Assembly (NCBI GenBank): GCA_016186995.1
Contig: JACPKQ010000009.1
Span: forward strand, 1-59,644
Reading direction: 5' to 3'
Length of the DNA stretch: 59,644 bases
Source: Deltaproteobacteria bacterium
GTDB lineage: Bacteria > Bdellovibrionota > JACOXK01
The position numbers were made by a program, and so were the translations under genes. Under the pieces are notes generated by a model. The model made no database searches. It saw only the letters and a list, made by a program, of their open reading frames with translations, and was not told the origin of the DNA. The first letter of the stretch is position 1. Each line of letters starts with the position of its first letter. Of the stretch, positions 1 to 59,644 are shown in pieces.

Positions 1-343
1 AGTTCTTGAAAATGGTTACTTCACATAAAGTTATCTAGTATATTTTTCAGGCACAGCGATCATTTTTCCCTGCGAGAAAAATGTCGCACGCCTCTCGGCC
101 TCGCTCTTTTTTACTTCGTAAAAAATCCATGCCCGCTTTGGCCTCCGAGACGGCCTTCAAAACATACTAGATAACTTTATGTTTGTGTCTATGTAAAAAT
201 GGTCTGAAGGTTTTGAAGGGGAAAGATCTGACATATCCATGAGAGAGTAGGGACTGGGTGTTTTGGCGCACGTTCAGGAGCCAAAATACCCAGTCCCTAC
301 TCAGAACCAAGATTGTCCATGATGCCATTTTTAAGAACTTAAG
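1..343. repeat. Composite large palindromic element, family A copy 1
   Basis: The block is bounded by imperfect inverted ends (AGTTCTTGAAAATGG at 1-15, matching the complement of 325-339). It holds a perfect 18-bp inverted repeat at 24-41 and 164-181, and a second stem at 247-266 and 281-300 that pairs at 19 of 20 positions around a 14-nt loop. Parts recur elsewhere: 301-343 matches 11359-11398; 181-220 matches 5880-5917; the core at 61-94 matches 24485-24515 inverted; and 220-343 matches 57412-57520 inverted. It contains no plausible gene. Function is unknown; it could be a non-autonomous mobile element or a structured RNA. Confidence 0.75.
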
Positions 344-376
344 TTTTGGAATGGAATAAAGATATGAATGAGTTTC

Positions 377-406
377 TTGACAACTTATATTGAAAACCTT
401 TTAAAT
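377..406 (+). promoter_or_regulatory. Candidate sigma-70 promoter of dprA
   Basis: TTGACA at 377-382 is followed after 18 bp by TTAAAT at 401-406. Transcription would start only a few bases before the ATG at 419, so the leader is very short and the ribosome site AAAGAAG at 408-414 would lie at its very 5' end. The -35 box is a perfect match; the -10 box matches at 4 of 6 positions. Confidence 0.4.
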
Positions 407-418
407 TAAAGAAGATTA

Positions 419-1540
419 ATGAAAACATTACCTTCTGAAATTATTTGTGCTCTTGCACTCAATTCTTTATATCAAGTTTCACTGACACAAAAAAGATCGC
501 TCATCACTGAGCTTGGAAGTTTTCAAAATATTTTTTCTACATTTCCAGAAAAAATTTCTCAAATAGAAAGTATGACACCTACTGTCTTAAAAGCTATTAC
601 ACATTTTTCAGATTTTGAAAAAAGTGAAAGAGAGTTTCGAATGCTCAAACAACTTGATATTTCTATTATCCCTTTCACCCACAAAGACTATCCCCATAAT
701 TTAAGAAATTTAGTGGATGCTCCTCAAGTACTTTATGTAAAAGGAAATGCAGAACTTCTTCAAATGCTCTCTCTTGCCGTTGTAGGGTCTAGAAAAGCAA
801 GTTTTTACGGTCTTTCAGTCACTTCCCAACTTGTGCCTGAGCTTGTAAAGGCAAATATAGCCATTGTAAGCGGTGGAGCTCGAGGTATTGATACAGAAGC
901 TCACAAATCTGCTCTTAAGGCTCTTGGAAAAACAATTGTTGTTTTAGGATGTGGCCTTGATGTTTGCTACCCCACTGAAAACAAAAAACTTTTTGACCAA
1001 ATTGAAAAAGAAGGTTGTATTGTCTCTGAGTTTCCTCTTAAGACACCACCTTATAAAATAAATTTTCCGCAAAGAAATAGAATTATAAGTGGTCTTTCGC
1101 AAGGCACTCTTGTTGTTGAAGCTTCTTTAAAAAGTGGATCACTCATCACGGCAAAAATGGCTTTAGAACAAGGTAAAGAAGTTTTTGCTATTCCTGGATC
1201 TATTCTTTCATATCATTATTCTGGCACCAATAAACTTCTTCAAGATGGCGCTTGCTTAGTACAATCGATCCATGACATTCTTTGGGAACTTGGCATTGAC
1301 AACAAAGTTCAAAATTCCTATAGCCAAAAAAGATTTTCTTTTTTAAAAGAATTGACGGATGAAGAAAAGAAAATTTTAAGTACATTAAGTGAAGAGGGAC
1401 ATTCACTCAATGAAATTGAACAAATGACAGAACTTGATATTGAACTTATCCACGAAACTTTAACTCATATGCAATTAGAGGGCTATGTCAAAGAACTACC
1501 AGGTAAAAAATTTGTGAGAGCAGAGGAGGCAGGAGCTTGA
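419..1540 (+). CDS. dprA: DNA-processing protein DprA
   Basis: DprA binds incoming single-stranded DNA and loads RecA during natural transformation; many non-competent bacteria also keep it. The 373-aa length is usual. After an N-terminal helix-hairpin-helix-like part, the Rossmann-type core shows VVGSRKASFYG near residue 120, SGGARGIDTEAH near 150, FPQRNRIISGLS near 220 and AIPGS after a glycine-serine-rich loop. The last 70 residues fit the DprA winged-helix domain. The ATG start has AAAGAAG just upstream. It is first of a dprA-smg-topA group, an order common in proteobacteria, and its TGA overlaps the next start codon. Confidence 0.95.
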   Translation: MKTLPSEIICALALNSLYQVSLTQKRSLITELGSFQNIFSTFPEKISQIESMTPTVLKAITHFSDFEKSEREFRMLKQLDISIIPFTHKDYPHNLRNLVDAPQVLYVKGNAELLQMLSLAVVGSRKASFYGLSVTSQLVPELVKANIAIVSGGARGIDTEAHKSALKALGKTIVVLGCGLDVCYPTENKKLFDQIEKEGCIVSEFPLKTPPYKINFPQRNRIISGLSQGTLVVEASLKSGSLITAKMALEQGKEVFAIPGSILSYHYSGTNKLLQDGACLVQSIHDILWELGIDNKVQNSYSQKRFSFLKELTDEEKKILSTLSEEGHSLNEIEQMTELDIELIHETLTHMQLEGYVKELPGKKFVRAEEAGA

Positions 1541-1965
1541 ACGAAAAAACTTTAGACGTTGTTGGCGTTATTCTTGAAAGCTTAACATCCAAATCTGTTA
1601 AAGAAGATGATATGATTGATATCCTCTTAGGACAGGGATTCTCCCTTAAAGAAATAGAAAGTGCTTTTAAGTGGATGGCACAAACTATACTTTCTCCTCA
1701 AAACTACTCTAACTATGGAAAATCATTAAGAATACTAGCCGAACATGAGAAAGCTAAAATATCCCCGGAGGCTTGGGGAATGCTTTTAAAACTAAAGAAT
1801 TTAAATATCATCGACGACGAGCTTATTGAGGAGATCTTAGAGAGAGCCATGAATGAATCACTTGATGAGGTGAATGCTGAGGAAATGAAACAAATAGTCC
1901 AAATGAGTCTATTTAGAGCAAATGAAACACACTCCAACCCATCAATAACTCTCCTCTACCATTAA
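1537..1965 (+). CDS. smg: Smg-like protein (DUF494)
   Basis: 142-aa, helix-rich acidic protein. The opening (ILESL, DMIDILLGQGFSLKEIESAFKWM) is typical of the Smg/DUF494 family, which is often found directly after dprA. Molecular function is not established. The start is a TTG that overlaps the dprA stop (TTGA) and has a strong AGGAGG-type site 7-15 bases upstream, so translation is probably coupled to dprA. A start on TTG is unusual but the ribosome site leaves little alternative. Confidence 0.85.
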   Translation: MNEKTLDVVGVILESLTSKSVKEDDMIDILLGQGFSLKEIESAFKWMAQTILSPQNYSNYGKSLRILAEHEKAKISPEAWGMLLKLKNLNIIDDELIEEILERAMNESLDEVNAEEMKQIVQMSLFRANETHSNPSITLLYH

Positions 1966-1987
1966 TTTATAAAAAGGGAATATTTTT

Positions 1988-4201
1988 ATGTCATATCTTG
2001 TTATAGTTGAGTCTCCTGCAAAAGCTCGTACGCTCGAAAAATATTTAGGCAAAGGGTACAAGGTTAAAGCCTCAGTGGGCCATGTGAAAGATCTTCCTAA
2101 ATCAAAACTGGGTGTGGATATTAAAAATGATTTTGAACCAGAGTATAAAGTACTTAAAGATAAAAAGAAAATCCTTTCAGAAATTAAAAAAGCAGCAGAA
2201 AAAGCTGAAAAAGTATTTTTAGCTCCTGACCCTGATAGAGAAGGAGAAGCTATTGCCTGGCATATTTATGAAGAACTTAAAAAAACAAACAAACATATTT
2301 TTAGAGTTAGCTTTAACCAAATTACAAAACAAGCTGTCGTTAAAGCTTTTGAAGAGCCTAAAGATCTTGATAAAGATCGTTACAATGCACAACAAACACG
2401 TCGTATCTTAGATAGACTTGTAGGTTATCTCATCAGCCCAGTTCTATGGGATAAAGTAAGACGTGGCCTTTCAGCAGGACGTGTTCAATCTGTTGCTTTA
2501 AGACTCATTGTTGAACGTGAGAAAGAAATCAAAGAATTCAAACACGAAGAATATTGGAATATTACCGCTCTTTTCAAAAAAAATTCACAAGAATTTGAAG
2601 CTCGTCTTCTTAAAATTGAAGATAAAAAAGCAGAAATTAAAAACGAAAAGGAAGTAAAAAAAATCTTAAAAGACCTTGAGGGAAATACTTTTCTTATTAA
2701 TAAGATCGAAAACAAAGAAAGAAAGAAAAAACCTCTGCCACCCCATATTACAAGTACTCTACAACAAGATGGTTATAATCGATATAAATTTTCTGCTAAA
2801 AGGACAATGGCTCTAGCCCAAAAACTTTATGAAGGTATTGATCTTGGAGACTTTGGAACTCATGGACTTATCACCTATATGCGTACAGACTCAACTCGAG
2901 CTGCTCCTGAAGCCTTAAGTGCTGTAAGAAATCACGTACAAGATAAATACGGAAAAGATTTTTGCCCAACTGAACCCCATGTCTACAAAGCTAAAAAAGG
3001 GGCTCAAGAAGCTCATGAATGTATTCGTCCTACTACTTTTGAATTCGAACCCGAAAAAATTAAAAAATATTTAAGTGCCGAAGAGTTTAAATTATATGGG
3101 CTTATTTGGAATCGCTTTGTGGCATCTCAAATGAGTGAAGCCATTTTTGATCAAACCTCTATTGATATTATGAATAGTTCTCATTTATTCAGAGCTACGG
3201 GATCTATTCTTAAATTCGAAGGCTTTTTAAAAGTTTTTGGTGATAGAGAGGATACTGCAACATTACCTCTTCTTCAAGAAAAAGAAAAACTCGAAGCTCA
3301 AAAAATTAACCCAAGTCAACACTTTACCCAACCCCCACCCAAATTCAATGAGGGAAGCCTTGTTAAAGAACTTGAATCTAATGGCATTGGAAGACCTTCT
3401 ACTTATGCTGCTATTATTTCTAATATTCTTGCAAAAAAATATGTTGAAAAAGAAGAAGGACGTCTTTTCCCAACTGAATTAGGAATTCTTATTTCAGATC
3501 TTCTTGTTAAAAGCTTTCCTGATCTTTTCAACGTTGAGTTTACAGCACGAATGGAAGGTGTTCTTGATGAAATTGAAGAAGGTAAAGCCGATTGGCGAAA
3601 AACCCTTCATGAATTTTATGGCCCTTTTGAAGAAAAAGTTCAAAAAGCCAAAAAAGAAATGAAAAATGTCAAGGGTGAAGAAACACCCACAGATCATAAG
3701 TGCCCTAAATGCCAAGGAACAATGGTTATTAAATGGGGACGACACGGAAAATTCTTAGCCTGTTCAAATTACCCAGAATGTAAGTCCACCACTGACTTTC
3801 AAGAAGTTGGCGGAAAAATAAAACTAGTAAAAGAAGAAATGACAGATGAAAAATGTGAAAAGTGCGGAAATCCTATGCTTGTTAAACGCGGCCGCTTTGG
3901 AAAATTCTTAGCTTGTTCAAAGTATCCAGAATGTAAATCCACAAAATCCATAAGTATTGGCATTGCATGCCCCCTTGAGGGTTGCAATGGCAGTGTCATT
4001 CAAAGAAGATCTCGCAAAGGAAGGATGTTTTTTGGTTGTTCTAACTATCCAAAATGTACTTTTGTAAGTTGGAATAAACCTATTCCAGAAAAATGTCCAG
4101 ATTGTGGAGCTCCTTACCTACTAGAAAAAATAACAAAAAAAGAAGGCACTACTATCTATTGTCATGTTAAAGAATGCTCTTATAAAAGAGCGGCTGCCTA
4201 A
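1988..4201 (+). CDS. topA: DNA topoisomerase I (type IA)
   Basis: Relaxes negative supercoils by a transient 5'-phosphotyrosine link. The 737-aa protein begins with the TOPRIM domain (VIVESPAKA, then DPDREGEAIAWH with the metal-binding acidic residues). The active tyrosine is Y297 in LITYMRTDSTR. Four C-terminal zinc ribbons follow (CPKC...CSNYPEC, CEKC...CSKYPEC, CPLEGC...CSNYPKC, CPDC...CHVKEC); a C-terminal zinc-ribbon array is usual in proteobacterial TopA. It lies 22 bp after smg in the same transcription unit. Its TAA at 4199-4201 overlaps the pckA stop on the other strand, so the two genes converge with no terminator space between them. Confidence 0.97.
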   Translation: MSYLVIVESPAKARTLEKYLGKGYKVKASVGHVKDLPKSKLGVDIKNDFEPEYKVLKDKKKILSEIKKAAEKAEKVFLAPDPDREGEAIAWHIYEELKKTNKHIFRVSFNQITKQAVVKAFEEPKDLDKDRYNAQQTRRILDRLVGYLISPVLWDKVRRGLSAGRVQSVALRLIVEREKEIKEFKHEEYWNITALFKKNSQEFEARLLKIEDKKAEIKNEKEVKKILKDLEGNTFLINKIENKERKKKPLPPHITSTLQQDGYNRYKFSAKRTMALAQKLYEGIDLGDFGTHGLITYMRTDSTRAAPEALSAVRNHVQDKYGKDFCPTEPHVYKAKKGAQEAHECIRPTTFEFEPEKIKKYLSAEEFKLYGLIWNRFVASQMSEAIFDQTSIDIMNSSHLFRATGSILKFEGFLKVFGDREDTATLPLLQEKEKLEAQKINPSQHFTQPPPKFNEGSLVKELESNGIGRPSTYAAIISNILAKKYVEKEEGRLFPTELGILISDLLVKSFPDLFNVEFTARMEGVLDEIEEGKADWRKTLHEFYGPFEEKVQKAKKEMKNVKGEETPTDHKCPKCQGTMVIKWGRHGKFLACSNYPECKSTTDFQEVGGKIKLVKEEMTDEKCEKCGNPMLVKRGRFGKFLACSKYPECKSTKSISIGIACPLEGCNGSVIQRRSRKGRMFFGCSNYPKCTFVSWNKPIPEKCPDCGAPYLLEKITKKEGTTIYCHVKECSYKRAAA

Positions 4202-5691
4202 TGAATCGCATTGAGAATTTCAGATCTTAACTCTGGAAATTGAGCAAACCATTTTTCTCTGTCTTTTTTAAGACCTGAAACAGCTTGAACATATTCTTCT
4301 TCAGTAAAATACTTTTTCACACGCCACTCATCCATTGTTTTTCCTAAAACTTTAGCAGGTATCTCAAATCCAAAATCAGGATCCTTTTCCCACTCAATAT
4401 TTCCTAATAAAGTATTTCTAAAAAAGAATACCGTATCATCAAGTTTTACTTTTTTGTTTTTATTTGGACCGAGAAAGCCAGTATTCACCACATAAAATTC
4501 AAATCCTAACTTTTCAGCTAATTCATAAATGCGATTTCCTTCTTCTCCTTTAGGACCCATAATAAAAGGATTCGTTCCTACTTCTCTTACGGGTTCTCCT
4601 TTTGCTTTAGGATCTGCTGCTGAGGTTTTAATAGATTCCCCTAACATAAAATAAGCAGCCCCTAAAGTTAGCGTCAATTTTGCAATAGGAGGCATCAGTG
4701 GATTTCGAGTAATATAAAAAAGTCTATGCACATTATCACAATGAATATTGTCCGGAGATGTATGATCAATTTCGCTCACTGGAACAACAGCCCTTCCATT
4801 GGAAGTAAGCTTATCGCTAAAAAAATCAACCTTACCGTTTTTTTCGACCCACACATTTTCAAAAACAGTATGAGGATGAGAGGCTGCTTTATAAAGTAAA
4901 GGTTGCTCTTTTTGTGTAAGCCCATCTGTTTTGATATAAAACCCTCTCTCTTCTGTGCCATAACATTTACCCTCTCCACTTAAGAGAACAACATCATCTT
5001 GTTTAATAACTGTATCTTTACCAAAACCAAAATCATGACAAGTTAAAGAAGTTTTTCCAGTTCCACTTAACCCAAAAAGAAGAAGTCCTTCTGTATATTT
5101 CTCTCCATTCTTAGAGTAAGTTACTTCTTTTGCACCTGCATGAAGGCCTAAGCCGCCCTTTTGTTTCATACGATACATGGCTTGTCGTAGAAAAGATTTT
5201 TTAATCTCTCCCCAATAATCGCTCCCTAAAAGAAAAGTAATTCCCTTGTCTGCAAAAACAAGCATGCGCCTTTCAGCTGTATTCCATTCAGGGATATCAA
5301 GGGTTATAAAATCAGGAGTATGATCTGGCTCCCGGTAAGCTACAAGACTTCTCGAAAGCTCGTAAGCAAGACGGGCGTATTCTTTTGTAACATAAAGACG
5401 AACATGAAAAGCATACTCCCCTTGCCCCACTTGTCGATCCAACTGAATCAACTCATATCGATTTACATTCTGGCTTAAATCTTCAATGTACTTTAAATCT
5501 TCAGGTAAAATCTCTTTATCAACAGAGCTCCGTGTAAACTGGGCACTTCGAGACCTTATTTTTGTTACATAACTAGCCGAACCAAATTCTGTTGTTTGCT
5601 CGTCATGCTTAGCTAATTTTCTCAATTCATCATCAGAAGGATTTTTAATAACTTTGCCCACATTCCAACTTCTTACATCATAAACGCTCAT
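4198..5691 (-). CDS. pckA: Phosphoenolpyruvate carboxykinase (ATP type)
   Basis: Converts oxaloacetate and ATP to PEP and CO2 in gluconeogenesis. The P-loop GLSGTGKTSLTCHDFGFG and a following DDVVLLSGEG (kinase-2 like) are clear, as is the later segment PVREVGTNPFI. Length is about 497 aa, slightly short for the family. The open frame extends 7 codons further to 5712, but the ATG at 5691 is preferred because AAGGAG lies 9 bases upstream of it while the longer start has no ribosome site. The sequence is divergent from the E. coli enzyme, so family assignment is firmer than kinetic detail. It stands alone and converges on topA. Confidence 0.85.
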   Translation of the reverse strand: MSVYDVRSWNVGKVIKNPSDDELRKLAKHDEQTTEFGSASYVTKIRSRSAQFTRSSVDKEILPEDLKYIEDLSQNVNRYELIQLDRQVGQGEYAFHVRLYVTKEYARLAYELSRSLVAYREPDHTPDFITLDIPEWNTAERRMLVFADKGITFLLGSDYWGEIKKSFLRQAMYRMKQKGGLGLHAGAKEVTYSKNGEKYTEGLLLFGLSGTGKTSLTCHDFGFGKDTVIKQDDVVLLSGEGKCYGTEERGFYIKTDGLTQKEQPLLYKAASHPHTVFENVWVEKNGKVDFFSDKLTSNGRAVVPVSEIDHTSPDNIHCDNVHRLFYITRNPLMPPIAKLTLTLGAAYFMLGESIKTSAADPKAKGEPVREVGTNPFIMGPKGEEGNRIYELAEKLGFEFYVVNTGFLGPNKNKKVKLDDTVFFFRNTLLGNIEWEKDPDFGFEIPAKVLGKTMDEWRVKKYFTEEEYVQAVSGLKKDREKWFAQFPELRSEILNAIH

Positions 5692-5825
5692 TTTTTGATT
5701 CTCCTTATTCATTTATTCACTCGTTAGATGGTTGTGCCTTTTTCATATCAAAAATATGAGAATTTACCACCCCCTCTTTATTCTTGATTGTATTCAAAAA
5801 GCTGGGTCATCAGTTTACAAATTAT

Positions 5826-5975
5826 ATCTTTCGCTGCGCTCAAGATGACAAGGGGGCTGCTCAAGATGACAAAAAATTCGTGTTTATGTGAAGATGGGCT
5901 GGAGGTTTTGAAGGGGAGGATCCACACCGGGCGGAGGGTGCCCCTGAGAGACCTCCAGCCCATCAAGAACTTAAG
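5826..5975. repeat. Repeat cluster with family A copy 2
   Basis: This fills most of the 318-bp gap between pckA and the receiver gene. Degenerate B-type units with the repeated motif CAAGATGACA lie at 5826-5870. They are followed at 5880-5975 by an A element: a perfect 14-bp stem, GATGGGCTGGAGGT at 5893-5906 with its complement at 5951-5964, around a GC-rich centre, ending in AAGAACTTAAG as copy 1 does at 333-343. Short open frames here are repeat-derived and are not called. Confidence 0.7.
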
Positions 5976-6030
5976 ATGATCCCCTCCTCGACCTATAAAG
6001 TTTTATAAAAAACAACCGACAAGTTATTAT

Positions 6031-6414
6031 ATGAATAAGAACACTATTCTTGTCATTGATGACGAAAAAGACTTTTTAGAGATTATACGGACAAACCTTG
6101 AAAATCATGGGTTTAAAGTCATAGCCACTCAAAACCCTGTGGAAGGGCTTAAAATAGCTGAAAAAAAGAAGCCTGATCTCATTATCCTTGATGTTATTAT
6201 TCCTGAAATTAATGGCTTTCAATGTTGTAAAGAAATACGTCAAAATCCTCAACTTAAAAATACTCCTATTATTATGCTTTCTTGTAAAAATCAAGACGAG
6301 GACATTCAATGGGGTCTTAATAGCGGGGCTAATGAATATTTAATAAAGCCTTTTAATGCAGAAGACCTTATTGATATTATTCACAGCTATCTTAAAGCCA
6401 AAGCCGCCGCCTGA
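6031..6414 (+). CDS. Stand-alone response regulator receiver protein
   Basis: A single CheY-like receiver domain of 127 aa with no output domain. The acidic pair D10-D11, the phospho-acceptor D54 in LIILDVIIP, S84 and K106 in YLIKPF are all in place, so phosphorylation should be possible. The protein ends in a short KAKAAA tail. No histidine kinase lies next to it; the nearest is at 17346-18842. Targets cannot be read from sequence: such proteins act as phospho-relays, motility switches or protein-protein regulators. There is little ribosome site before the ATG. Confidence 0.9.
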   Translation: MNKNTILVIDDEKDFLEIIRTNLENHGFKVIATQNPVEGLKIAEKKKPDLIILDVIIPEINGFQCCKEIRQNPQLKNTPIIMLSCKNQDEDIQWGLNSGANEYLIKPFNAEDLIDIIHSYLKAKAAA

Positions 6415-6474
6415 ACATAACCATCACTTTGAACGTTGAAAAAGTAACCTTAATGGTATAGGCTATGCCCCGCT

Positions 6475-8064
6475 TTGAAGATAAAGACATTAACCATATT
6501 CTTTCCTCTGATATTAGGGCTTTTTTTAGGCTGTGGCTTTGCCCAAGAAGAAGGCTTGATTGACCAAATACAAGATCCTCATCATAGAGAGCTTTTTCAA
6601 AATTATCTCAACAAAAATATAAAATTTACTGTTACAAACCCCCCTGAAAAAAATCTGTTTGAAATGGAATCAGAGCTCATTATCCCTGTTCCCCTTGATT
6701 TTATTCAAAAAGAGGTTGTACACTATGATCTTTTCTTCATGAATCACATTAAAGCCTTTCTACCAACTCCAGTACTTTCAACAGATTATAATGAAGATAA
6801 CCATATCCTCACAGTTACCGTTAAGATGCCTGATATGGATCTTTCTTTAAGGGTAAAATATAATATTAGTTTTGAGAATCAAACTTATAAATTTAAACTT
6901 ATCACAGAAGGCGCTACGGGAACAGCTTTCAGAGATTCCTTAATATCAATCCATGTTGAGTCCTTACCTGAAGATTCACAATACACAATAGCCCGTTTCC
7001 ATAGCATTACACATTATGAAGTTGACGATAACAACTCTGAGGAAATTTATGACACCAAAAAAAGCCTTCAGGTTTTTGAGTTAGAAAAAAAACTGAATGC
7101 TGAAATGATCACTCTTTGTCTTGAGATTGCACAAAAACTTTCTCAAAAATACAAAGCAACAGAATCCAATTCTCTTTTTGAGCTTCTCCTTTATCTTGGC
7201 AATGAATGTGATCATTACAGCACGTGGCAAACAAGATCAGATGAAGAGATAAAGAATAAAAGGGATACACTCATGACTCGTCTTTTTGAGGCAAGAAACG
7301 AAATTATTGCTCTTGGAAACACACCCCACATTGTTAAAAGATTTAACGAACTTATTATAAGGATCAAAGACTATAAAGCCTACAGCAGTGAAGGAATGGG
7401 CTCTAGCCTTATTGAAAGATGGGGGTATGGGGTTGTTGATCCAGGGCTTCTGTCAGGTGAGTATTTTGAACTTTTAGATCACCCAAAAATAGGAAACAAA
7501 AAAATCTATGAAATAATGATTGATGACAATTCAGCACTTTTTGAACTTGCAAGAGCTGATAAGTTAGATCCTTGGAGCGTAGCTTACGCAAAAAGGATCA
7601 CTCAAGATTATCAAACTTCTATTTTCAAAAAGCTGATTGCTCAAAATTTTAGAAATCTTAATTTTTATGCAGAAGCAAGTACTATTTCAAACGAACATGC
7701 AGCAAAAGTTTTTGAGTTTATTCTAGATTATCCTCGTAGCCAAAACTGCGAACCCTCTTACGATTCTCTTCAATATGTGCTTAGAATTACAAATGAATAT
7801 CAAAAAGAAGCATTTCTTTTTGCTTCTGAAGGACCTCATTATACCTATAGAACCGTGTACGATGTTCGAATAAGGGAAGCTCTCTACATTCATAACTCTT
7901 TTTCACTTCGAGCTTTTAAAGCGATTTTTATCCAAAACAACAGTATTACAATGACTTATGCAACACGAGTTATAACAGAAGAACAAGCTCTTCAGTTTGA
8001 AAAACTCGTCGAAAAAAATATAGGGGATCCTGAAGCCTACAGAAAAATTGTTGAAGATAATTAG
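6475..8064 (+). CDS. Exported or lipoprotein-like protein of unknown function
   Basis: I do not recognise this 529-aa protein. It opens with a basic residue pair and a hydrophobic stretch ([13 protein letters not shown]), which could be a lipoprotein signal, although phenylalanine three residues before the cysteine is a weak lipobox. The start is TTG; no in-frame ATG lies close by, so the N-terminus is uncertain. Residues about 55-200 have a beta-rich pattern that might be an SRPBCC-like fold (guess), and the rest is helix-rich. Codon use resembles its neighbours. It ends 4 bp inside the convergent hslU gene. Confidence 0.6.
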
Positions 8065-9413
8065 AGAATATAGCGACTGAGATCGTGATCTTTGGCAATC
8101 TTTTCAAGGTGTTGTGTAACATAAGCCTTATCAATAATAATTTCTGTTTTTTGTAAATCTGGCGCGTTAAAAGAAATCTCATCCAAAAGTTTTTCCATAA
8201 TAGTGTGAAGGCGCCTGGCTCCTATATTTTCCGTTCCTTCATTCACCCGTGTAGCTACTTCAGAAATAGATTCAATACCATCTTGAGTAAATTTAAGAAC
8301 AATCTCTTCTGTCTCAAGTAAGGCTTTGTACTGGCGAGTCAGAGAGTTTGCTGGCTCGGTTAAAATTTTAATAAAATCTTCTCGAGTCAAGGATTGAAGT
8401 TCAACCCTTATAGGAAAACGCCCTTGTAACTCTGGAATAAGGTCCGAAGGTTTTGCAACGTGAAAAGCGCCTGCTGCAATAAATAAAACATGATCTGTCT
8501 TAACCACGCCATATTTAGTATTCACGTTTGAACCTTCGACAATAGGTAAAATATCCCTTTGAACTCCCTGTCTTGAAACATCTGGCCCATGTGAGTTTCC
8601 CTGGGTTGCTATTTTATCGATCTCATCAAGAAAAACGATACCAGAGTTTTCAACCCGATAAAGAGCTTTTTCAATAACCTTATCCATATCAATCAAACGA
8701 TTTTCTTCTCTTTGCTGTAAAATTTTAAGAGCTTCTTGAACTTTTACTTTTCTTCTTTTTTTTCGACGAGGCATCATGTTTGAAAACATTTCTTTGATAT
8801 TGTCGATGCTATCCATCCCTCCAGCTGAAAAAACCTCAAAGACAGGCATTGCCCTTTTATCTTGAACTTCTAATTCTACAAGACGATCATTAAGAGCACC
8901 CTCTCTCAACATTTTTCTAAACTTTTCTCTTGTTGAAAAAGCACGATCTTCTTCAGTCTCAAAGTTTTGAACCATTTCTTTTTGTTGTGAGTGTGAAAGA
9001 GGAGGAAGAAGAAGATCTAAAATACGCTCTTCAGCCTGTTCCCCTGCCTTGAACACAACTTTACTTTTTTCTTCTTCTTTAACCATGTTGACCGAAATAT
9101 CTGTTAAATCTCGAATCATAGATTCGACATCTTTTCCAACATAACCCACCTCTGTATATTTTGTAGCCTCTACTTTTATAAAAGGGGCTTCAGCTAACTT
9201 TGCAAGGCGTCTTGCAATTTCTGTTTTACCCACACCTGTAGGACCTATCATAATAATATTTTTAGGTGCAATTTCATCTCGAAGTTCTGGATCAACTTTA
9301 TAACGGCGCCAACGATTACGAAGTGCAATAGCAACAGCACGTTTGGCTTCAGCTTGACCAATAATATATTTATCAAGTTCAGAAACAATTTCTCGAGGTG
9401 TAAAGTTTTTCAT
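8061..9413 (-). CDS. hslU: HslU (ClpY), ATPase subunit of the HslUV protease
   Basis: AAA+ unfoldase that feeds proteins to the HslV chamber. It shows Walker A GPTGVGKT at residues 57-64, Walker [13 protein letters not shown], the sensor region near [11 protein letters not shown], and the C-terminal tail LSRYIL that docks into HslV (E. coli ends LSRFIL). Length 450 aa is normal, including the intermediate I domain between the Walker motifs. The ATG overlaps the hslV stop by 4 bp, so the two subunits are translationally coupled. Last gene of the RHH-xerC-hslV-hslU operon. Confidence 0.97.
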
Positions 9414-9940
9414 AATTCTTCAACTGTTATATGATCATTCGTATAAATACAAATGCGAGAAGCTATCAAAAGAGACTTTTCACATATTTCTTTAGCACTT
9501 AAATTGGAGGCATGTTTCTTAAGAGCAAGCCCTGCTGCTTGGGCATAGCCACCTCCAGAACCAATAGCAATAATTTCTTCATCAGGCTCTATGACGTCAC
9601 CTGAACCTGAAAGCATGAGAACTTCATTGTGATCTGCTACAATCATGAGAGCCTCAAGCCTTCTTAAAATCCTATCTGTACGCCAATCCTTAGAAAGAGC
9701 TACAGCAGCCCGCTTTAAATTGCCATGAAACTCTTCAAGTTTTGTCTCAAACTTTTCAAAAAGGGTCAAAGCATCTGCCGTACTTCCTGCAAAACCAGCC
9801 AAGATTTTATCATTGTAAAGTCGACGCACTTTTTTAGCACCGTGCTTCATGACAGCATGACCAAAACTGACCTGGCCATCGCCTCCTAAAGCAACATGCC
9901 CATTGTGTTTTATACCTATAATTGTTGTACCTTTAAACAT
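9410..9940 (-). CDS. hslV: HslV (ClpQ), threonine peptidase subunit
   Basis: Proteasome-like peptidase that forms the chamber closed by HslU. The catalytic threonine would be T5, exposed after removal of MFKG, in the family context [10 protein letters not shown]; the active-site lysine lies in [13 protein letters not shown] and AGSTADA are conserved. At 176 aa it is standard size. The xerC-hslV-hslU order is the same as codV-clpQ-clpY in Bacillus, which supports the reading of the broken upstream gene as xerC. Confidence 0.97.
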
Positions 9941-9952
9941 ACTTGAAACTTT

Positions 9953-10748
9953 TTATTTGCGAGGGTGTGTTTTATCGTAAACTTCCATAAGTTTGTCAAT
10001 AGAGAGGTGGGTGTACTTTTGGGTTGTTGAAAGGTTTACATGCCCTAAAAGCTCTTGAATAGAGCGAAGATCTGCCCCGTTTTCAAGAAGGTGCGTTGCA
10101 AAAGTATGTCTTAAACTATGCGGGCTCATTTTACGAGTTACTTCACATTTTTGAATGTACTTATCAACGATACGCGCTACTTGCCGAGAACATGAGGGCT
10201 TTTTGGGCTTTTCCTCCAATAGGTACTATTCTTTCTCGTCTTCTTTTTCCCAAAACTTTTACTTGTGAAAATCCCTCAGAAAAGCTCTCATGATTAATAC
10301 TGACTAATTCACTTAACCGAATTCCTGTAGCGTAAAACAACTCTAAAATAGCCTTATCTCGAACACCCAAAAAGGTCTTCACATCCGGTGCTTCTAAAAG
10401 AATATGAATCTCATCAATATTCAAAAAAGAAGGTAGTTTTTCTCTCTTTTTGGGAAGTGAGATTAATTCTGCAACATTATTTTTAATAATATTTTCTCTT
10501 TTTAAAAATTTATAGAATGTTTTAAGAGCGGAGAGCTTTCTTGAAATTGTATTTGAAGAAAGATCTCCATAAACAGAAGCTAAATATCCTCTCAAAAAAA
10601 CAAGATCGATGGTTTCAAATGTTTTTTCCTTCTTTTTTAAAAAAAGAGAAAATTCTTTTAAATCGGTAAGATAATTTCTGAGCGTATGCAAAGATGCATT
10701 TTTCTCATACTTTAAATATTTTTCAAACTTCTCTAAAGGATCATTCAT
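9953..10748 (-). pseudogene. xerC: Tyrosine recombinase XerC, split by deletion and frame change
   Basis: Two frames together make a Xer recombinase that resolves chromosome dimers at dif. Frame one (10164-10748) has the SAM-like DNA-binding domain and the first catalytic arginine in TGIRLSELVS, then [21 protein letters not shown]. Frame two (9953-about 10219) has [11 protein letters not shown], the [10 protein letters not shown] box, [15 protein letters not shown] with histidine and nucleophilic tyrosine, and the usual HPRK end. Compared with known XerC, about 27 residues between the two parts are missing, so this is a deletion of about 80 nt with loss of frame, not a one-base slip. All catalytic residues remain. 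A sequencing or assembly error is possible. Confidence 0.8.
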
Positions 10749-11104
10749 TAAAGAGCTCGTGGCATGTTTACAACATCCACCTGAGATAAGGCAAACCGAA
10801 TGATTTGCGACTTATTTATTTTTGTATGTCCTAAACGTCTTAATTTTCGAAGCATTTGTTCTAAAAGAGCAATATCTCTATTATACAAAGAAATACACAC
10901 AGTTCTATAATGAATAGGTTGATTTTTCCTTCGACGAAGAAGCTTTCGCATGGTTTTTTCTGGAATGTCGTCTTCAAGCCCAAACTCACCACGACTTGTA
11001 TAAAGGGTTTCAAGCATTTCATCTGCTTTTTCACTGCTTATTTGGGACTTCACTTGGACTTCTAAATCTTTTAAAACCTTTTTACCTTTTTTTTGATCTT
11101 CCAT
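10748..11104 (-). CDS. Small basic ribbon-helix-helix-like protein, putative regulator
   Basis: 118 aa, charged and lysine-rich. The C-terminal part (LRRLGHTKINKSQIIRFALSQVD) resembles a ribbon-helix-helix fold, with a short strand followed by a helix containing SQIIRFAL; the family is not certain. Its stop overlaps the xerC ATG by one base (TAATG), so it is the first gene of the xerC-hslVU operon. A perfect 18-bp palindrome lies just upstream at 11123-11140, as expected if the protein represses its own operon; that link is inferred. Confidence 0.65.
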   Translation of the reverse strand: MEDQKKGKKVLKDLEVQVKSQISSEKADEMLETLYTSRGEFGLEDDIPEKTMRKLLRRRKNQPIHYRTVCISLYNRDIALLEQMLRKLRRLGHTKINKSQIIRFALSQVDVVNMPRAL

Positions 11105-11122
11105 GATTTCCCCCTTTTTATT

Positions 11123-11148
11123 TATATAAGTACTTATATATGATTATA
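11123..11148 (-). promoter_or_regulatory. Putative promoter -10 box with overlapping palindromic operator
   Basis: Read on the minus strand, TATAAT (complement of 11143-11148) is followed 2 bp later by the perfect palindrome TATATAAGTACTTATATA at 11123-11140, which would overlap the transcription start. The -35 region is poor. Symmetric AT-rich operators over the start are typical of ribbon-helix-helix repressors, and the first gene of this operon looks like one. Confidence 0.5.
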
Positions 11149-11201
11149 TAAAAATATTTACATGGCAAGTTTTTTTTCTCACAGTATTCGAGTTTATGTT
11201 A

Positions 11202-11398
11202 AAAAATGGTTACTGTCTGAAGCGGAAGTAAAGCGCAGCCCACGGTTTGTAAATATTCAAAACTGTGCATTCCGGACAGTGCTTTAGCACTTACGGGATT
11301 AAAAGTAGTTCATGTTAAATAACTACAGCGAGCCATGAAGCGAAAGACAGTAACCATTTTTAAGAACCAAGGTTGCCCATGATGCCATTTTTAGAATT
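11202..11398 (+). repeat. Large palindromic element, family A copy 3
   Basis: About 170 bp bounded by a long inverted repeat: AAAATGGTTACTGTCT near 11203-11218 pairs with AGACAGTAACCATTTT near 11345-11360. Inside are further hairpins, including AGTGCT-TT-AGCACT type. Nearly the whole unit recurs inverted at about 24204-24380, at roughly 90% identity by eye. The distal 11359-11398 part (AGAACCAAGGTTGCCC...) matches 302-343 of copy 1. It fills the gap between the RHH operon and the cytochrome gene. Confidence 0.75.
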
Positions 11399-12684
11399 TA
11401 GAAAAAGAGGTGACCTAAGATAAAAATACTGTTACTGGGTTGGATATTCGTACCTGCTTTAAAACTTTTCTCAAAGCGGAAATAGGGTTCAAGGGCAAAA
11501 TGATCAAAGATTCTCCACCTCCCACCTAACGTAAAACGATGTGTAAAATCCTTTAAAAAGTTAGCATCTTCAGCATACCAATCATAGCGTACTAAGGCAG
11601 AAACTTGAGGAATAAAATCATATGTTAATCCTAGATAGGTAGAAAGAGAGTCTTTACCATGGGTAGGCTTATCAAGAGCTAAAGCTGCTTCACCCAAAAA
11701 AGAAAGTTTGTTCCATATAAGTGTTAAGTAGAGATCAAAAATACTTGTATCTCTTTTTGGTTGAGCGCTTGAAATGGATCCTTGTTCGTACATAAAAGAG
11801 CCACCACTCAAGGCTGAGAGACCAAAAAGCTTTCCTTGATAACCTAAATTAAGCGTATAAATGGCATCGCTTTTTGTAATTGTAGAACCATCTTTCAAGT
11901 GTTTTTTTGGCTGGCGTTCTCCAAAGGTAAAAGCAACTTTATAAAAAAAATCGGTTGTAGAACCAAACATCACTCCTATATCTCGGGTATCTGTTCCAAT
12001 ATGAAGTTGATCAAGAAGGAAAGTCGTGTGATCGTCATATCCTAAGCCCATAGGAACGTTAAAACTTCCTACCTGAATATAATGATCGGGTGTAAATTCA
12101 TATTGAAGATAGGCCGTTATGAGTGGAGTAGGAATATTATAAGATAAAACAAGATTGAGCTCTTTCAAAAACTCTACACTTAAACCAGGTTCTACCTGCA
12201 TCAGAAAAAAAGTATGTGGGTTAGGGCCTCCTTGTGTGGGCATGTACCAAGCGCGTGCATTTCCAAAAAAATTAACTTTCTCTTGAATGCCTTCAAGTGC
12301 TGTTTGAGTTGTTGTTTTTTTTTGCTCTTTGACTGCCACCACAACCCGCTTTTTCTCACCCTTTTTAACAACTTTTATTGTTTGAGGTGGTTTAAGTGAA
12401 GTTTGAGGATAGTTTTTCTTATCTTTTCTTGCTGTTCTTATAACCGGCTGTTTTTTTTGGAGGGGTTGAATTTGTTTTTTTTTCACTTCTGAGGGCGATT
12501 GATATCCCTTAAAAGACTTATATTTTTCGTAGTATCGTCCACGATGAGAAAGAGGCCCCCCACCTTTTTTACTGATGTGACAATAATCACACCGTTTTTT
12601 CTCCTTAATAGTATATTTAGGAAGACTTAAGCCTAGAGAAAGTGGAAAAAATAAAAAGGCAAAAAGATAGAAATGCCTTCTCAT
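11398..12684 (-). CDS. Outer-membrane monoheme cytochrome fused to a predicted beta-barrel
   Basis: A signal peptide (hydrophobic core at residues 5-19) is followed at once by a single c-type heme motif CDYCH near residues 33-37, then GGGPLSHRGRYYEKYKSF. A lysine-rich, low-complexity linker of about 70 residues leads into about 290 residues of alternating aromatic and small residues ending in phenylalanine (LGHLFF), as in outer-membrane barrels. A one-heme domain followed by a porin recalls Cyc2-type iron-oxidising conduits and other cytochrome-porin proteins, but the long linker is unlike Cyc2. It could move electrons across the outer membrane; this is inference. It follows the 51-aa gene with a 2-base gap. 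Confidence 0.7.
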   Translation of the reverse strand: MRRHFYLFAFLFFPLSLGLSLPKYTIKEKKRCDYCHISKKGGGPLSHRGRYYEKYKSFKGYQSPSEVKKKQIQPLQKKQPVIRTARKDKKNYPQTSLKPPQTIKVVKKGEKKRVVVAVKEQKKTTTQTALEGIQEKVNFFGNARAWYMPTQGGPNPHTFFLMQVEPGLSVEFLKELNLVLSYNIPTPLITAYLQYEFTPDHYIQVGSFNVPMGLGYDDHTTFLLDQLHIGTDTRDIGVMFGSTTDFFYKVAFTFGERQPKKHLKDGSTITKSDAIYTLNLGYQGKLFGLSALSGGSFMYEQGSISSAQPKRDTSIFDLYLTLIWNKLSFLGEAALALDKPTHGKDSLSTYLGLTYDFIPQVSALVRYDWYAEDANFLKDFTHRFTLGGRWRIFDHFALEPYFRFEKSFKAGTNIQPSNSIFILGHLFF

Positions 12685-12686
12685 TA

Positions 12687-12842
12687 TTATGAATTTTCAT
12701 CCTTATTAAAAATAACTTCTCGAGCGTTTGTTTCTTCATCCTTAAGAGATTTTAAATATTTCTCAAAATCGTCTTGTGTAATAAGACCTTTCGCAATGTT
12801 TTTTTCAACAAGTCTTATATCAAACAATTTTTCATCTTTCAT
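12687..12842 (-). CDS. Small acidic protein of 51 aa, hypothetical
   Basis: A short reading frame that starts MKDEKLFDIRLVEKN and ends KDENS, helical and charged, with a central LVEKNIAKGLITQDDFEKYL segment. AAAGGTGG lies a few bases before the ATG, and its TAA is only 2 bases from the ATG of the cytochrome-barrel gene, so the two are probably co-translated. I recall similar small proteins of the type VEKNLxKGLIxxEExxxYL in deltaproteobacteria, without known function. Codon use and placement make it more likely real than chance. Confidence 0.65.
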   Translation of the reverse strand: MKDEKLFDIRLVEKNIAKGLITQDDFEKYLKSLKDEETNAREVIFNKDENS

Positions 12843-12924
12843 TACCACCTTTAAAACCCCCTCTTCATTTTTTTCACTTGTCTTGAGATATCACGCAAAA
12901 AACTTATGTCAAATTTTGGCTTTC

Positions 12925-13683
12925 TTAATGCCATTTATAATCATCGTCATGAAGTTCGATATCACTTCCCCGAATAACTCTAAAACTTTTTTTAAGTTTT
13001 CTCATCTTCCACCAATGTTTTAAATCTGTCATACTTGGGGGGCGTCTTCCACCCTTCCAATAATAAAGATAAATAAAACCAACAACAAGACCTCCCAAAT
13101 GTGCAAGATTAGCGATTCCATTTTCATGACTTGTCATAGATGAAAAAAGTTCAATAAAACCTATAAAAAATACAAAAGTTCTGGCCCGCATCGGAAAGAA
13201 GAACATAAAAAGAATAACTCGATCGCCAAAATATAAACCGTAGGCTGCTAAAAGACCATAAATAGCGCCACTTGCACCCACAACAGGAGTATAAGAATGA
13301 AAATAAAAAATAAAATGAGTGAGCGCTGCACCTAACCCACAAATAAAATAAAATTTAAGAAGCTCACGACTTCCTAAAAATCTTTCAATTTCAGAACCAA
13401 ACATCCACAAAACAAACATATTTAAAAATAAGTGCCAAAAACCACCATGTAAAAACATGTAAGTAAAGAGTTGCCATATATAATATTTTTGAACCACCAC
13501 TTCGGGAATAAAAGCAAAATAACTCAAGAAATAAGAAAACCCTTCTCTACCAAAAAAAAGCTGAATGAGTATTTGGAGAAAAAAACAAGCTACATTAAGA
13601 GTGATCAGAGCTTTGACAACAGGAGTCCACCCCGAATAACCAAAAGGAGAAAATGATTGTTTAGAAAAATGGGAATATCTCAT
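12925..13683 (-). CDS. Rhomboid-family intramembrane serine protease
   Basis: Six or more membrane segments. The catalytic serine lies in GASGAIYG and the partner histidine in NLAHLGGLVVG; the first-loop HLFLNM motif with WQLFTYMFLHGGFWH is also present. Such proteases cleave transmembrane substrates. The C-terminus is a charged cytoplasmic tail ending DDDYKWH. The frame extends 7 codons upstream to a TTG at 13704, but the ATG at 13683 with GGAG 13 bases upstream is preferred; either is possible. It probably leads the 51-aa and cytochrome genes 83 bp downstream. Confidence 0.9.
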   Translation of the reverse strand: MRYSHFSKQSFSPFGYSGWTPVVKALITLNVACFFLQILIQLFFGREGFSYFLSYFAFIPEVVVQKYYIWQLFTYMFLHGGFWHLFLNMFVLWMFGSEIERFLGSRELLKFYFICGLGAALTHFIFYFHSYTPVVGASGAIYGLLAAYGLYFGDRVILFMFFFPMRARTFVFFIGFIELFSSMTSHENGIANLAHLGGLVVGFIYLYYWKGGRRPPSMTDLKHWWKMRKLKKSFRVIRGSDIELHDDDYKWH

Positions 13684-13872
13684 CTTATTATAAGTTCTCC
13701 ACAACCTATTTTTAACTTTAGCATAATTAAAATGAAAAACTGCCTCAATTTTTATAAATCAGGTAATTTTTACACCATTATTTTCCAAAAAATAAAAAAA
13801 TCTCTTTTTCATTTTTTTAGCTAACCATTCAAAAATATTAAATTTTTTAAGATTAACTAATGTGAAAAAACC

Positions 13873-13889
13873 CTGGCATAATAATTGCT
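13873..13889 (+). promoter_or_regulatory. Candidate sigma-54 promoter upstream of the PilZ gene
   Basis: CTGGCAT-AATAA-TTGCT has GG and GC in the right -24/-12 spacing (10 bases between). One base differs from the TGGCAC core. The PilZ start is 200 bp downstream; a hairpin (GCGCAG/CTGCGT near 13917-13938) and a B repeat lie in between. Confidence 0.45.
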
Positions 13890-13987
13890 CTTTTTTAAAA
13901 GTGTAAGGTATCAGAAGCGCAGGGTTAAACACTGCGTGCGAGGCTAGGGGAATTTCGTTGTGTTGTCAATTTGACAGGCTCTTCTTT

Positions 13988-14066
13988 GTCATCCTGAGTG
14001 AAACGAAGAATCTAAAAAAGAAAAATGGATTCTTCGGTCGGCGTTACAAGCCTCCCTCAGAATGAC
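13988..14066. repeat. Family B palindromic element, divergent
   Basis: Begins GTCATCCTGAGTGAAACGAAG and ends CTCAGAATGAC, with GATTCTTCGG paired to GAAGAATC in the middle. The element ends 24 bp before the PilZ start and would form part of its leader. The rest of 13705-14083 has AT-rich DNA and the sigma-54-like site; no gene was seen. Confidence 0.7.
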
Positions 14067-14089
14067 GGAGAGAGGACAGAAGGTTGTTC

Positions 14090-14431
14090 ATGACAAGTGA
14101 GAAAAGAAAGCATTTGAGAGCTCCGGTTGAGATGTGGGTTAAAGAAGAGAGTGAAGAACATTACTTTGTTCACCGTGCAAGCAACATCAGTATTGGGGGT
14201 TTATTCCTCGAAAATAAAGTGGTGGTGAAGAAGAATACTATCTCTACCTACCTTTTCAGACTTCCTACTTCTCAACAACTTATCGTTGTTCAAGGTAAAC
14301 CTGTTTATGATTCTATTTCTGAAAAAAAGAAAAACCGAAAAGGAACCGGTATTAAATTCCTAGATCTTTCACCAGAGGCAAAACAGCTTATTCGTGATTA
14401 TGTTCACGCTCACCAAAACCACGCTGAATAA
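14090..14431 (+). CDS. PilZ domain protein
   Basis: 113-aa single PilZ domain, a cyclic-di-GMP receptor fold. The RKHLRAPV stretch supplies the RxxxR-type arginines at the N-terminus and NISIGG the (D/N)xSxxG motif about 25 residues later, so c-di-GMP binding looks possible. The ATG at 14090 is preferred over the TTG two codons earlier because AGAAGG is placed 6 bases before it. The 3' end overlaps the convergent epimerase gene by 44 bp. It may be under sigma-54 control from 13873-13889. Confidence 0.88.
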   Translation: MTSEKRKHLRAPVEMWVKEESEEHYFVHRASNISIGGLFLENKVVVKKNTISTYLFRLPTSQQLIVVQGKPVYDSISEKKKNRKGTGIKFLDLSPEAKQLIRDYVHAHQNHAE

Positions 14432-14807
14432 GTTCAACTAAAACACCATGTGTCTCTTTTGGGTGTAAAAAAGTAACTAACCCTTGAGCCCCTTTTTGAG
14501 GCTTATCATAAATAGGTTGGAAGCCTTTTTCTTTCATTTTTTGAATAGATGCTTCAATATTTGTAACTTCAAAACAAATATGATGTATTCCCTCCCCCTT
14601 TTTTTGAAGAAATTTTTTAACGGTAGAATCTTTTGATGTGGGTGTAATAAGTTCAATATGAGATTCTCCAATTTTAGCAAAAGCTGTTTCTACTTTCATA
14701 GCGGATACTTCATGAGTCTCTTCAAATGAAAATCCAAGTTTTTTAAAAGTTTTCTTTGCTTTTTCTAAATCTGAAACGGCAATGGCAATATGGTCTACTT
14801 TTTTCAT
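14388..14807 (-). CDS. mce: Methylmalonyl-CoA epimerase (VOC superfamily)
   Basis: Interconverts the R and S forms of methylmalonyl-CoA in propionyl-CoA metabolism. A glyoxalase/VOC fold of 139 aa: MKKVDHIAIAVSDLEKA supplies the first metal-binding histidine, IHHICFEV the second, and VLVELI the glutamate. Spacing fits epimerase better than glyoxalase I. An upstream ATG at 14849 would add 14 residues coded by a B repeat (14815-14847) and is rejected. The other enzymes of the pathway are not in the window. Confidence 0.85.
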   Translation of the reverse strand: MKKVDHIAIAVSDLEKAKKTFKKLGFSFEETHEVSAMKVETAFAKIGESHIELITPTSKDSTVKKFLQKKGEGIHHICFEVTNIEASIQKMKEKGFQPIYDKPQKGAQGLVTFLHPKETHGVLVELIQRGFGEREHNHE

Positions 14808-14814
14808 AAAATAT

Positions 14815-14847
14815 AGATTGCCACGTCGTTTCACTCCTCGCAATGAC
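14815..14847. repeat. Partial family B element
   Basis: GATTGCCACGTCGTTTCACTCCTCGCAATGAC, one half of the B palindrome, directly upstream of the epimerase start. It creates a false N-terminal extension in frame. Confidence 0.7.
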
Positions 14848-14880
14848 AAAAGAAGGGCCTTAGAATGACCGCAAGGACAA

Positions 14881-14912
14881 AAAAAAAGCCCGCTTACAAG
14901 CGGGCTTTTTTA
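14881..14912 (-). terminator. Rho-independent terminator (bidirectional shape)
   Basis: AGCCCGCTT at 14887-14895 pairs with AAGCGGGCT at 14898-14906 and is flanked by an A-run on the left and a T-run on the right. On the minus strand the U-tract follows the stem, 40 bp after the stop of the barrel gene at 14952, so it most likely ends that transcript; it could also work for plus-strand transcripts. Confidence 0.85.
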
Positions 14913-14913
14913 A

Positions 14914-14938
14914 GATTCCCGCTGTTGCCGGGAATGAC
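14914..14938. repeat. Family C palindromic element
   Basis: GATTCCCGCTGTTGCCGGGAATGAC, a short GC-rich hairpin without a T-run, between the terminator and the barrel gene. Confidence 0.7.
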
Positions 14939-14951
14939 ATTTGATAGTTAG

Positions 14952-15944
14952 TTAGAAAGTATAAGTAACGCCAAGTGAAGCTTCATGTTTTTTAAAATCA
15001 GCCAATTGTTTCCACTGACGATTTTCAAATTTCGTCGAATAAGAAAGATCTACAGAAGCACCTTTAACAGGTGTCCAAGAAACTGAAGGTGATAGTGATG
15101 TTTCAGCACTTAACCCCTTCGCAGAAGAATAAGAAACGCTCGATCCTCCCAAAAGTGAAACAGAAACAACATCTTTAATTTCAAATACACCCCAGCTTAA
15201 AGACGGAGTTACTGAAGCACTGTAAACTGGACTTGAATCATGATTTGAAAGAGCGTCTAACCATAAACCTGTACCCCAATCAAGACCTAACCAAGATACC
15301 GAAGCAAAAAGATGTGCACCAAGGAGTCCAACAAGATTTTTTGTAGGCTTGGCTGCTGGGTCCTCTGGTTTTGGTTCTTCACCCTCCTTAGGTTCAGGAA
15401 CAGGCACTTCTTTAGAACGAGCTGCATTATAGGACATGGTCACACCAGAAACTTTTCCATTTAAAGGATTAGCGCCACCTATTTTGAAAACTCCAAGTTC
15501 TACAGCTTTAGCCACGCGAAGTTCTGCCAATGCTTTTACATAAAAGCCTGAATCAGGATTTCGACTTGCTGCGCTCATAGGTGCTTTCACAGAAAGAAGA
15601 GGAGTAAAATCAAGACCTAACGCCGGCACTTTCACAGAACTAGGTGCTGTAAGTGCTAAAACAGCATCTTGAATAGCTAAAGAATTCGGCGTACCCCAAG
15701 CATTTTTCAACCCTAAGGTAAGAGAAGAACTGAATTGATCGCTCCATTTCCAAGCCGCAGTTAAAGATCCAGCACCTGCGATAGCATCTGTTGTTTCTAT
15801 AGCACGACTCACTGAATAAGTTGTAGAAATACTCCATGGTTTCTCTGGAACTTTGGCAGTTACTGTTGTTGCTTCTTCAGCAGAATAAGCAATAGCACCA
15901 AAAACAAGAGTACCCGCCAGGATACTTAAAAACAATTTTTTCAT
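14952..15944 (-). CDS. Outer-membrane beta-barrel protein, porin-like
   Basis: A signal peptide (MKKLFLSILAGTLVFG, cleaved near YSA-EE) is followed by about 305 residues of short amphipathic strands rich in Ser, Ala, Gly and aromatic residues, ending in phenylalanine (GVTYTF), as expected for a barrel. A proline- and glutamate-rich loop lies near residues 185-205. Start 15944 has the strong site AAGGGGG; the frame runs further to 15977 without support. Specificity is unknown. It has its own promoter at 16002-16030 and terminator at 14881-14912, suggesting a well-expressed single gene. Confidence 0.8.
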   Translation of the reverse strand: MKKLFLSILAGTLVFGAIAYSAEEATTVTAKVPEKPWSISTTYSVSRAIETTDAIAGAGSLTAAWKWSDQFSSSLTLGLKNAWGTPNSLAIQDAVLALTAPSSVKVPALGLDFTPLLSVKAPMSAASRNPDSGFYVKALAELRVAKAVELGVFKIGGANPLNGKVSGVTMSYNAARSKEVPVPEPKEGEEPKPEDPAAKPTKNLVGLLGAHLFASVSWLGLDWGTGLWLDALSNHDSSPVYSASVTPSLSWGVFEIKDVVSVSLLGGSSVSYSSAKGLSAETSLSPSVSWTPVKGASVDLSYSTKFENRQWKQLADFKKHEASLGVTYTF

Positions 15945-16001
15945 TTTTCCCCCTTCATTGATTTGTTTCTTTTTCATAAACTACCCTTAAAAAGATGGCT
16001 C

Positions 16002-16030
16002 TTTATATCCCAGATTTCTTAAAAAAACAA
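16002..16030 (-). promoter_or_regulatory. Promoter of the barrel gene
   Basis: On the minus strand TTGTTT (complement of 16025-16030), 17 bp spacer, TATAAA (complement of 16002-16007). The start codon is about 58 bp further on. Confidence 0.55.
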
Positions 16031-16084
16031 TGGAATGATTAACTTTTGTTATTTTTTAGATAACTTATTGATATAATTAAATTT

Positions 16085-17359
16085 TTAACGAAGATTATAG
16101 AAAATATCTTTACCTGGAAAAATAGCGTTTTGGCCTAAAAACTCTTCAATTCGGAGAAGTTGGTTATATTTTGCCATTCTTTCAGAACGGCACGCAGAGC
16201 CTGTTTTAATTTGTCCTGCGTTAGTTCCCACTGCCAAGTCTGCAATAAAAGTATCTTCTGTTTCGCCAGAACGGTGAGAAATGATAGTTGAAAAATTCGC
16301 TTTTTGGGCGGCCGCAATGGTTTGAAGTGTTTCTGAAACACTTCCAATTTGATTGAGTTTGATCAAAATAGAATTACTCCATTTTTCTTCTATTCCTTTT
16401 TCTAATTTTTTTGGATTTGTGACATACAAATCATCACCCACTATTTGTACTTTATTTCCTAATTTTTGAGTTAAGTGTTTCCAACCGTCAAAATCTTTTT
16501 CAGCCAAACCATCTTCGATAGAAACAATGGGGTAGGTTCCGCATATTTCTTCATAGTAAGAAATAAGATCAGAACTTTCTAATTCTTTTCCTTCAAATTC
16601 ATAATGGTTACCCTTATAAAGCTCATTGGCTGCGACATCTAAAGCAATACAAATTTCTTCTTGTGGTTTGTACCCTGCTTCCTCGATAGCACTCATAATA
16701 AAATCAAGCGCTTCACTGTGAGATTTAAGATTAGGTGCAAAACCGCCCTCATCTCCAACAGCTGTATTATGACCTTTTTCTTTAAGCTTTTTTTTAAGTG
16801 CGTGAAAAACTTCTACCCCTGCTCTTAAAGCATCTGAAAATGTCATAAACTTAAGTGGCATGATCATAAACTCTTGAATAGCTAAATTATTATCGGCATG
16901 AGCTCCGCCATTTAAAATATTCATAAGGGGTACAGGCATAATTTTAGCTTTGTCTCGTCCGATAATTCGAAATAAAGGTTCTCCTTTAAAAACAGAATAG
17001 GCTTTCATAACAGCCATCGAAACTGAAAGAATAGCATTTGCCCCTAACTTAGATTTATTGGGTGTACCATCGAGGCTTAAAATTTTTTGATCTATTTCAA
17101 AAAGTTTTGAAACATCTTTACCTAGAAGTTCTGGAGCAATTATATTATTCACATATGAAACAGCTTTATGAACACCCTTTCCACAATATCTTTTATTTTT
17201 ATCTCTGAGTTCTAAGGCCTCATCCGAACCTGTTGAAGCACCCGAGGGAACGGCGGCGCGCCCTACATGACCCGTATCCAAAATAATATCTGTTTCTATG
17301 GTGGGGTTTCCTCTAGAATCTAAAATTTCTCGAGATATAATTTTTTTAAGAGACGCCAT
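16085..17359 (-). CDS. eno: Enolase
   Basis: Interconverts 2-phosphoglycerate and PEP. The 424-aa length is standard. Metal and catalytic segments are visible: [18 protein letters not shown] at the N-terminus, [44 protein letters not shown] and [16 protein letters not shown]. The start overlaps the end of the histidine kinase gene by 14 bp, so it is co-transcribed with it, an unusual partnership for a glycolytic enzyme. No terminator is seen before the barrel gene promoter. Confidence 0.97.
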
Positions 17360-18842
17360 TTTTTAATAAACTCTCTGCTTCATAAGGAAGTTTTACACGA
17401 AAAACTGAGCCTACTCCAGGTTGACTTTCTACTTCAATATCGCCCTTGTGATTTTTAATAATACCAAAAGCTGTAGAAAGCCCAAGCCCAGTACCCTCAC
17501 CCGGCTTTTTTGTTGTAAAAAAAGGTTCGAAAATTCTTTCAAGATTTTCTGTTTGAATTCCACAGCCACTGTCTTTGACAGTCACGATAACTCTTCCATT
17601 TTCTTTAAAAGTAGAAATTTTAATGGTGCCATGTCCTTCAATAGCTTGATAAGCATTCAGAAAAAGATTCAAGAAAACTTGATTAAGTTGTGTTGGATGC
17701 CCGGGAACTTCAGGAATTTCTCCATAATCTTTATTAATAGTTACCTTACGTCGTAAATCATAGCGAAGCATATTCAGAGATATTTCAATACATTGCTGAA
17801 TGTCACAAAGCTCTGTTTTTTCGCTACCAGCATGGGCAAAATGATTGAGATCAGAAACAACTTGTTTGACTCTTCCTAATCCTTCACTTGTTTCAGCAAG
17901 AATAAGAGGAAAATCTTCTTTAATGCTTTGAAGATTATTTTGAGCTGTATATTCATCCAATTTTCTTAATATTCTTTCTGTTTTATAGGAAACGTTTTGT
18001 GGAAGATCTCCACTCATCTGTTCATACATTTCCAAAATTTGAAAAAGCTTTGTAACATATTCTCTTATACGTGTGACATTACTGATAATAAAACCTAATG
18101 GATTATTAATTTCATGCGCAATCCCAGTGGCCAGTTGTCCAATGGAAGACATCTTCTCAGTTTGAACTTGTTGTCTTACTGACTCTTTTAATTTTTTATT
18201 TGTTTCACGAAGTTCTCTGTTAGTCTTTTCTAATTTTTCATTTTGCTCTTCAAGACGAGCCACCGCTTCTTGAATAAGCTGTGGACTTAAATGGGTAGGT
18301 ATCTTTTCCTCACCAAAAAATTGAGGTTTTTCAGCCCACGTAATGACACAAGCATGGGGCGAGCGGTTTTCAATGTGTGCAACACCTAAATTCCAATATT
18401 CTGGAATACCAGAAAGAGCCCCTTTCAAATACCACACATCAGCCTCACTCAATGAGGAATCAAACTCAAGAACAATACTGTTTTCTTCTTTTTCAGAGAG
18501 GCGGACAAAAATATTTTTATAAAAATAAGAAATAAACTTTCGACTCTGGTGATAAATAAGCTTAGGCTCCCCTATCATTCTAAAAACACTATCCAAAACA
18601 CCCCATGCTTCTAGAGTTGGAGACTCTCTGCCTATTTTAAAAATAATATCTTCATCATGAAAAAATTGAGGCAAACGGCTATAAACATGATTAATAGTTT
18701 TGCGATCAATCCACGAGTTTGTGTCTGCTAAATGCTCTAAAGCAACCCCTAGATCATCAAAGAACGGAAGCACTGATTTGCTATGCCTTTTAGCATATTG
18801 AATAATAGAATTCGTAATTCGACAGCTCACATCCTGATTCAT
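17346..18842 (-). CDS. Cytoplasmic sensor histidine kinase
   Basis: No membrane segment. The first 190 residues form an unrecognised sensory domain ([19 protein letters not shown] is distinctive; perhaps related to AraC-type ligand-binding or heme-NO-associated domains, low confidence). A coiled coil ([19 protein letters not shown]) leads to the H-box [11 protein letters not shown], then the ATPase domain: N-box [12 protein letters not shown]1 DSGCGI, F-box [10 protein letters not shown]2 GTGLGLS. The frame reaches 18899, but a promoter-like TTGAAA-17-TACTAT lies inside that first part, so the ATG at 18842 is preferred. Its partner regulator is not adjacent. Confidence 0.88.
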
Positions 18843-18901
18843 AATCGAGTTTATAGTAAAATAGGAATGTAAGCTTTTCAAGAGAATTACATCTGTCATG
18901 G

Positions 18902-18998
18902 GTCATTGCGAGTGAAACGAAGCAATCTCTTATAATTGCAATAACAATTATAAGGTAACATTAGCATGTTGGGATCGCCACGCTGCGCTCGCGATGAC
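18902..18998. repeat. Family B element, full length
   Basis: GTCATTGCGAGTGAAACGAAG ... ATCGCCACGCTGCGCTCGCGATGAC, with an inner stem (CTTATAATTG / CAATTATAAG). It lies between the kinase and PilZ genes. Confidence 0.8.
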
Positions 18999-19027
18999 AA
19001 AAGATGACAAAAAAGATTTTCCTTTTA

Positions 19028-19405
19028 TCAAATATAGCTTTCAGAAAGCTTTGATAAAAGTTTTTTACTCTTCTCTTTAAGATCTAAAAACCGGATGAAA
19101 ATTCCCCCAACCGTTTCAGGAGCTGGCTTTACAACCTGAACCACCTCACCCAAACCTTCTACAATTTTAAGCTGTGTTGAAGTGATAGAAAACTCAATGT
19201 TGATCTTTGTTCTGGGCGGAACAAGATTTGGCGTTTCAAGAAAAATGCCACCACCTTCAATGTCTGGAGTGTAAGCAAGAACAAACTCATCAAAATCACA
19301 AAACTCTGCTCTGATGAGTAAGCACCCCTTTTGATGGGGACTCCCGGGTACTGCGTGTTCGGTGATAACTTGGGAAATCACTGTTCCTCCTGTCTTAATC
19401 GTCAT
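19028..19405 (-). CDS. PilZ-like protein of the Myxococcus-paralog type
   Basis: 125 aa. The segment RAEFCDFDEFVLAYTPDIEG with GGIFLET matches the TIGR02266-type PilZ-like domain that is abundant in Myxococcus and relatives. The classical N-terminal RxxxR is not evident, so c-di-GMP binding is doubtful. AGGAGG occurs inside the frame 4 bases before a GTG at codon 9, so the true start may be there. A separate transcription unit, upstream of the kinase-enolase pair. Confidence 0.8.
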   Translation of the reverse strand: MTIKTGGTVISQVITEHAVPGSPHQKGCLLIRAEFCDFDEFVLAYTPDIEGGGIFLETPNLVPPRTKINIEFSITSTQLKIVEGLGEVVQVVKPAPETVGGIFIRFLDLKEKSKKLLSKLSESYI

Positions 19406-19485
19406 TAAGACGTGCGGACGACTTCCGATTCTAAACTACCGAACTACTTTAAAACCCGACTTCTACGACTTAAGTAAACGCTAAC

Positions 19486-19547
19486 ATGATGAATTTTAAA
19501 TGTCTACCCCTTGTTTAAGGGCTAAACACTGTCAAAAAATTCATCAT
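19486..19547. repeat. Isolated inverted repeat with inner hairpin
   Basis: ATGATGAATTTT at 19486-19497 is perfectly complementary to 19536-19547, and CCCTT-gttt-AAGGG sits in the centre near 19507-19521. It lies between two divergent genes and may be a regulatory cruciform or RNA leader; no other copy was seen. Confidence 0.5.
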
Positions 19548-19599
19548 AAAATATCACTTAGTTTATTCCTTAAGCATTTTATCTTTTCAAAAGATATCA

Positions 19600-19956
19600 A
19601 TGACTTATTTACATTTGTTATTGTTGGCATTTTTTTTGCTCTACTGCACTCTGGGGTTGGGAATGAAACAGTCTAATAAAATTGTCAGTCTTTGTGAATA
19701 CCGAGATCTTAAGAACCAAATGTTAACAAAAGATAAGCTTTTTTACATGGAAAAAGCTGAACTTTTAGATGAGCTTATTCAATATTATGAGGCTATTAAG
19801 AAAGATCCTTGTAATATAGAACTTGCTCTTTTTGGTGAAGATTTGATGGATGTTATCTCTCAAAGAGCACTGACTCGAGAACTTTATGAGCTTGCAGAAG
19901 ATTATCAAGAAAAAGGGCCGCACAAAGTTTTTAATTTGGAAAAGCCTTCTAAATAG
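19600..19956 (+). CDS. Small protein of unknown function
   Basis: 118 aa in the long form. The first 21 residues are strongly hydrophobic and could be a membrane anchor; alternatively translation starts at the ATG at 19663 giving a soluble protein beginning MKQSNKIVSLCEYRDLKNQ. The body is acidic and helical. I do not recognise a family. The end overlaps the convergent M16 peptidase gene by 8 bp, and the reading frame has normal codon use. Confidence 0.6.
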   Translation: MTYLHLLLLAFFLLYCTLGLGMKQSNKIVSLCEYRDLKNQMLTKDKLFYMEKAELLDELIQYYEAIKKDPCNIELALFGEDLMDVISQRALTRELYELAEDYQEKGPHKVFNLEKPSK

Positions 19957-21244
19957 GTTGGGATCGTAAAAGTTCTTTCATATCTCTCTGCTGCTGCAAG
20001 GTATACGGGCCCAGAACAACTAAATTAAAATTCTTTGAATCAAAAACGTCTTCCGCACATCGCTTAATATCTTCCAAACTTATCTGAGTGATGTCTTGCA
20101 TACACTCTTCAGGTGTTTTAAGCCCGTAGAGAAGCTCTCCTTCTCCAAATTGGATAGACATTTGTCTTAGATGATCAAAATGAAACTCATACTCTCGGAT
20201 GCCCCGACTCTTGACCTTCTCTAGTTCTTCAATTGTGATTCCCTTTTCTTTAAGTAATTTTAACTCATCAAGAATAGCTAAAAGAACAGAAAAAGTTTTT
20301 TCTGGTGGTACTGAAACATCGATATCAAAAACTCCAATATCGGAATAACAATCAAGCGCTGCTGAAATATCATAGGCAAGGCCTTGTTCTTCACACACTG
20401 ATTTTTGAAGCCTGGAACTAATACCATCATCTAAAACTCTTTGAATAAGATATAAAGTTTTGATATCTGGATGAGTCTCTCCATAAGCACGAAAAGAAAG
20501 TTGAATATCTACTTTACTAGATTCAGCGTAAATAAACTTTGAAAGTGGGAACTCTTGGGACATCAAAAGTGGAGAGGGATAAATAAGTTTTCCCGTATTA
20601 AAATCACCAAAATATTTTTTAGAAGATTCTAATACTTCATCTCGTGTTACGAGACCTGAAACACAAAGAACCATGTTGGAAGCCACAAAATGTTTTTCAT
20701 AATGGGAAATAATATCATCGCGAGTAAATTTATTAATGTTTTCTTTTGTTCCAATAACCGAAAATCCGAGAGAGTGACCCGGCCAAAGAAAAGGACGTGA
20801 AACATTATCCATATCAAGAGGTTCTCCTTCAGAATCAAAATCTTCAAGTAGTTCAATGTGAACGATTTTTCTTTCTGTTTCAATCTCTTCAAAAATAGGT
20901 GAGCGAAAAACATCCCCAAAAAGACTCATACCTTTATCTAAAAATTGAGAATCAATTTTAGACCAAAAACACGTAAACTCTCGAAATGTATTTGCAATAA
21001 GACCCTCACCAATGAGTTCAAAAGCTTCGTTAATCTGAAAGGAAGAAGGATAATGGTGACTTCCCCTAAAAAACATATGTTCTAAAAAATGGGAGATGCC
21101 GTTGTTCTCAATCGTTTCATAACGTGAGCCTACTCGAACATAAAGTGCAATTTCAGCTGCATGCACATAAGGCATTTCAACGGTAATGACTCTCAATCCA
21201 TTTGAAAGCTCATCCTTAAAATAGCGATAGGGAATGGTATTCAT
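19949..21244 (-). CDS. M16-family zinc metallopeptidase
   Basis: Pitrilysin/processing-peptidase family, about 431 aa. The inverted zinc motif HFLEH lies in GISHFLEHMFFRG near residue 50, with the downstream glutamate in the following 75 residues. An N-terminal M16 domain and a second C-terminal domain (LVTRDEVLESSKKYFGDF onwards) are present. No signal peptide is seen. The frame extends to a GTG at 21286 inside phoH; the ATG at 21244, 17 bp after the phoH stop, is preferred. It is co-transcribed with phoH. Confidence 0.9.
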   Translation of the reverse strand: MNTIPYRYFKDELSNGLRVITVEMPYVHAAEIALYVRVGSRYETIENNGISHFLEHMFFRGSHHYPSSFQINEAFELIGEGLIANTFREFTCFWSKIDSQFLDKGMSLFGDVFRSPIFEEIETERKIVHIELLEDFDSEGEPLDMDNVSRPFLWPGHSLGFSVIGTKENINKFTRDDIISHYEKHFVASNMVLCVSGLVTRDEVLESSKKYFGDFNTGKLIYPSPLLMSQEFPLSKFIYAESSKVDIQLSFRAYGETHPDIKTLYLIQRVLDDGISSRLQKSVCEEQGLAYDISAALDCYSDIGVFDIDVSVPPEKTFSVLLAILDELKLLKEKGITIEELEKVKSRGIREYEFHFDHLRQMSIQFGEGELLYGLKTPEECMQDITQISLEDIKRCAEDVFDSKNFNLVVLGPYTLQQQRDMKELLRSQPI

Positions 21245-21260
21245 AGTTTTTGAAAGAAGT

Positions 21261-22592
21261 TTACAATAATTTTGTAGCAAGCTCACTTAATTGTGATCTC
21301 TCACCCTTGGTTAAAGTAACATGGCCCGCAATGCCCTCCTCCTTAAAGCGCTCCACTACATAAGTCAAACCGTTATTAGCTGAATCAATATAAGGATTAT
21401 CAATTTGATAACAATCCCCAGTAAGCACTATTTTAGTGTTTTCTCCAACACGAGTCATAATAGTTTTAATTTCATGTGGACTTAAGTTTTGAGCTTCATC
21501 AACAATGAGATATTGATTAGGAATACTTCTACCTCGAATATAAGTAAGAGGTTCGATGTTGAGCATTCCTTGATTGACCAAATCCTTATAGCCCCCTGAT
21601 GCACGCTTATAATATTCTTTACCTGTGCCACCCAGTAAAAACTCTACATTATCAAAAATAGGTTGCATCCAAGGGTTTAATTTCTCCTCTAAATCACCCG
21701 GTAAATAACCAATATCTTTTCCCATCGGAAAAACAGGACGGCTGACAAGAAGTTTGTGATATCGCCCTTCATCAATGGTTTTACTGAGACCCACTGCTAA
21801 AGCTAAAAGTGTTTTTCCAGTACCTGCTTTACCAATGAGAGAAACAAGTTGAACGCTGTCATCAAGAAGAAGATCAAGTGCAAAGTTTTGTTCAACATTT
21901 TTAGGTGTAATTCCCCACACTCCTTCTTTTTTCTTCGCAAGAGGAAGAAGCAACCCTTTATCTGCATGAAACCTAGCTAAAGCTGTGTGCGATTCGTTTG
22001 CATTATCTTTCAAAATAAGAAATTCATTAGGATAAAAACTGTATAATTGTGGGGAAAGTTCAAGTTTTCTTTCTGCAAAGAAACGATCGACAACCTCCCC
22101 TGGTACATCAAGAATTCGGGTTCCTGAATAAAGGTCTTCGATATCGACAGACTGAGGTTCATAATCTTCAACAACAATACCCAGAGCATCTGCTCGCACT
22201 CTTAAGTTGGCATCTTTTGTCACAAGAATAACAGGACGTTCTTCATCTTTTTGATATCTTCTTGCAGTCGCTAATAAAATAGCATCTGTATGACTATCAC
22301 CCTGAAGCTCTGGGGCAAGCGAACCTTTTTCCTCTTCTAAGCACAAATCAACTCTTAAAACACTTCCTTTTTCTATTTCAATACCTTCTGTAAGAAGGCC
22401 TCGTTCACGAATTTCATCGAGGTGCCTGACGACCTCTCTTGCGTTACGCCCTGTTTCATCAAGTCTTCGCTTAAATTTATCCAGTTCTTGAATAACAGTG
22501 AGACAGATAACCACTTCATTGTTTTCAAAACGAAACATGGCTTGGGGATCATAAAGAAGGACATTCGTATCTAATAGAAATCGCTTCTTCAT
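21261..22592 (-). CDS. phoH2: PhoH-like ATPase with N-terminal PIN domain
   Basis: 443 aa. The PIN nuclease domain spans about residues 1-150 (RFLLDTNVLLYDP, IQELDKFKRR, then TDAILLATARR and ILVTKDANLR with the acidic residues). The PhoH ATPase domain follows with Walker A GKAGTGKTLLALA and Walker B-type LIVDEAQNLSPHE. PIN-PhoH proteins have been described as RNA helicase/RNases. AGGAG precedes the ATG at 22592. It leads the pair with the M16 peptidase. Confidence 0.92.
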   Translation of the reverse strand: MKKRFLLDTNVLLYDPQAMFRFENNEVVICLTVIQELDKFKRRLDETGRNAREVVRHLDEIRERGLLTEGIEIEKGSVLRVDLCLEEEKGSLAPELQGDSHTDAILLATARRYQKDEERPVILVTKDANLRVRADALGIVVEDYEPQSVDIEDLYSGTRILDVPGEVVDRFFAERKLELSPQLYSFYPNEFLILKDNANESHTALARFHADKGLLLPLAKKKEGVWGITPKNVEQNFALDLLLDDSVQLVSLIGKAGTGKTLLALAVGLSKTIDEGRYHKLLVSRPVFPMGKDIGYLPGDLEEKLNPWMQPIFDNVEFLLGGTGKEYYKRASGGYKDLVNQGMLNIEPLTYIRGRSIPNQYLIVDEAQNLSPHEIKTIMTRVGENTKIVLTGDCYQIDNPYIDSANNGLTYVVERFKEEGIAGHVTLTKGERSQLSELATKLL

Positions 22593-22700
22593 CTCTGCTC
22601 CTTTTTTTGGGATTGGAAACTTACAGATTCGTGTCGACTAACAACTAAAAAAGTTGTGTGCACATATATAAGATAACAGATACAGCGTTTGAGAGCCATA

Positions 22701-22736
22701 AAAAAAAGAGCCCGGGTTATCCCGGGCTCTTTTTTG
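22701..22736 (-). terminator. Rho-independent terminator of the lipoprotein gene
   Basis: AGAGCCCGGG at 22707-22716, loop TTAT, then CCCGGGCTCT, with an A-run on the left and a T-run on the right. On the minus strand it lies about 80 bp beyond the stop of the lipoprotein gene. Confidence 0.88.
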
Positions 22737-22813
22737 AGAGAGGAGTAGTATTGTGGAAATCTGTCGGAGACTTAAGAAGACCCTTCTTTTCAAGTCTTCG
22801 ACAGATACTTTAT

Positions 22814-23512
22814 TTACTTTTTAGGATGTCTCCTTAATTCTTCTGCTTGTCTTTCTGCTGTTTTAATAGCCTCTGTATCTTCTTCTGTTAGAATCTGATT
22901 AAGTTCTGTTCCAACTTCTTTTTCAACTTTAACTTCTTCTTTAACTTCTTCTTGTGGATCTTGACGAACTATCTCAAGTCTAAAGGTGTCTACAGCTTCA
23001 ATAATTCCACCTTCAGCTGCAAGCCCTATTTGAAGAAGACCGGTAAGACCTTTTTCGGTTCGAACAAGATGCAAAAGCATGCGCAGAGCATTACTTTCAA
23101 CTTTCTCAGTAAGTACAACTGCAAAACCATTATCTTCAGAATTAAGTCCTTTCACTTCAGACTCAAAGCTTTCTTGTGAGTAAACTTTTTCAGAAAATTG
23201 AATAGTAAACTCTTTAAGAATGGTTTTCATTTCGTCGCCTGTTGCTTCATCCGAAAAAGTCATAGAAATAGATGCTACTTGTGGCCCTTCTGAACCGTCT
23301 TCTTCAGAGATACTCTTCATACCCCCAACATAAGAAATGTCTTTTGCTAATTCAAAAATAACTTCTGGTACTTCTATTTCTTCAACAACTGGTTGAATTT
23401 CTTCAGCAGGGGATTCATTAAGACCAATGACTTGTTCCCCATTTTTTCCATTACCACACCCCACTACACCTAATAGAGCAATAATACCTGCTACTAATAA
23501 TAGGTTTCTCAT
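22814..23512 (-). CDS. Lipoprotein of unknown function with sigma-54-type promoter
   Basis: A lipoprotein signal ends in the lipobox VVGC (cysteine 19). The mature protein is very acidic, with a central beta-rich domain of about 140 residues and a lysine/glutamate-rich tail. No family was recognised. AGGAGG is well placed before the ATG. A near-consensus sigma-54 promoter lies 50-70 bp upstream and a strong terminator closes it, so it is a single regulated gene. Confidence 0.75.
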   Translation of the reverse strand: MRNLLLVAGIIALLGVVGCGNGKNGEQVIGLNESPAEEIQPVVEEIEVPEVIFELAKDISYVGGMKSISEEDGSEGPQVASISMTFSDEATGDEMKTILKEFTIQFSEKVYSQESFESEVKGLNSEDNGFAVVLTEKVESNALRMLLHLVRTEKGLTGLLQIGLAAEGGIIEAVDTFRLEIVRQDPQEEVKEEVKVEKEVGTELNQILTEEDTEAIKTAERQAEELRRHPKK

Positions 23513-23563
23513 TTTATACCTCCTACGTACAACGTGCCTTCATACTACTTACTTTCATGTATG

Positions 23564-23580
23564 AGCAAGTCTTGTGCCAC
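23564..23580 (-). promoter_or_regulatory. Sigma-54 (-24/-12) promoter
   Basis: On the minus strand GTGGCAC-AAGAC-TTGCT, a near-perfect match to the TGGCAC-N5-TTGCW consensus with exact GG-GC spacing. Transcription would start near 23552, 40 bp before the lipoprotein start codon. Confidence 0.7.
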
Positions 23581-23682
23581 AAAAAGAAAAAATATTACCT
23601 TAGTAATTACAAATACTTACAAAAACTTAAAGGGTATCAAAACCACAATTTGTCACAGTGAAGGAACAATTTTGGGGGAATA

Positions 23683-23711
23683 CTGGATCCCGGGTCTTCG
23701 CCCGGGATGAC
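23683..23711. repeat. Family C element
   Basis: CTGGATCCCGGGTCTTCGCC then CGGGATGAC: the GC-rich hairpin with GATC/ATGAC ends. Between the phasin-like pair and the sigma-54 promoter. Confidence 0.75.
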
Positions 23712-23722
23712 GGGTGTTATTT

Positions 23723-23896
23723 TTAGGCATCTTTTGAAAGCTTTTCAATTCTTCGAACAAGGCGATCGACTCGATGGGTGATTTCTTCTACTTGAGCTTC
23801 TAAGGGGCGTGTAAATGTGAAAACTGTTTTTCTTAAAAGTGATTCTACAATTTGAAATGAGGGCAATGCTCTTTCTTTCTCAAAAAACTTTTTCAT
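23723..23896 (-). CDS. Phasin-like small protein (57 aa)
   Basis: Reads MKKFFEKERALPSFQ at the start and closes with a heptad-like segment EEITHRVDRLVRRIEKLSKDA. Its ATG overlaps the TGA of the 86-codon frame upstream (ATGA), implying coupled translation. The C-terminal pattern resembles that of its neighbour and of PhaF/PhaI-type granule proteins, in which a short 'DIExLxxRIxxL' helix follows. Function on granules is inferred; no PHA synthase is in the window. Confidence 0.6.
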   Translation of the reverse strand: MKKFFEKERALPSFQIVESLLRKTVFTFTRPLEAQVEEITHRVDRLVRRIEKLSKDA

Positions 23897-24129
23897 GACT
23901 TATCCTTTTTAGAAGACAGTTTATCTATTTTTTTATTGAGCTTTTCTATATCACTTACAGTAGGAACACCAAGACAGTGTAAAATCTTTTCACTTGTTTT
24001 TTTAAGCGGTTCAAGATCTTTAGAAGTAGGCAAAAAACCTTCTAAAAGCATAAGAACTCCTTTTGCTTTTTCGAGCCTTTTCTTTAAAAGATCTGTAATG
24101 TTTTCTGTTTCAACCTCTAGCTTAGCCAT
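23893..24129 (-). CDS. Phasin-like protein (PhaF/PhaI type)
   Basis: A helical protein of about 79 aa starting MAKLEVETENITDLLKKRLE. The segment LGVPTVSDIEKLNKKIDKL closely follows the family pattern 'GVPT/S-xx-D/E-V/I-E-x-L-x-x-R/K-I/V-x-x-L' of polyhydroxyalkanoate granule-associated proteins. The frame opens 8 codons earlier (24153), where TTGACA-like promoter sequence overlaps, so the ATG at 24129 is preferred. First of a two-gene unit. Confidence 0.6.
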   Translation of the reverse strand: MAKLEVETENITDLLKKRLEKAKGVLMLLEGFLPTSKDLEPLKKTSEKILHCLGVPTVSDIEKLNKKIDKLSSKKDKS

Positions 24130-24203
24130 ATAGAGTAAATACTTCTTTCCCATTTACAGTGTCAAGTTGGAAAAAATGTTCTTTCACTCTTTTTTATCAA
24201 ATT

Positions 24204-24380
24204 AGGTTCTTAAAATGGTTACTATCTTCCACTTCATGGCTCGCTGTAGTGATCCAACATGAATTTTTCTTTATCCCGTAAGTGCTAAAGCACTGTCCGG
24301 GATGCACAGTTTTGAATATTTACAAACCGTGTGCTGCGCTTTACTTTCGCTCCAGACAGTAACCATTTTTTAACATAAAT
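24204..24380 (-). repeat. Large palindromic element, family A copy 4
   Basis: Inverted copy of 11202-11370: GGTTCTTAAAATGGTTACT at the left and AGACAGTAACCATTTTTTAA at the right are the paired ends, with AGTGCT-AA-AGCACT inside. Differences from copy 3 are scattered substitutions. Confidence 0.75.
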
Positions 24381-24390
24381 TCGAAGTGTA

Positions 24391-24548
24391 ATTTAAGAGA
24401 TAGGGATAGTGCTTACTGAGGGTCGTGTCGGAAGGTAATCTGGCTTGGTCTGCATAGTATATGCAGCAGATTGCCTGAGACGCGAGGCGCACTTTTTCGC
24501 AGGAAAAAAGTGACGCCGTACCCGAAGGAAGTACTATCCCTATCTCTT
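24391..24548. repeat. Large palindromic element, family A copy 5
   Basis: Outer stem TAAGAGATAGGGATAGT at the left is perfectly complementary to ACTATCCCTATCTCTTA at the right, about 125 bp apart. Inside are further stems (CTGCATA/TATGCAG, CAGATTGCC/GGTAATCTG, GGCGCACTTTTTTC/ GAAAAAAGTGACGCC type). The last one resembles 61-94 of copy 1 in reverse. It directly abuts copy 4 and precedes the recJ stop. Confidence 0.75.
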
Positions 24549-24560
24549 AAAAGTATTTAC

Positions 24561-26399
24561 TTAAATTTTTAAATCCTTCACTCGAAGCTGGATAGAGGTT
24601 TTTCCTTGCCACTCGTTAAGCTCTGGAACATAAGCCAGGTCTAGAGAAATAGGTGTACCTGAAATATCTTTAAAAACATCAGCTTTATTAAAGGCAATGG
24701 CTTCTTTAACATCTTTATCGTCCTTTACATAAAGCTTAAGGTGTTTTTCACCCACAACTCGAGAGCTTGATACTTTAAGATTTCGAGATCCTAAAACAGG
24801 CTCAGGATTAGCTGTTCCAAAAGGCTCTAAAAATTTTAACTCATATACAAACTCTTTCGATATATTTTTAAGTTCTGTTTCCATATCAAGTGTGAGTGTT
24901 GGAATAAAATCTTCTGCAGTTGTTTTCCCTTGAACCACTTCTTCAAACCTTCTTGCAAAATGTGTCATGTTTTCTTCTTTTAAAGAGAGGCCTGCAGCCA
25001 TTGCATGCCCACCACACTGAATAAGAAACTCACTACTTTCGCGTAAGGCCCCTGTTACATCAAAACCGTAAATGGAGCGACATGACCCCTTCCCAATGCC
25101 ATTTTCAAAGGCAATAACAACAGTAGGACGATAGTATTTTTCGACAAGCTTTGAAGCTACAATACCAATAACACCTGGATGCCACTTGGATGAACCTACT
25201 ACAATAGCGTGAGGGCTTACCCGTCCTAGAATTGCAGAGGCTTCGCTTTGTGTCATCACGAGGGTTTCTTCGAAACCCGTGGTGATCTCATCACCTTCGG
25301 TGATGGGATTGCTTCGCTGCGCTCGCAATGACAGGGAATGAAGGTTTTTTTCTACAAACTGCACTGCTTCAAGAAAAATCCTTTGCTGAATTGCTCGCCT
25401 TTCTTGATTTTTTATTTCTAAATCATCTGCAAGCACTTCAGCTCTCTCCCTACTTTCTGTTGTAAAAAGCTCAACAATAACTCGCGCTGTATCCAAACGC
25501 CCCCCAGCATTAATACGTGGGCCTAATCCAAAACCAATGCTGTGTGTTGTAATTTTTTTCTTTTGAAGCTGAGCCTTTTCAATCAGAACTTGCATTCCCA
25601 CTCTTTTGGGAGAATTTAAAGTTTTTAAACCATTTACAACAAGAATTCGATTTCCTCCACAAAGAGGAACCATATCTGCAACCGTTCCTAAGGCAACAAG
25701 ATCTAAATAATCCCTCAAATCGGGTTCAATTTTATCTTTAAAAAATTCTTTCTTTCTTAAACGTGCTCTTACTGCCATCATAAGATTGAAGGCAACACCC
25801 ACCCCTGAAAGTGTTTTTTCTGGATAAGTACAATCTGCTCTTTGATGATTAATAAAAGCATAAGAACTAGGATACGGGGCTTGAACCTGATGATGATCTG
25901 TAATAATCACATCAATTCCTGTTGCCTGAATGGCATCAACTTCTTTATGATTTGTACTTCCACAATCGCAGGTAATCATGACCTTAGCTTTTTCTTCTGC
26001 AAGAATTTCAATAACATTCGTTGTCAACCCATAACCATCATGCACTCTGTGTGGAATATAGAAAAAAACGTGAGCCCCTATTTCTTTAAAAAACTGAGTC
26101 ATCAAAGAAGCACCTGTTGTGCCATCTACATCATAATCACCATAAACACAGATAGTTTCATCTTGAAAAACCGCCTCACAAATACGAACAACTGCTTTTT
26201 CCATATCTGTAAAAAGAAAGGGATTGGGTAAATCTAGAAGTGAAGGATTTAAAAATTTTTGGGCTGCTTCAGGAGTTTTTAGCCCCCTTTGAACAAGAAG
26301 CCGACAGGTTAAAAGGGAAAGATTAAGTTCTTTAGAAAGGGCTTGTGCGGTTGAATCTTCAACTTCGCGAAAACACCACTTGGTTTTTTGAGAACTCAC
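24561..26399 (-). CDS. recJ: Single-stranded-DNA exonuclease RecJ, with in-frame repeat insertion
   Basis: 5'-3' exonuclease of recombination and mismatch repair. DHH-family motifs are clear: YGDYDVDGTTG, ITCDCGST, ITDHHQ, and GGHAMAAGLSL in the DHHA1 domain. At 612 aa it is longer than usual because a B element (25252-25332) adds about 28 residues (355-383, with [16 protein letters not shown] and TGFEETLVMTQSEA) without breaking the frame. The insertion lies between the DHH core and DHHA1. The ATG overlaps the secF stop by 4 bp, so recJ is the last gene of the sec cluster. Confidence 0.93.
   Translation of the reverse strand: MSSQKTKWCFREVEDSTAQALSKELNLSLLTCRLLVQRGLKTPEAAQKFLNPSLLDLPNPFLFTDMEKAVVRICEAVFQDETICVYGDYDVDGTTGASLMTQFFKEIGAHVFFYIPHRVHDGYGLTTNVIEILAEEKAKVMITCDCGSTNHKEVDAIQATGIDVIITDHHQVQAPYPSSYAFINHQRADCTYPEKTLSGVGVAFNLMMAVRARLRKKEFFKDKIEPDLRDYLDLVALGTVADMVPLCGGNRILVVNGLKTLNSPKRVGMQVLIEKAQLQKKKITTHSIGFGLGPRINAGGRLDTARVIVELFTTESRERAEVLADDLEIKNQERRAIQQRIFLEAVQFVEKNLHSLSLRAQRSNPITEGDEITTGFEETLVMTQSEASAILGRVSPHAIVVGSSKWHPGVIGIVASKLVEKYYRPTVVIAFENGIGKGSCRSIYGFDVTGALRESSEFLIQCGGHAMAAGLSLKEENMTHFARRFEEVVQGKTTAEDFIPTLTLDMETELKNISKEFVYELKFLEPFGTANPEPVLGSRNLKVSSSRVVGEKHLKLYVKDDKDVKEAIAFNKADVFKDISGTPISLDLAYVPELNEWQGKTSIQLRVKDLKI
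25252..25332. repeat. Family B element inside recJ
   Basis: Full-length element from GTCATCACGAGG to CTCGCAATGAC with a central ATCACC/GGTGAT hairpin. Its length keeps the recJ frame open. Confidence 0.85.
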
Positions 26400-27340
26400 T
26401 TTTTTGTCTTCTGAGCTTCTCTATTATGAAGCCATAAGAGCACAGGCGAGGCTATGAAAATAGAAGAATAGGTACCTACAACAATTCCAATCAGTAATGT
26501 GAAGGCAAAATCGTGAATAACACCACCGCCATAAATAAAAAGCGCCACAACAACAAATAAAGTTGTTGAAGAAGTAAGGATGGTACGACTTAATGTTTCA
26601 TTAATACTTTTATTAATAATCTGAAAAAAATGTTCTCCACTTCTCACAATAATATTTTCTCTGATTCGATCAAAAACAACGATGGTATCGTTAAGAGAGT
26701 AACCAATAATAGCAAGAAGCGCTGCTAAAATAGTAAGATTAAACTCTTTTTGTAAAAAAGAAAATGCACCTAAAGTGATAGTAACATCATGCACTAAAGC
26801 AACGACAGCGCCCGGTGCAAATTTATATTCGAACCGAAACCAGATATAAATAAGAATAAGAACAAGAGCAAAAAGCATAGATAAAATACCAGCTTGTTTA
26901 AGATCACTCCCGACCTTAGCACCCACCATATCGATACGCCGTACTTCAACGTGTTCTTCACCACCCAACTTCTTTTGAAAGGTAGTTGAAACCTCTGTAC
27001 TAAAACGCCCTAAAACAGATTCTTCTGTTTCGCCTTGTTTGAAAAGTTTAGATCTAAAAAGTATAAGATATTCTTTTTCGTGCACATCACCAAACTTTTG
27101 AACACTGGATTCACTATAACCAATTTCTTTCAACGTATCTCGTACAAATCCAATGCCTTTATCTTCTTTAAAACGAAGTTGAAGTTCAACCCCACCCGCA
27201 AAATCAATGCCATAATTAAGCCCTCGGGTAAAAAGACTTATTAATGACAACATTATAAGAAAAAGTGAAATAGCAATAAACAATTTTTGCTTTCCAAGAA
27301 AATCAAAGTTTGCATTTTTTTTAAAAAATCGTAGTGCCAT
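26396..27340 (-). CDS. secF: Protein translocase subunit SecF
   Basis: Inner-membrane partner of SecD that uses the proton-motive force to help late steps of export. 314 aa with six membrane segments. LNYGIDFAGGVELQLRF follows the first segment, AIIGYSLNDTIVVFDRIREN is the family signature, and TLSRTILTSSTTL follows. Two bases separate it from secD, and its stop overlaps the recJ start. Confidence 0.96.
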   Translation of the reverse strand: MALRFFKKNANFDFLGKQKLFIAISLFLIMLSLISLFTRGLNYGIDFAGGVELQLRFKEDKGIGFVRDTLKEIGYSESSVQKFGDVHEKEYLILFRSKLFKQGETEESVLGRFSTEVSTTFQKKLGGEEHVEVRRIDMVGAKVGSDLKQAGILSMLFALVLILIYIWFRFEYKFAPGAVVALVHDVTITLGAFSFLQKEFNLTILAALLAIIGYSLNDTIVVFDRIRENIIVRSGEHFFQIINKSINETLSRTILTSSTTLFVVVALFIYGGGVIHDFAFTLLIGIVVGTYSSIFIASPVLLWLHNREAQKTKK

Positions 27341-27342
27341 AA

Positions 27343-29136
27343 TTAAATACTTAACCTCTGAATGTTCTGCTTACGTATAAAGTAAGAAAAAATCATTTTA
27401 GTAATAAAAAAGGCTGTGAATACAGACGTTATAATTCCTATAATAAGTGTGACAGCAAAACCTTTAACAGAACCTGTCCCGTACTTTAGAAGAACAAAAG
27501 CAGCAATAAGGGTTGTTACGTTTGCATCTAAAACAGTAGACCACGCATGGTTGTAACCTGCCTCAATAGCACCATGAGGCATTTTTCCGGCATCGAGTTC
27601 TTCCCTGATTCTTTCAAAAATAATAACGTTTGCATCTACAGCCATACCAATCGTTAAAATAATACCTGCAATACCCGGTAAGGTGAGTGTTGCTTGAAGC
27701 ATAGAAAGAATAGCAAGTATAAAAAGAACATTAAGAACAAGGGCTATAAGAGCCACAAAACCACTCAAACCATAATAAATAACCATAAATATCATGACGG
27801 CTAAGGCGCCATACACCATGGCAATTTTACTTTGTGCGATAGAATCGGCCCCTAAAGAAGGTCCTACTGTTCTTTCAAAAAGAAAATCTAAAGGTGCGGG
27901 AAGCGCACCAGCTCTTAAGACAATCGCAATTTGATCCGCTTCTTTTCTTTTTTCTTCAATACTACCACTTCCTAATGTAATTTGTCCGCGTCCTTCACTT
28001 AAAGTTGTTTGAAGTACGGGAGCACTTTTAATGACCCCATCAAGAATAATAGCCATTTGTCTTCCAACATTTTCTTTACGGGTAACATGTGCAAGTTGTC
28101 TTGCCCCTTTGGATGCAAATTCAAAATCAACTGAAGGATGACCCATTTGATCTAACCCTACGTAAGCGTTTTTAAGATGTTCACCTGTGACAACCTCGGT
28201 TGAAGAAAGAAGATACGGCGTGCGTGTAACACGACCTGTTGCAGAATCTTCTTTTTTCTCAAACATCAGTTTTGTGTTTTCTGGAAGTTTTCCCCTCAAC
28301 GCCTTATTAAGCCGATCTACATAATCAGAAAATTTAAGTTCAGATTTGCTTTGTGTACTGCCTGCTTCTACAAAACTTAGGCCTGTTTCTTTTTCTACCT
28401 GGTCGACAAGATCACCCAAAACAACTTGTTTTTTAGTTTTAGGTTCTATAAAAACCCTAGAATCATAACTTGGCTTTCCGTCGTAATTACTTCCCACTTG
28501 GATACCTTCAACAAGTCTAAATTCAAGTTGGGCAGTTTTTCCAATAATTTCTTTAGCTTCTTTTGGGTCTTTATAGCCTGGAATTTGAATAACAATACGA
28601 TCATTACCTTGAGAAGTAATAGCAGGCTCAGCAACGCCAAATTCATCAATACGATTTCGAATTCTCTGTATGGTTTGATCAAGGGCTTGTTTTAAAATAC
28701 GGGCTTCATACTCACCTCGATAACCAAAGGTAACTTCTTTACCTTGAATATCTTGGGTAGACATGGAGTTATTGCCCTGCTCACGCACTTTTTTGCGTAT
28801 TTCATCAATGTGATCTTCACCCTTAGCAATAACTTTAATATGTGTTGTATCGGGAACATAGGTTACACTCTCAACCAAATCACCCAAAACAGTTTTATAG
28901 AACTCGACATCTCTTTCAGCAGTTGCATTCAGTGTTTCTTCCCTTCGCACACCCATCACAATGTGAACACCCCCTGCCAAATCCAAACCTAAATTAAGTT
29001 TTTGGTTAGGTAAAAGTGAACGCAACCATATTGGATTTATTTTTTCTACAGAAACAAAACTAGGGAGAACATAAAGAACGGAAAAAACAACCGCCAATAA
29101 AACAAATGTAAAACACCACCTAGAACCTGATTGCAT
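27343..29136 (-). CDS. secD: Protein translocase subunit SecD
   Basis: 597 aa with six predicted membrane segments and large periplasmic domains. LGLDLAGGVHIVMGV, the head-domain region and GMAVDANVIIFERIREEL are family signatures. The ribosome site AAGGAGAGGG 6-15 bases upstream is formed by a family D repeat. It follows yajC in the usual yajC-secD-secF order. Confidence 0.96.
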   Translation of the reverse strand: MQSGSRWCFTFVLLAVVFSVLYVLPSFVSVEKINPIWLRSLLPNQKLNLGLDLAGGVHIVMGVRREETLNATAERDVEFYKTVLGDLVESVTYVPDTTHIKVIAKGEDHIDEIRKKVREQGNNSMSTQDIQGKEVTFGYRGEYEARILKQALDQTIQRIRNRIDEFGVAEPAITSQGNDRIVIQIPGYKDPKEAKEIIGKTAQLEFRLVEGIQVGSNYDGKPSYDSRVFIEPKTKKQVVLGDLVDQVEKETGLSFVEAGSTQSKSELKFSDYVDRLNKALRGKLPENTKLMFEKKEDSATGRVTRTPYLLSSTEVVTGEHLKNAYVGLDQMGHPSVDFEFASKGARQLAHVTRKENVGRQMAIILDGVIKSAPVLQTTLSEGRGQITLGSGSIEEKRKEADQIAIVLRAGALPAPLDFLFERTVGPSLGADSIAQSKIAMVYGALAVMIFMVIYYGLSGFVALIALVLNVLFILAILSMLQATLTLPGIAGIILTIGMAVDANVIIFERIREELDAGKMPHGAIEAGYNHAWSTVLDANVTTLIAAFVLLKYGTGSVKGFAVTLIIGIITSVFTAFFITKMIFSYFIRKQNIQRLSI

Positions 29137-29143
29137 TATTTAA

Positions 29144-29180
29144 CACCCTCTCCTTAAGCCCCCTCCCATCAAGGGAGAGG
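29144..29180. repeat. Family D repeat (CCCTCTCC...GGGAGAGG)
   Basis: Short imperfect palindrome CCCTCTCC / GGGAGAGG separated by CCCTCCCATCAA. A second copy lies at 32641-32678. This copy provides the secD ribosome-binding site. Confidence 0.6.
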
Positions 29181-29185
29181 AAGCC

Positions 29186-29500
29186 CTAGGGATTTTGCCC
29201 CGTTTGTGTCTGGACACTGCCTGCAACACTTGATTTTGAAACTTTAACCCTCACATTATCAGCAATTTCTAATGTGACAACAGAATCTGTAATCCCTGTT
29301 ACTGTGCCATAAAGCCCACTTGAGGTAATGACTTGATCACCCCTTTGTAGTTTTTCTAAATATTCTTTATGTTGTTTTGCTTTTTTGTGTTGCGGGCAAA
29401 TCAGTAAAAAATAAAAAACAACAAAAACTAAAAGTAATGGCACCATGTTCATCCACTGTGAAGGTTGAGAGGCTCCGGCTGCCCATGCGATAGAAATCAT
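29186..29500 (-). CDS. yajC: Preprotein translocase subunit YajC
   Basis: 104 aa. One membrane segment (MVPLLLVFVVFYFLLICPQHKK) with the family signature FYFLLIxPQxKKxKxH, then a small cytoplasmic domain with LQRGDQVITSSGLYGTV. AAGGAGAC lies 8 bases before the ATG. It starts the yajC-secD-secF-recJ run, separated from tgt by a B repeat. Confidence 0.95.
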   Translation of the reverse strand: MISIAWAAGASQPSQWMNMVPLLLVFVVFYFLLICPQHKKAKQHKEYLEKLQRGDQVITSSGLYGTVTGITDSVVTLEIADNVRVKVSKSSVAGSVQTQTGQNP

Positions 29501-29543
29501 AAATTTGTCTCCTTAAAATTAACTCAGTTAGTCTGTCTCTTCT

Positions 29544-31780
<2,237 letters not shown>

Positions 31781-31828
31781 GAAGAAGGAGAATAGTGTGG
31801 TGGAAATTAAAGTCAAGAAGTGAGAGTT

Positions 31829-32602
31829 TTAATTTCTGATAAAAATCTGCGTGACGATAATCATGCCGTAATAGCTTGAAACATAAAAACCAACACCTGA
31901 TTCTTGTGCATATCCAACAGAAGGGCCCGAGTTAGCATCTAAAATAACTTCTTTGTGACTCGAGCTAGCCATCCACTCTCCTACAACTCTTTTGGCAAGA
32001 AGAGTTGTATCGTAATTCATATTTACAAAATCAAGAATGGGAATTCCTACAATCACTTCTCCAACCCCATTGTTTGAAATACCCGCATCATCCACACGCA
32101 TCCACGATGTTTTTTGAGTTGTGGGATTATAATGGGGACAAATTCCATCAAGATAAATAGTTGTGGCTATAGAATTTAATTTATAAGTATAAGGAATATT
32201 TTCTTTAACACATTCAGGACGTGCTTGTTTGACCATGGCTTTCGTAACACCTTTTAAAGAAATAAGAAATCGACCTTGATCTACATCAGAAGAATGCTGA
32301 CTTGCAGTAGAAGTTAACTGGGCATTGTATGCTAAAGGATTTTTCTGTTCTTGAACCCTTGTGACTCGAACCATACTTCCTGTAATAGGATCAAGCTTAT
32401 CAATATAAGCCGTTGTGGCACGGTAGGAATTAACCACATCTAAAACAGCTTGAGAAAAGGCAGTTGGGTTATTTGAGAGTATAGAAGAGGCCTGAGCAAT
32501 GGTTGCTGAATCTACATGAAAAACAGGGCTTAAGCCACTCTGCCCACCACAGGAAAGCAGGGCGTAAGAACACAAAACAAGTGCAATAAAGGCTTTTTTC
32601 AT
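31829..32602 (-). CDS. Lipoprotein with CAP/SCP-like domain
   Basis: Lipobox LLSC with cysteine 18. The mature part has the pattern of a CAP/SCP1 domain: AVLDVVNSYR, NPLAYNAQLTSTASQHSSDV, NGVGEVI, VVGEWMASSSHKEVILD and YGMIIVTQIFI, where EWMxSxxH and the earlier H are the usual landmarks. CAP proteins are secreted with varied roles. A TATAAT box lies upstream in 32603-32640. It ends 49 bp before the queA start codon. Confidence 0.75.
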   Translation of the reverse strand: MKKAFIALVLCSYALLSCGGQSGLSPVFHVDSATIAQASSILSNNPTAFSQAVLDVVNSYRATTAYIDKLDPITGSMVRVTRVQEQKNPLAYNAQLTSTASQHSSDVDQGRFLISLKGVTKAMVKQARPECVKENIPYTYKLNSIATTIYLDGICPHYNPTTQKTSWMRVDDAGISNNGVGEVIVGIPILDFVNMNYDTTLLAKRVVGEWMASSSHKEVILDANSGPSVGYAQESGVGFYVSSYYGMIIVTQIFIRN

Positions 32603-32640
32603 GGGATTATCCTCTATTATACCTTAATTCAGGAAAACTA

Positions 32641-32678
32641 TCACCCTCACCCTAACCCTCTCCCATCAAGGGAGAGGG
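32641..32678. repeat. Family D repeat, second copy
   Basis: TCACCCTCACCCTAACCC followed by TCTCCCATCAAGGGAGAGG, like 29144-29180. Intergenic. Confidence 0.55.
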
Positions 32679-32697
32679 AAATCAATGAATGCAGCAC

Positions 32698-32729
32698 AAA
32701 AAAAGGGGCCCGAAGGGCCCCTTTTTTTA
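32698..32729 (-). terminator. Rho-independent terminator
   Basis: AGGGGCCC at 32704-32711, loop GAA, GGGCCCCT at 32715-32722, with A-run and T-run flanks; it lies 39 bp past the stop of the 435-aa lipoprotein gene on the minus strand. Confidence 0.88.
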
Positions 32730-32767
32730 TGTTATCCCCAAACTTAACTGGGGGATTTTTTATTTCA

Positions 32768-34075
32768 TTACTGCAAAAAGCTTAGGAACCAGTTTCCTAA
32801 CATGTTTGCATAATTCTGACCTGCTACAAGCACAGTACTGTTAGTACTTGCTACGTACACGTTATCGTTAGATAGAATAGTCACGTCACCAGAACCTGTA
32901 GCAGTTGCAGACCCACCAATAGTATTGATCCTAAAGAGTCCAGAAAAACCATCCAAGATCAAAGAACCACCACTCATATTTGCAGCAAGTTCAACTTGAG
33001 AATTTTCAATCTTAACTTGTGCACCATTGTCTAAGTTCATCACAGCATTTATAGTGCTACTTACTATGTTCATTGCTGAATCTACCAAGTAGAATAGACC
33101 TTTTAGTGTAGATTGAAAGGCATAAAATTTAGATTCTACAGCATTAATTGTTGCACTCACGGAAGATTCAATGAGAGCAATGGTGGATGCAAGTGCTAGT
33201 ATACTTAGTTTTCCACTTGAGTTCGTAATCATCACTGCACTGTCACTATGCATTTCTCCTGAAACTTCCACCTGAGAATTATTAATTAAAATAAGAGCCA
33301 TGTTTTGACCATGTACAATTAGGTCTTTTATCTCATTCGCACCTACGATAAAAAAGGCAGATTTATTTGCACCTTCAAAATTGTAATTTCCATACCCTAC
33401 TTCATACAAAAAAACCGTGCTCTCAGTTCCTGCATTCACAACGGTGTCATATGCTGAACCTGCGGCAATAGATTCAAGTTGAAATCTTTGAAATATTTCT
33501 TTAAAAAGGTCTAAAGTAGCTACAGCACTTTCTCCTTTTGTTGTTTCAATCAGAGCAATCGCTTCTTCTTGTGTTTGAGGTGTTGTTTCTTCCTTACGTT
33601 CTAGCGCCACATACAAAAGCATTCCTTGCTCAAGAAATTCTACTATGAGTGGTTGATTCTGTTCAGGATATACAACTGCGTTAAGAGTGGTACCACTTAC
33701 ACTCAGCACGAGCGCGAGATATTGTTTATAAGCTTCTTGAAAAGCTACACCATTTAAATTAAGAGAAAAATCTGAAAGATCTAGAGCAGACATAGCAGTT
33801 GCAAGTATACGCCCTATTTCTTTTTCACTTGCAACCTCAACCATCACAATAGAGGGAGCAGTTAAATTTGCATTTGTGAGTTCTTGGGTCGTAGGATTGT
33901 ATTTACTAAATGTATACGAGAAAAAATTACTGCTAGGTAGTACTTCATAAGCTGCTGCTTGAGCTACTTGCTCCATGGCATCAGTCATACTTGCTGATTC
34001 TCCCCCACCATTACTACATCCCCAAAAAGAGGATACGAGAAATAATCCCATGAAGAGTGTTACTAGTTTTTTCAT
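32768..34075 (-). CDS. Lipoprotein with beta-helix-like C-terminal half
   Basis: Signal peptide with FWGC (cysteine 20, imperfect lipobox) after a strong AGGAGG site. The first half is mixed; the second half (about residues 250-420) is a run of short Ser/Asn/Val/Ile-rich strands resembling a beta-helix or carbohydrate-binding repeat (VEVSGEM, VKIENSQVELAANMSGGSL, ATATGSGDVTILSNDN). No family recognised. Base composition and codon use differ a little from neighbours (more Ser/Ala codons). It is separated by 113 bp from the small lipoprotein upstream. Confidence 0.65.
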   Translation of the reverse strand: MKKLVTLFMGLFLVSSFWGCSNGGGESASMTDAMEQVAQAAAYEVLPSSNFFSYTFSKYNPTTQELTNANLTAPSIVMVEVASEKEIGRILATAMSALDLSDFSLNLNGVAFQEAYKQYLALVLSVSGTTLNAVVYPEQNQPLIVEFLEQGMLLYVALERKEETTPQTQEEAIALIETTKGESAVATLDLFKEIFQRFQLESIAAGSAYDTVVNAGTESTVFLYEVGYGNYNFEGANKSAFFIVGANEIKDLIVHGQNMALILINNSQVEVSGEMHSDSAVMITNSSGKLSILALASTIALIESSVSATINAVESKFYAFQSTLKGLFYLVDSAMNIVSSTINAVMNLDNGAQVKIENSQVELAANMSGGSLILDGFSGLFRINTIGGSATATGSGDVTILSNDNVYVASTNSTVLVAGQNYANMLGNWFLSFLQ

Positions 34076-34188
34076 TTTACGGCCTCCTTGAATTTACGTT
34101 CTGTGCGTCATCGTGAGATGACTTTTTTAAAGCCCCCTGGCTTTTTTTGAGTTCCCTGAACTCAAACTTTTATAAGTTTTTTTAGGGG

Positions 34189-34326
34189 TTACCTAACAAT
34201 AGTAGCTGTGTTGCTATTATTGGGTACGCCCGTTGAAGCTGCAGAGCGAAGAAGTTCTTCATTACCGCAGGCTACAAGTGCACCTAAAAGGATGGTTCCT
34301 ATAAAAACTAAAAATATCTTTTTCAT
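34189..34326 (-). CDS. Small lipoprotein of 45 aa
   Basis: MKKIFLVFIGTILLGALVAC is a textbook lipoprotein signal, leaving only about 26 mature residues (GNEELLRSAASTGVPNNSN...). The ATG at 34326 has GAGGGAG upstream; the longer frame to 34422 is coded by a B repeat and is rejected. A sigma-54 type promoter lies about 135 bp upstream. It is followed by the larger lipoprotein and may be its partner. Confidence 0.65.
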   Translation of the reverse strand: MKKIFLVFIGTILLGALVACGNEELLRSAASTGVPNNSNTATIVR

Positions 34327-34353
34327 GACTCCCTCTCTTGAAGAAGGCCGGGG

Positions 34354-34399
34354 TTCATCACTTCGTGATGAGATTGCTTCGGCTTCACCTCGCAATGAC
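34354..34399. repeat. Family B element in the leader of the small lipoprotein
   Basis: TCATCACTTCGTGATGAGATT... CTCGCAATGAC; it lies between the sigma-54 promoter and the start codon and would be transcribed as a hairpin. Confidence 0.65.
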
Positions 34400-34459
34400 G
34401 AAAAGGAGCCTTGCAATGACAATGATATGATATACGGCCTTGCTTCATTTACTTAAGTT

Positions 34460-34476
34460 TGCAGGGGTTGTGCCAG
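34460..34476 (-). promoter_or_regulatory. Candidate sigma-54 promoter
   Basis: On the minus strand CTGGCAC-AACCC-CTGCA, with GG and GC separated by 10 bases; one mismatch in the -12 box. It faces the small lipoprotein gene. Confidence 0.55.
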
Positions 34477-34670
34477 AAAAAATGTTTTTATATAACCTAT
34501 TGATATTATTTATATTTTAGTTTATTTCTGAAAAAACCGTCTGATGTTTAAACATTATAGATTTGTCTAATTTTTGATCGTTTTTGAGAGGATTCAAAAA
34601 ACTAAACAGTTATAGGAGGTTATATTGATTAAAAAAAGTACAGTGGGTGTTAGGAATTAGATCCTTCCCC

Positions 34671-34725
34671 TGGCGGCTCAGGATGACAGGAGAAACTGGA
34701 TCCCCCGGTCAAGCCGGGGGATGAC
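34671..34725. repeat. Family C elements
   Basis: A partial unit ending CTCAGGATGAC is followed by CTGGATCCCCCGGTCAAGCC and GGGGGATGAC. They lie just beyond the slipin stop; the rest of 34477-34670 shows no gene. Confidence 0.7.
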
Positions 34726-34737
34726 ATTTTATTTCCA

Positions 34738-35502
34738 TCAAGTGCGGGATGACGTATGTTTTTCCAAAAAGGGTTTGAGAAGATCCATAGGAATTGGGAA
34801 AATAGTTGTTGAATTATTTTCTGTAGCTATTTCCACCAAGGTCTGTAAATAACGAAGTTGAAGCGACATAGGACTTATCTCCATCCTTTGAGCAGCTTGA
34901 GAAAGTTTTTCTGAAGCTTGTAGCTCTCCTTCGGCTGCAATGATTTTAGCACGTCTTTCTCTTTCTGCTTCAGCTTGTTTTGCCATGGCTCTTTGCATTT
35001 CTTTAGGTAGGTCAATGTGTTTCACTTCAACCTTAGAAACTTTAACCCCCCACGGATCTGTATCTTTATCTAAAATCGCTTGAAGTTTTGCATTGATCTT
35101 TTCACGATGAGCTAAAATTTCATCTAATTCTGCTTCACCCACAACACTTCGAAGTGTTGTTTGAGCTAATTGGCTTGTTGCATAACCATAGTTTTGAACC
35201 TTCACAACTGCCTTATCAGGCTCCATCACATGAAGATACACAACTGCATTCACTTTCACAGACACGTTATCTTTAGTAATAACGTCTTGTGGCGGAACAT
35301 CCATTGTAATAACTCGCAAATCAACGCGCATCATACGATCGACAAAAGGAATGACATAAATAATGCCAGGCCCTTTAACACCTATAAGACGCCCTAAACG
35401 AAAAATAACTGCTCGGTCATACTCTGTAAGAATTTTAACACCGCTCACTAACAAGACGAACAAAAATAAAATAACTAAACCTAAACTCCCTATTTCAAAC
35501 AT
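34738..35502 (-). CDS. Slipin (stomatin/SPFH family membrane protein)
   Basis: 254 aa: one N-terminal membrane segment followed by the SPFH domain ([53 protein letters not shown]) and a charged coiled coil ([20 protein letters not shown]). Slipins scaffold membrane domains and are often paired with a NfeD-type protein, as here with nfeD upstream. The C-terminal HTSSRT is coded by C-repeat-like sequence. Confidence 0.93.
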
Positions 35503-35522
35503 ATTTCCTCCTTTTTTTCCGT

Positions 35523-35580
35523 GTCATTCCAGCGAAGGCTGGAATCTAGATTTCTGGATCCCCGCCTTCGCGGGGATGAC
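35523..35580. repeat. Two adjacent family C elements
   Basis: GTCATTCCAGCGAAGGCTGG is followed by CTGGATCCCCGCCTTCGCGG and GGATGAC. They separate nfeD from slipin. Confidence 0.75.
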
Positions 35581-35616
35581 ATTCCTTTTTTAAAGTTTGG
35601 GGATGACATTCCTTTT

Positions 35617-36993
35617 TTAAAGTTTTTTGACTTTAATTCTTCCTAAAGACTCCACTTTTTCTACAACAATACGCTCACCCTTGTGAATAACTTCATCAGC
35701 CTTTGCTGTCCAATATTCTCCATCTACAAAAACCCTTCCATCTTGAGTTGGAGAAACCTCTTCGAGAACCTCTCCCTTTTCTCCAATAAGCCCTTCCTTG
35801 CCTGTCCATTTTTTTCTTTTGCGCGCTTTGAGCACCACAAAAATAACTGCCAGCATGAGAAGACCTATAGCTATAATCATAGGTAAAACAAAAGCAAGTG
35901 AAACAGCGATATCCCCAGGGTGATTAGGATCAATAAAAAAGATGGCCCCTAAAACCATAGCAATAATTCCCCCAATTCCTAAAACCCCAAATGAAGGGAT
36001 AAAAAGCTCTGCGAATAAAAGACAAAAACCCAAAATAAGCAGAAGAAGCCCACCATGATTAATAGGAAGTGTTTGCATCGAGATAAAACCTAAAATCAAA
36101 CAAATGGCCCCGACAACACCTGGTACAATCAACCCTGGATGAGTCACTTCAAAATAAATTCCCATACCTCCTAATGCCATAAGCATGATAGCAATGTTAG
36201 GATCAGAAAGTGTATTCACAATTTTTTGACGTAAATTCATTTCTAACGTGACGAGGGAAACATCCTTTGTATTAAGCATAACCGTTTTATCTTTAACCTT
36301 AATCTTTTTTCCATGAACTGCTTGCAAAAGGTCTTTAAGAGAAAGGGCAACAAAATCAATCACATTTTTTTCTAAAGCCTGTTTTGCAGTAATAGAAACT
36401 GATTTTCTGACAGCATCAATAGCCCATTTTTTGTTTCTACCGCGAGTTTCAGCAATGGTTTCAGCAAAAGCAGCTGTATCATTTTCAATTTTCTCGCCCA
36501 TGTTTCCTTTAACATCTTGGCCTGTTCCCATAACTGGATGAGCTGCACCAATGTTTGTTCCTGGAGCCATAGCTGCAATGTGTGCAGCCAATGTAATCAT
36601 CACTCCTGCACTTCCTGCATGCGCACCGCTAGGCGAAACATAAACAATAACGGCAAGTGGCGCTTCTAAAATAGCTTGAACAATTTCTCGTGTTGAATTT
36701 AAAAGCCCGCCTGGTGTATCCAACTGAATCACTAAAGCCTCATAACCTCGCACATGAGATTCTTTAATGCTTTCTTGAATAAAATCATTTGAAGCAGGAT
36801 TAATACCCCCGTTCACAGTGATGACACCCACCGTACCCGCATAAGAAAAATGAGAGAACAGAAAAACTGTCATCGCGAGGGTTCTGAAAGAACTCGTGGC
36901 GATCTTCACATAATTTCTAAAGAAATTATGTGAGATTGCTTCACTTACGTTCGCAATGACTGGGGGCACACTCATGTAAAGATACCTTTTCAT
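35617..36993 (-). CDS. nfeD: NfeD-family membrane protease, slipin partner, with repeat insertion
   Basis: A ClpP-class serine protease domain (SPSGAHAGSAGVMI with the serine; lysine in KKWAIDAVRKS), several membrane segments and a C-terminal OB-fold NfeD domain. Such proteins cut slipin C-termini. The ATG at 36993 overlaps the udg stop (ATGA) and has AAGGAG. A B element (36869-36960) codes residues 12-42, in the middle of the signal peptide: MKRYLYMSV is separated from VFLFSHFSYAG. The export signal might now start at an ATG at the end of the repeat (36879). Confidence 0.9.
   Translation of the reverse strand: MKRYLYMSVPPVIANVSEAISHNFFRNYVKIATSSFRTLAMTVFLFSHFSYAGTVGVITVNGGINPASNDFIQESIKESHVRGYEALVIQLDTPGGLLNSTREIVQAILEAPLAVIVYVSPSGAHAGSAGVMITLAAHIAAMAPGTNIGAAHPVMGTGQDVKGNMGEKIENDTAAFAETIAETRGRNKKWAIDAVRKSVSITAKQALEKNVIDFVALSLKDLLQAVHGKKIKVKDKTVMLNTKDVSLVTLEMNLRQKIVNTLSDPNIAIMLMALGGMGIYFEVTHPGLIVPGVVGAICLILGFISMQTLPINHGGLLLLILGFCLLFAELFIPSFGVLGIGGIIAMVLGAIFFIDPNHPGDIAVSLAFVLPMIIAIGLLMLAVIFVVLKARKRKKWTGKEGLIGEKGEVLEEVSPTQDGRVFVDGEYWTAKADEVIHKGERIVVEKVESLGRIKVKKL
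36869..36960. repeat. Family B element inside the nfeD signal peptide region
   Basis: GTCATCGCGAGGGTTCTGAA ... GATTGCTTCACTTACGTTCGCAATGAC, with an inner stem TAATTTCT/AGAAATTA. Read in frame as PPVIANVSEAISHNFFRNY and so on. Confidence 0.8.
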
Positions 36994-37826
36994 TTTTTGA
37001 GCTCCTTCATCACAAGTTGCATATCTTCCCACACGGGCCGTTTCATGTTTGGATTTCTTAAAAGATAAGCTGGATGAAAAGTAGGAAGCAGTTTTGAGCC
37101 GTGAAAATCAAAAAACTTTCCTCTTATGTGAGAAATAGGCGCATCACTTTTTAAAAGAAACTGTGCCGCTGAGGTTCCTAAAGCGACAACAATTTTAGGT
37201 TTAATAAGTTCAATTTGTTTCAAAAGATAGGGAGTGCACTCTTCTTCTTCTTTGGGAAGAGGGGCTCTATTATTAGGTGGCCTGCATTTTACTATGTTAC
37301 ATATATAAACATCTTTTCTTTCTAACCCCATAGCTTGAATTATTTTTGTAAGAAGCTTTCCTGCACGCCCTACAAAAGGTTCTCCTTTTAAATCTTCGTC
37401 TCGACCTGGGCCTTCCCCAACAAACATAAGTTCTGCTTTTGTGTTTCCGGTTCCAAAAACAGTTTGAGTCCGCCCTTTATGAAGGGCGCAATTAAAACAT
37501 TGTGAAACAAGGCTTTCACATTTTTTAAGATCTTCCGGAAGGTTTTGGGTATTGATACGTTTATGAGAAACTGGATCCTTCGCGAAGGCTTTGTCATCGC
37601 GAGGGTTCTTTCGAGAACCCGTGGCGGTCTCATCGCTACCGCGATGGGATTGCTTCGCTGCGCTCGCAATGACAGAGGGTGCCATGTTAGATTGCTTCGT
37701 TGCACTCGCAATGACAGAAGAGGTTTTTTGCATTTTGTTTTTCAATTCTTTCTCACTCCAAGGTACAATAACTTCTTTAATCCCTAAAGCTTTTTGGTAT
37801 TTAAGATATCGTAATAACTTCTCCAC
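36990..37826 (-). CDS. udg: Uracil-DNA glycosylase family 4, with repeat insertions
   Basis: Iron-sulfur uracil glycosylase. [20 protein letters not shown] is the first motif and HPAYLLRNP the second; four cysteines (CFNC, CNIVKC and later CTPYL) can hold the cluster. The N-terminus holds three repeat-derived stretches at about residues 38-86 ([23 protein letters not shown] with [13 protein letters not shown], then SHKR region), so the core starts near residue 90. GTG start. It overlaps nfeD by 4 bp. Confidence 0.92.
37569..37715. repeat. B and C elements inside udg
   Basis: A C-like CTGGATCCTTCGCGAAGGC at 37570-37589, a full B element at 37593-37673, and half a B element at 37689-37715, all read through in the udg frame. 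Confidence 0.8.
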
Positions 37827-37839
37827 TCTTTACACCCAC

Positions 37840-38748
37840 ATGGAACAAGGATACTTATTAAATATGTTGTATCTAGCGCTCTTAACGTTTGCAACCCTCA
37901 TGTTTTTTCCTTCAGAAGCTTGTGCCTGGGGCCCAGTAGCACACCTCCATTTTGCAGAAACTATTCTCTCCCAAGCGGCACATCTGCCTCAGTTTTTAAG
38001 AAACATCATCACCCAATTTCCTCTTGATTATTACTATGGCGCTATCGCAGCAGATATTACCCTTGGAAAAAAGTTTGTGGAATATGAACATAATTGTCAC
38101 AGCTGGAAAGTAGGTATTGAAATTCTTGAAAAATCAAACTCAGAAGCAACTCGTGCCTTTTCTTACGGCTATCTCACACACTTAGGGGCTGATACCATTT
38201 CTCATAATTATTTTGTTCCTTATCACCTTATTGCTTCTTTTCGTTCTCGCATTCATAGACATATCTATTGGGAAATGAGATACGACACGATGCTTCAAAA
38301 ACCAGAATTAGCAACCATGGCGCGTGATCTTGCCAAAAAAGGAAAATATCTTCATCATGATCAATTTCTTGATACCATCTTAAAACGCACTCTTTTTTCA
38401 TTTAAAACAAATAGAAGAATATTTTCAGGGCTTATTCTTCTTCATGATTTAGATTACTGGCAAAAAGCAACAGGGCGTTTAGTGCACCAATCAAAGTGGG
38501 AACTTTCCACACACCATATTCAAGAATTTAAAAAATTAGCAGTTCATTTCATTATGGATTTTCTCACAAACTTTAGGGATTCACACTCTATTCTTAAAGA
38601 CCCTTCAGGCTATGAAGCCCTTTCCTTTGCTAAAAAGAAAAGAGCAGAGCTTAAAAAACTTTATCGAAGAAAAGAAATCAAAGATGAAGATGTCCCTCAC
38701 ATTCTCAAAAAAATAAAACTTCAACTAAAAAAACGACTTCTAACTTGA
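37840..38748 (+). CDS. Secreted zinc-dependent phospholipase C-like protein
   Basis: About 302 aa. A signal peptide (MLYLALLTFATLMFF, cleaved near EACA-W) is followed by AWGPVAHLHFAETIL, DYYYGAIAADI, HSWKVGIEIL and YGYLTHLGADTISHNYFVP, where tryptophan 1 and the histidines and aspartate fit the zinc-dependent phospholipase C fold. Substrate unknown. The frame continues upstream through repeats to 37591, but signal-peptide logic places the start at 37840 or 37864. It is divergent from udg. Confidence 0.8.
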   Translation: MEQGYLLNMLYLALLTFATLMFFPSEACAWGPVAHLHFAETILSQAAHLPQFLRNIITQFPLDYYYGAIAADITLGKKFVEYEHNCHSWKVGIEILEKSNSEATRAFSYGYLTHLGADTISHNYFVPYHLIASFRSRIHRHIYWEMRYDTMLQKPELATMARDLAKKGKYLHHDQFLDTILKRTLFSFKTNRRIFSGLILLHDLDYWQKATGRLVHQSKWELSTHHIQEFKKLAVHFIMDFLTNFRDSHSILKDPSGYEALSFAKKKRAELKKLYRRKEIKDEDVPHILKKIKLQLKKRLLT

Positions 38749-38766
38749 AATCGGGTTAGTTTACTT

Positions 38767-38847
38767 GTCATAGCGAGGAGCCTGTAAAGGCGACGTGGCT
38801 ATCCCATCGCAGTAGCGATGAGATTGCTTCGTTTCACTCGCAATGAC
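38767..38847. repeat. Family B element
   Basis: GTCATAGCGAGGAGCCTGTA ... GATTGCTTCGTTTCACTCGCAATGAC with a central ATCGCAGTAGCGAT hairpin. Confidence 0.8.
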
Positions 38848-38905
38848 AGAGACTTCGAAAATAATTTCTTAACTTTTTTCTAGCGTTGCCGATAGAGAAG
38901 AGTAC

Positions 38906-39106
38906 ATGCATAAATTTTCAGAATTGAGGCATTATGAAGCACCTCACAAACAAGAAACCATTAAAGAATTCTGCCACTGTCCTATATGTAGTAGTAAATT
39001 AAGACTTCTCCACTTAAACACTGCTGATTATTCTCAAATTACAGAAACACCCACCTGCCCAGAATGTGGCTTTATAGCTAAAGCTAGATTTCATACAGTT
39101 CAATAG
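38906..39106 (+). CDS. Small zinc-ribbon protein (66 aa)
   Basis: Two CxxC knuckles 30 residues apart, CPICSSKL and CPECGF, make a likely zinc ribbon. GAGAAGAG precedes the ATG. Nothing else identifies the family. B elements flank it on both sides (38767-38847, 39127-39207), so it is its own unit. Confidence 0.7.
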   Translation: MHKFSELRHYEAPHKQETIKEFCHCPICSSKLRLLHLNTADYSQITETPTCPECGFIAKARFHTVQ

Positions 39107-39126
39107 GCACTCATTGCAAACACAGC

Positions 39127-39207
39127 GTCATAGCGAGGAGCCTGAAAAGGCGACGTGGCTATCTCATCGCTACCGCGATGGGATTGCTTCGCTGTGCTCG
39201 CAATGAC
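39127..39207. repeat. Family B element abutting the uvrC stop
   Basis: Near-identical to 38767-38847, so the zinc-ribbon gene is bracketed by two direct copies. The uvrC stop is only 10 bp away. Confidence 0.8.
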
Positions 39208-39216
39208 AGAGTGATA

Positions 39217-41052
39217 CTAGTCGAACATTTTTTTTGAACGAAGTTTTCTGTGATAAGTAATGGCAAAACGGTGGGCTTCATCACGAACTCTTGCAATAAA
39301 GTGCTCAAGAGATGTATTGGGTTTAATCATAATGGGGTTTTTTCTTGCTGGTTTATAAATTCGCTCTTGGCTTGATAAGACTAGATCCCGGGTCTTCGCC
39401 CGGGATGACGACGGAGGTTTTTTTTTGGCTAAGCCTACAATATCAATATGGAGATGAAGCTCCTCGAGAACCTTAACACCTACACCTAGCTGCCCCTTTC
39501 CCCCATCAACGATAATAAGATCTGGTAAAACAAGGTGGCTACGCTTTCTGGATTCCCGCTGATGCCCTTGGCTATGGGCGGGAATGACAAGAGAGTGGCT
39601 ATAACGTCTTGTTAAAACCTCCCGCATCATAGCAAAATCATCAATACCCTCTACAGTTTTAATTTTATATTTTCTATACTCTTGTTTAAGAGCCTCTCCA
39701 TCTTGAAAAACAACCATAGAACCTACGGCCTGAGCCCCTTGAATATTAGAAATATCAAAACACTCAATGCGGTGCGGATAATCTTTGAGATAAAATTTTT
39801 TCTGAACTTCCAAAAGAACATCTTCTTTTTTTTGTTTTTGTTCTCTATAAGCAGAAAGGCTCACTTCAAGGTTTTGGAGCGCAAGAGAAAGAAGCTTTTT
39901 CTTTTCTCCCGTTTGAGGAGTGATAATGCGAACCTTTTTTCCTTTTTTTGTTGAGAGAAAGTTTTGGAGTAGGTCAAGAGGGGCATGTTGTGGAAAAGAA
40001 ATAACAATCTCATCCGGAATAAACTGATTTTCGTAATACTGCGTTAAGAAAGATATTATTTGTTCTTCCTGGATTCCCGCCGGAGCCTGTACTCTGCGAA
40101 GGCGGGGTACGGGAATGACAGAGGGTGAATGAGATTGCCGCGCTCCGCTCGCAATGACGGAAGGATTTTCGGGAATGATGAGGGGAGGTATTTTTAAGTG
40201 AAAAATTCTTTTAGAGATAAGAGATCCTCCACGGATAAAAAGAAAAATAAAATGAATGGCAGGCTGGATTCCCGCCTTCGCGGGAATGACAATGTATGCA
40301 ATAATATCTTGATCTTCTTTATGGGAGCTTACAACCTTTTGATTTTCCATCATGGCGTGCACCGACAAAATTCGGTCACGAATAAGAGCAGCTTCCTCAT
40401 ATTTAAGACCTTTTGAAAATTCCACCATTTTACTTTTAAAATCTTTTAAAATAGAAGTTGTATTGCCTTTAAGAAATTTGAGAAAACTTTCTACATCCTC
40501 ATGATATTTTTCTTCTTTTACAAAATCGACACAAGGCGCTGTGCATCTGCCAATATCATAAGAAAGACAAGGACGAGTTCTATTTTTAAATTTGGTATCT
40601 GTACAATCACGAATAGGAAAAACCTTTGTCATAAAACGCAAAACAGAACGAGCATTCCCTACTGAAGAGTAAGGCCCAAAATAAAGAGCCCCATCATCCT
40701 TTGGATTGCGCACCATATAAATACCCGGCCATTTCTGCTGAACAGTTACTTTAATATAAGGATAGGTTTTATCATCCTTGAAGGTAATATTATAACGAGG
40801 CTTGTGTTTTTTAATGAGTGTTGATTCTAAAATAAGGGCTTCTGCTTCTGTATCTGTCACAAAACACTCAATATCCTTAATTTTGGAAACAAGCGCTTTT
40901 GTCTTAACCCCTTGATCTTTATTAAAGTAAGACTGCACCCGTACTTTAAGATTCTTAGCTTTACCGACATAGATAATATGACCGTGTTTATCCTTCATAA
41001 GATAAACACCAGGGCACCTTGCCATATGAGATATTTTTTCTTGAATTTTCAT
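39217..41052 (-). CDS. uvrC: Excinuclease ABC subunit C, missing the HhH domain and carrying repeat insertions
   Basis: Makes both cuts in nucleotide excision repair. GIY-YIG domain: PGVYLMKDKHG ... IIYVGKAKNLKVRV; the UVR motif near LKYEEAALIRDRI; the RNase H-like half with ECFDISNIQGAQAVGSMVVF and LIIVDGGKGQLG. Repeats are read in frame at about residues 254-263 (VIPAKAGIQ), 298-327, 488-501 and 548-557. The protein stops at RSKKMFD, exactly where the tandem helix-hairpin-helix DNA-binding domain should begin, 10 bp from a B element. The start is put at the canonical MKIQEKI (41052); the open frame goes to 41244. Confidence 0.93.
   Translation of the reverse strand: MKIQEKISHMARCPGVYLMKDKHGHIIYVGKAKNLKVRVQSYFNKDQGVKTKALVSKIKDIECFVTDTEAEALILESTLIKKHKPRYNITFKDDKTYPYIKVTVQQKWPGIYMVRNPKDDGALYFGPYSSVGNARSVLRFMTKVFPIRDCTDTKFKNRTRPCLSYDIGRCTAPCVDFVKEEKYHEDVESFLKFLKGNTTSILKDFKSKMVEFSKGLKYEEAALIRDRILSVHAMMENQKVVSSHKEDQDIIAYIVIPAKAGIQPAIHFIFLFIRGGSLISKRIFHLKIPPLIIPENPSVIASGARQSHSPSVIPVPRLRRVQAPAGIQEEQIISFLTQYYENQFIPDEIVISFPQHAPLDLLQNFLSTKKGKKVRIITPQTGEKKKLLSLALQNLEVSLSAYREQKQKKEDVLLEVQKKFYLKDYPHRIECFDISNIQGAQAVGSMVVFQDGEALKQEYRKYKIKTVEGIDDFAMMREVLTRRYSHSLVIPAHSQGHQRESRKRSHLVLPDLIIVDGGKGQLGVGVKVLEELHLHIDIVGLAKKKPPSSSRAKTRDLVLSSQERIYKPARKNPIMIKPNTSLEHFIARVRDEAHRFAITYHRKLRSKKMFD
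39381..39408. repeat. Family C element inside uvrC
   Basis: TAGATCCCGGGTCTTCGCCC then GGGATGAC, in frame as SSSRAKTRDL. Confidence 0.8.
39549..39588. repeat. Family C element inside uvrC
   Basis: TGGATTCCCGCTGATGCCCT ... ATGGGCGGGAATGAC, read as VIPAHSQGHQRESRK. Confidence 0.8.
40071..40158. repeat. C plus half-B element inside uvrC
   Basis: A C element with an enlarged loop at 40071-40119 and the right half of a B element at 40131-40158 (GAGATTGCCGCGCTCCGCTC GCAATGAC), read as one 30-residue insert containing VIASGARQS and VIPVPRL. Confidence 0.8.
40264..40290. repeat. Family C element inside uvrC
   Basis: CTGGATTCCCGCCTTCGCGG then GAATGAC, consensus copy; read as VIPAKAGIQ. Confidence 0.85.
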
Positions 41053-41079
41053 AAGTTCTACGTCAAGATGGCGGCTCCC

Positions 41080-41688
41080 ATGAAAAAAATTGTTCTTGTC
41101 CTTACTGCTCTTTTTATCACTCAATGCACAACAGTGGAGAAAATATCTCAAGAAAGTGATGAAAGCAAAAAAAATCAATCTCTCATTATTACTTCTCATG
41201 ATAAGCCCACGGAAGATAAAAGATCTCCTGCATGGGTTACTCAAAACATTATCTTTGAAGAAAATTCACTTGGAGTCAGTTCCAAAATAGAATTCGAAGG
41301 AAGTCAAAGCCCTATTGAAGGGCTTATGCTTTCTGATGCTGCAGCAAAAAAACAATTTAAAACCGAACTTCATGATAAGCTCTTTCTCTTCTTAAACGAA
41401 CAAAAGGAAAAATTTGGTTTACAAGAAGATAAGCTTAAACACATCATTTCTTCCATCTTAGAAAGTGAAGCAACTGAAAAAGAGCTTTATATTGATCAAC
41501 GGTTTTATAAAAAAGAAGATTCTAAGCTTATCTGCTACTCACTTGCTAAAATAAGTCTTAAAAATATGGGCTCTCGGTTTCAAAAAACACTTAAAGAGAG
41601 AATACTGGATCCCCGCCTGCGCGGGGATGACGGGGAAATAGAAAATCTCTGGGAAGGTTTTCTTTCTGGGCTCAACTCCTCATTATGA
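41080..41688 (+). CDS. Lipoprotein resembling LPP20 family
   Basis: MKKIVLVLTALFITQC is a lipoprotein signal (cysteine 16, Q before it is unusual). The mature part has PAWV near the start and an alanine-spaced helix (LSDAAAKKQFKTELHDKLF) as in LPP20-like lipoproteins; assignment is tentative. A C element at 41605-41631 adds LDPRLRGDDG near the C-terminus in frame. It diverges from uvrC with only 27 bp between starts, and its stop overlaps the folD start (ATGA), so it leads the one-carbon operon. Confidence 0.7.
   Translation: MKKIVLVLTALFITQCTTVEKISQESDESKKNQSLIITSHDKPTEDKRSPAWVTQNIIFEENSLGVSSKIEFEGSQSPIEGLMLSDAAAKKQFKTELHDKLFLFLNEQKEKFGLQEDKLKHIISSILESEATEKELYIDQRFYKKEDSKLICYSLAKISLKNMGSRFQKTLKERILDPRLRGDDGEIENLWEGFLSGLNSSL
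41605..41631. repeat. Family C element inside the LPP20-like gene
   Basis: CTGGATCCCCGCCTGCGCGG then GGATGAC, in frame as LDPRLRGDD. Confidence 0.85.
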
Positions 41689-42536
41689 GCCCTATTTTAG
41701 ATGGAAAAAAACTAGCTCAAGCTTTTAAAGAAAATCTTAAAAAAGATATTGAGGCTTTAAAACCCATTGTACCCAGGCTTGATGCCATTGTTGTTGGAGA
41801 TGACCCCGCCTCTCATATTTATGTTCAATCAAAAAAGAAAGCATGCGTTGCCTTGGGCATGAAGTCTCATATTCACACCCTTCCCCACAATACAAAAAGT
41901 GAAGATCTTTTAAAACTTATTCAAAGCTTGAATCACAACAAGGAAGTTCATGGTATTTTATTACAGCTTCCTTTACCTCAAGCGCTTGATAAATCTCTTT
42001 TTCTCAACGCACTTTCTCCACTTAAAGACGTTGATTGTTTTCATCCTATTAATATGGGGCTTCTTTTAGAAGGAAAGCACTTTTTTATTCCATGCACACC
42101 ACTGGGTATTTTAAAATTGCTTCAAAGCACACAAGAAAGTCTAGAAGGCAAACACGCTGTTGTACTTGGAAGAAGCACTTTAGTTGGAAAACCTATTTCT
42201 CTTCTTCTACAAGAAGCAAACTGTACCGTTACCATGTGCCATTCTAAAACAAAAAATATTTTTGAATTTACAAAACAAGCTGACATTGTAGTTGCTGCTA
42301 TTGGTAAACCCCATTTTATAAAAGGTGAACATATAAAAAAAGGGGCTATTGTCATTGACGTTGGTATTAATCACACAAAAAACCTAGAAATAGTGGGAGA
42401 TGTCGACTTTGAATCTGCTTCAAAAAAAGCTTCATGGATAACCCCTGTTCCAGGTGGTGTGGGGCCTATGACCATTGCTATGCTCCTTCATAACACTGTA
42501 AGGGCAGCCATGCTCCAAAAAGAAAATAAACAATGA
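41685..42536 (+). CDS. folD: Methylene-THF dehydrogenase/cyclohydrolase FolD
   Basis: NADP-dependent bifunctional enzyme linking 5,10-methylene- and 10-formyl-THF. 283 aa: YVQSKKKACVALGM with the catalytic lysine, GILLQLPLP, the nucleotide-binding VVLGRSTLVGKPISLLL and the end signature PVPGGVGPMTIAMLLHNT. It overlaps both neighbours by 4 bp and sits in a one-carbon operon with metF and gcv genes. Confidence 0.96.
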   Translation: MSPILDGKKLAQAFKENLKKDIEALKPIVPRLDAIVVGDDPASHIYVQSKKKACVALGMKSHIHTLPHNTKSEDLLKLIQSLNHNKEVHGILLQLPLPQALDKSLFLNALSPLKDVDCFHPINMGLLLEGKHFFIPCTPLGILKLLQSTQESLEGKHAVVLGRSTLVGKPISLLLQEANCTVTMCHSKTKNIFEFTKQADIVVAAIGKPHFIKGEHIKKGAIVIDVGINHTKNLEIVGDVDFESASKKASWITPVPGGVGPMTIAMLLHNTVRAAMLQKENKQ

Positions 42537-43447
42537 TCTCTTTTGTAGAAAAAATTAAAACACTGGATTCCCGCCTTCGCGGGAATGACAATGTGAAAAT
42601 TATTACAACAGAGCTGACACCTCCGAGGGGCTCAGGTGTTAAAAAATTCATTAAAACGGCAGCTCTCTTGAGTAAACATGTAGATGCCTTGAATATTACA
42701 GACAATCAAAGGGCTGTGATGCGCATGTCTTCTATTGCGTCTTCAGCCATACTTTTACAAAATGGTTTTGAGCCTATTTGCCAAATTGTCTGTCGAGATA
42801 AAAATAGCCTTGCGCTTCAGTCTGATCTGATAGGAGCTTCTGCTTTAGGAATCAAAAATATTTTAGCCCTCACAGGAGATCCTGTTCAAGGGGGAGATAA
42901 TCCACAAGCCAAAAAGGTATTCGAATTTGAATCTACTAAACTTTTAAAAATGCTTTTTCAACTTAACCAAGGCTTTGGATGGAATGGCACAAAACTCAAC
43001 CAAAAAACAGGTTTTGTACTGGGAGCTACGATAAACCCAACCTCGCCTAATAGTGATGTACAACTTCGCCGTTTCGAACAAAAGCTAGAAGGTGGAGCTC
43101 GCTTCTTTCAAACTCAAGCCACTTTTGATGTCGATCTACTTCAAAAATTTATAAAAAAAGTGGAGCACTTTAAAGTTCCTATCATTGTAGGTGTTATTAT
43201 GATGAAATCCTTTGAAACAGCACAGTTTCTTAATGAAAGAGTTTTAGGAATTCGAGTGCCTGAAAGATTTATAACAGCATTAAAAAATTCAAAAAAACCT
43301 GAGGAAACAGGCGTTCATCTGGCTGCACATCTTGTTAAAGATTTTTTAGAGGTGACTCAAGGCGTTCATATCATGGCTGTAAGACGAGAACACAGAGTTC
43401 CTGATATTATTCAATTAGCAAAGAACATGTCATCACGAGGGTTCTGA
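42533..43447 (+). CDS. metF: Methylenetetrahydrofolate reductase-like protein
   Basis: 304 aa with the MTHFR barrel pattern: ITTELTPPRGSG at the start, VDALNITDNQRA, ILALTGDPVQGG and FFQTQATFD in the right order. It reduces or oxidises methylene-THF. A C element (42563-42589) codes residues 11-19 (TLDSRLRGND), separating MISFVEKIK from VKIITTEL, and the end SSRGF with its stop comes from a B element. Both repeats sit at the protein edges. Its ATG overlaps folD. Confidence 0.9.
   Translation: MISFVEKIKTLDSRLRGNDNVKIITTELTPPRGSGVKKFIKTAALLSKHVDALNITDNQRAVMRMSSIASSAILLQNGFEPICQIVCRDKNSLALQSDLIGASALGIKNILALTGDPVQGGDNPQAKKVFEFESTKLLKMLFQLNQGFGWNGTKLNQKTGFVLGATINPTSPNSDVQLRRFEQKLEGGARFFQTQATFDVDLLQKFIKKVEHFKVPIIVGVIMMKSFETAQFLNERVLGIRVPERFITALKNSKKPEETGVHLAAHLVKDFLEVTQGVHIMAVRREHRVPDIIQLAKNMSSRGF
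42563..42589. repeat. Family C element inside metF
   Basis: CTGGATTCCCGCCTTCGCGG then GAATGAC, identical to 40264-40290 in uvrC but read in a different frame (LDSRLRGND instead of VIPAKAGIQ). Confidence 0.85.
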
Positions 43448-43530
43448 AAGAACCCGTGGTGATCCCATCACCGAAGGTGATGAGATTGCTTCGCTACGCT
43501 CGCAATGACGGGAAGGGCACTCGCAATGAC
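43429..43530. repeat. Family B element between metF and gcvT
   Basis: Full unit 43429-43509 with ATCACCGAAGGTGAT centre plus an extra half-unit end (CACTCGCAATGAC) to 43530. It supplies the metF stop and a false upstream extension of gcvT. Confidence 0.8.
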
Positions 43531-43543
43531 AGAAGAGAAAATA

Positions 43544-44641
43544 ATGACCGAATTAAAAAGAACAGCTCTTTTTGAAGAACATAAAAAACTAGGTGCACGC
43601 ATGGTTCCCTTCGCAGGTTGGTCGATGCCCGTTCAATATTCTCAAGTTATTGAAGAACACCTTCAAGTAAGGTCATGTGCTGGGCTTTTTGATGTATCAC
43701 ACATGGGTGAGTTTGAAGTGAAGGGAAAAGGAGCTCAAAAATTTCTCCAAAGCATGCTTACCAATAATATTGAGAAAGGGGAGCAAGGCCAGGCCATCTA
43801 CACTATTATGTGTTATGAAAATGGGGGAAGCGTTGATGACCTTATCGTTTATAAAATAAATGATGAACACTTTTGGCTGTGCGTCAATGCTTCTAATATT
43901 GAAAAAGATTTTAAGTGGTTAGAAAAACATAGACCTCAGAATGTCATTTTCACCGATATCAGTTCAGAAATAAGCCTTCTGGCTCTTCAAGGCCCCAACT
44001 CAGAAGTTATTTTAGAACTCTATTGTAAATCTCAAAACATTCCATTTCCCACCCTTAAACCCTTCCGTTTTTCCGTTATAAAAAATAAAACTTTTGACGG
44101 AATGATCGCTCACACCGGTTATACAGGTGAAAAGGGGTATGAGCTTTTTATTAAAAATGGTTTAGCTGTAGAGCTATGGAAAAATCTTTTAAAAATAGGC
44201 GGAAACTACGGTATAAAACCCATTGGATTAGGAGCACGTGATACTTTAAGATTAGAAATGGGCTATCCACTCTATGGGCATGAGTTAAACCAAGATATAA
44301 CGCCCCTTGAAGCAGGCCTTCATTTTTTCGTAAAACTTGATAAGGGGCCCTTTATAGGATGTGAAAAATTACTTGATCAAAAACAAAATGGATGTTCTAA
44401 ATATCTCGTTCCACTTGAGCTAATGGAAAAAGGTATAGCACGAGAAGGGTATACAATCTTCTCAGAAGATAAAAAAGAAATTGGAAAAATTTCAAGTGGA
44501 ACTTATAGCCCCCTTCTTAAAAAATCTATTGCCTTAGGTTTTGTAAAAAGTAATTATAAAAGCGATGAAAATTTTTTGATAGACATTCGAGGAAAATGGA
44601 TTAAAGCAAGGAAAATAAATTTGCCCTTTTATAGGAAATAG
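43544..44641 (+). CDS. gcvT: Glycine cleavage system T protein (aminomethyltransferase)
   Basis: Transfers the methylene group of glycine from the H protein to THF. 365 aa: LGARMVPFAGWSMPVQY, GLFDVSHMGEFEVKG, AHTGYTGEKGYELF, and LGARDTLRLEMGYPLYGHEL are family signatures. Start 43544 follows AGAAGAG; the longer frame from 43505 is repeat-derived. First gcv gene; 17 bp before gcvH. Confidence 0.96.
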   Translation: MTELKRTALFEEHKKLGARMVPFAGWSMPVQYSQVIEEHLQVRSCAGLFDVSHMGEFEVKGKGAQKFLQSMLTNNIEKGEQGQAIYTIMCYENGGSVDDLIVYKINDEHFWLCVNASNIEKDFKWLEKHRPQNVIFTDISSEISLLALQGPNSEVILELYCKSQNIPFPTLKPFRFSVIKNKTFDGMIAHTGYTGEKGYELFIKNGLAVELWKNLLKIGGNYGIKPIGLGARDTLRLEMGYPLYGHELNQDITPLEAGLHFFVKLDKGPFIGCEKLLDQKQNGCSKYLVPLELMEKGIAREGYTIFSEDKKEIGKISSGTYSPLLKKSIALGFVKSNYKSDENFLIDIRGKWIKARKINLPFYRK

Positions 44642-44658
44642 AAATCGGGAGGGAAAGC

Positions 44659-45099
44659 ATGGAAATACCAGAAGATCTTCTTTATACAGAGCAACATGAA
44701 TGGGCTCATGTTGAAGAAAAAATTGTAACTGTAGGCATCACCGATTTTGCACAAAGCCAACTGGGAGATATTGTTTATCTCGATCTTCCTAAAGAAGGAA
44801 CAGAAGTTTCGGCAGAAGATACTTTTGGAGTTGTTGAATCTGTGAAAGCAGTTTCAGATCTTTATGCGCCCGTTTCAGGCCGTGTTGTTGATGTTAATAC
44901 AAGTCTTGCAGATTCTCCTTCACTTGTTAATGATGATCCTTACAATGAAGGGTGGATGATCAAAATCCAGATGGATTCTGCCGGGAACCCTGAACTCAAA
45001 CACCTTTTAGCAAGTTCCGCTTATGAAGAATTGGTAGAAGGGCAAGAGTCAAGTGAAGATGGTATGGAAAAAGAACTGGCTGGAGATGAAGACGAGTGA
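44659..45099 (+). CDS. gcvH: Glycine cleavage system H protein
   Basis: Lipoyl carrier that shuttles the aminomethyl group between P and T proteins. 146 aa: the lipoylated lysine is in VVESVKAVSDLY near residue 62; GDIVYLDLP and NDDPYNEGWMIKI complete the fold. An acidic C-terminal tail (EDGMEKELAGDEDE) of about 20 residues is longer than usual. GGGAGGG is well placed before the ATG. Its end overlaps the GTG start of gcvPA. Confidence 0.96.
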   Translation: MEIPEDLLYTEQHEWAHVEEKIVTVGITDFAQSQLGDIVYLDLPKEGTEVSAEDTFGVVESVKAVSDLYAPVSGRVVDVNTSLADSPSLVNDDPYNEGWMIKIQMDSAGNPELKHLLASSAYEELVEGQESSEDGMEKELAGDEDE

Positions 45100-46415
45100 A
45101 ATACATTCCTCACACTCAAGAAGAAATACAATCAATGCTTTCAACCATTGGGGTTGAAAGGCTCGAAGATATTTTTCCACAAGCTCTTAAACAAAAAATA
45201 GATTTTCATTTTCCTCATGCACTCTCAGAACTAGAAATTAAAAAAAAAATTTCGGACTTAGGCCTTAAAAATAAAACCCAGTACTCTTCTTTTTTGGGAG
45301 GTGGGGCTTATCAACACTTTATTCCAGAGGTTGTGGATACTTTAAGCAGTCGAAGCGAGTTTTCAACCGCCTATACACCTTACCAACCTGAGGCAAGCCA
45401 AGGTACTCTTCAATCTCTTTTTGAGTTTCAAACAATGATCGCTCATCTTACAGGTATGGAAATTTCCAACGCCTCTATGTATGAATTAGCTTCAGCTTGT
45501 GCTGAAGCCATTCTTATGGCTTTAAGAATTCAGAAAAACAGGAAAAAAGTTCTCATAGCAGGAAATATTCATCCACGATATCAACAAACATGCCTCACAT
45601 TTCTTAAAGAACAAGATATGGAAGTTGAGTGGGTTCCTTATCATCAAGAAACAGGTCAAATTGATCTCACTCACCTTTCATCAAAATTAAATGAAAATGT
45701 TGCGTGCTTACTCATTCAATCTCCTAATTATTTTGGGGTTCTTGAGCCTCTTAAAGAAATCCACCAATCTCTTAAAAATCATGGTGCACTTTTCATCACC
45801 GCTATTTCTGATTTAACAAGCCTTGGACTTTTTGAACCCCCAGGAAGCTTTGGAGCTGATATCGTCGTGGGCGAGGCTCAAAGCTTAGGAAACCCTGTCA
45901 GTTTTGGCGGACCCTATATAGGTATTCTTACAAGTAAAATGGATTACGTGAGACAACTTCCTGGAAGACTTGTAGGTGAAACAGTTGATCTGGATGGAAA
46001 ACGAGCTTTTACACTTACTTTAAACACCCGCGAACAGCATATTCGAAGAGAAAAAGCGACTTCTAATATTTGCACAAATCAAAACCTTTGCGCTCTTCGT
46101 ACTTCTATTTATTTAGCCACTTTAGGAAAACAAGGCCTCAAAGAAGTAGCAGTCCAAAATTATTCAAAAACAGAATTTGCAAAAGAGGTTTTTTCCAAAA
46201 TCAAGAACGTACAACTCCGCTTCTCTGGAAACACTTATAATGAGTTTATCTATAAAACTCCTCTTTCTAATAAAGAAGTTTTAGAAAAATTAAAAGAGAA
46301 AAATATTTTAGGTGGGCTCAATCTTAGTGAAGGTATTCTTTCTTGCTTTACAGAACTTACAACAAAAGAAGATATACTTTATTATGCGCAAAACCTTAAG
46401 GATATTGTGTCGTGA
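45096..46415 (+). CDS. gcvPA: Glycine dehydrogenase (decarboxylating) subunit 1
   Basis: N-terminal half of the two-subunit P protein. 439 aa: YIPHTQEEIQSMLSTIGV, FLGGGAYQHFIPEVVD, YTPYQPEASQGTLQSLFEFQ and SNASMYELASACAEA are typical. GTG start overlapping the gcvH TGA. The pyridoxal lysine is in the partner subunit. It overlaps gcvPB by 4 bp. Confidence 0.96.
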   Translation: MKYIPHTQEEIQSMLSTIGVERLEDIFPQALKQKIDFHFPHALSELEIKKKISDLGLKNKTQYSSFLGGGAYQHFIPEVVDTLSSRSEFSTAYTPYQPEASQGTLQSLFEFQTMIAHLTGMEISNASMYELASACAEAILMALRIQKNRKKVLIAGNIHPRYQQTCLTFLKEQDMEVEWVPYHQETGQIDLTHLSSKLNENVACLLIQSPNYFGVLEPLKEIHQSLKNHGALFITAISDLTSLGLFEPPGSFGADIVVGEAQSLGNPVSFGGPYIGILTSKMDYVRQLPGRLVGETVDLDGKRAFTLTLNTREQHIRREKATSNICTNQNLCALRTSIYLATLGKQGLKEVAVQNYSKTEFAKEVFSKIKNVQLRFSGNTYNEFIYKTPLSNKEVLEKLKEKNILGGLNLSEGILSCFTELTTKEDILYYAQNLKDIVS

Positions 46416-47887
46416 ATACAAACCAAACTGTCACAGTTTCAGAAAAACTTCTTTTTGAAAGAAGCACTAAAAATAGAGTGGGTGTAAGTTTTCCTCCTCT
46501 CGATGTTCCTGAAAAAAAGCCCCACGGTTCTCTTTTGAGAAAGAATCTTGATTTACCCGAGCTTTCGGAACCTGATGTTGTGAGACATTACACAAGGCTT
46601 TCTCATTGGAACTTCTCTATTGACCAAAACTTTTATCCTTTAGGGTCTTGCACTATGAAATACAACCCCAAAATTAATGAATGGGGGGCACGTCACGAAG
46701 CGTTTTCTCTTCTTCATCCTAATGCACCCGAAGATTCCGTCCAAGGGGCGTTAGAACTGATGTGGGAGCTCCAAGAAATGCTTAAAGAGCTTTCGGGTAT
46801 GGACGGGGTTACCCTTCTACCACTTGCCGGAGCACAAGGAGAGTTTACAGGGCTTAAACTTATTCGTGCCTTTCATGAAAACAATAAACAAACTCGAAAT
46901 AAAATTCTTATTCCTGATACAGCTCATGGCACCAACCCTGCAACATGTACCCTTGCTGGATTTGAGGTTTTAAAAATTCCAACAACTGGGGAAGGGTTAT
47001 TGAGTATTGAACACATTCAAAAATCACTTTCACACGATGTAGCTGCTCTTATGGTAACAAACCCTAATACTTTAGGATATTGGGAAGAAAATTTAAAAGA
47101 AATTGCAGATCTTCTCCACAAAAATGGAAGTCTTGTTTACTGCGATGGAGCTAACTTCAATGCTTTTGTTGGGCTAGCAAAAATGAGAGATTGTGGTGTG
47201 GATGTCATGCATATTAATCTTCATAAAACATTTTCAACACCACATGGAGGCGGAGGTCCAGGCAGTGGACCTGTAGCCTTTATTAAAAAACTAGAACCTT
47301 TTCAACCCACTCCTATTATTAAAAAGGAAAGTGAAAAATTTTCATTAGATTGGAATAAGTCTCAATCAATAGGGGCCTTAAGTACTTTTTATGGTAATTT
47401 TGGAATGCTGATCCGGGCTTACATTTACATGAAAACATTAGGCATTGAAGGTCTTAAACACATGTCCCACATGGCCGTGCTCAACGCCAATTACATCCGT
47501 GCTCGACTTAAAAAATATTATGATCTTCCTTTCCCAAGAAAATTTTGTCTTCATGAAACTATTTTTAGTGACAAAAAACAAACTCCTTATGGGGTCACAA
47601 CTCTTGATATTGCTAAAAGACTTCTAGATTTTGGGTACCATCCACCTACGATCTACTTTCCACTTGTGGTCAAAGGTGCCCTTATGATTGAGCCTACAGA
47701 AAGTGAAAGCAAACAAACATTAGATGATTTTTGCGACACTATGATTCACATAGCAGGGGAAGCGCAAAAAAATCCTCAGTTGTTAAAAAAGGCTCCTTAT
47801 AACACTCGGGTGCGGAGAGTGGATGAAGTAAGAGCTGCCAGAAATCCTATTCTTACTTATAAGCTTTCTTCTACTGCTGAGGAGTAA
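46412..47887 (+). CDS. gcvPB: Glycine dehydrogenase (decarboxylating) subunit 2
   Basis: C-terminal half of the P protein, decarboxylates glycine with pyridoxal phosphate. 491 aa; the Schiff-base lysine is in HINLHKTFSTPHGGGGPG. FYPLGSCTMKYNPK and DTAHGTNPAT are signatures. GTG start overlapping gcvPA. It ends the folD-metF-gcv unit and overlaps the convergent BamE-like gene by 17 bp. Confidence 0.96.
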   Translation: MNTNQTVTVSEKLLFERSTKNRVGVSFPPLDVPEKKPHGSLLRKNLDLPELSEPDVVRHYTRLSHWNFSIDQNFYPLGSCTMKYNPKINEWGARHEAFSLLHPNAPEDSVQGALELMWELQEMLKELSGMDGVTLLPLAGAQGEFTGLKLIRAFHENNKQTRNKILIPDTAHGTNPATCTLAGFEVLKIPTTGEGLLSIEHIQKSLSHDVAALMVTNPNTLGYWEENLKEIADLLHKNGSLVYCDGANFNAFVGLAKMRDCGVDVMHINLHKTFSTPHGGGGPGSGPVAFIKKLEPFQPTPIIKKESEKFSLDWNKSQSIGALSTFYGNFGMLIRAYIYMKTLGIEGLKHMSHMAVLNANYIRARLKKYYDLPFPRKFCLHETIFSDKKQTPYGVTTLDIAKRLLDFGYHPPTIYFPLVVKGALMIEPTESESKQTLDDFCDTMIHIAGEAQKNPQLLKKAPYNTRVRRVDEVRAARNPILTYKLSSTAEE

Positions 47888-48158
47888 AATAATAATCATT
47901 CACTCTGGCATCTTCATCGAAGTAAAGAGATAAGCTTTTAAAACCTATTTCCTTAACCCATGCATAATACCACCACGTCTTTTTTCCTCTTCCTCCAAAA
48001 TATGCAGGGTTCCCAAATATATCTTGGATTTCCTTCTGTGTTGTTTCTCCGATTTTAATGTTTTGAACAAGAAGTTTAGCTTCTTTTTTCTCTACCGAGT
48101 GAGAACAAGCACTCAAGAGGAAGAAACTGATCAGTAAAATAACGAAGATACCGCTCAT
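47871..48158 (-). CDS. Small BamE/SmpA-like lipoprotein
   Basis: 95 aa. The signal ends in the lipobox LLSAC. The mature part fits the BamE/OmlA pattern: a conserved IKIGETTQKEIQDIFGNPAYF (the GxTxxxVxxxxGxP motif) and a WWYYAW strand. It may be the outer-membrane assembly factor BamE or a related single-domain lipoprotein. ATG 48158 has AAAGGA upstream, better than the ATG at 48179. Confidence 0.8.
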   Translation of the reverse strand: MSGIFVILLISFFLLSACSHSVEKKEAKLLVQNIKIGETTQKEIQDIFGNPAYFGGRGKKTWWYYAWVKEIGFKSLSLYFDEDARVNDYYFTPQQ

Positions 48159-48294
48159 TTTTCCTTTCGTAAACACCATGGATCACCTCACTAACCTTAC
48201 AAGCTCCCTATCGGCATGTAACTCTTTTTTTGTAAGTAGGTCTGTTTTTCTGGACTAAGTTGTACTTAAAATACATTTGATATAGTTTGTATAA

Positions 48295-49779
48295 ATGCTT
48301 CACAGCAATTTTTTCCAAAACGACAAAAAACCATTACTCCTTTTAGGAGGACTCGCCTTTCTACTACTCTTTTCTAATCTCTGGGTTCTTGATCTTTTAG
48401 AACACTCAGAAGCTCGCTATGCTGAAGCTGCTTATGAAATGACAAAAAATAATAATTGGCTGACACCTCATATTCTAGGCGTAGAATATTTTCATAAACC
48501 ACCCCTTATTTTTTGGCTTGTAGCTCTATCTTATAAAATTTTTGGTTTTTCAGAATTCTCTGCAAGATTACCGAGTGCACTTATTTCAATGATAAGTGTT
48601 TATATATGTTACTCTCTCAGTAAAGCTTTATTTGATAGAAAAACAGCTTTTTATGCATGTCTTATCTTACTTCTTTCTCCTCTCTTTTTTGCAGCGTCAC
48701 ACACACTTAATTTTGACATTTTTTTGTTATTCTTTTCTGTTGCAATCATTTTCTACTTTTATAAAATCACACATCAAGATAAATCCTTTCTGAACCTCAT
48801 TATATTTTATACTCTTATAGGTTTTTCATTTCTTATCAAAGGTCCCGTTATTTTCATAATAATCACCGCTCCAATAGTTTTTCTATGGAAAAATAGAAAT
48901 CTACACAATAAACAAAGTCTTCATTTTAAAATAGGTCTTATTGTCATTTTGGGTATCAGCATTCCCTGGTACCTTTTTCAATATTTCAATAATCATGAAC
49001 TATTAAAATATTTTTTAACACAACTCACCTCTAGAATCACATCGGCACAACAAAACTCTTATGAAATCAGTATGCACAAAGCTCCATTTTATTATTACAT
49101 TCCAATTATTTTTGGGGGCTTTTTTCCTTGGATATTATTTTTATTCTCAAAAAAAAATAAATATCTCACAAAAGATAAAAATATAAAACTTCTATTCTAT
49201 TGGTTTATCATTCCTTTTATACTGTTTTCACTTTTCACAGGAAAGTTAATTTATTATATTGTTCCTACTTTGATTCCTCTATCCATCATCACAGCAAGAA
49301 TGATCGTTTTCTCAAAATCTTTCAAGATCGTTTGTATTCTCGGGGTCATATGTTTGCCATTTTTTTTAACCGCACCTTACTCTGTTAAAAAGCTCAACCC
49401 AACTTTCAACATCTATAAATCTGCAAAATCCTTCCAAAAAGTTCTTAAAGATTACCCCAACAGTGAGGTTTTAATGATTGGAAAAGTTTTATACGCAGTC
49501 CCATTTTATACACAAAAAGAAATTGCGATCTTTTGCGAAAAAGGCTGCTTAAAAAAAATTAACTTTGATTCTACCAGGCACTCCTCAGACAAACTCTACC
49601 TGGAAGATGATTATATAAACAAAGTTATTAAAAAACTCCAATCTCGTAAAAATATCTTTTGTATTGTACACACCTCAGTTTTTTTTACGTCGCTTCAACC
49701 AATAGCAAAAAAAAACAATATCGAGTTATACATTCATAAAAAAACGAAAGACTATATACTTGTGAGTAATTTCAAATGA
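48295..49779 (+). CDS. ArnT/PMT-family lipid-linked sugar transferase
   Basis: 494 aa with about 10 membrane segments. The first periplasmic loop has HSEARYAEAAYEMTKNN with the acidic residue of the GT39/GT83 catalytic site, then YFHKPPLIFWLVAL, as in ArnT-like glycosyltransferases that move a sugar from undecaprenyl or dolichyl phosphate to lipid A or protein. The acceptor is unknown. Its stop overlaps the hemW start by 4 bp. Confidence 0.88.
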   Translation: MLHSNFFQNDKKPLLLLGGLAFLLLFSNLWVLDLLEHSEARYAEAAYEMTKNNNWLTPHILGVEYFHKPPLIFWLVALSYKIFGFSEFSARLPSALISMISVYICYSLSKALFDRKTAFYACLILLLSPLFFAASHTLNFDIFLLFFSVAIIFYFYKITHQDKSFLNLIIFYTLIGFSFLIKGPVIFIIITAPIVFLWKNRNLHNKQSLHFKIGLIVILGISIPWYLFQYFNNHELLKYFLTQLTSRITSAQQNSYEISMHKAPFYYYIPIIFGGFFPWILFLFSKKNKYLTKDKNIKLLFYWFIIPFILFSLFTGKLIYYIVPTLIPLSIITARMIVFSKSFKIVCILGVICLPFFLTAPYSVKKLNPTFNIYKSAKSFQKVLKDYPNSEVLMIGKVLYAVPFYTQKEIAIFCEKGCLKKINFDSTRHSSDKLYLEDDYINKVIKKLQSRKNIFCIVHTSVFFTSLQPIAKKNNIELYIHKKTKDYILVSNFK

Positions 49780-50915
49780 AAACTCTTGGATTTTATATTC
49801 ATATTCCTTTTTGTGAAAGTAAATGCACCTATTGTGATTTTAATAGTGGGTATCTTAAAGAAGAAGATCGGTACTTAAAAGCACTCATTCAGGAAATGAC
49901 ATCTTACAAAAAAACTTTTGAACATCACACTATTGATACCATTTTTTTGGGCGGAGGAACTCCTAGCCTGTATTCAAGTCAGAGTTTAGAAAAAATTTTA
50001 AATACTGTTTTTAAAAATTATAAAATAAAAAACCCTGAAATCACAATTGAATGTAATCCTAACAGTCTTACCCTAGAAAAATTAAAAGATTTAAAAAAAA
50101 GTGGTTTTAACAGAATCAGTCTTGGGGCCCAATCATTTCAAGATCATCAACTTAAAAATCTTACACGACTCCACACAAGCGATCAGATTCGTGTAGCACT
50201 CAACAATATTCAAAAAGCACAATTTAAAAATTTTAGTTTTGATCTTATGTATGGACTTCCTCTCCAAAGCTTTGAAGAGTTTCAAAAAGATTTAGAAGAA
50301 GCTCTTTTGTTTCAACCCCCTCATTTTTCTTTTTACAATTTAACATTAGAAAAAATTCATCCACTTTACAAAAAACTTCCCTCTAACGACCTCTCGACAG
50401 AAATGCACTTATACGCCAAAGAGCTTTTAGAAAGTAAGGGCTATGATCACTATGAGGTTTCAAACTATGCACAAAAAGGGTGTTACTCAAAACACAATCT
50501 TAAATATTGGAACTACGAAGAATACCTGGGTGTAGGAGCAGGAGCATCCTCTTATCTTAAAACACCCCCTTCTTGGGTGGATAGTTCTATTCCCTATGGA
50601 ATTCGTTTTACAGGGGTGAAAAACCCCCTTGTTTACGCACAAAAACATCTTGAAGGGGAATTTCCATATCAAGATATTGAATATCTAACTCAAAAGCAAA
50701 ACCTCACAGACTATCTCATGAATCGCTTGCGCCTTCAAAAACCGCTGGATTTAACATCTCTCAATAAAATCTATTCTATTGATTTTATTAATGATTTTTC
50801 ATATTTTTGGGTTCCTCAAAAGGATCGTGGACTTCTTGACATTCGCCAAAACATGCTCAGTTTAACTTCTAAGGGACGCCTCTTTCTAGATGAAATTATT
50901 ATGGATTTTATCTAG
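49776..50915 (+). CDS. hemW: HemW-type radical SAM protein
   Basis: 379 aa, radical SAM cluster motif CESKCTYCDF (CxxxCxxC with following aromatic), then FLGGGTPSLYSS and TIECNPNSL, and LGAQSF, all HemW features. HemW carries heme to targets and is not a coproporphyrinogen oxidase. The last third has the winged-helix region (YLMNRLRLQKPLDL). Co-transcribed with the ArnT-like gene. Confidence 0.93.
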   Translation: MKTLGFYIHIPFCESKCTYCDFNSGYLKEEDRYLKALIQEMTSYKKTFEHHTIDTIFLGGGTPSLYSSQSLEKILNTVFKNYKIKNPEITIECNPNSLTLEKLKDLKKSGFNRISLGAQSFQDHQLKNLTRLHTSDQIRVALNNIQKAQFKNFSFDLMYGLPLQSFEEFQKDLEEALLFQPPHFSFYNLTLEKIHPLYKKLPSNDLSTEMHLYAKELLESKGYDHYEVSNYAQKGCYSKHNLKYWNYEEYLGVGAGASSYLKTPPSWVDSSIPYGIRFTGVKNPLVYAQKHLEGEFPYQDIEYLTQKQNLTDYLMNRLRLQKPLDLTSLNKIYSIDFINDFSYFWVPQKDRGLLDIRQNMLSLTSKGRLFLDEIIMDFI

Positions 50916-50925
50916 AACGGGATCA

Positions 50926-50954
50926 TTGACAGTGAAAAGGCTCGGCTCTATAAA
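50926..50954 (+). promoter_or_regulatory. Sigma-70 promoter of the heat-shock operon
   Basis: TTGACA at 50926-50931, 17-bp spacer, TATAAA at 50949-50954. Transcription would start inside the CIRCE site, the standard HrcA-repressed arrangement. Confidence 0.85.
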
Positions 50955-50960
50955 AATCCT

Positions 50961-50987
50961 TTAGCACTCTAAAGGCCCAAGTGCTAA
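50961..50987 (+). promoter_or_regulatory. CIRCE operator
   Basis: TTAGCACTC-N9-AAGTGCTAA, which differs from the CIRCE consensus by one base (GAGTGCTAA in the right arm). HrcA binds here and shuts off hrcA-grpE-dnaK-dnaJ. Confidence 0.92.
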
Positions 50988-51004
50988 AAAGGGAGCACAA
51001 ATCC

Positions 51005-51736
51005 ATGAAAGAACGTAATAAACTTATTTTAGATGAAATTTTAAGACTTTATATTAAAACAGGAAACCCTGTAAGTTCAAGAATGATTGCAAAATCACAA
51101 GATATTTCTTTAAGCCCCGCAAGCATTCGAAATATTATGGCGGATCTTGAAGAAAGTGGCTATGTACATCAACCCCATACATCAGCGGGTCGCATCCCTA
51201 CAAAGGAAGCCCTTAAAATATACGCTTCTCACATCATCCATGAAAAAAACAAAAATAAAACTTTCCAAGGAACCAATCTTTTTCCAACTTTTTCAGATTA
51301 TGATGATATGATCGAATACATCTCAACAAGCTTAAGTGAGCAAACTGGACAATCTTCTTTTGTCATCTTTCCAAAAGAGAAAAAACAATATAACACAACA
51401 AAACTTTTTTTAGGTTCCTTTTCAAATCTCTTAAAACAACCTGAATTTGAAAGTGTTGAAAAAATAAAAAAGATTTTTACTGTTTTTGAAAAAAAAGAAC
51501 ATCTGCTCAAAAAATTTAATAATTTAGGAAAAGGTCTCCATGTTCACATTGGGGAAGATAATCAAATCAGTGGGCTTGAAGATTGTGCACTTGTATCTTC
51601 ATCTTATGAAGGCTTTCCAGCTCATGGCTTTATAGGAATTATAGGCCCCACTCGAATGAATTATTCTGAAGTCATCGAAGCTGTACGTTCAACAGCACAC
51701 ACTTTGACAAAAAAAATGGGGAACCACTATGTCTGA
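51005..51736 (+). CDS. hrcA: Heat-inducible transcription repressor HrcA (short form)
   Basis: Represses the operon by binding CIRCE. N-terminal winged helix: LILDEILRLYIKTGNPVSSRMI, ASIRNIMADLEESGYVHQPHTSAGRIPT. The end GFIGIIGPTRMNYSEVI is also conserved. At 243 aa it is about 100 residues shorter than usual; the missing part is in the middle, the inserted dimerisation/GAF-like region. The ATG 51005 after AGGGAG is chosen; the GTG at 50981 lies in CIRCE. It overlaps grpE by 8 bp. Confidence 0.92.
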   Translation: MKERNKLILDEILRLYIKTGNPVSSRMIAKSQDISLSPASIRNIMADLEESGYVHQPHTSAGRIPTKEALKIYASHIIHEKNKNKTFQGTNLFPTFSDYDDMIEYISTSLSEQTGQSSFVIFPKEKKQYNTTKLFLGSFSNLLKQPEFESVEKIKKIFTVFEKKEHLLKKFNNLGKGLHVHIGEDNQISGLEDCALVSSSYEGFPAHGFIGIIGPTRMNYSEVIEAVRSTAHTLTKKMGNHYV

Positions 51737-52292
51737 GAAAAAAGTTAAAAAAGAAGAGATTGCAACACCTGCTCTGCAGGCTCGCAATGACGGAGGAAAA
51801 GTTCACAATGATATTGTAAAACTAGAAGAAGCTCTTGAGCACTCACATAAAGAAGTTAGGGATGCGAAAGAAGCGCTTTTATATCTAAAAGCTGAATTTG
51901 AAAATTATAAAAGAAGACGTGAAAAGGAGAAAGAAAATTTTTTAAAATATAATAATGAATCCTTGCTACGGTCACTTTTAACTGTAGTGGATCATCTTGA
52001 AAGAGCTTGTGAACACAAAGACTCAGAAAGTGCTCACAATATCCTTTTAGGCGTAAAAATGACACTGCAAGAATTTAAAAACGTTTTGAATAAATATGGG
52101 GTTTCAGAAATTGAAAGCGTTGGAAAGCTTTTTGATCCACACTTTCATGAGGCCTTAGGTCATGAAAAAACAGAAAAAGAAAAAGAGAATCACATCATGA
52201 GTGAACTGCAAAAAGGATATATGTATAAAGACCGGTTGCTCAGACCAGCAAGGGTTATTATTGCTAAAGAAAAGAAGAAAGATTCTAAATAA
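51729..52292 (+). CDS. grpE: Nucleotide exchange factor GrpE
   Basis: 187 aa. A long coiled coil (VKLEEALEHSHKEVRDAKEAL and after) is followed by the head domain with LLRSLLTVVDHLERA and VGKLFDPHFHEALGHE. It speeds ADP release from DnaK. Residues 10-21 (IATPALQARNDG) are coded by part of a B element (51756-51791) in the disordered N-terminal tail. Confidence 0.95.
   Translation: MSEKKVKKEEIATPALQARNDGGKVHNDIVKLEEALEHSHKEVRDAKEALLYLKAEFENYKRRREKEKENFLKYNNESLLRSLLTVVDHLERACEHKDSESAHNILLGVKMTLQEFKNVLNKYGVSEIESVGKLFDPHFHEALGHEKTEKEKENHIMSELQKGYMYKDRLLRPARVIIAKEKKKDSK
51756..51791. repeat. Partial family B element inside grpE
   Basis: GAGATTGCAACACCTGCTCT then GCAGGCTCGCAATGAC, half of the B palindrome. 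Confidence 0.65.
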
Positions 52293-52298
52293 AAAAAA

Positions 52299-52325
52299 CT
52301 AGATTCCCGTTTACACGGGAATGAC
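52299..52325. repeat. Family C element between grpE and dnaK
   Basis: CTAGATTCCCGTTTACACGG then GAATGAC; it ends 5 bp before the dnaK ribosome site. Confidence 0.8.
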
Positions 52326-52344
52326 AGGGAGAGGAGGATTTATT

Positions 52345-54273
52345 ATGGGAAAAATTATAGGAATTGACTTAGGTACAACAAATTCATGTGTTGCTATTAT
52401 GGAAGGTGGTGAGCCCAAAGTTATCACAAATTCTGAAGGAGCACGCACTACCCCCTCTATAGTTGGTTTTCAAGATGGGGAAAAACGTCTTGTGGGTCAA
52501 ACAGCCAAAAGACAAGCCATCACCAATCCAGAAAGAACTATCTTCGCTGTTAAAAGACTGATTGGAAGAAGATTTGCTTCCCCTGAGGTTAAAAAAGATA
52601 TCAAACTGTGCCCTTATAAAATTGTGGAAGCCCACAATGGAGATGCATGGGTTCAAGTTAATGGTGCACAATATAACCCTTCCCAAATTTCAGCTTTTAT
52701 ACTTCAAAAAATGAAACAAACAGCTGAAGATTATTTAGGTGAAAAAGTAACAGAAGCAGTTATTACTGTTCCAGCTTATTTCAATGAAAGTCAAAGACGA
52801 GCTACTAAAGATGCAGGTAAAATTGCAGGGCTTGAGGTCAAACGCATTATTAATGAACCTACTGCTGCTGCCCTTGCTTACGGTCTTGATAAAAAAGGAG
52901 ACAAAAAAATAGCTGTTTTTGATTTAGGTGGCGGTACTTTTGATATTTCTATCTTAGAACTGGGTGAAGGTGTTTTTGAAGTTAAAGCTACCAATGGAGA
53001 TACTTTCTTAGGTGGTGAAGACTTTGATCAAAAAATTATTGATTATCTTATTGCTGAATTTAAAAGAGACCAAGGCATTAATTTAAGCACTGATAAAATG
53101 GCAGTACAACGCCTCAAAGAAGCTTCAGAAAAAGCAAAAATGGAGCTCTCTTCTGCAACAGAAACAGAAATTAATCTTCCTTTTATTACAGCAGATCAAT
53201 CAGGTCCTAAACACCTCGCTATCAAATTGACTCGTGCTAAACTTGAAAGCCTGGTTGAAGATCTGATTCAAAAACTTGTAGCTCCTTGTGAAACAGCCGT
53301 TAAAGACTCAGGTATTTCAAAATCAGAACTTCATGAAGTTATTCTTGTAGGTGGTATGACTCGCATGCCTAAAGTTCAAGCTAAAGTAAAAGAAATTTTC
53401 GGTAAAGAACCTCACAAAGGGGTCAACCCTGATGAAGTGGTTGCCGTTGGAGCCGCTATTCAAGCAGGGGTTCTCCAAGGAGATGTTAAAGACGTTCTTC
53501 TCTTAGATGTCACACCTCTTTCTTTAGGAATTGAAACCTTAGGTGGTATTTCAACAAAACTTATTGAGAAAAACACAACTATTCCTACAAAGAAAAGCCA
53601 AGTTTTCTCAACGGCAGCAGATAATCAACCTGCCGTTTCTATTCATGTTCTTCAAGGAGAGCGTGAAATGGCAAGCGATAACAAGAGCCTGGGTCGATTT
53701 GAACTTGTAGGAATACCCCCTGCACCTCGTGGCATTCCTCAAATTGAAGTCGCCTTTGATATTGATGCCAATGGTATTCTCCACGTTCATGCTAAAGACC
53801 TAGGAACGGGTAAAGAACAATCTATTCAAATTAAAGCTTCTGGTGGCTTATCAGATGAAGAAATCGAAAAAATGGTTAAAAATGCTGAAGCTCATGCCTC
53901 AGAAGACAAGAAGAAAAGAGAATTGGCTACAGCTCGTAATAATGCAGACAGCTTAGTTTACTCATCTGAAAAAACACTCAAAGAAAATAAAGATAAAGTT
54001 GATAAAGATACACAGAAAAAAATTGAGGAAGCCATCCAAAAAACTAAAAAAGCTTTAGAGGGTAATAATGTTGAGGATATTAATAAAGCTCAGGAGGAAC
54101 TTGCTCAAGCTTCTAATAAATTAGCTGAGCAAATCTATAAAGAAGCTGCTCAAAAACAAGCAAAAGAGCAACAATCAGGCTCTGGTACTCATCAACCTAA
54201 AGATAAGAAAAATGATGATAATAACAAAAAAAATGATGATGATGTTGTCGATGCAGAGTATAAAGAAGTTTGA
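52345..54273 (+). CDS. dnaK: Chaperone DnaK (Hsp70)
   Basis: 642 aa. [18 protein letters not shown] at the N-terminus, [14 protein letters not shown], the linker [18 protein letters not shown] and the C-terminal lid with the acidic tail ending [11 protein letters not shown] (a variant of the EEVD-like end). ATG 52345 has AGGAGG; the frame to 52321 runs into a repeat. It is followed after 15 bp by dnaJ. Confidence 0.97.
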
Positions 54274-54288
54274 GGAGTTTAATTACCT

Positions 54289-57200
54289 GTGGCTTCAAAA
54301 AGAGATTATTATGAAGTATTGGGAATTGCTAAAGATACCTCTCCACAGGAGATAAAAAAAGCTTACCGTAAACTTGCCCTTAAATATCACCCGGATAAAA
54401 ATTCGGGTGATAAAGAGGCTGAAGAAAAATTTAAAGAAGTTTCAGAAGCCTACGAAGTTCTCTCAAATCCTCAGAAAAAACAAGCTTATGACCAATTTGG
54501 CCATGCAGGCACTCAAGGGGGTGCCCAAGGTTTTGGTGGTTTTGGAGGAGGCTTTGAAGGGTTCGGTGGGTTTGAAAATATTTTTGGGGATCTTTTTGGA
54601 GATCAATTCTCTGACCTCTTCGGGGGTGGAAGAACCAGAAGAAGGGGTGCTGGGCGAGGAGCTGACCTACGATATAATCTTAATATCTCCTTTGAAGAAG
54701 CTGCGTTTGGCACAGACATCGAAATAGAAGTTCCTAAAGAAACATCCTGTCATACCTGTCAAGGAAGTGGGGCAAAACCAGGTACAAAACCAGAGGTGTG
54801 TCCTAACTGTAACGGAACAGGAGAATCTCACTTCCAACAAGGATTTTTTACTATTGCGCGAACGTGTAGCCGTTGCCAAGGCGAAGGCACCTTCGTCAAA
54901 TATCATTGTACCACCTGCAATGGCAAAGGAACTCAAAAAAGAAGTCATAAACTCTCAGTCAAAATCCCTGCAGGTATCGACTCTGGACAACGTTTGAAAC
55001 TTCGTGGCGAAGGAGAGGCAGGAACCCGAGGTGGTGGAGCTGGAGATCTTTACGTTGTTATAAACGTTTCAGAACATGACCTTTTTAAAAGAGAGGGTGC
55101 TGATATTTATTGCACTTTTCCTGTTACTTTTTCTCAAGCTGTTTTAGGAATAGAGGTAGATGTTCCAACACTTTCTGGAAAAATTAAAATGAAGATACCA
55201 CCTGGAACACAATCAGGTAAAACATTCCGCTTGAGAGAAAAAGGAATTCAAAAGCTAGGCTCTTATGGAAAAGGAGATCAATTTTTAAAAGTCATTGTTG
55301 AGATTCCAACAAAATTAAATTCAGAACAAAAAGAACTACTTCAACAATTTTCAAAAGCCGGTGGAGAATCTTCAGGCCCTTACCATAAAACTTTTATGGA
55401 TAAAGTAAAAAATCTTTTCTCATCCTTTCTTATTTGTCTCTCACTTTTTGGATGTGCCACAACAACCATTTTAAGAGATGGTAAAGAAGTTTCTTACGAA
55501 GAAGCAGCAGCCAAAGATTACGAAAAAATAATAACAGCTATTCAACAACAAAAGGTGGCAAGAAGTCATCACGAGGATTCTGAAAGAATCCGTGGTGATC
55601 TCGCAACCTTTGGTGATGGGATTGATGAACTTCTCTTACAAATGGATCGTTTTACCTCATCGTTTCCAGAAAGTGAACTCACCGATGATGTTTACACACT
55701 TAAAGGAAATATTTATTTTGATCAAAAACAATTTCAGGCCGCTTCGCTTGCTTATGAAAAAGCCTTAAAACTTCAAGAAAATTCTTTAACTCGCTACCAA
55801 CTTGCTTTTTCTCTTTACCAAAATCAAGAATTTGAAAAAACCAATCAAATCCTTTCAGAACTTGATGAAGATGATCTCGATAAAAAATATTTTATTAAAT
55901 ACCTTTATCTTTATTCAAACTCACTACAACAAGAAGGGCGTTTTTATGATAGCACCCTTACTTACTTAGATCTTCTTAAACAACTCAAAGATGAAAGAAA
56001 TCAATCGCTCATTAAAAATCAAATTGTTGAAAACATAGAAAAAAAACTGGTTCAAGAAGAGCTTGAAAAACTTCTTTCAGACTTTTCTTCTACATTTCCA
56101 AGTGGGCATATTCGTTATAAACTTGCTCTTTTTTCCTACCAAAAAAGAGATTTTGATAAAACCAAAGATTACCTTTCAGATATTTCTGAATCTCACCCCT
56201 ACCACCAGGCAAAGCTTTCTCTTCTTCAGAAACTTGATCAAAGTTTTGATATTAAAAAAAATAGAATTGGAGTACTTCTACCTTTAAGTCATGACAAATA
56301 TAAAGATTTAGCACTCGAAGCTCTTCAAGGTATTGAACTTGCTGCAGGCATCTTTGGTGAAGGTCATGAAAGTGATATTGAACTTATTATTTTAGATACT
56401 CACCAAGAAGAAGAAAATCTGTCACAAAAGGTTGAAGATATGATCTCTCAAGAAAACGTTATTGCTTTCATTGGTGATTTTCTTCCCTCACCCTCTCTTA
56501 CTATCGCTCAAAAATCACAAGCATTAGGTGTTCCAACTATAACCCTTTCTCTTAAGAAAGATTTAGTAGATCAAGGAGAATATATTTTTAGAAATGCAGA
56601 TACTTATCAAGCTCAAACAAGGGCCCTTGCAAAATATGCAACTGAAACCCTCCACTATAAAAAATTTGCTGTTTTATTTCCTGAAAATGATTTTGGAAAA
56701 ACGATGACTTCTACCTTTTGGGATGCCGTTTATGAATACGGAGGTACTATTCAAGGGCTTCAAAGTTATCAGCCAGAGCAGACAGATTTTAGAGATGAAC
56801 TACAAAAATTAACAGGAACCTTTTTCCAATTTGATAGACTTATTGAAAATGAAATGAAAAGACGTCAGCTCGAGGCAGAACTTAAACGCACTCCTCGTTT
56901 TAAAGAAGTTGAGCTTCTCCCTATTGTTGATTTTGATGCTTTATTTATTCCTGAATTTCCAAAAACTTTAGCACAAATTGCACCTCATTTTCGATATGTA
57001 GGTATTGAAGGAACCCCTCTTTTAGGAATTAGCACCTGGAAGTCTCAAAATCTTTTAGAAAAAGCTGGAGAATTTTTAGAAGGCGCTGTTTTTATAGATA
57101 GTTTTTTTGAAGAAAGTTCATCTGCCTTTGTTCAAGAGTTTACAGATCAATTTCAAAAAACATTTCAAAAAAAACCTTCTGTTCTTTCAGCACAAGCTTA

Positions 57201-57396
57201 TGATGCAGCCCACATTCTTATTGAAACCATTCGTACTCAAAACATAGAAACCCGAGAAGAGCTCAAAGAAAATCTCCTTAATATGCCACCTTATATTGGC
57301 GTTACAGGCACCATTAACTTTGGAGAAAATGGTGATGCCAAAAAAGATGTCTTTGTTCTTAAGATTCAAAACAAAAAACTCATTCAAATCAACTAA
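54289..57396 (+). CDS. dnaJ: DnaJ fused in frame to an LpoA-like periplasmic lipoprotein
   Basis: 1035 aa. Residues 1-370 are a complete DnaJ: J domain with HPD ([10 protein letters not shown]), Gly/Phe region, four CxxCxGxG zinc knuckles and the substrate-binding domains, ending [12 protein letters not shown] as other DnaJ proteins do. Without a stop it runs on as [16 protein letters not shown], a lipoprotein signal with cysteine, then TPR-like helices (about 420-640) and a periplasmic-binding-protein fold ([20 protein letters not shown] onwards) as in LpoA/LppC activators. A B element lies at 55565-55628 (residues 426-447). GTG start after GAGGAG. Confidence 0.85.
55565..55628. repeat. Family B element inside the dnaJ-lipoprotein fusion
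   Basis: GTCATCACGAGGATTCTGAA AGAATCCGTGGTGATC and the degraded TTTGGTGATGGGATTGATG half, in frame as [20 protein letters not shown]. Confidence 0.75.
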
Positions 57397-57410
57397 TCTA
57401 AAATTAAGAA

Positions 57411-57512
57411 GTTAAGTTCTTGAAATGGCATAATAATAACCTGGGTTCTGAATTGGGGGTATTTTTTTTCTCCAAAACGTGCGAAAAAAAACACACCCCA
57501 ATTCTCTCATGG
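57411..57512. repeat. Large palindromic element, family A copy 6
   Basis: Inverted relative to copy 1. TTAAGTTCTTGAAATGGCAT ... GGTTCTGA matches the complement of 301-343. The stem GAATTGGGG at 57450-57458 pairs with CCCCAATTC at 57496-57504, extended by poly-T/poly-A pairs around a loop that shares CTCC..AACGTGCG with copy 1. The flank TCTCTCATGGATATGT is shared too. Confidence 0.7.
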
Positions 57513-57518
57513 ATATGT

Positions 57519-57625
57519 GTCATTGCGAGCGTAGCGAAGCAATCTCCTAGAATTGCTTTAGCAATTCTAGGACAACACTTGCGTGTTGAGATCGCCACGG
57601 GTTCTTTAAGAACCCTCGCGATGAC
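57519..57625. repeat. Family B element, full length
   Basis: GTCATTGCGAGCGTAGCGAA ... GGGTTCTTTAAGAACCCTCGCGATGAC, with an inner CCTAGAATTGCTTTAGCAATTCTAGG hairpin. The rest of 57397-57873 is AT-rich DNA and family A debris (TAGACTCGAATG near 57641) upstream of the dksA-like gene, with no gene. Confidence 0.8.
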
Positions 57626-57836
57626 AGCCAGGTCATCTTCACATAGACTCGAATGTAAATTCTCTCATGGACTCGAATTTAACTTTTGGCTGTGCTTATA
57701 GCTATGAGATAAATATTTAACTTTCTTATTTTTAAGAAAATTATTTTTTATTTATTAAAATTTAATGTATTTTTTTCATTTTCTTACTTGCAAAAATAAG
57801 ATTTTTTGCTAGGCTAAGATTATTTAAGGTATCTTG

Positions 57837-57859
57837 TTAGTTTCCCTAAAGGGCTAACA
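57837..57859 (+). promoter_or_regulatory. Leader hairpin before the DksA/TraR-like gene
   Basis: GTTAG-TTTCCC-TAAA-GGG-CTAAC forms a short imperfect hairpin 8 bp before the TAGGAGG site. It may shape the 5' leader; there is no clear promoter box pair. Confidence 0.35.
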
Positions 57860-57879
57860 ACAGAAAGTAGGAGGTGTTT

Positions 57880-58242
57880 ATGAAAAAGCAAGATGTTCAA
57901 AAATTCAAGAACATCCTAGAGGAACAGAAAAAACGGTTGCTCGAGAGTGTTCAAAAAACCGTCGAAGAAGACCTCAAGCTTCCTACTGAAGATCTCTCTG
58001 ATGAAGTTGATTTAGCTTCCAATGAAATTAACCAATCTATTGCCTTTCGATTAAGAGACAGAGAAAGAGTTCTTCTTCAAAAAATTGAAAGAGCCCTTGA
58101 AAGAATAGAACAGGGGGAATTTGGCGTTTGCGACCAATGCGGTGATGAAATTGAAGTAAAACGTTTAGAAGCCCGTCCTGTGACAACTCTTTGTATTAGT
58201 TGCAAAGAAGAGCAAGAGCAAAAAGAAAAGGCTTACGCTTAA
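57880..58242 (+). CDS. DksA/TraR-family zinc-finger protein
   Basis: 120 aa. A helical N-terminal half is followed by the zinc finger CDQCGDEI ... CISCKEEQE (CxxC-17-CxxC), as in DksA/TraR proteins that bind RNA polymerase. It is closest in layout to DksA-like proteins of about 120 aa (YteA, DksA2) rather than full-length DksA. ATG 57880 has TAGGAGG 4 bases before it. Confidence 0.9.
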   Translation: MKKQDVQKFKNILEEQKKRLLESVQKTVEEDLKLPTEDLSDEVDLASNEINQSIAFRLRDRERVLLQKIERALERIEQGEFGVCDQCGDEIEVKRLEARPVTTLCISCKEEQEQKEKAYA

Positions 58243-58251
58243 TTAAATAAT

Positions 58252-58321
58252 GTCATCCCGGAAGCGCGAAAGCGCTATCCGGGATCCAGAAATCCTAGAT
58301 TCCCGCCTTCGCGGGAATGAC
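58252..58321. repeat. Two family C elements in tandem
   Basis: GTCATCCCGGAAGCGCGAAA GCGCTATCCGGGATCC and then CTAGATTCCCGCCTTCGCGG GAATGAC, between the dksA-like gene and lon. Confidence 0.8.
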
Positions 58322-58389
58322 AGGTATCCATTTTTTTCAACATTAAAAACTAAAGTAAGCTTTCTACAAAGCCGACAAGTAGAAAGACT

Positions 58390-59644
58390 ATGCTAGATAT
58401 TTATGAAGATCAAACCATCAATATCCCAGAAGACATGCCTCTTATTCCTGTAAGGGATATTGTTGTTTTCCCACAAACCATCCTTCCTCTTTTTGTAGGA
58501 AGAGAATCTTCCATTAAAGCAGTAGAAGCAGCTATGGAAACTGATAAACTCATCTTTTTAGCCTCACAAAAAGATGTTCAAGACGAAAATCCAAAACCTA
58601 ATAAAATTCATAAAACAGGAACCATTGCCATGGTGATGAGGATGAGAAAACATCCTGATGGTAAAATTAAAATTTTAGTTCAGGGTCTCATGAAAGCAAA
58701 ACTCATTAAATACACAAGTGAAAATCCATTCTATAAAGTGAAAGTTGAAAAAATTGAAGAAAAATCTGCAGGGATGACACCTGAAATAGAAGCTCATATT
58801 AGAACCATTAAAGAAAACTTAGAGCAAATTATTGCTCTAGGAAAGGCTCTTTCTCCAGATATACTTATGGTTCTTGATGATATTGATGAGCCCAATAGGA
58901 TTGTAGATCTCATTGCTTCTAATTTGAATCTTAATATAGAAGATGCCCAACACATTTTAGAATCAACCGATGTTAACGAAAAATTAAAAAAAATTAATAC
59001 TATCCTCACAACGGAACTTGAAGTTCTAGCTATGCAATCACGCATTCGCTCTCAAGCTCGAGAAGAAATGAGCCGTTCCCAAAAAGAATATTTCCTCCGT
59101 GAACAAATGAGAGCCATTCGTGGTGAATTAGGAGAAGGTGGTAGCACTGGTGAGTTAGATGAAATGGAAGAGCTTCGAAGTAAAATAGAAGCCTCCCACA
59201 TGCCTGAAGATATTAAAAAAGAAGCTTTAAAACAACTTGTACGACTTGAAAGAATGCACCCTGAGGCTACAGAAGCCTCTATGGCACGTGGTTATTTAGA
59301 ATGGATTATTGAGGTTCCTTGGGGACAATCCACTCAAGATAACTTGGATATTAAACAAGCAAAAAAAATCCTTGATGAAGATCATTTTGACCTTACAAAA
59401 GTAAAAGAAAGAATATTAGAATTTTTAGCTGTTCTCAAACTTAAAAAACAAACCAAAGGCCCTATTCTTTGCTTTGTGGGTCCTCCAGGGGTTGGAAAAA
59501 CCTCGTTAGGTAAATCCATTGCACACGCCATGGGAAGAAAATTTGTACGTATGTCCTTAGGGGGCATGAAAGACGAAGCAGAAGTTCGAGGGCACAGAAG
59601 AGCTTATGTAGGTGCTCTTCCAGGTAGAATCATTCAAGGTTTAA
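58390..59644 (+). CDS. lon: Lon protease, N-terminal part (runs off the window)
   Basis: ATP-dependent serine protease. The first 418 residues are present: the LON substrate-binding domain (MPLIPVRDIVVFPQTILPLF), the helical region with SRSQKEYFLREQMRAIRGELG, and the start of the AAA+ module with Walker A CFVGPPGVGKTSLGKSIA and RMSLGGMKDEAEVRGHRRAYVGALPG. The catalytic Ser-Lys part would lie beyond 59644. AGAAAG precedes the ATG. Confidence 0.96.
   Translation, partial: MLDIYEDQTINIPEDMPLIPVRDIVVFPQTILPLFVGRESSIKAVEAAMETDKLIFLASQKDVQDENPKPNKIHKTGTIAMVMRMRKHPDGKIKILVQGLMKAKLIKYTSENPFYKVKVEKIEEKSAGMTPEIEAHIRTIKENLEQIIALGKALSPDILMVLDDIDEPNRIVDLIASNLNLNIEDAQHILESTDVNEKLKKINTILTTELEVLAMQSRIRSQAREEMSRSQKEYFLREQMRAIRGELGEGGSTGELDEMEELRSKIEASHMPEDIKKEALKQLVRLERMHPEATEASMARGYLEWIIEVPWGQSTQDNLDIKQAKKILDEDHFDLTKVKERILEFLAVLKLKKQTKGPILCFVGPPGVGKTSLGKSIAHAMGRKFVRMSLGGMKDEAEVRGHRRAYVGALPGRIIQGL

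Follow-up and report, generated by a model that had tools for sequence, protein, structure and literature searches.

The dnaJ locus and the two parts of its product

The window, i.e. the whole stretch of 59,644 nucleotides that was analysed, contains directly downstream of dnaK a single gene whose frame joins a dnaJ sequence to the sequence of a predicted lipoprotein. All the features listed below lie on the forward strand. The last two identities were assigned from the sequence and are marked as presumed.

52321..54273 (+): dnaK, directly upstream of the fusion with a gap of 15 nt (open reading frame list and synteny)
54272..54277 (+): Shine-Dalgarno sequence GAGGAG of the fusion gene, duplex of -8.8 kcal/mol
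54289..57396 (+): fusion gene dnaJ::lipoprotein, GTG start, 1035 codons, identified by domain matches
54289..55419 (+): DnaJ part, codons 1-377, with J domain and HPD motif, G/F region, four CxxCxGxG motifs, C-terminal domain and C-terminal helix
55378..55446 (+): shared segment, codons 364-386, a single predicted helix that extends from the C-terminal helix of DnaJ into the hydrophobic core
55396..55398 (+): in-frame ATG (Met370), proposed as an internal start, without ribosome site; Tyr in the related genome G001
55414..55452 (+): hydrophobic h-region of the lipoprotein signal, Kyte-Doolittle 11-mer value of 2.46
55453..55455 (+): lipobox Cys389, predicted point of lipidation and LspA cleavage, invariant in 20/20 homologues
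55687..55782 (+): TPR_1 repeat (residues 467-498) in the N-terminal helical region of the lipoprotein
56263..57372 (+): Peripla_BP_6, periplasmic binding-protein fold (residues 659-1028)
57874..58242 (+): presumably a DksA/TraR-like zinc-finger gene, conserved downstream neighbour
58390..59643 (+): presumably lon, also a conserved neighbour downstream, truncated at the end of the window

The preliminary description of this DNA had stated that the dnaJ frame runs past its usual end into a lipoprotein, and this is borne out by the open frame as well as by the domain matches of both halves. The open reading frame 54289..57396 encodes 1035 amino acids with no internal stop. Beyond the end of DnaJ, 656 codons are free of stops, which by base composition has a probability of about 1e-21 and excludes a chance origin of the open stretch; the remaining two forward frames contain 25 and 70 stops past the same point.

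The NCBIfam model PRK10767 matches residues 3-379 (E 1e-154). The J domain (PF00226) is found at 54304-54492 (E 1e-29), where the HPD motif is included in the sequence KYHPDKN, and the zinc region PF00684 with four CxxCxGxG motifs and the domain PF01556 (DnaJ_C) are also present in the window protein. The elements that define a type I DnaJ, namely a J domain with HPD, the four zinc motifs and DnaJ_C, are thus all found. By its domain content, the region 3-379 is a complete type I DnaJ, for which a co-chaperone activity with DnaK is predicted.

The second part displays the architecture of LpoA/LppC, with a TPR-like N-part (TPR_1) and a periplasmic-binding fold (Peripla_BP_6). Peripla_BP_6 is matched by all 20 homologues, and LppC (PF04348) by 14 of them at E 0.01. 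The fused copy of G001, a genome of the same family, passes the LppC cut-off (36.8 vs 28.8 bits), as do the homologues of the genomes G002, G003 and G034, whereas the window copy itself falls below it. The earlier label "LpoA-like" is therefore reasonable, with the G001 copy in its favour and the window copy against it. Genes for class A penicillin-binding proteins (PBPs) occur in both fused genomes, and a protein search saw no second LpoA-like gene in either. Judging from the sequence, an LpoA-like role of the lipoprotein half is likely. A single-sequence AlphaFold model of this half had a pLDDT of 37 and was discarded.

The window also contains a family of palindromic repeats, GATTGCTTCGCTACGCTCGCAATGA, represented by 9 copies of 25 bp each within 3 mismatches (none are expected by chance), at positions 18903, 25307, 37648, 37690, 38822, 39182, 40133, 43484 and 57520. 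One copy falls in the interval that separates the fusion from the DksA-like gene. Some proteins, for example GrpE and the products of open reading frames of G001, seem to carry insertions of repeat-related peptides (ARND, CHPELARGS).

Distribution of the fusion and its unfused relatives

A protein search was carried out in 39 related genomes, in addition to the whole class (8 genomes). The same fusion was detected in G001, which belongs to a different genus and is the one further genome of this family in the set. The comparison with related genomes, set in advance as a test, thus indicates that the fusion is not unique to one assembly. The G001 frame comprises 931 codons; its DnaJ is 71% identical to that of the window and its lipoprotein part about 46%. 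The junction of G001 reads SFYDKVKNIFVLLLTSFTLLH/CAST (here and below the slash precedes the lipobox Cys), and in both fusions 33 nt separate the last Phe of the DnaJ helix from this Cys. The two genomes share the synteny hrcA, grpE, dnaK, fusion, DksA-like gene and lon. In the DnaJ tail, 14 of the 24 codons compared differ between the window and G001 at position 3, vs 7 and 6 at positions 1 and 2, and this third-position bias indicates that the tail segment is translated and constrained in the fusion frame.

No further fused member was found: the class is composed of only 8 genomes, and a contig scan returned one distant, unfused homologue. When 369 genomes of the phylum were searched for DnaJ, the window genome and G001 alone had frames longer than about 410 codons among the approximately 150 matches listed, about 110 weaker ones being left out. 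From these comparisons we conclude that the fusion is real and conserved in one family, and is not an artefact, with two genomes as support. That an assembly or sequencing error deleted a dnaJ stop is extremely improbable: the window genome is indeed a draft, but the independent assembly of another genus has the identical junction geometry. Frameshifting or slippage at the A-run GTAAAAAAT of the shared segment was also considered and rejected, as the run differs in G001 and the shifted frames have no close-by stop.

Across most of the phylum, the sister family f2 included, dnaJ and the lipoprotein gene are adjacent yet separate. Of the 18 loci examined in the phylum at which the lipoprotein gene stands alone, 16 have dnaJ immediately upstream, and the two genes overlap in 11 of these 16, by 4 nt in eight cases (ATGA/GTGA type) and by 8-22 nt in three. 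In the genus g6 (L008:1219-1237, L013:1351-1372), dnaJ enters the lipoprotein gene by 19-22 nt in another frame, the usual overlap being 4 nt. The distance from Phe to Cys in f2 is longer than the 33 nt of the fusions, with 58 nt in G002, 71 nt in G003 and 56 nt in G007. One short deletion, of 25 nt if the layout of G002 is taken as the starting point, would eliminate both the dnaJ stop and the lipoprotein start and would join the frames. The locus shows in this way a route from overlapping genes to a polyprotein, the unfused and overlapping state being preserved in sister genomes.

The shared segment and the fate of the product

In a single-sequence structure model of the junction, codons 364-386 form one continuous helix, with a pLDDT of about 70-80 that corresponds to modest confidence. 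The hydrophobicity of the h-region (2.46, Kyte-Doolittle 11-mer) compares with a range of 2.35-3.35 in stand-alone relatives, and the lipobox Cys is kept in all 20 homologues, both fused and unfused. The features of a bacterial lipoprotein signal, i.e. a charged n-region, a hydrophobic core and a lipobox Cys, are therefore present, except that the signal has no start of its own: it sits after 369 DnaJ codons, with no conserved internal start. As proposed, the DnaJ C-terminal helix doubles as the n-region of the signal, whose lipobox Cys is at codon 389. The lipobox of the window genome is LFG/CA, with an ordinary Gly at -1. That of G001 is LLH/CA, where the His at -1 departs from the common lipobox pattern and might prevent LspA cleavage. 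The sequence LTH/C is also found in the stand-alone, Met-started relatives G009, G017 and G024, which makes a His at -1 plausible in lipoboxes of this phylum.

The preliminary description had offered two routes of production, a protein spanning the membrane or a separate lipoprotein started at 55396, and had remarked that no ribosome site precedes this ATG. The remark holds, since the anti-SD duplex at 55396 (-2.0 kcal/mol) is reached by 40% of random positions; the median is -5.2 for the window genes and the dnaJ start has -8.8. In this genome, 53% of the tested genes have a duplex of -5 kcal/mol or better vs 13% of random sites. The route itself found no support. The production of two proteins, the full-length fusion and a lipoprotein started at 55396, has in its favour an ATG that is in frame and gives a textbook-looking signal, but we consider it improbable, given the missing ribosome site and the lack of conservation of Met370, which is Tyr in G001 and Leu of the DnaJ helix in f2. 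Such differences are expected at a variable residue of the DnaJ helix, and in the sister genomes the position is not an old start codon. The G001 junction contains neither ATG nor GTG in frame. The only TTG that it has near the signal comes three codons ahead of the Cys, which is too late to start a signal. Further upstream there is one candidate, a TTG at codon 346, but its duplex is weak (-3.1) and the window has no equivalent. The weak duplex and the G001 junction rule out 55396 as a conserved mechanism, and in the absence of a conserved internal start the simplest reading is that the lipoprotein arises solely as the C-terminal portion of DnaJ.

A third route, which had not been named, is a polyprotein processed by signal peptidase, and it gives the best fit to the conserved Cys. 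The invariance of this residue (20/20) suggests lipidation by Lgt and cleavage by LspA, which is encoded in both fused genomes. We favour, with a confidence somewhat above even, a family-specific fusion that yields one precursor with an internal lipoprotein signal, which is lipidated and cleaved by LspA into two proteins. The ribosome would make DnaJ first, and its folded body would remain in the cytoplasm. The positively charged C-terminal helix of DnaJ would then lead into the hydrophobic stretch, acting as an internal Sec signal with an N-in, C-out orientation. Lgt would lipidate the conserved Cys and signal peptidase II (LspA) would cut before it. The cut would free the LpoA-like half, which would face the periplasm like any ordinary lipoprotein, and DnaJ would keep a hydrophobic C-terminal tail lodged in the inner membrane. 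The only full-length DnaJ would be tethered to the membrane, at least at first, and would be made in a strict 1:1 amount with the lipoprotein.

The spanning protein of the preliminary description keeps a smaller share of probability, and we regard it as rather unlikely. It would be an uncleaved transmembrane fusion, with DnaJ in the cytoplasm, the LpoA-like part in the periplasm and the old signal as anchor, so that the state of the envelope would be physically linked to Hsp70 activity. The single frame in both genera, the predicted helix unbroken from the DnaJ tail into the hydrophobic stretch and the His at -1 in G001, which may weaken LspA cleavage, are consistent with it. On the other hand, the invariant Cys and a lipobox typical of this phylum argue for the retention of lipidation and cleavage. 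Moreover, LpoA of Escherichia coli is located in the outer membrane, a site out of reach for an LpoA-like protein that stays in the inner membrane.

In the cleaved and the uncleaved models alike, the only full-length DnaJ would start out attached to the membrane, and the fusion thus probably ties it to the inner membrane. Besides the fusion, no full-length DnaJ was found in either fused genome; these two genomes are incomplete (93% and 89%) and a second dnaJ could be missing from them. More tentatively, and with some doubt, the whole family may have as its only full-length DnaJ a membrane-spanning or membrane-tailed protein, in which one segment serves as chaperone helix and lipoprotein signal and couples Hsp70 to the export of envelope lipoproteins or to cell-wall synthesis. 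The tie between Hsp40 and cell-wall control that had been put forward is one that we only infer.

Other J proteins were observed in these genomes. Apart from the fusion, the one J-domain match in both fused genomes is a protein of 128 amino acids (L046:2128-2514 and L047:1804-2190), which has a hydrophobic stretch at its N-terminal end and the J domain at its C-terminal end and is unmatched in the sister family. The unfused sister genome G002 encodes a protein of 1042 amino acids (L048:30-3158, G002:C8) with a J domain in its C-terminal half. A tandem pair of LspA genes is present in both fused genomes (L044:3764-4758, G000:C15, in the genome of the window; G001:C78:38776-39704), and is adjoined by an lgt-like gene in the window's genome. 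The sister-family genomes with an LspA match have one LspA each. The second LspA was rejected as a mark of special processing, as tandem pairs also occur in the family f4, where dnaJ and the lipoprotein gene are unfused.

Comparison with known systems

Gene fusions and polyproteins with an internal signal are already known, and it is the pair of partners that is unusual here. In the part of the literature covered, we found no description of a DnaJ joined to a lipoprotein via one shared helix, and no documented LspA cut after a cytoplasmic domain of 388 residues. DnaJ ranks with the most highly conserved soluble chaperones, and its permanent joining to an exported lipoprotein was not to be expected. 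The fusion makes it possible to test clearly whether a signal behind a large cytoplasmic protein can be processed by Lgt and LspA.

As in the type I DnaJ of the dnaK-dnaJ operon, all domains are found in order in a single full-length copy beside dnaK. The difference is that no stop ends the DnaJ part of the fusion: its C-terminal helix passes into a lipoprotein signal, followed by a predicted exported part of 647 residues. With LpoA/LppC, the penicillin-binding-protein activator lipoprotein, the second half shares the lipobox, the TPR-like helical N-part and the C-part with the periplasmic-binding fold. In contrast to LpoA/LppC, it is here the C-terminal part of a DnaJ, its window copy is below the LppC cut-off, and PBP activation is at most predicted.

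The cytochrome b/c1 FbcH of Bradyrhizobium comprises two proteins in one frame, with an internal signal between them and a cut by signal peptidase. The dnaJ fusion would likewise be a one-frame polyprotein with an internal signal, its cleavage being proposed. FbcH joins a membrane protein and a periplasmic protein, whereas the dnaJ fusion links a soluble cytoplasmic chaperone to its partner by way of a lipobox (LspA).

DjlA of E. coli exposes a J domain at the cytoplasmic face of the inner membrane by means of an N-terminal anchor and is linked to the Rcs envelope stress response (PMC11709261). Both its J domain and its membrane helix are reported to be necessary for the induction of the Rcs response, and the same study itself found that the MalF anchor can substitute for the DjlA helix (PMC11709261). 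The J domain of the fusion is proposed to have the same position, on the cytoplasmic side of this membrane. DjlA differs by its N-terminal anchor and by the absence of the DnaJ substrate-binding domain, whereas the predicted anchor of the fusion is C-terminal to DnaJ and is followed by a large periplasmic part.
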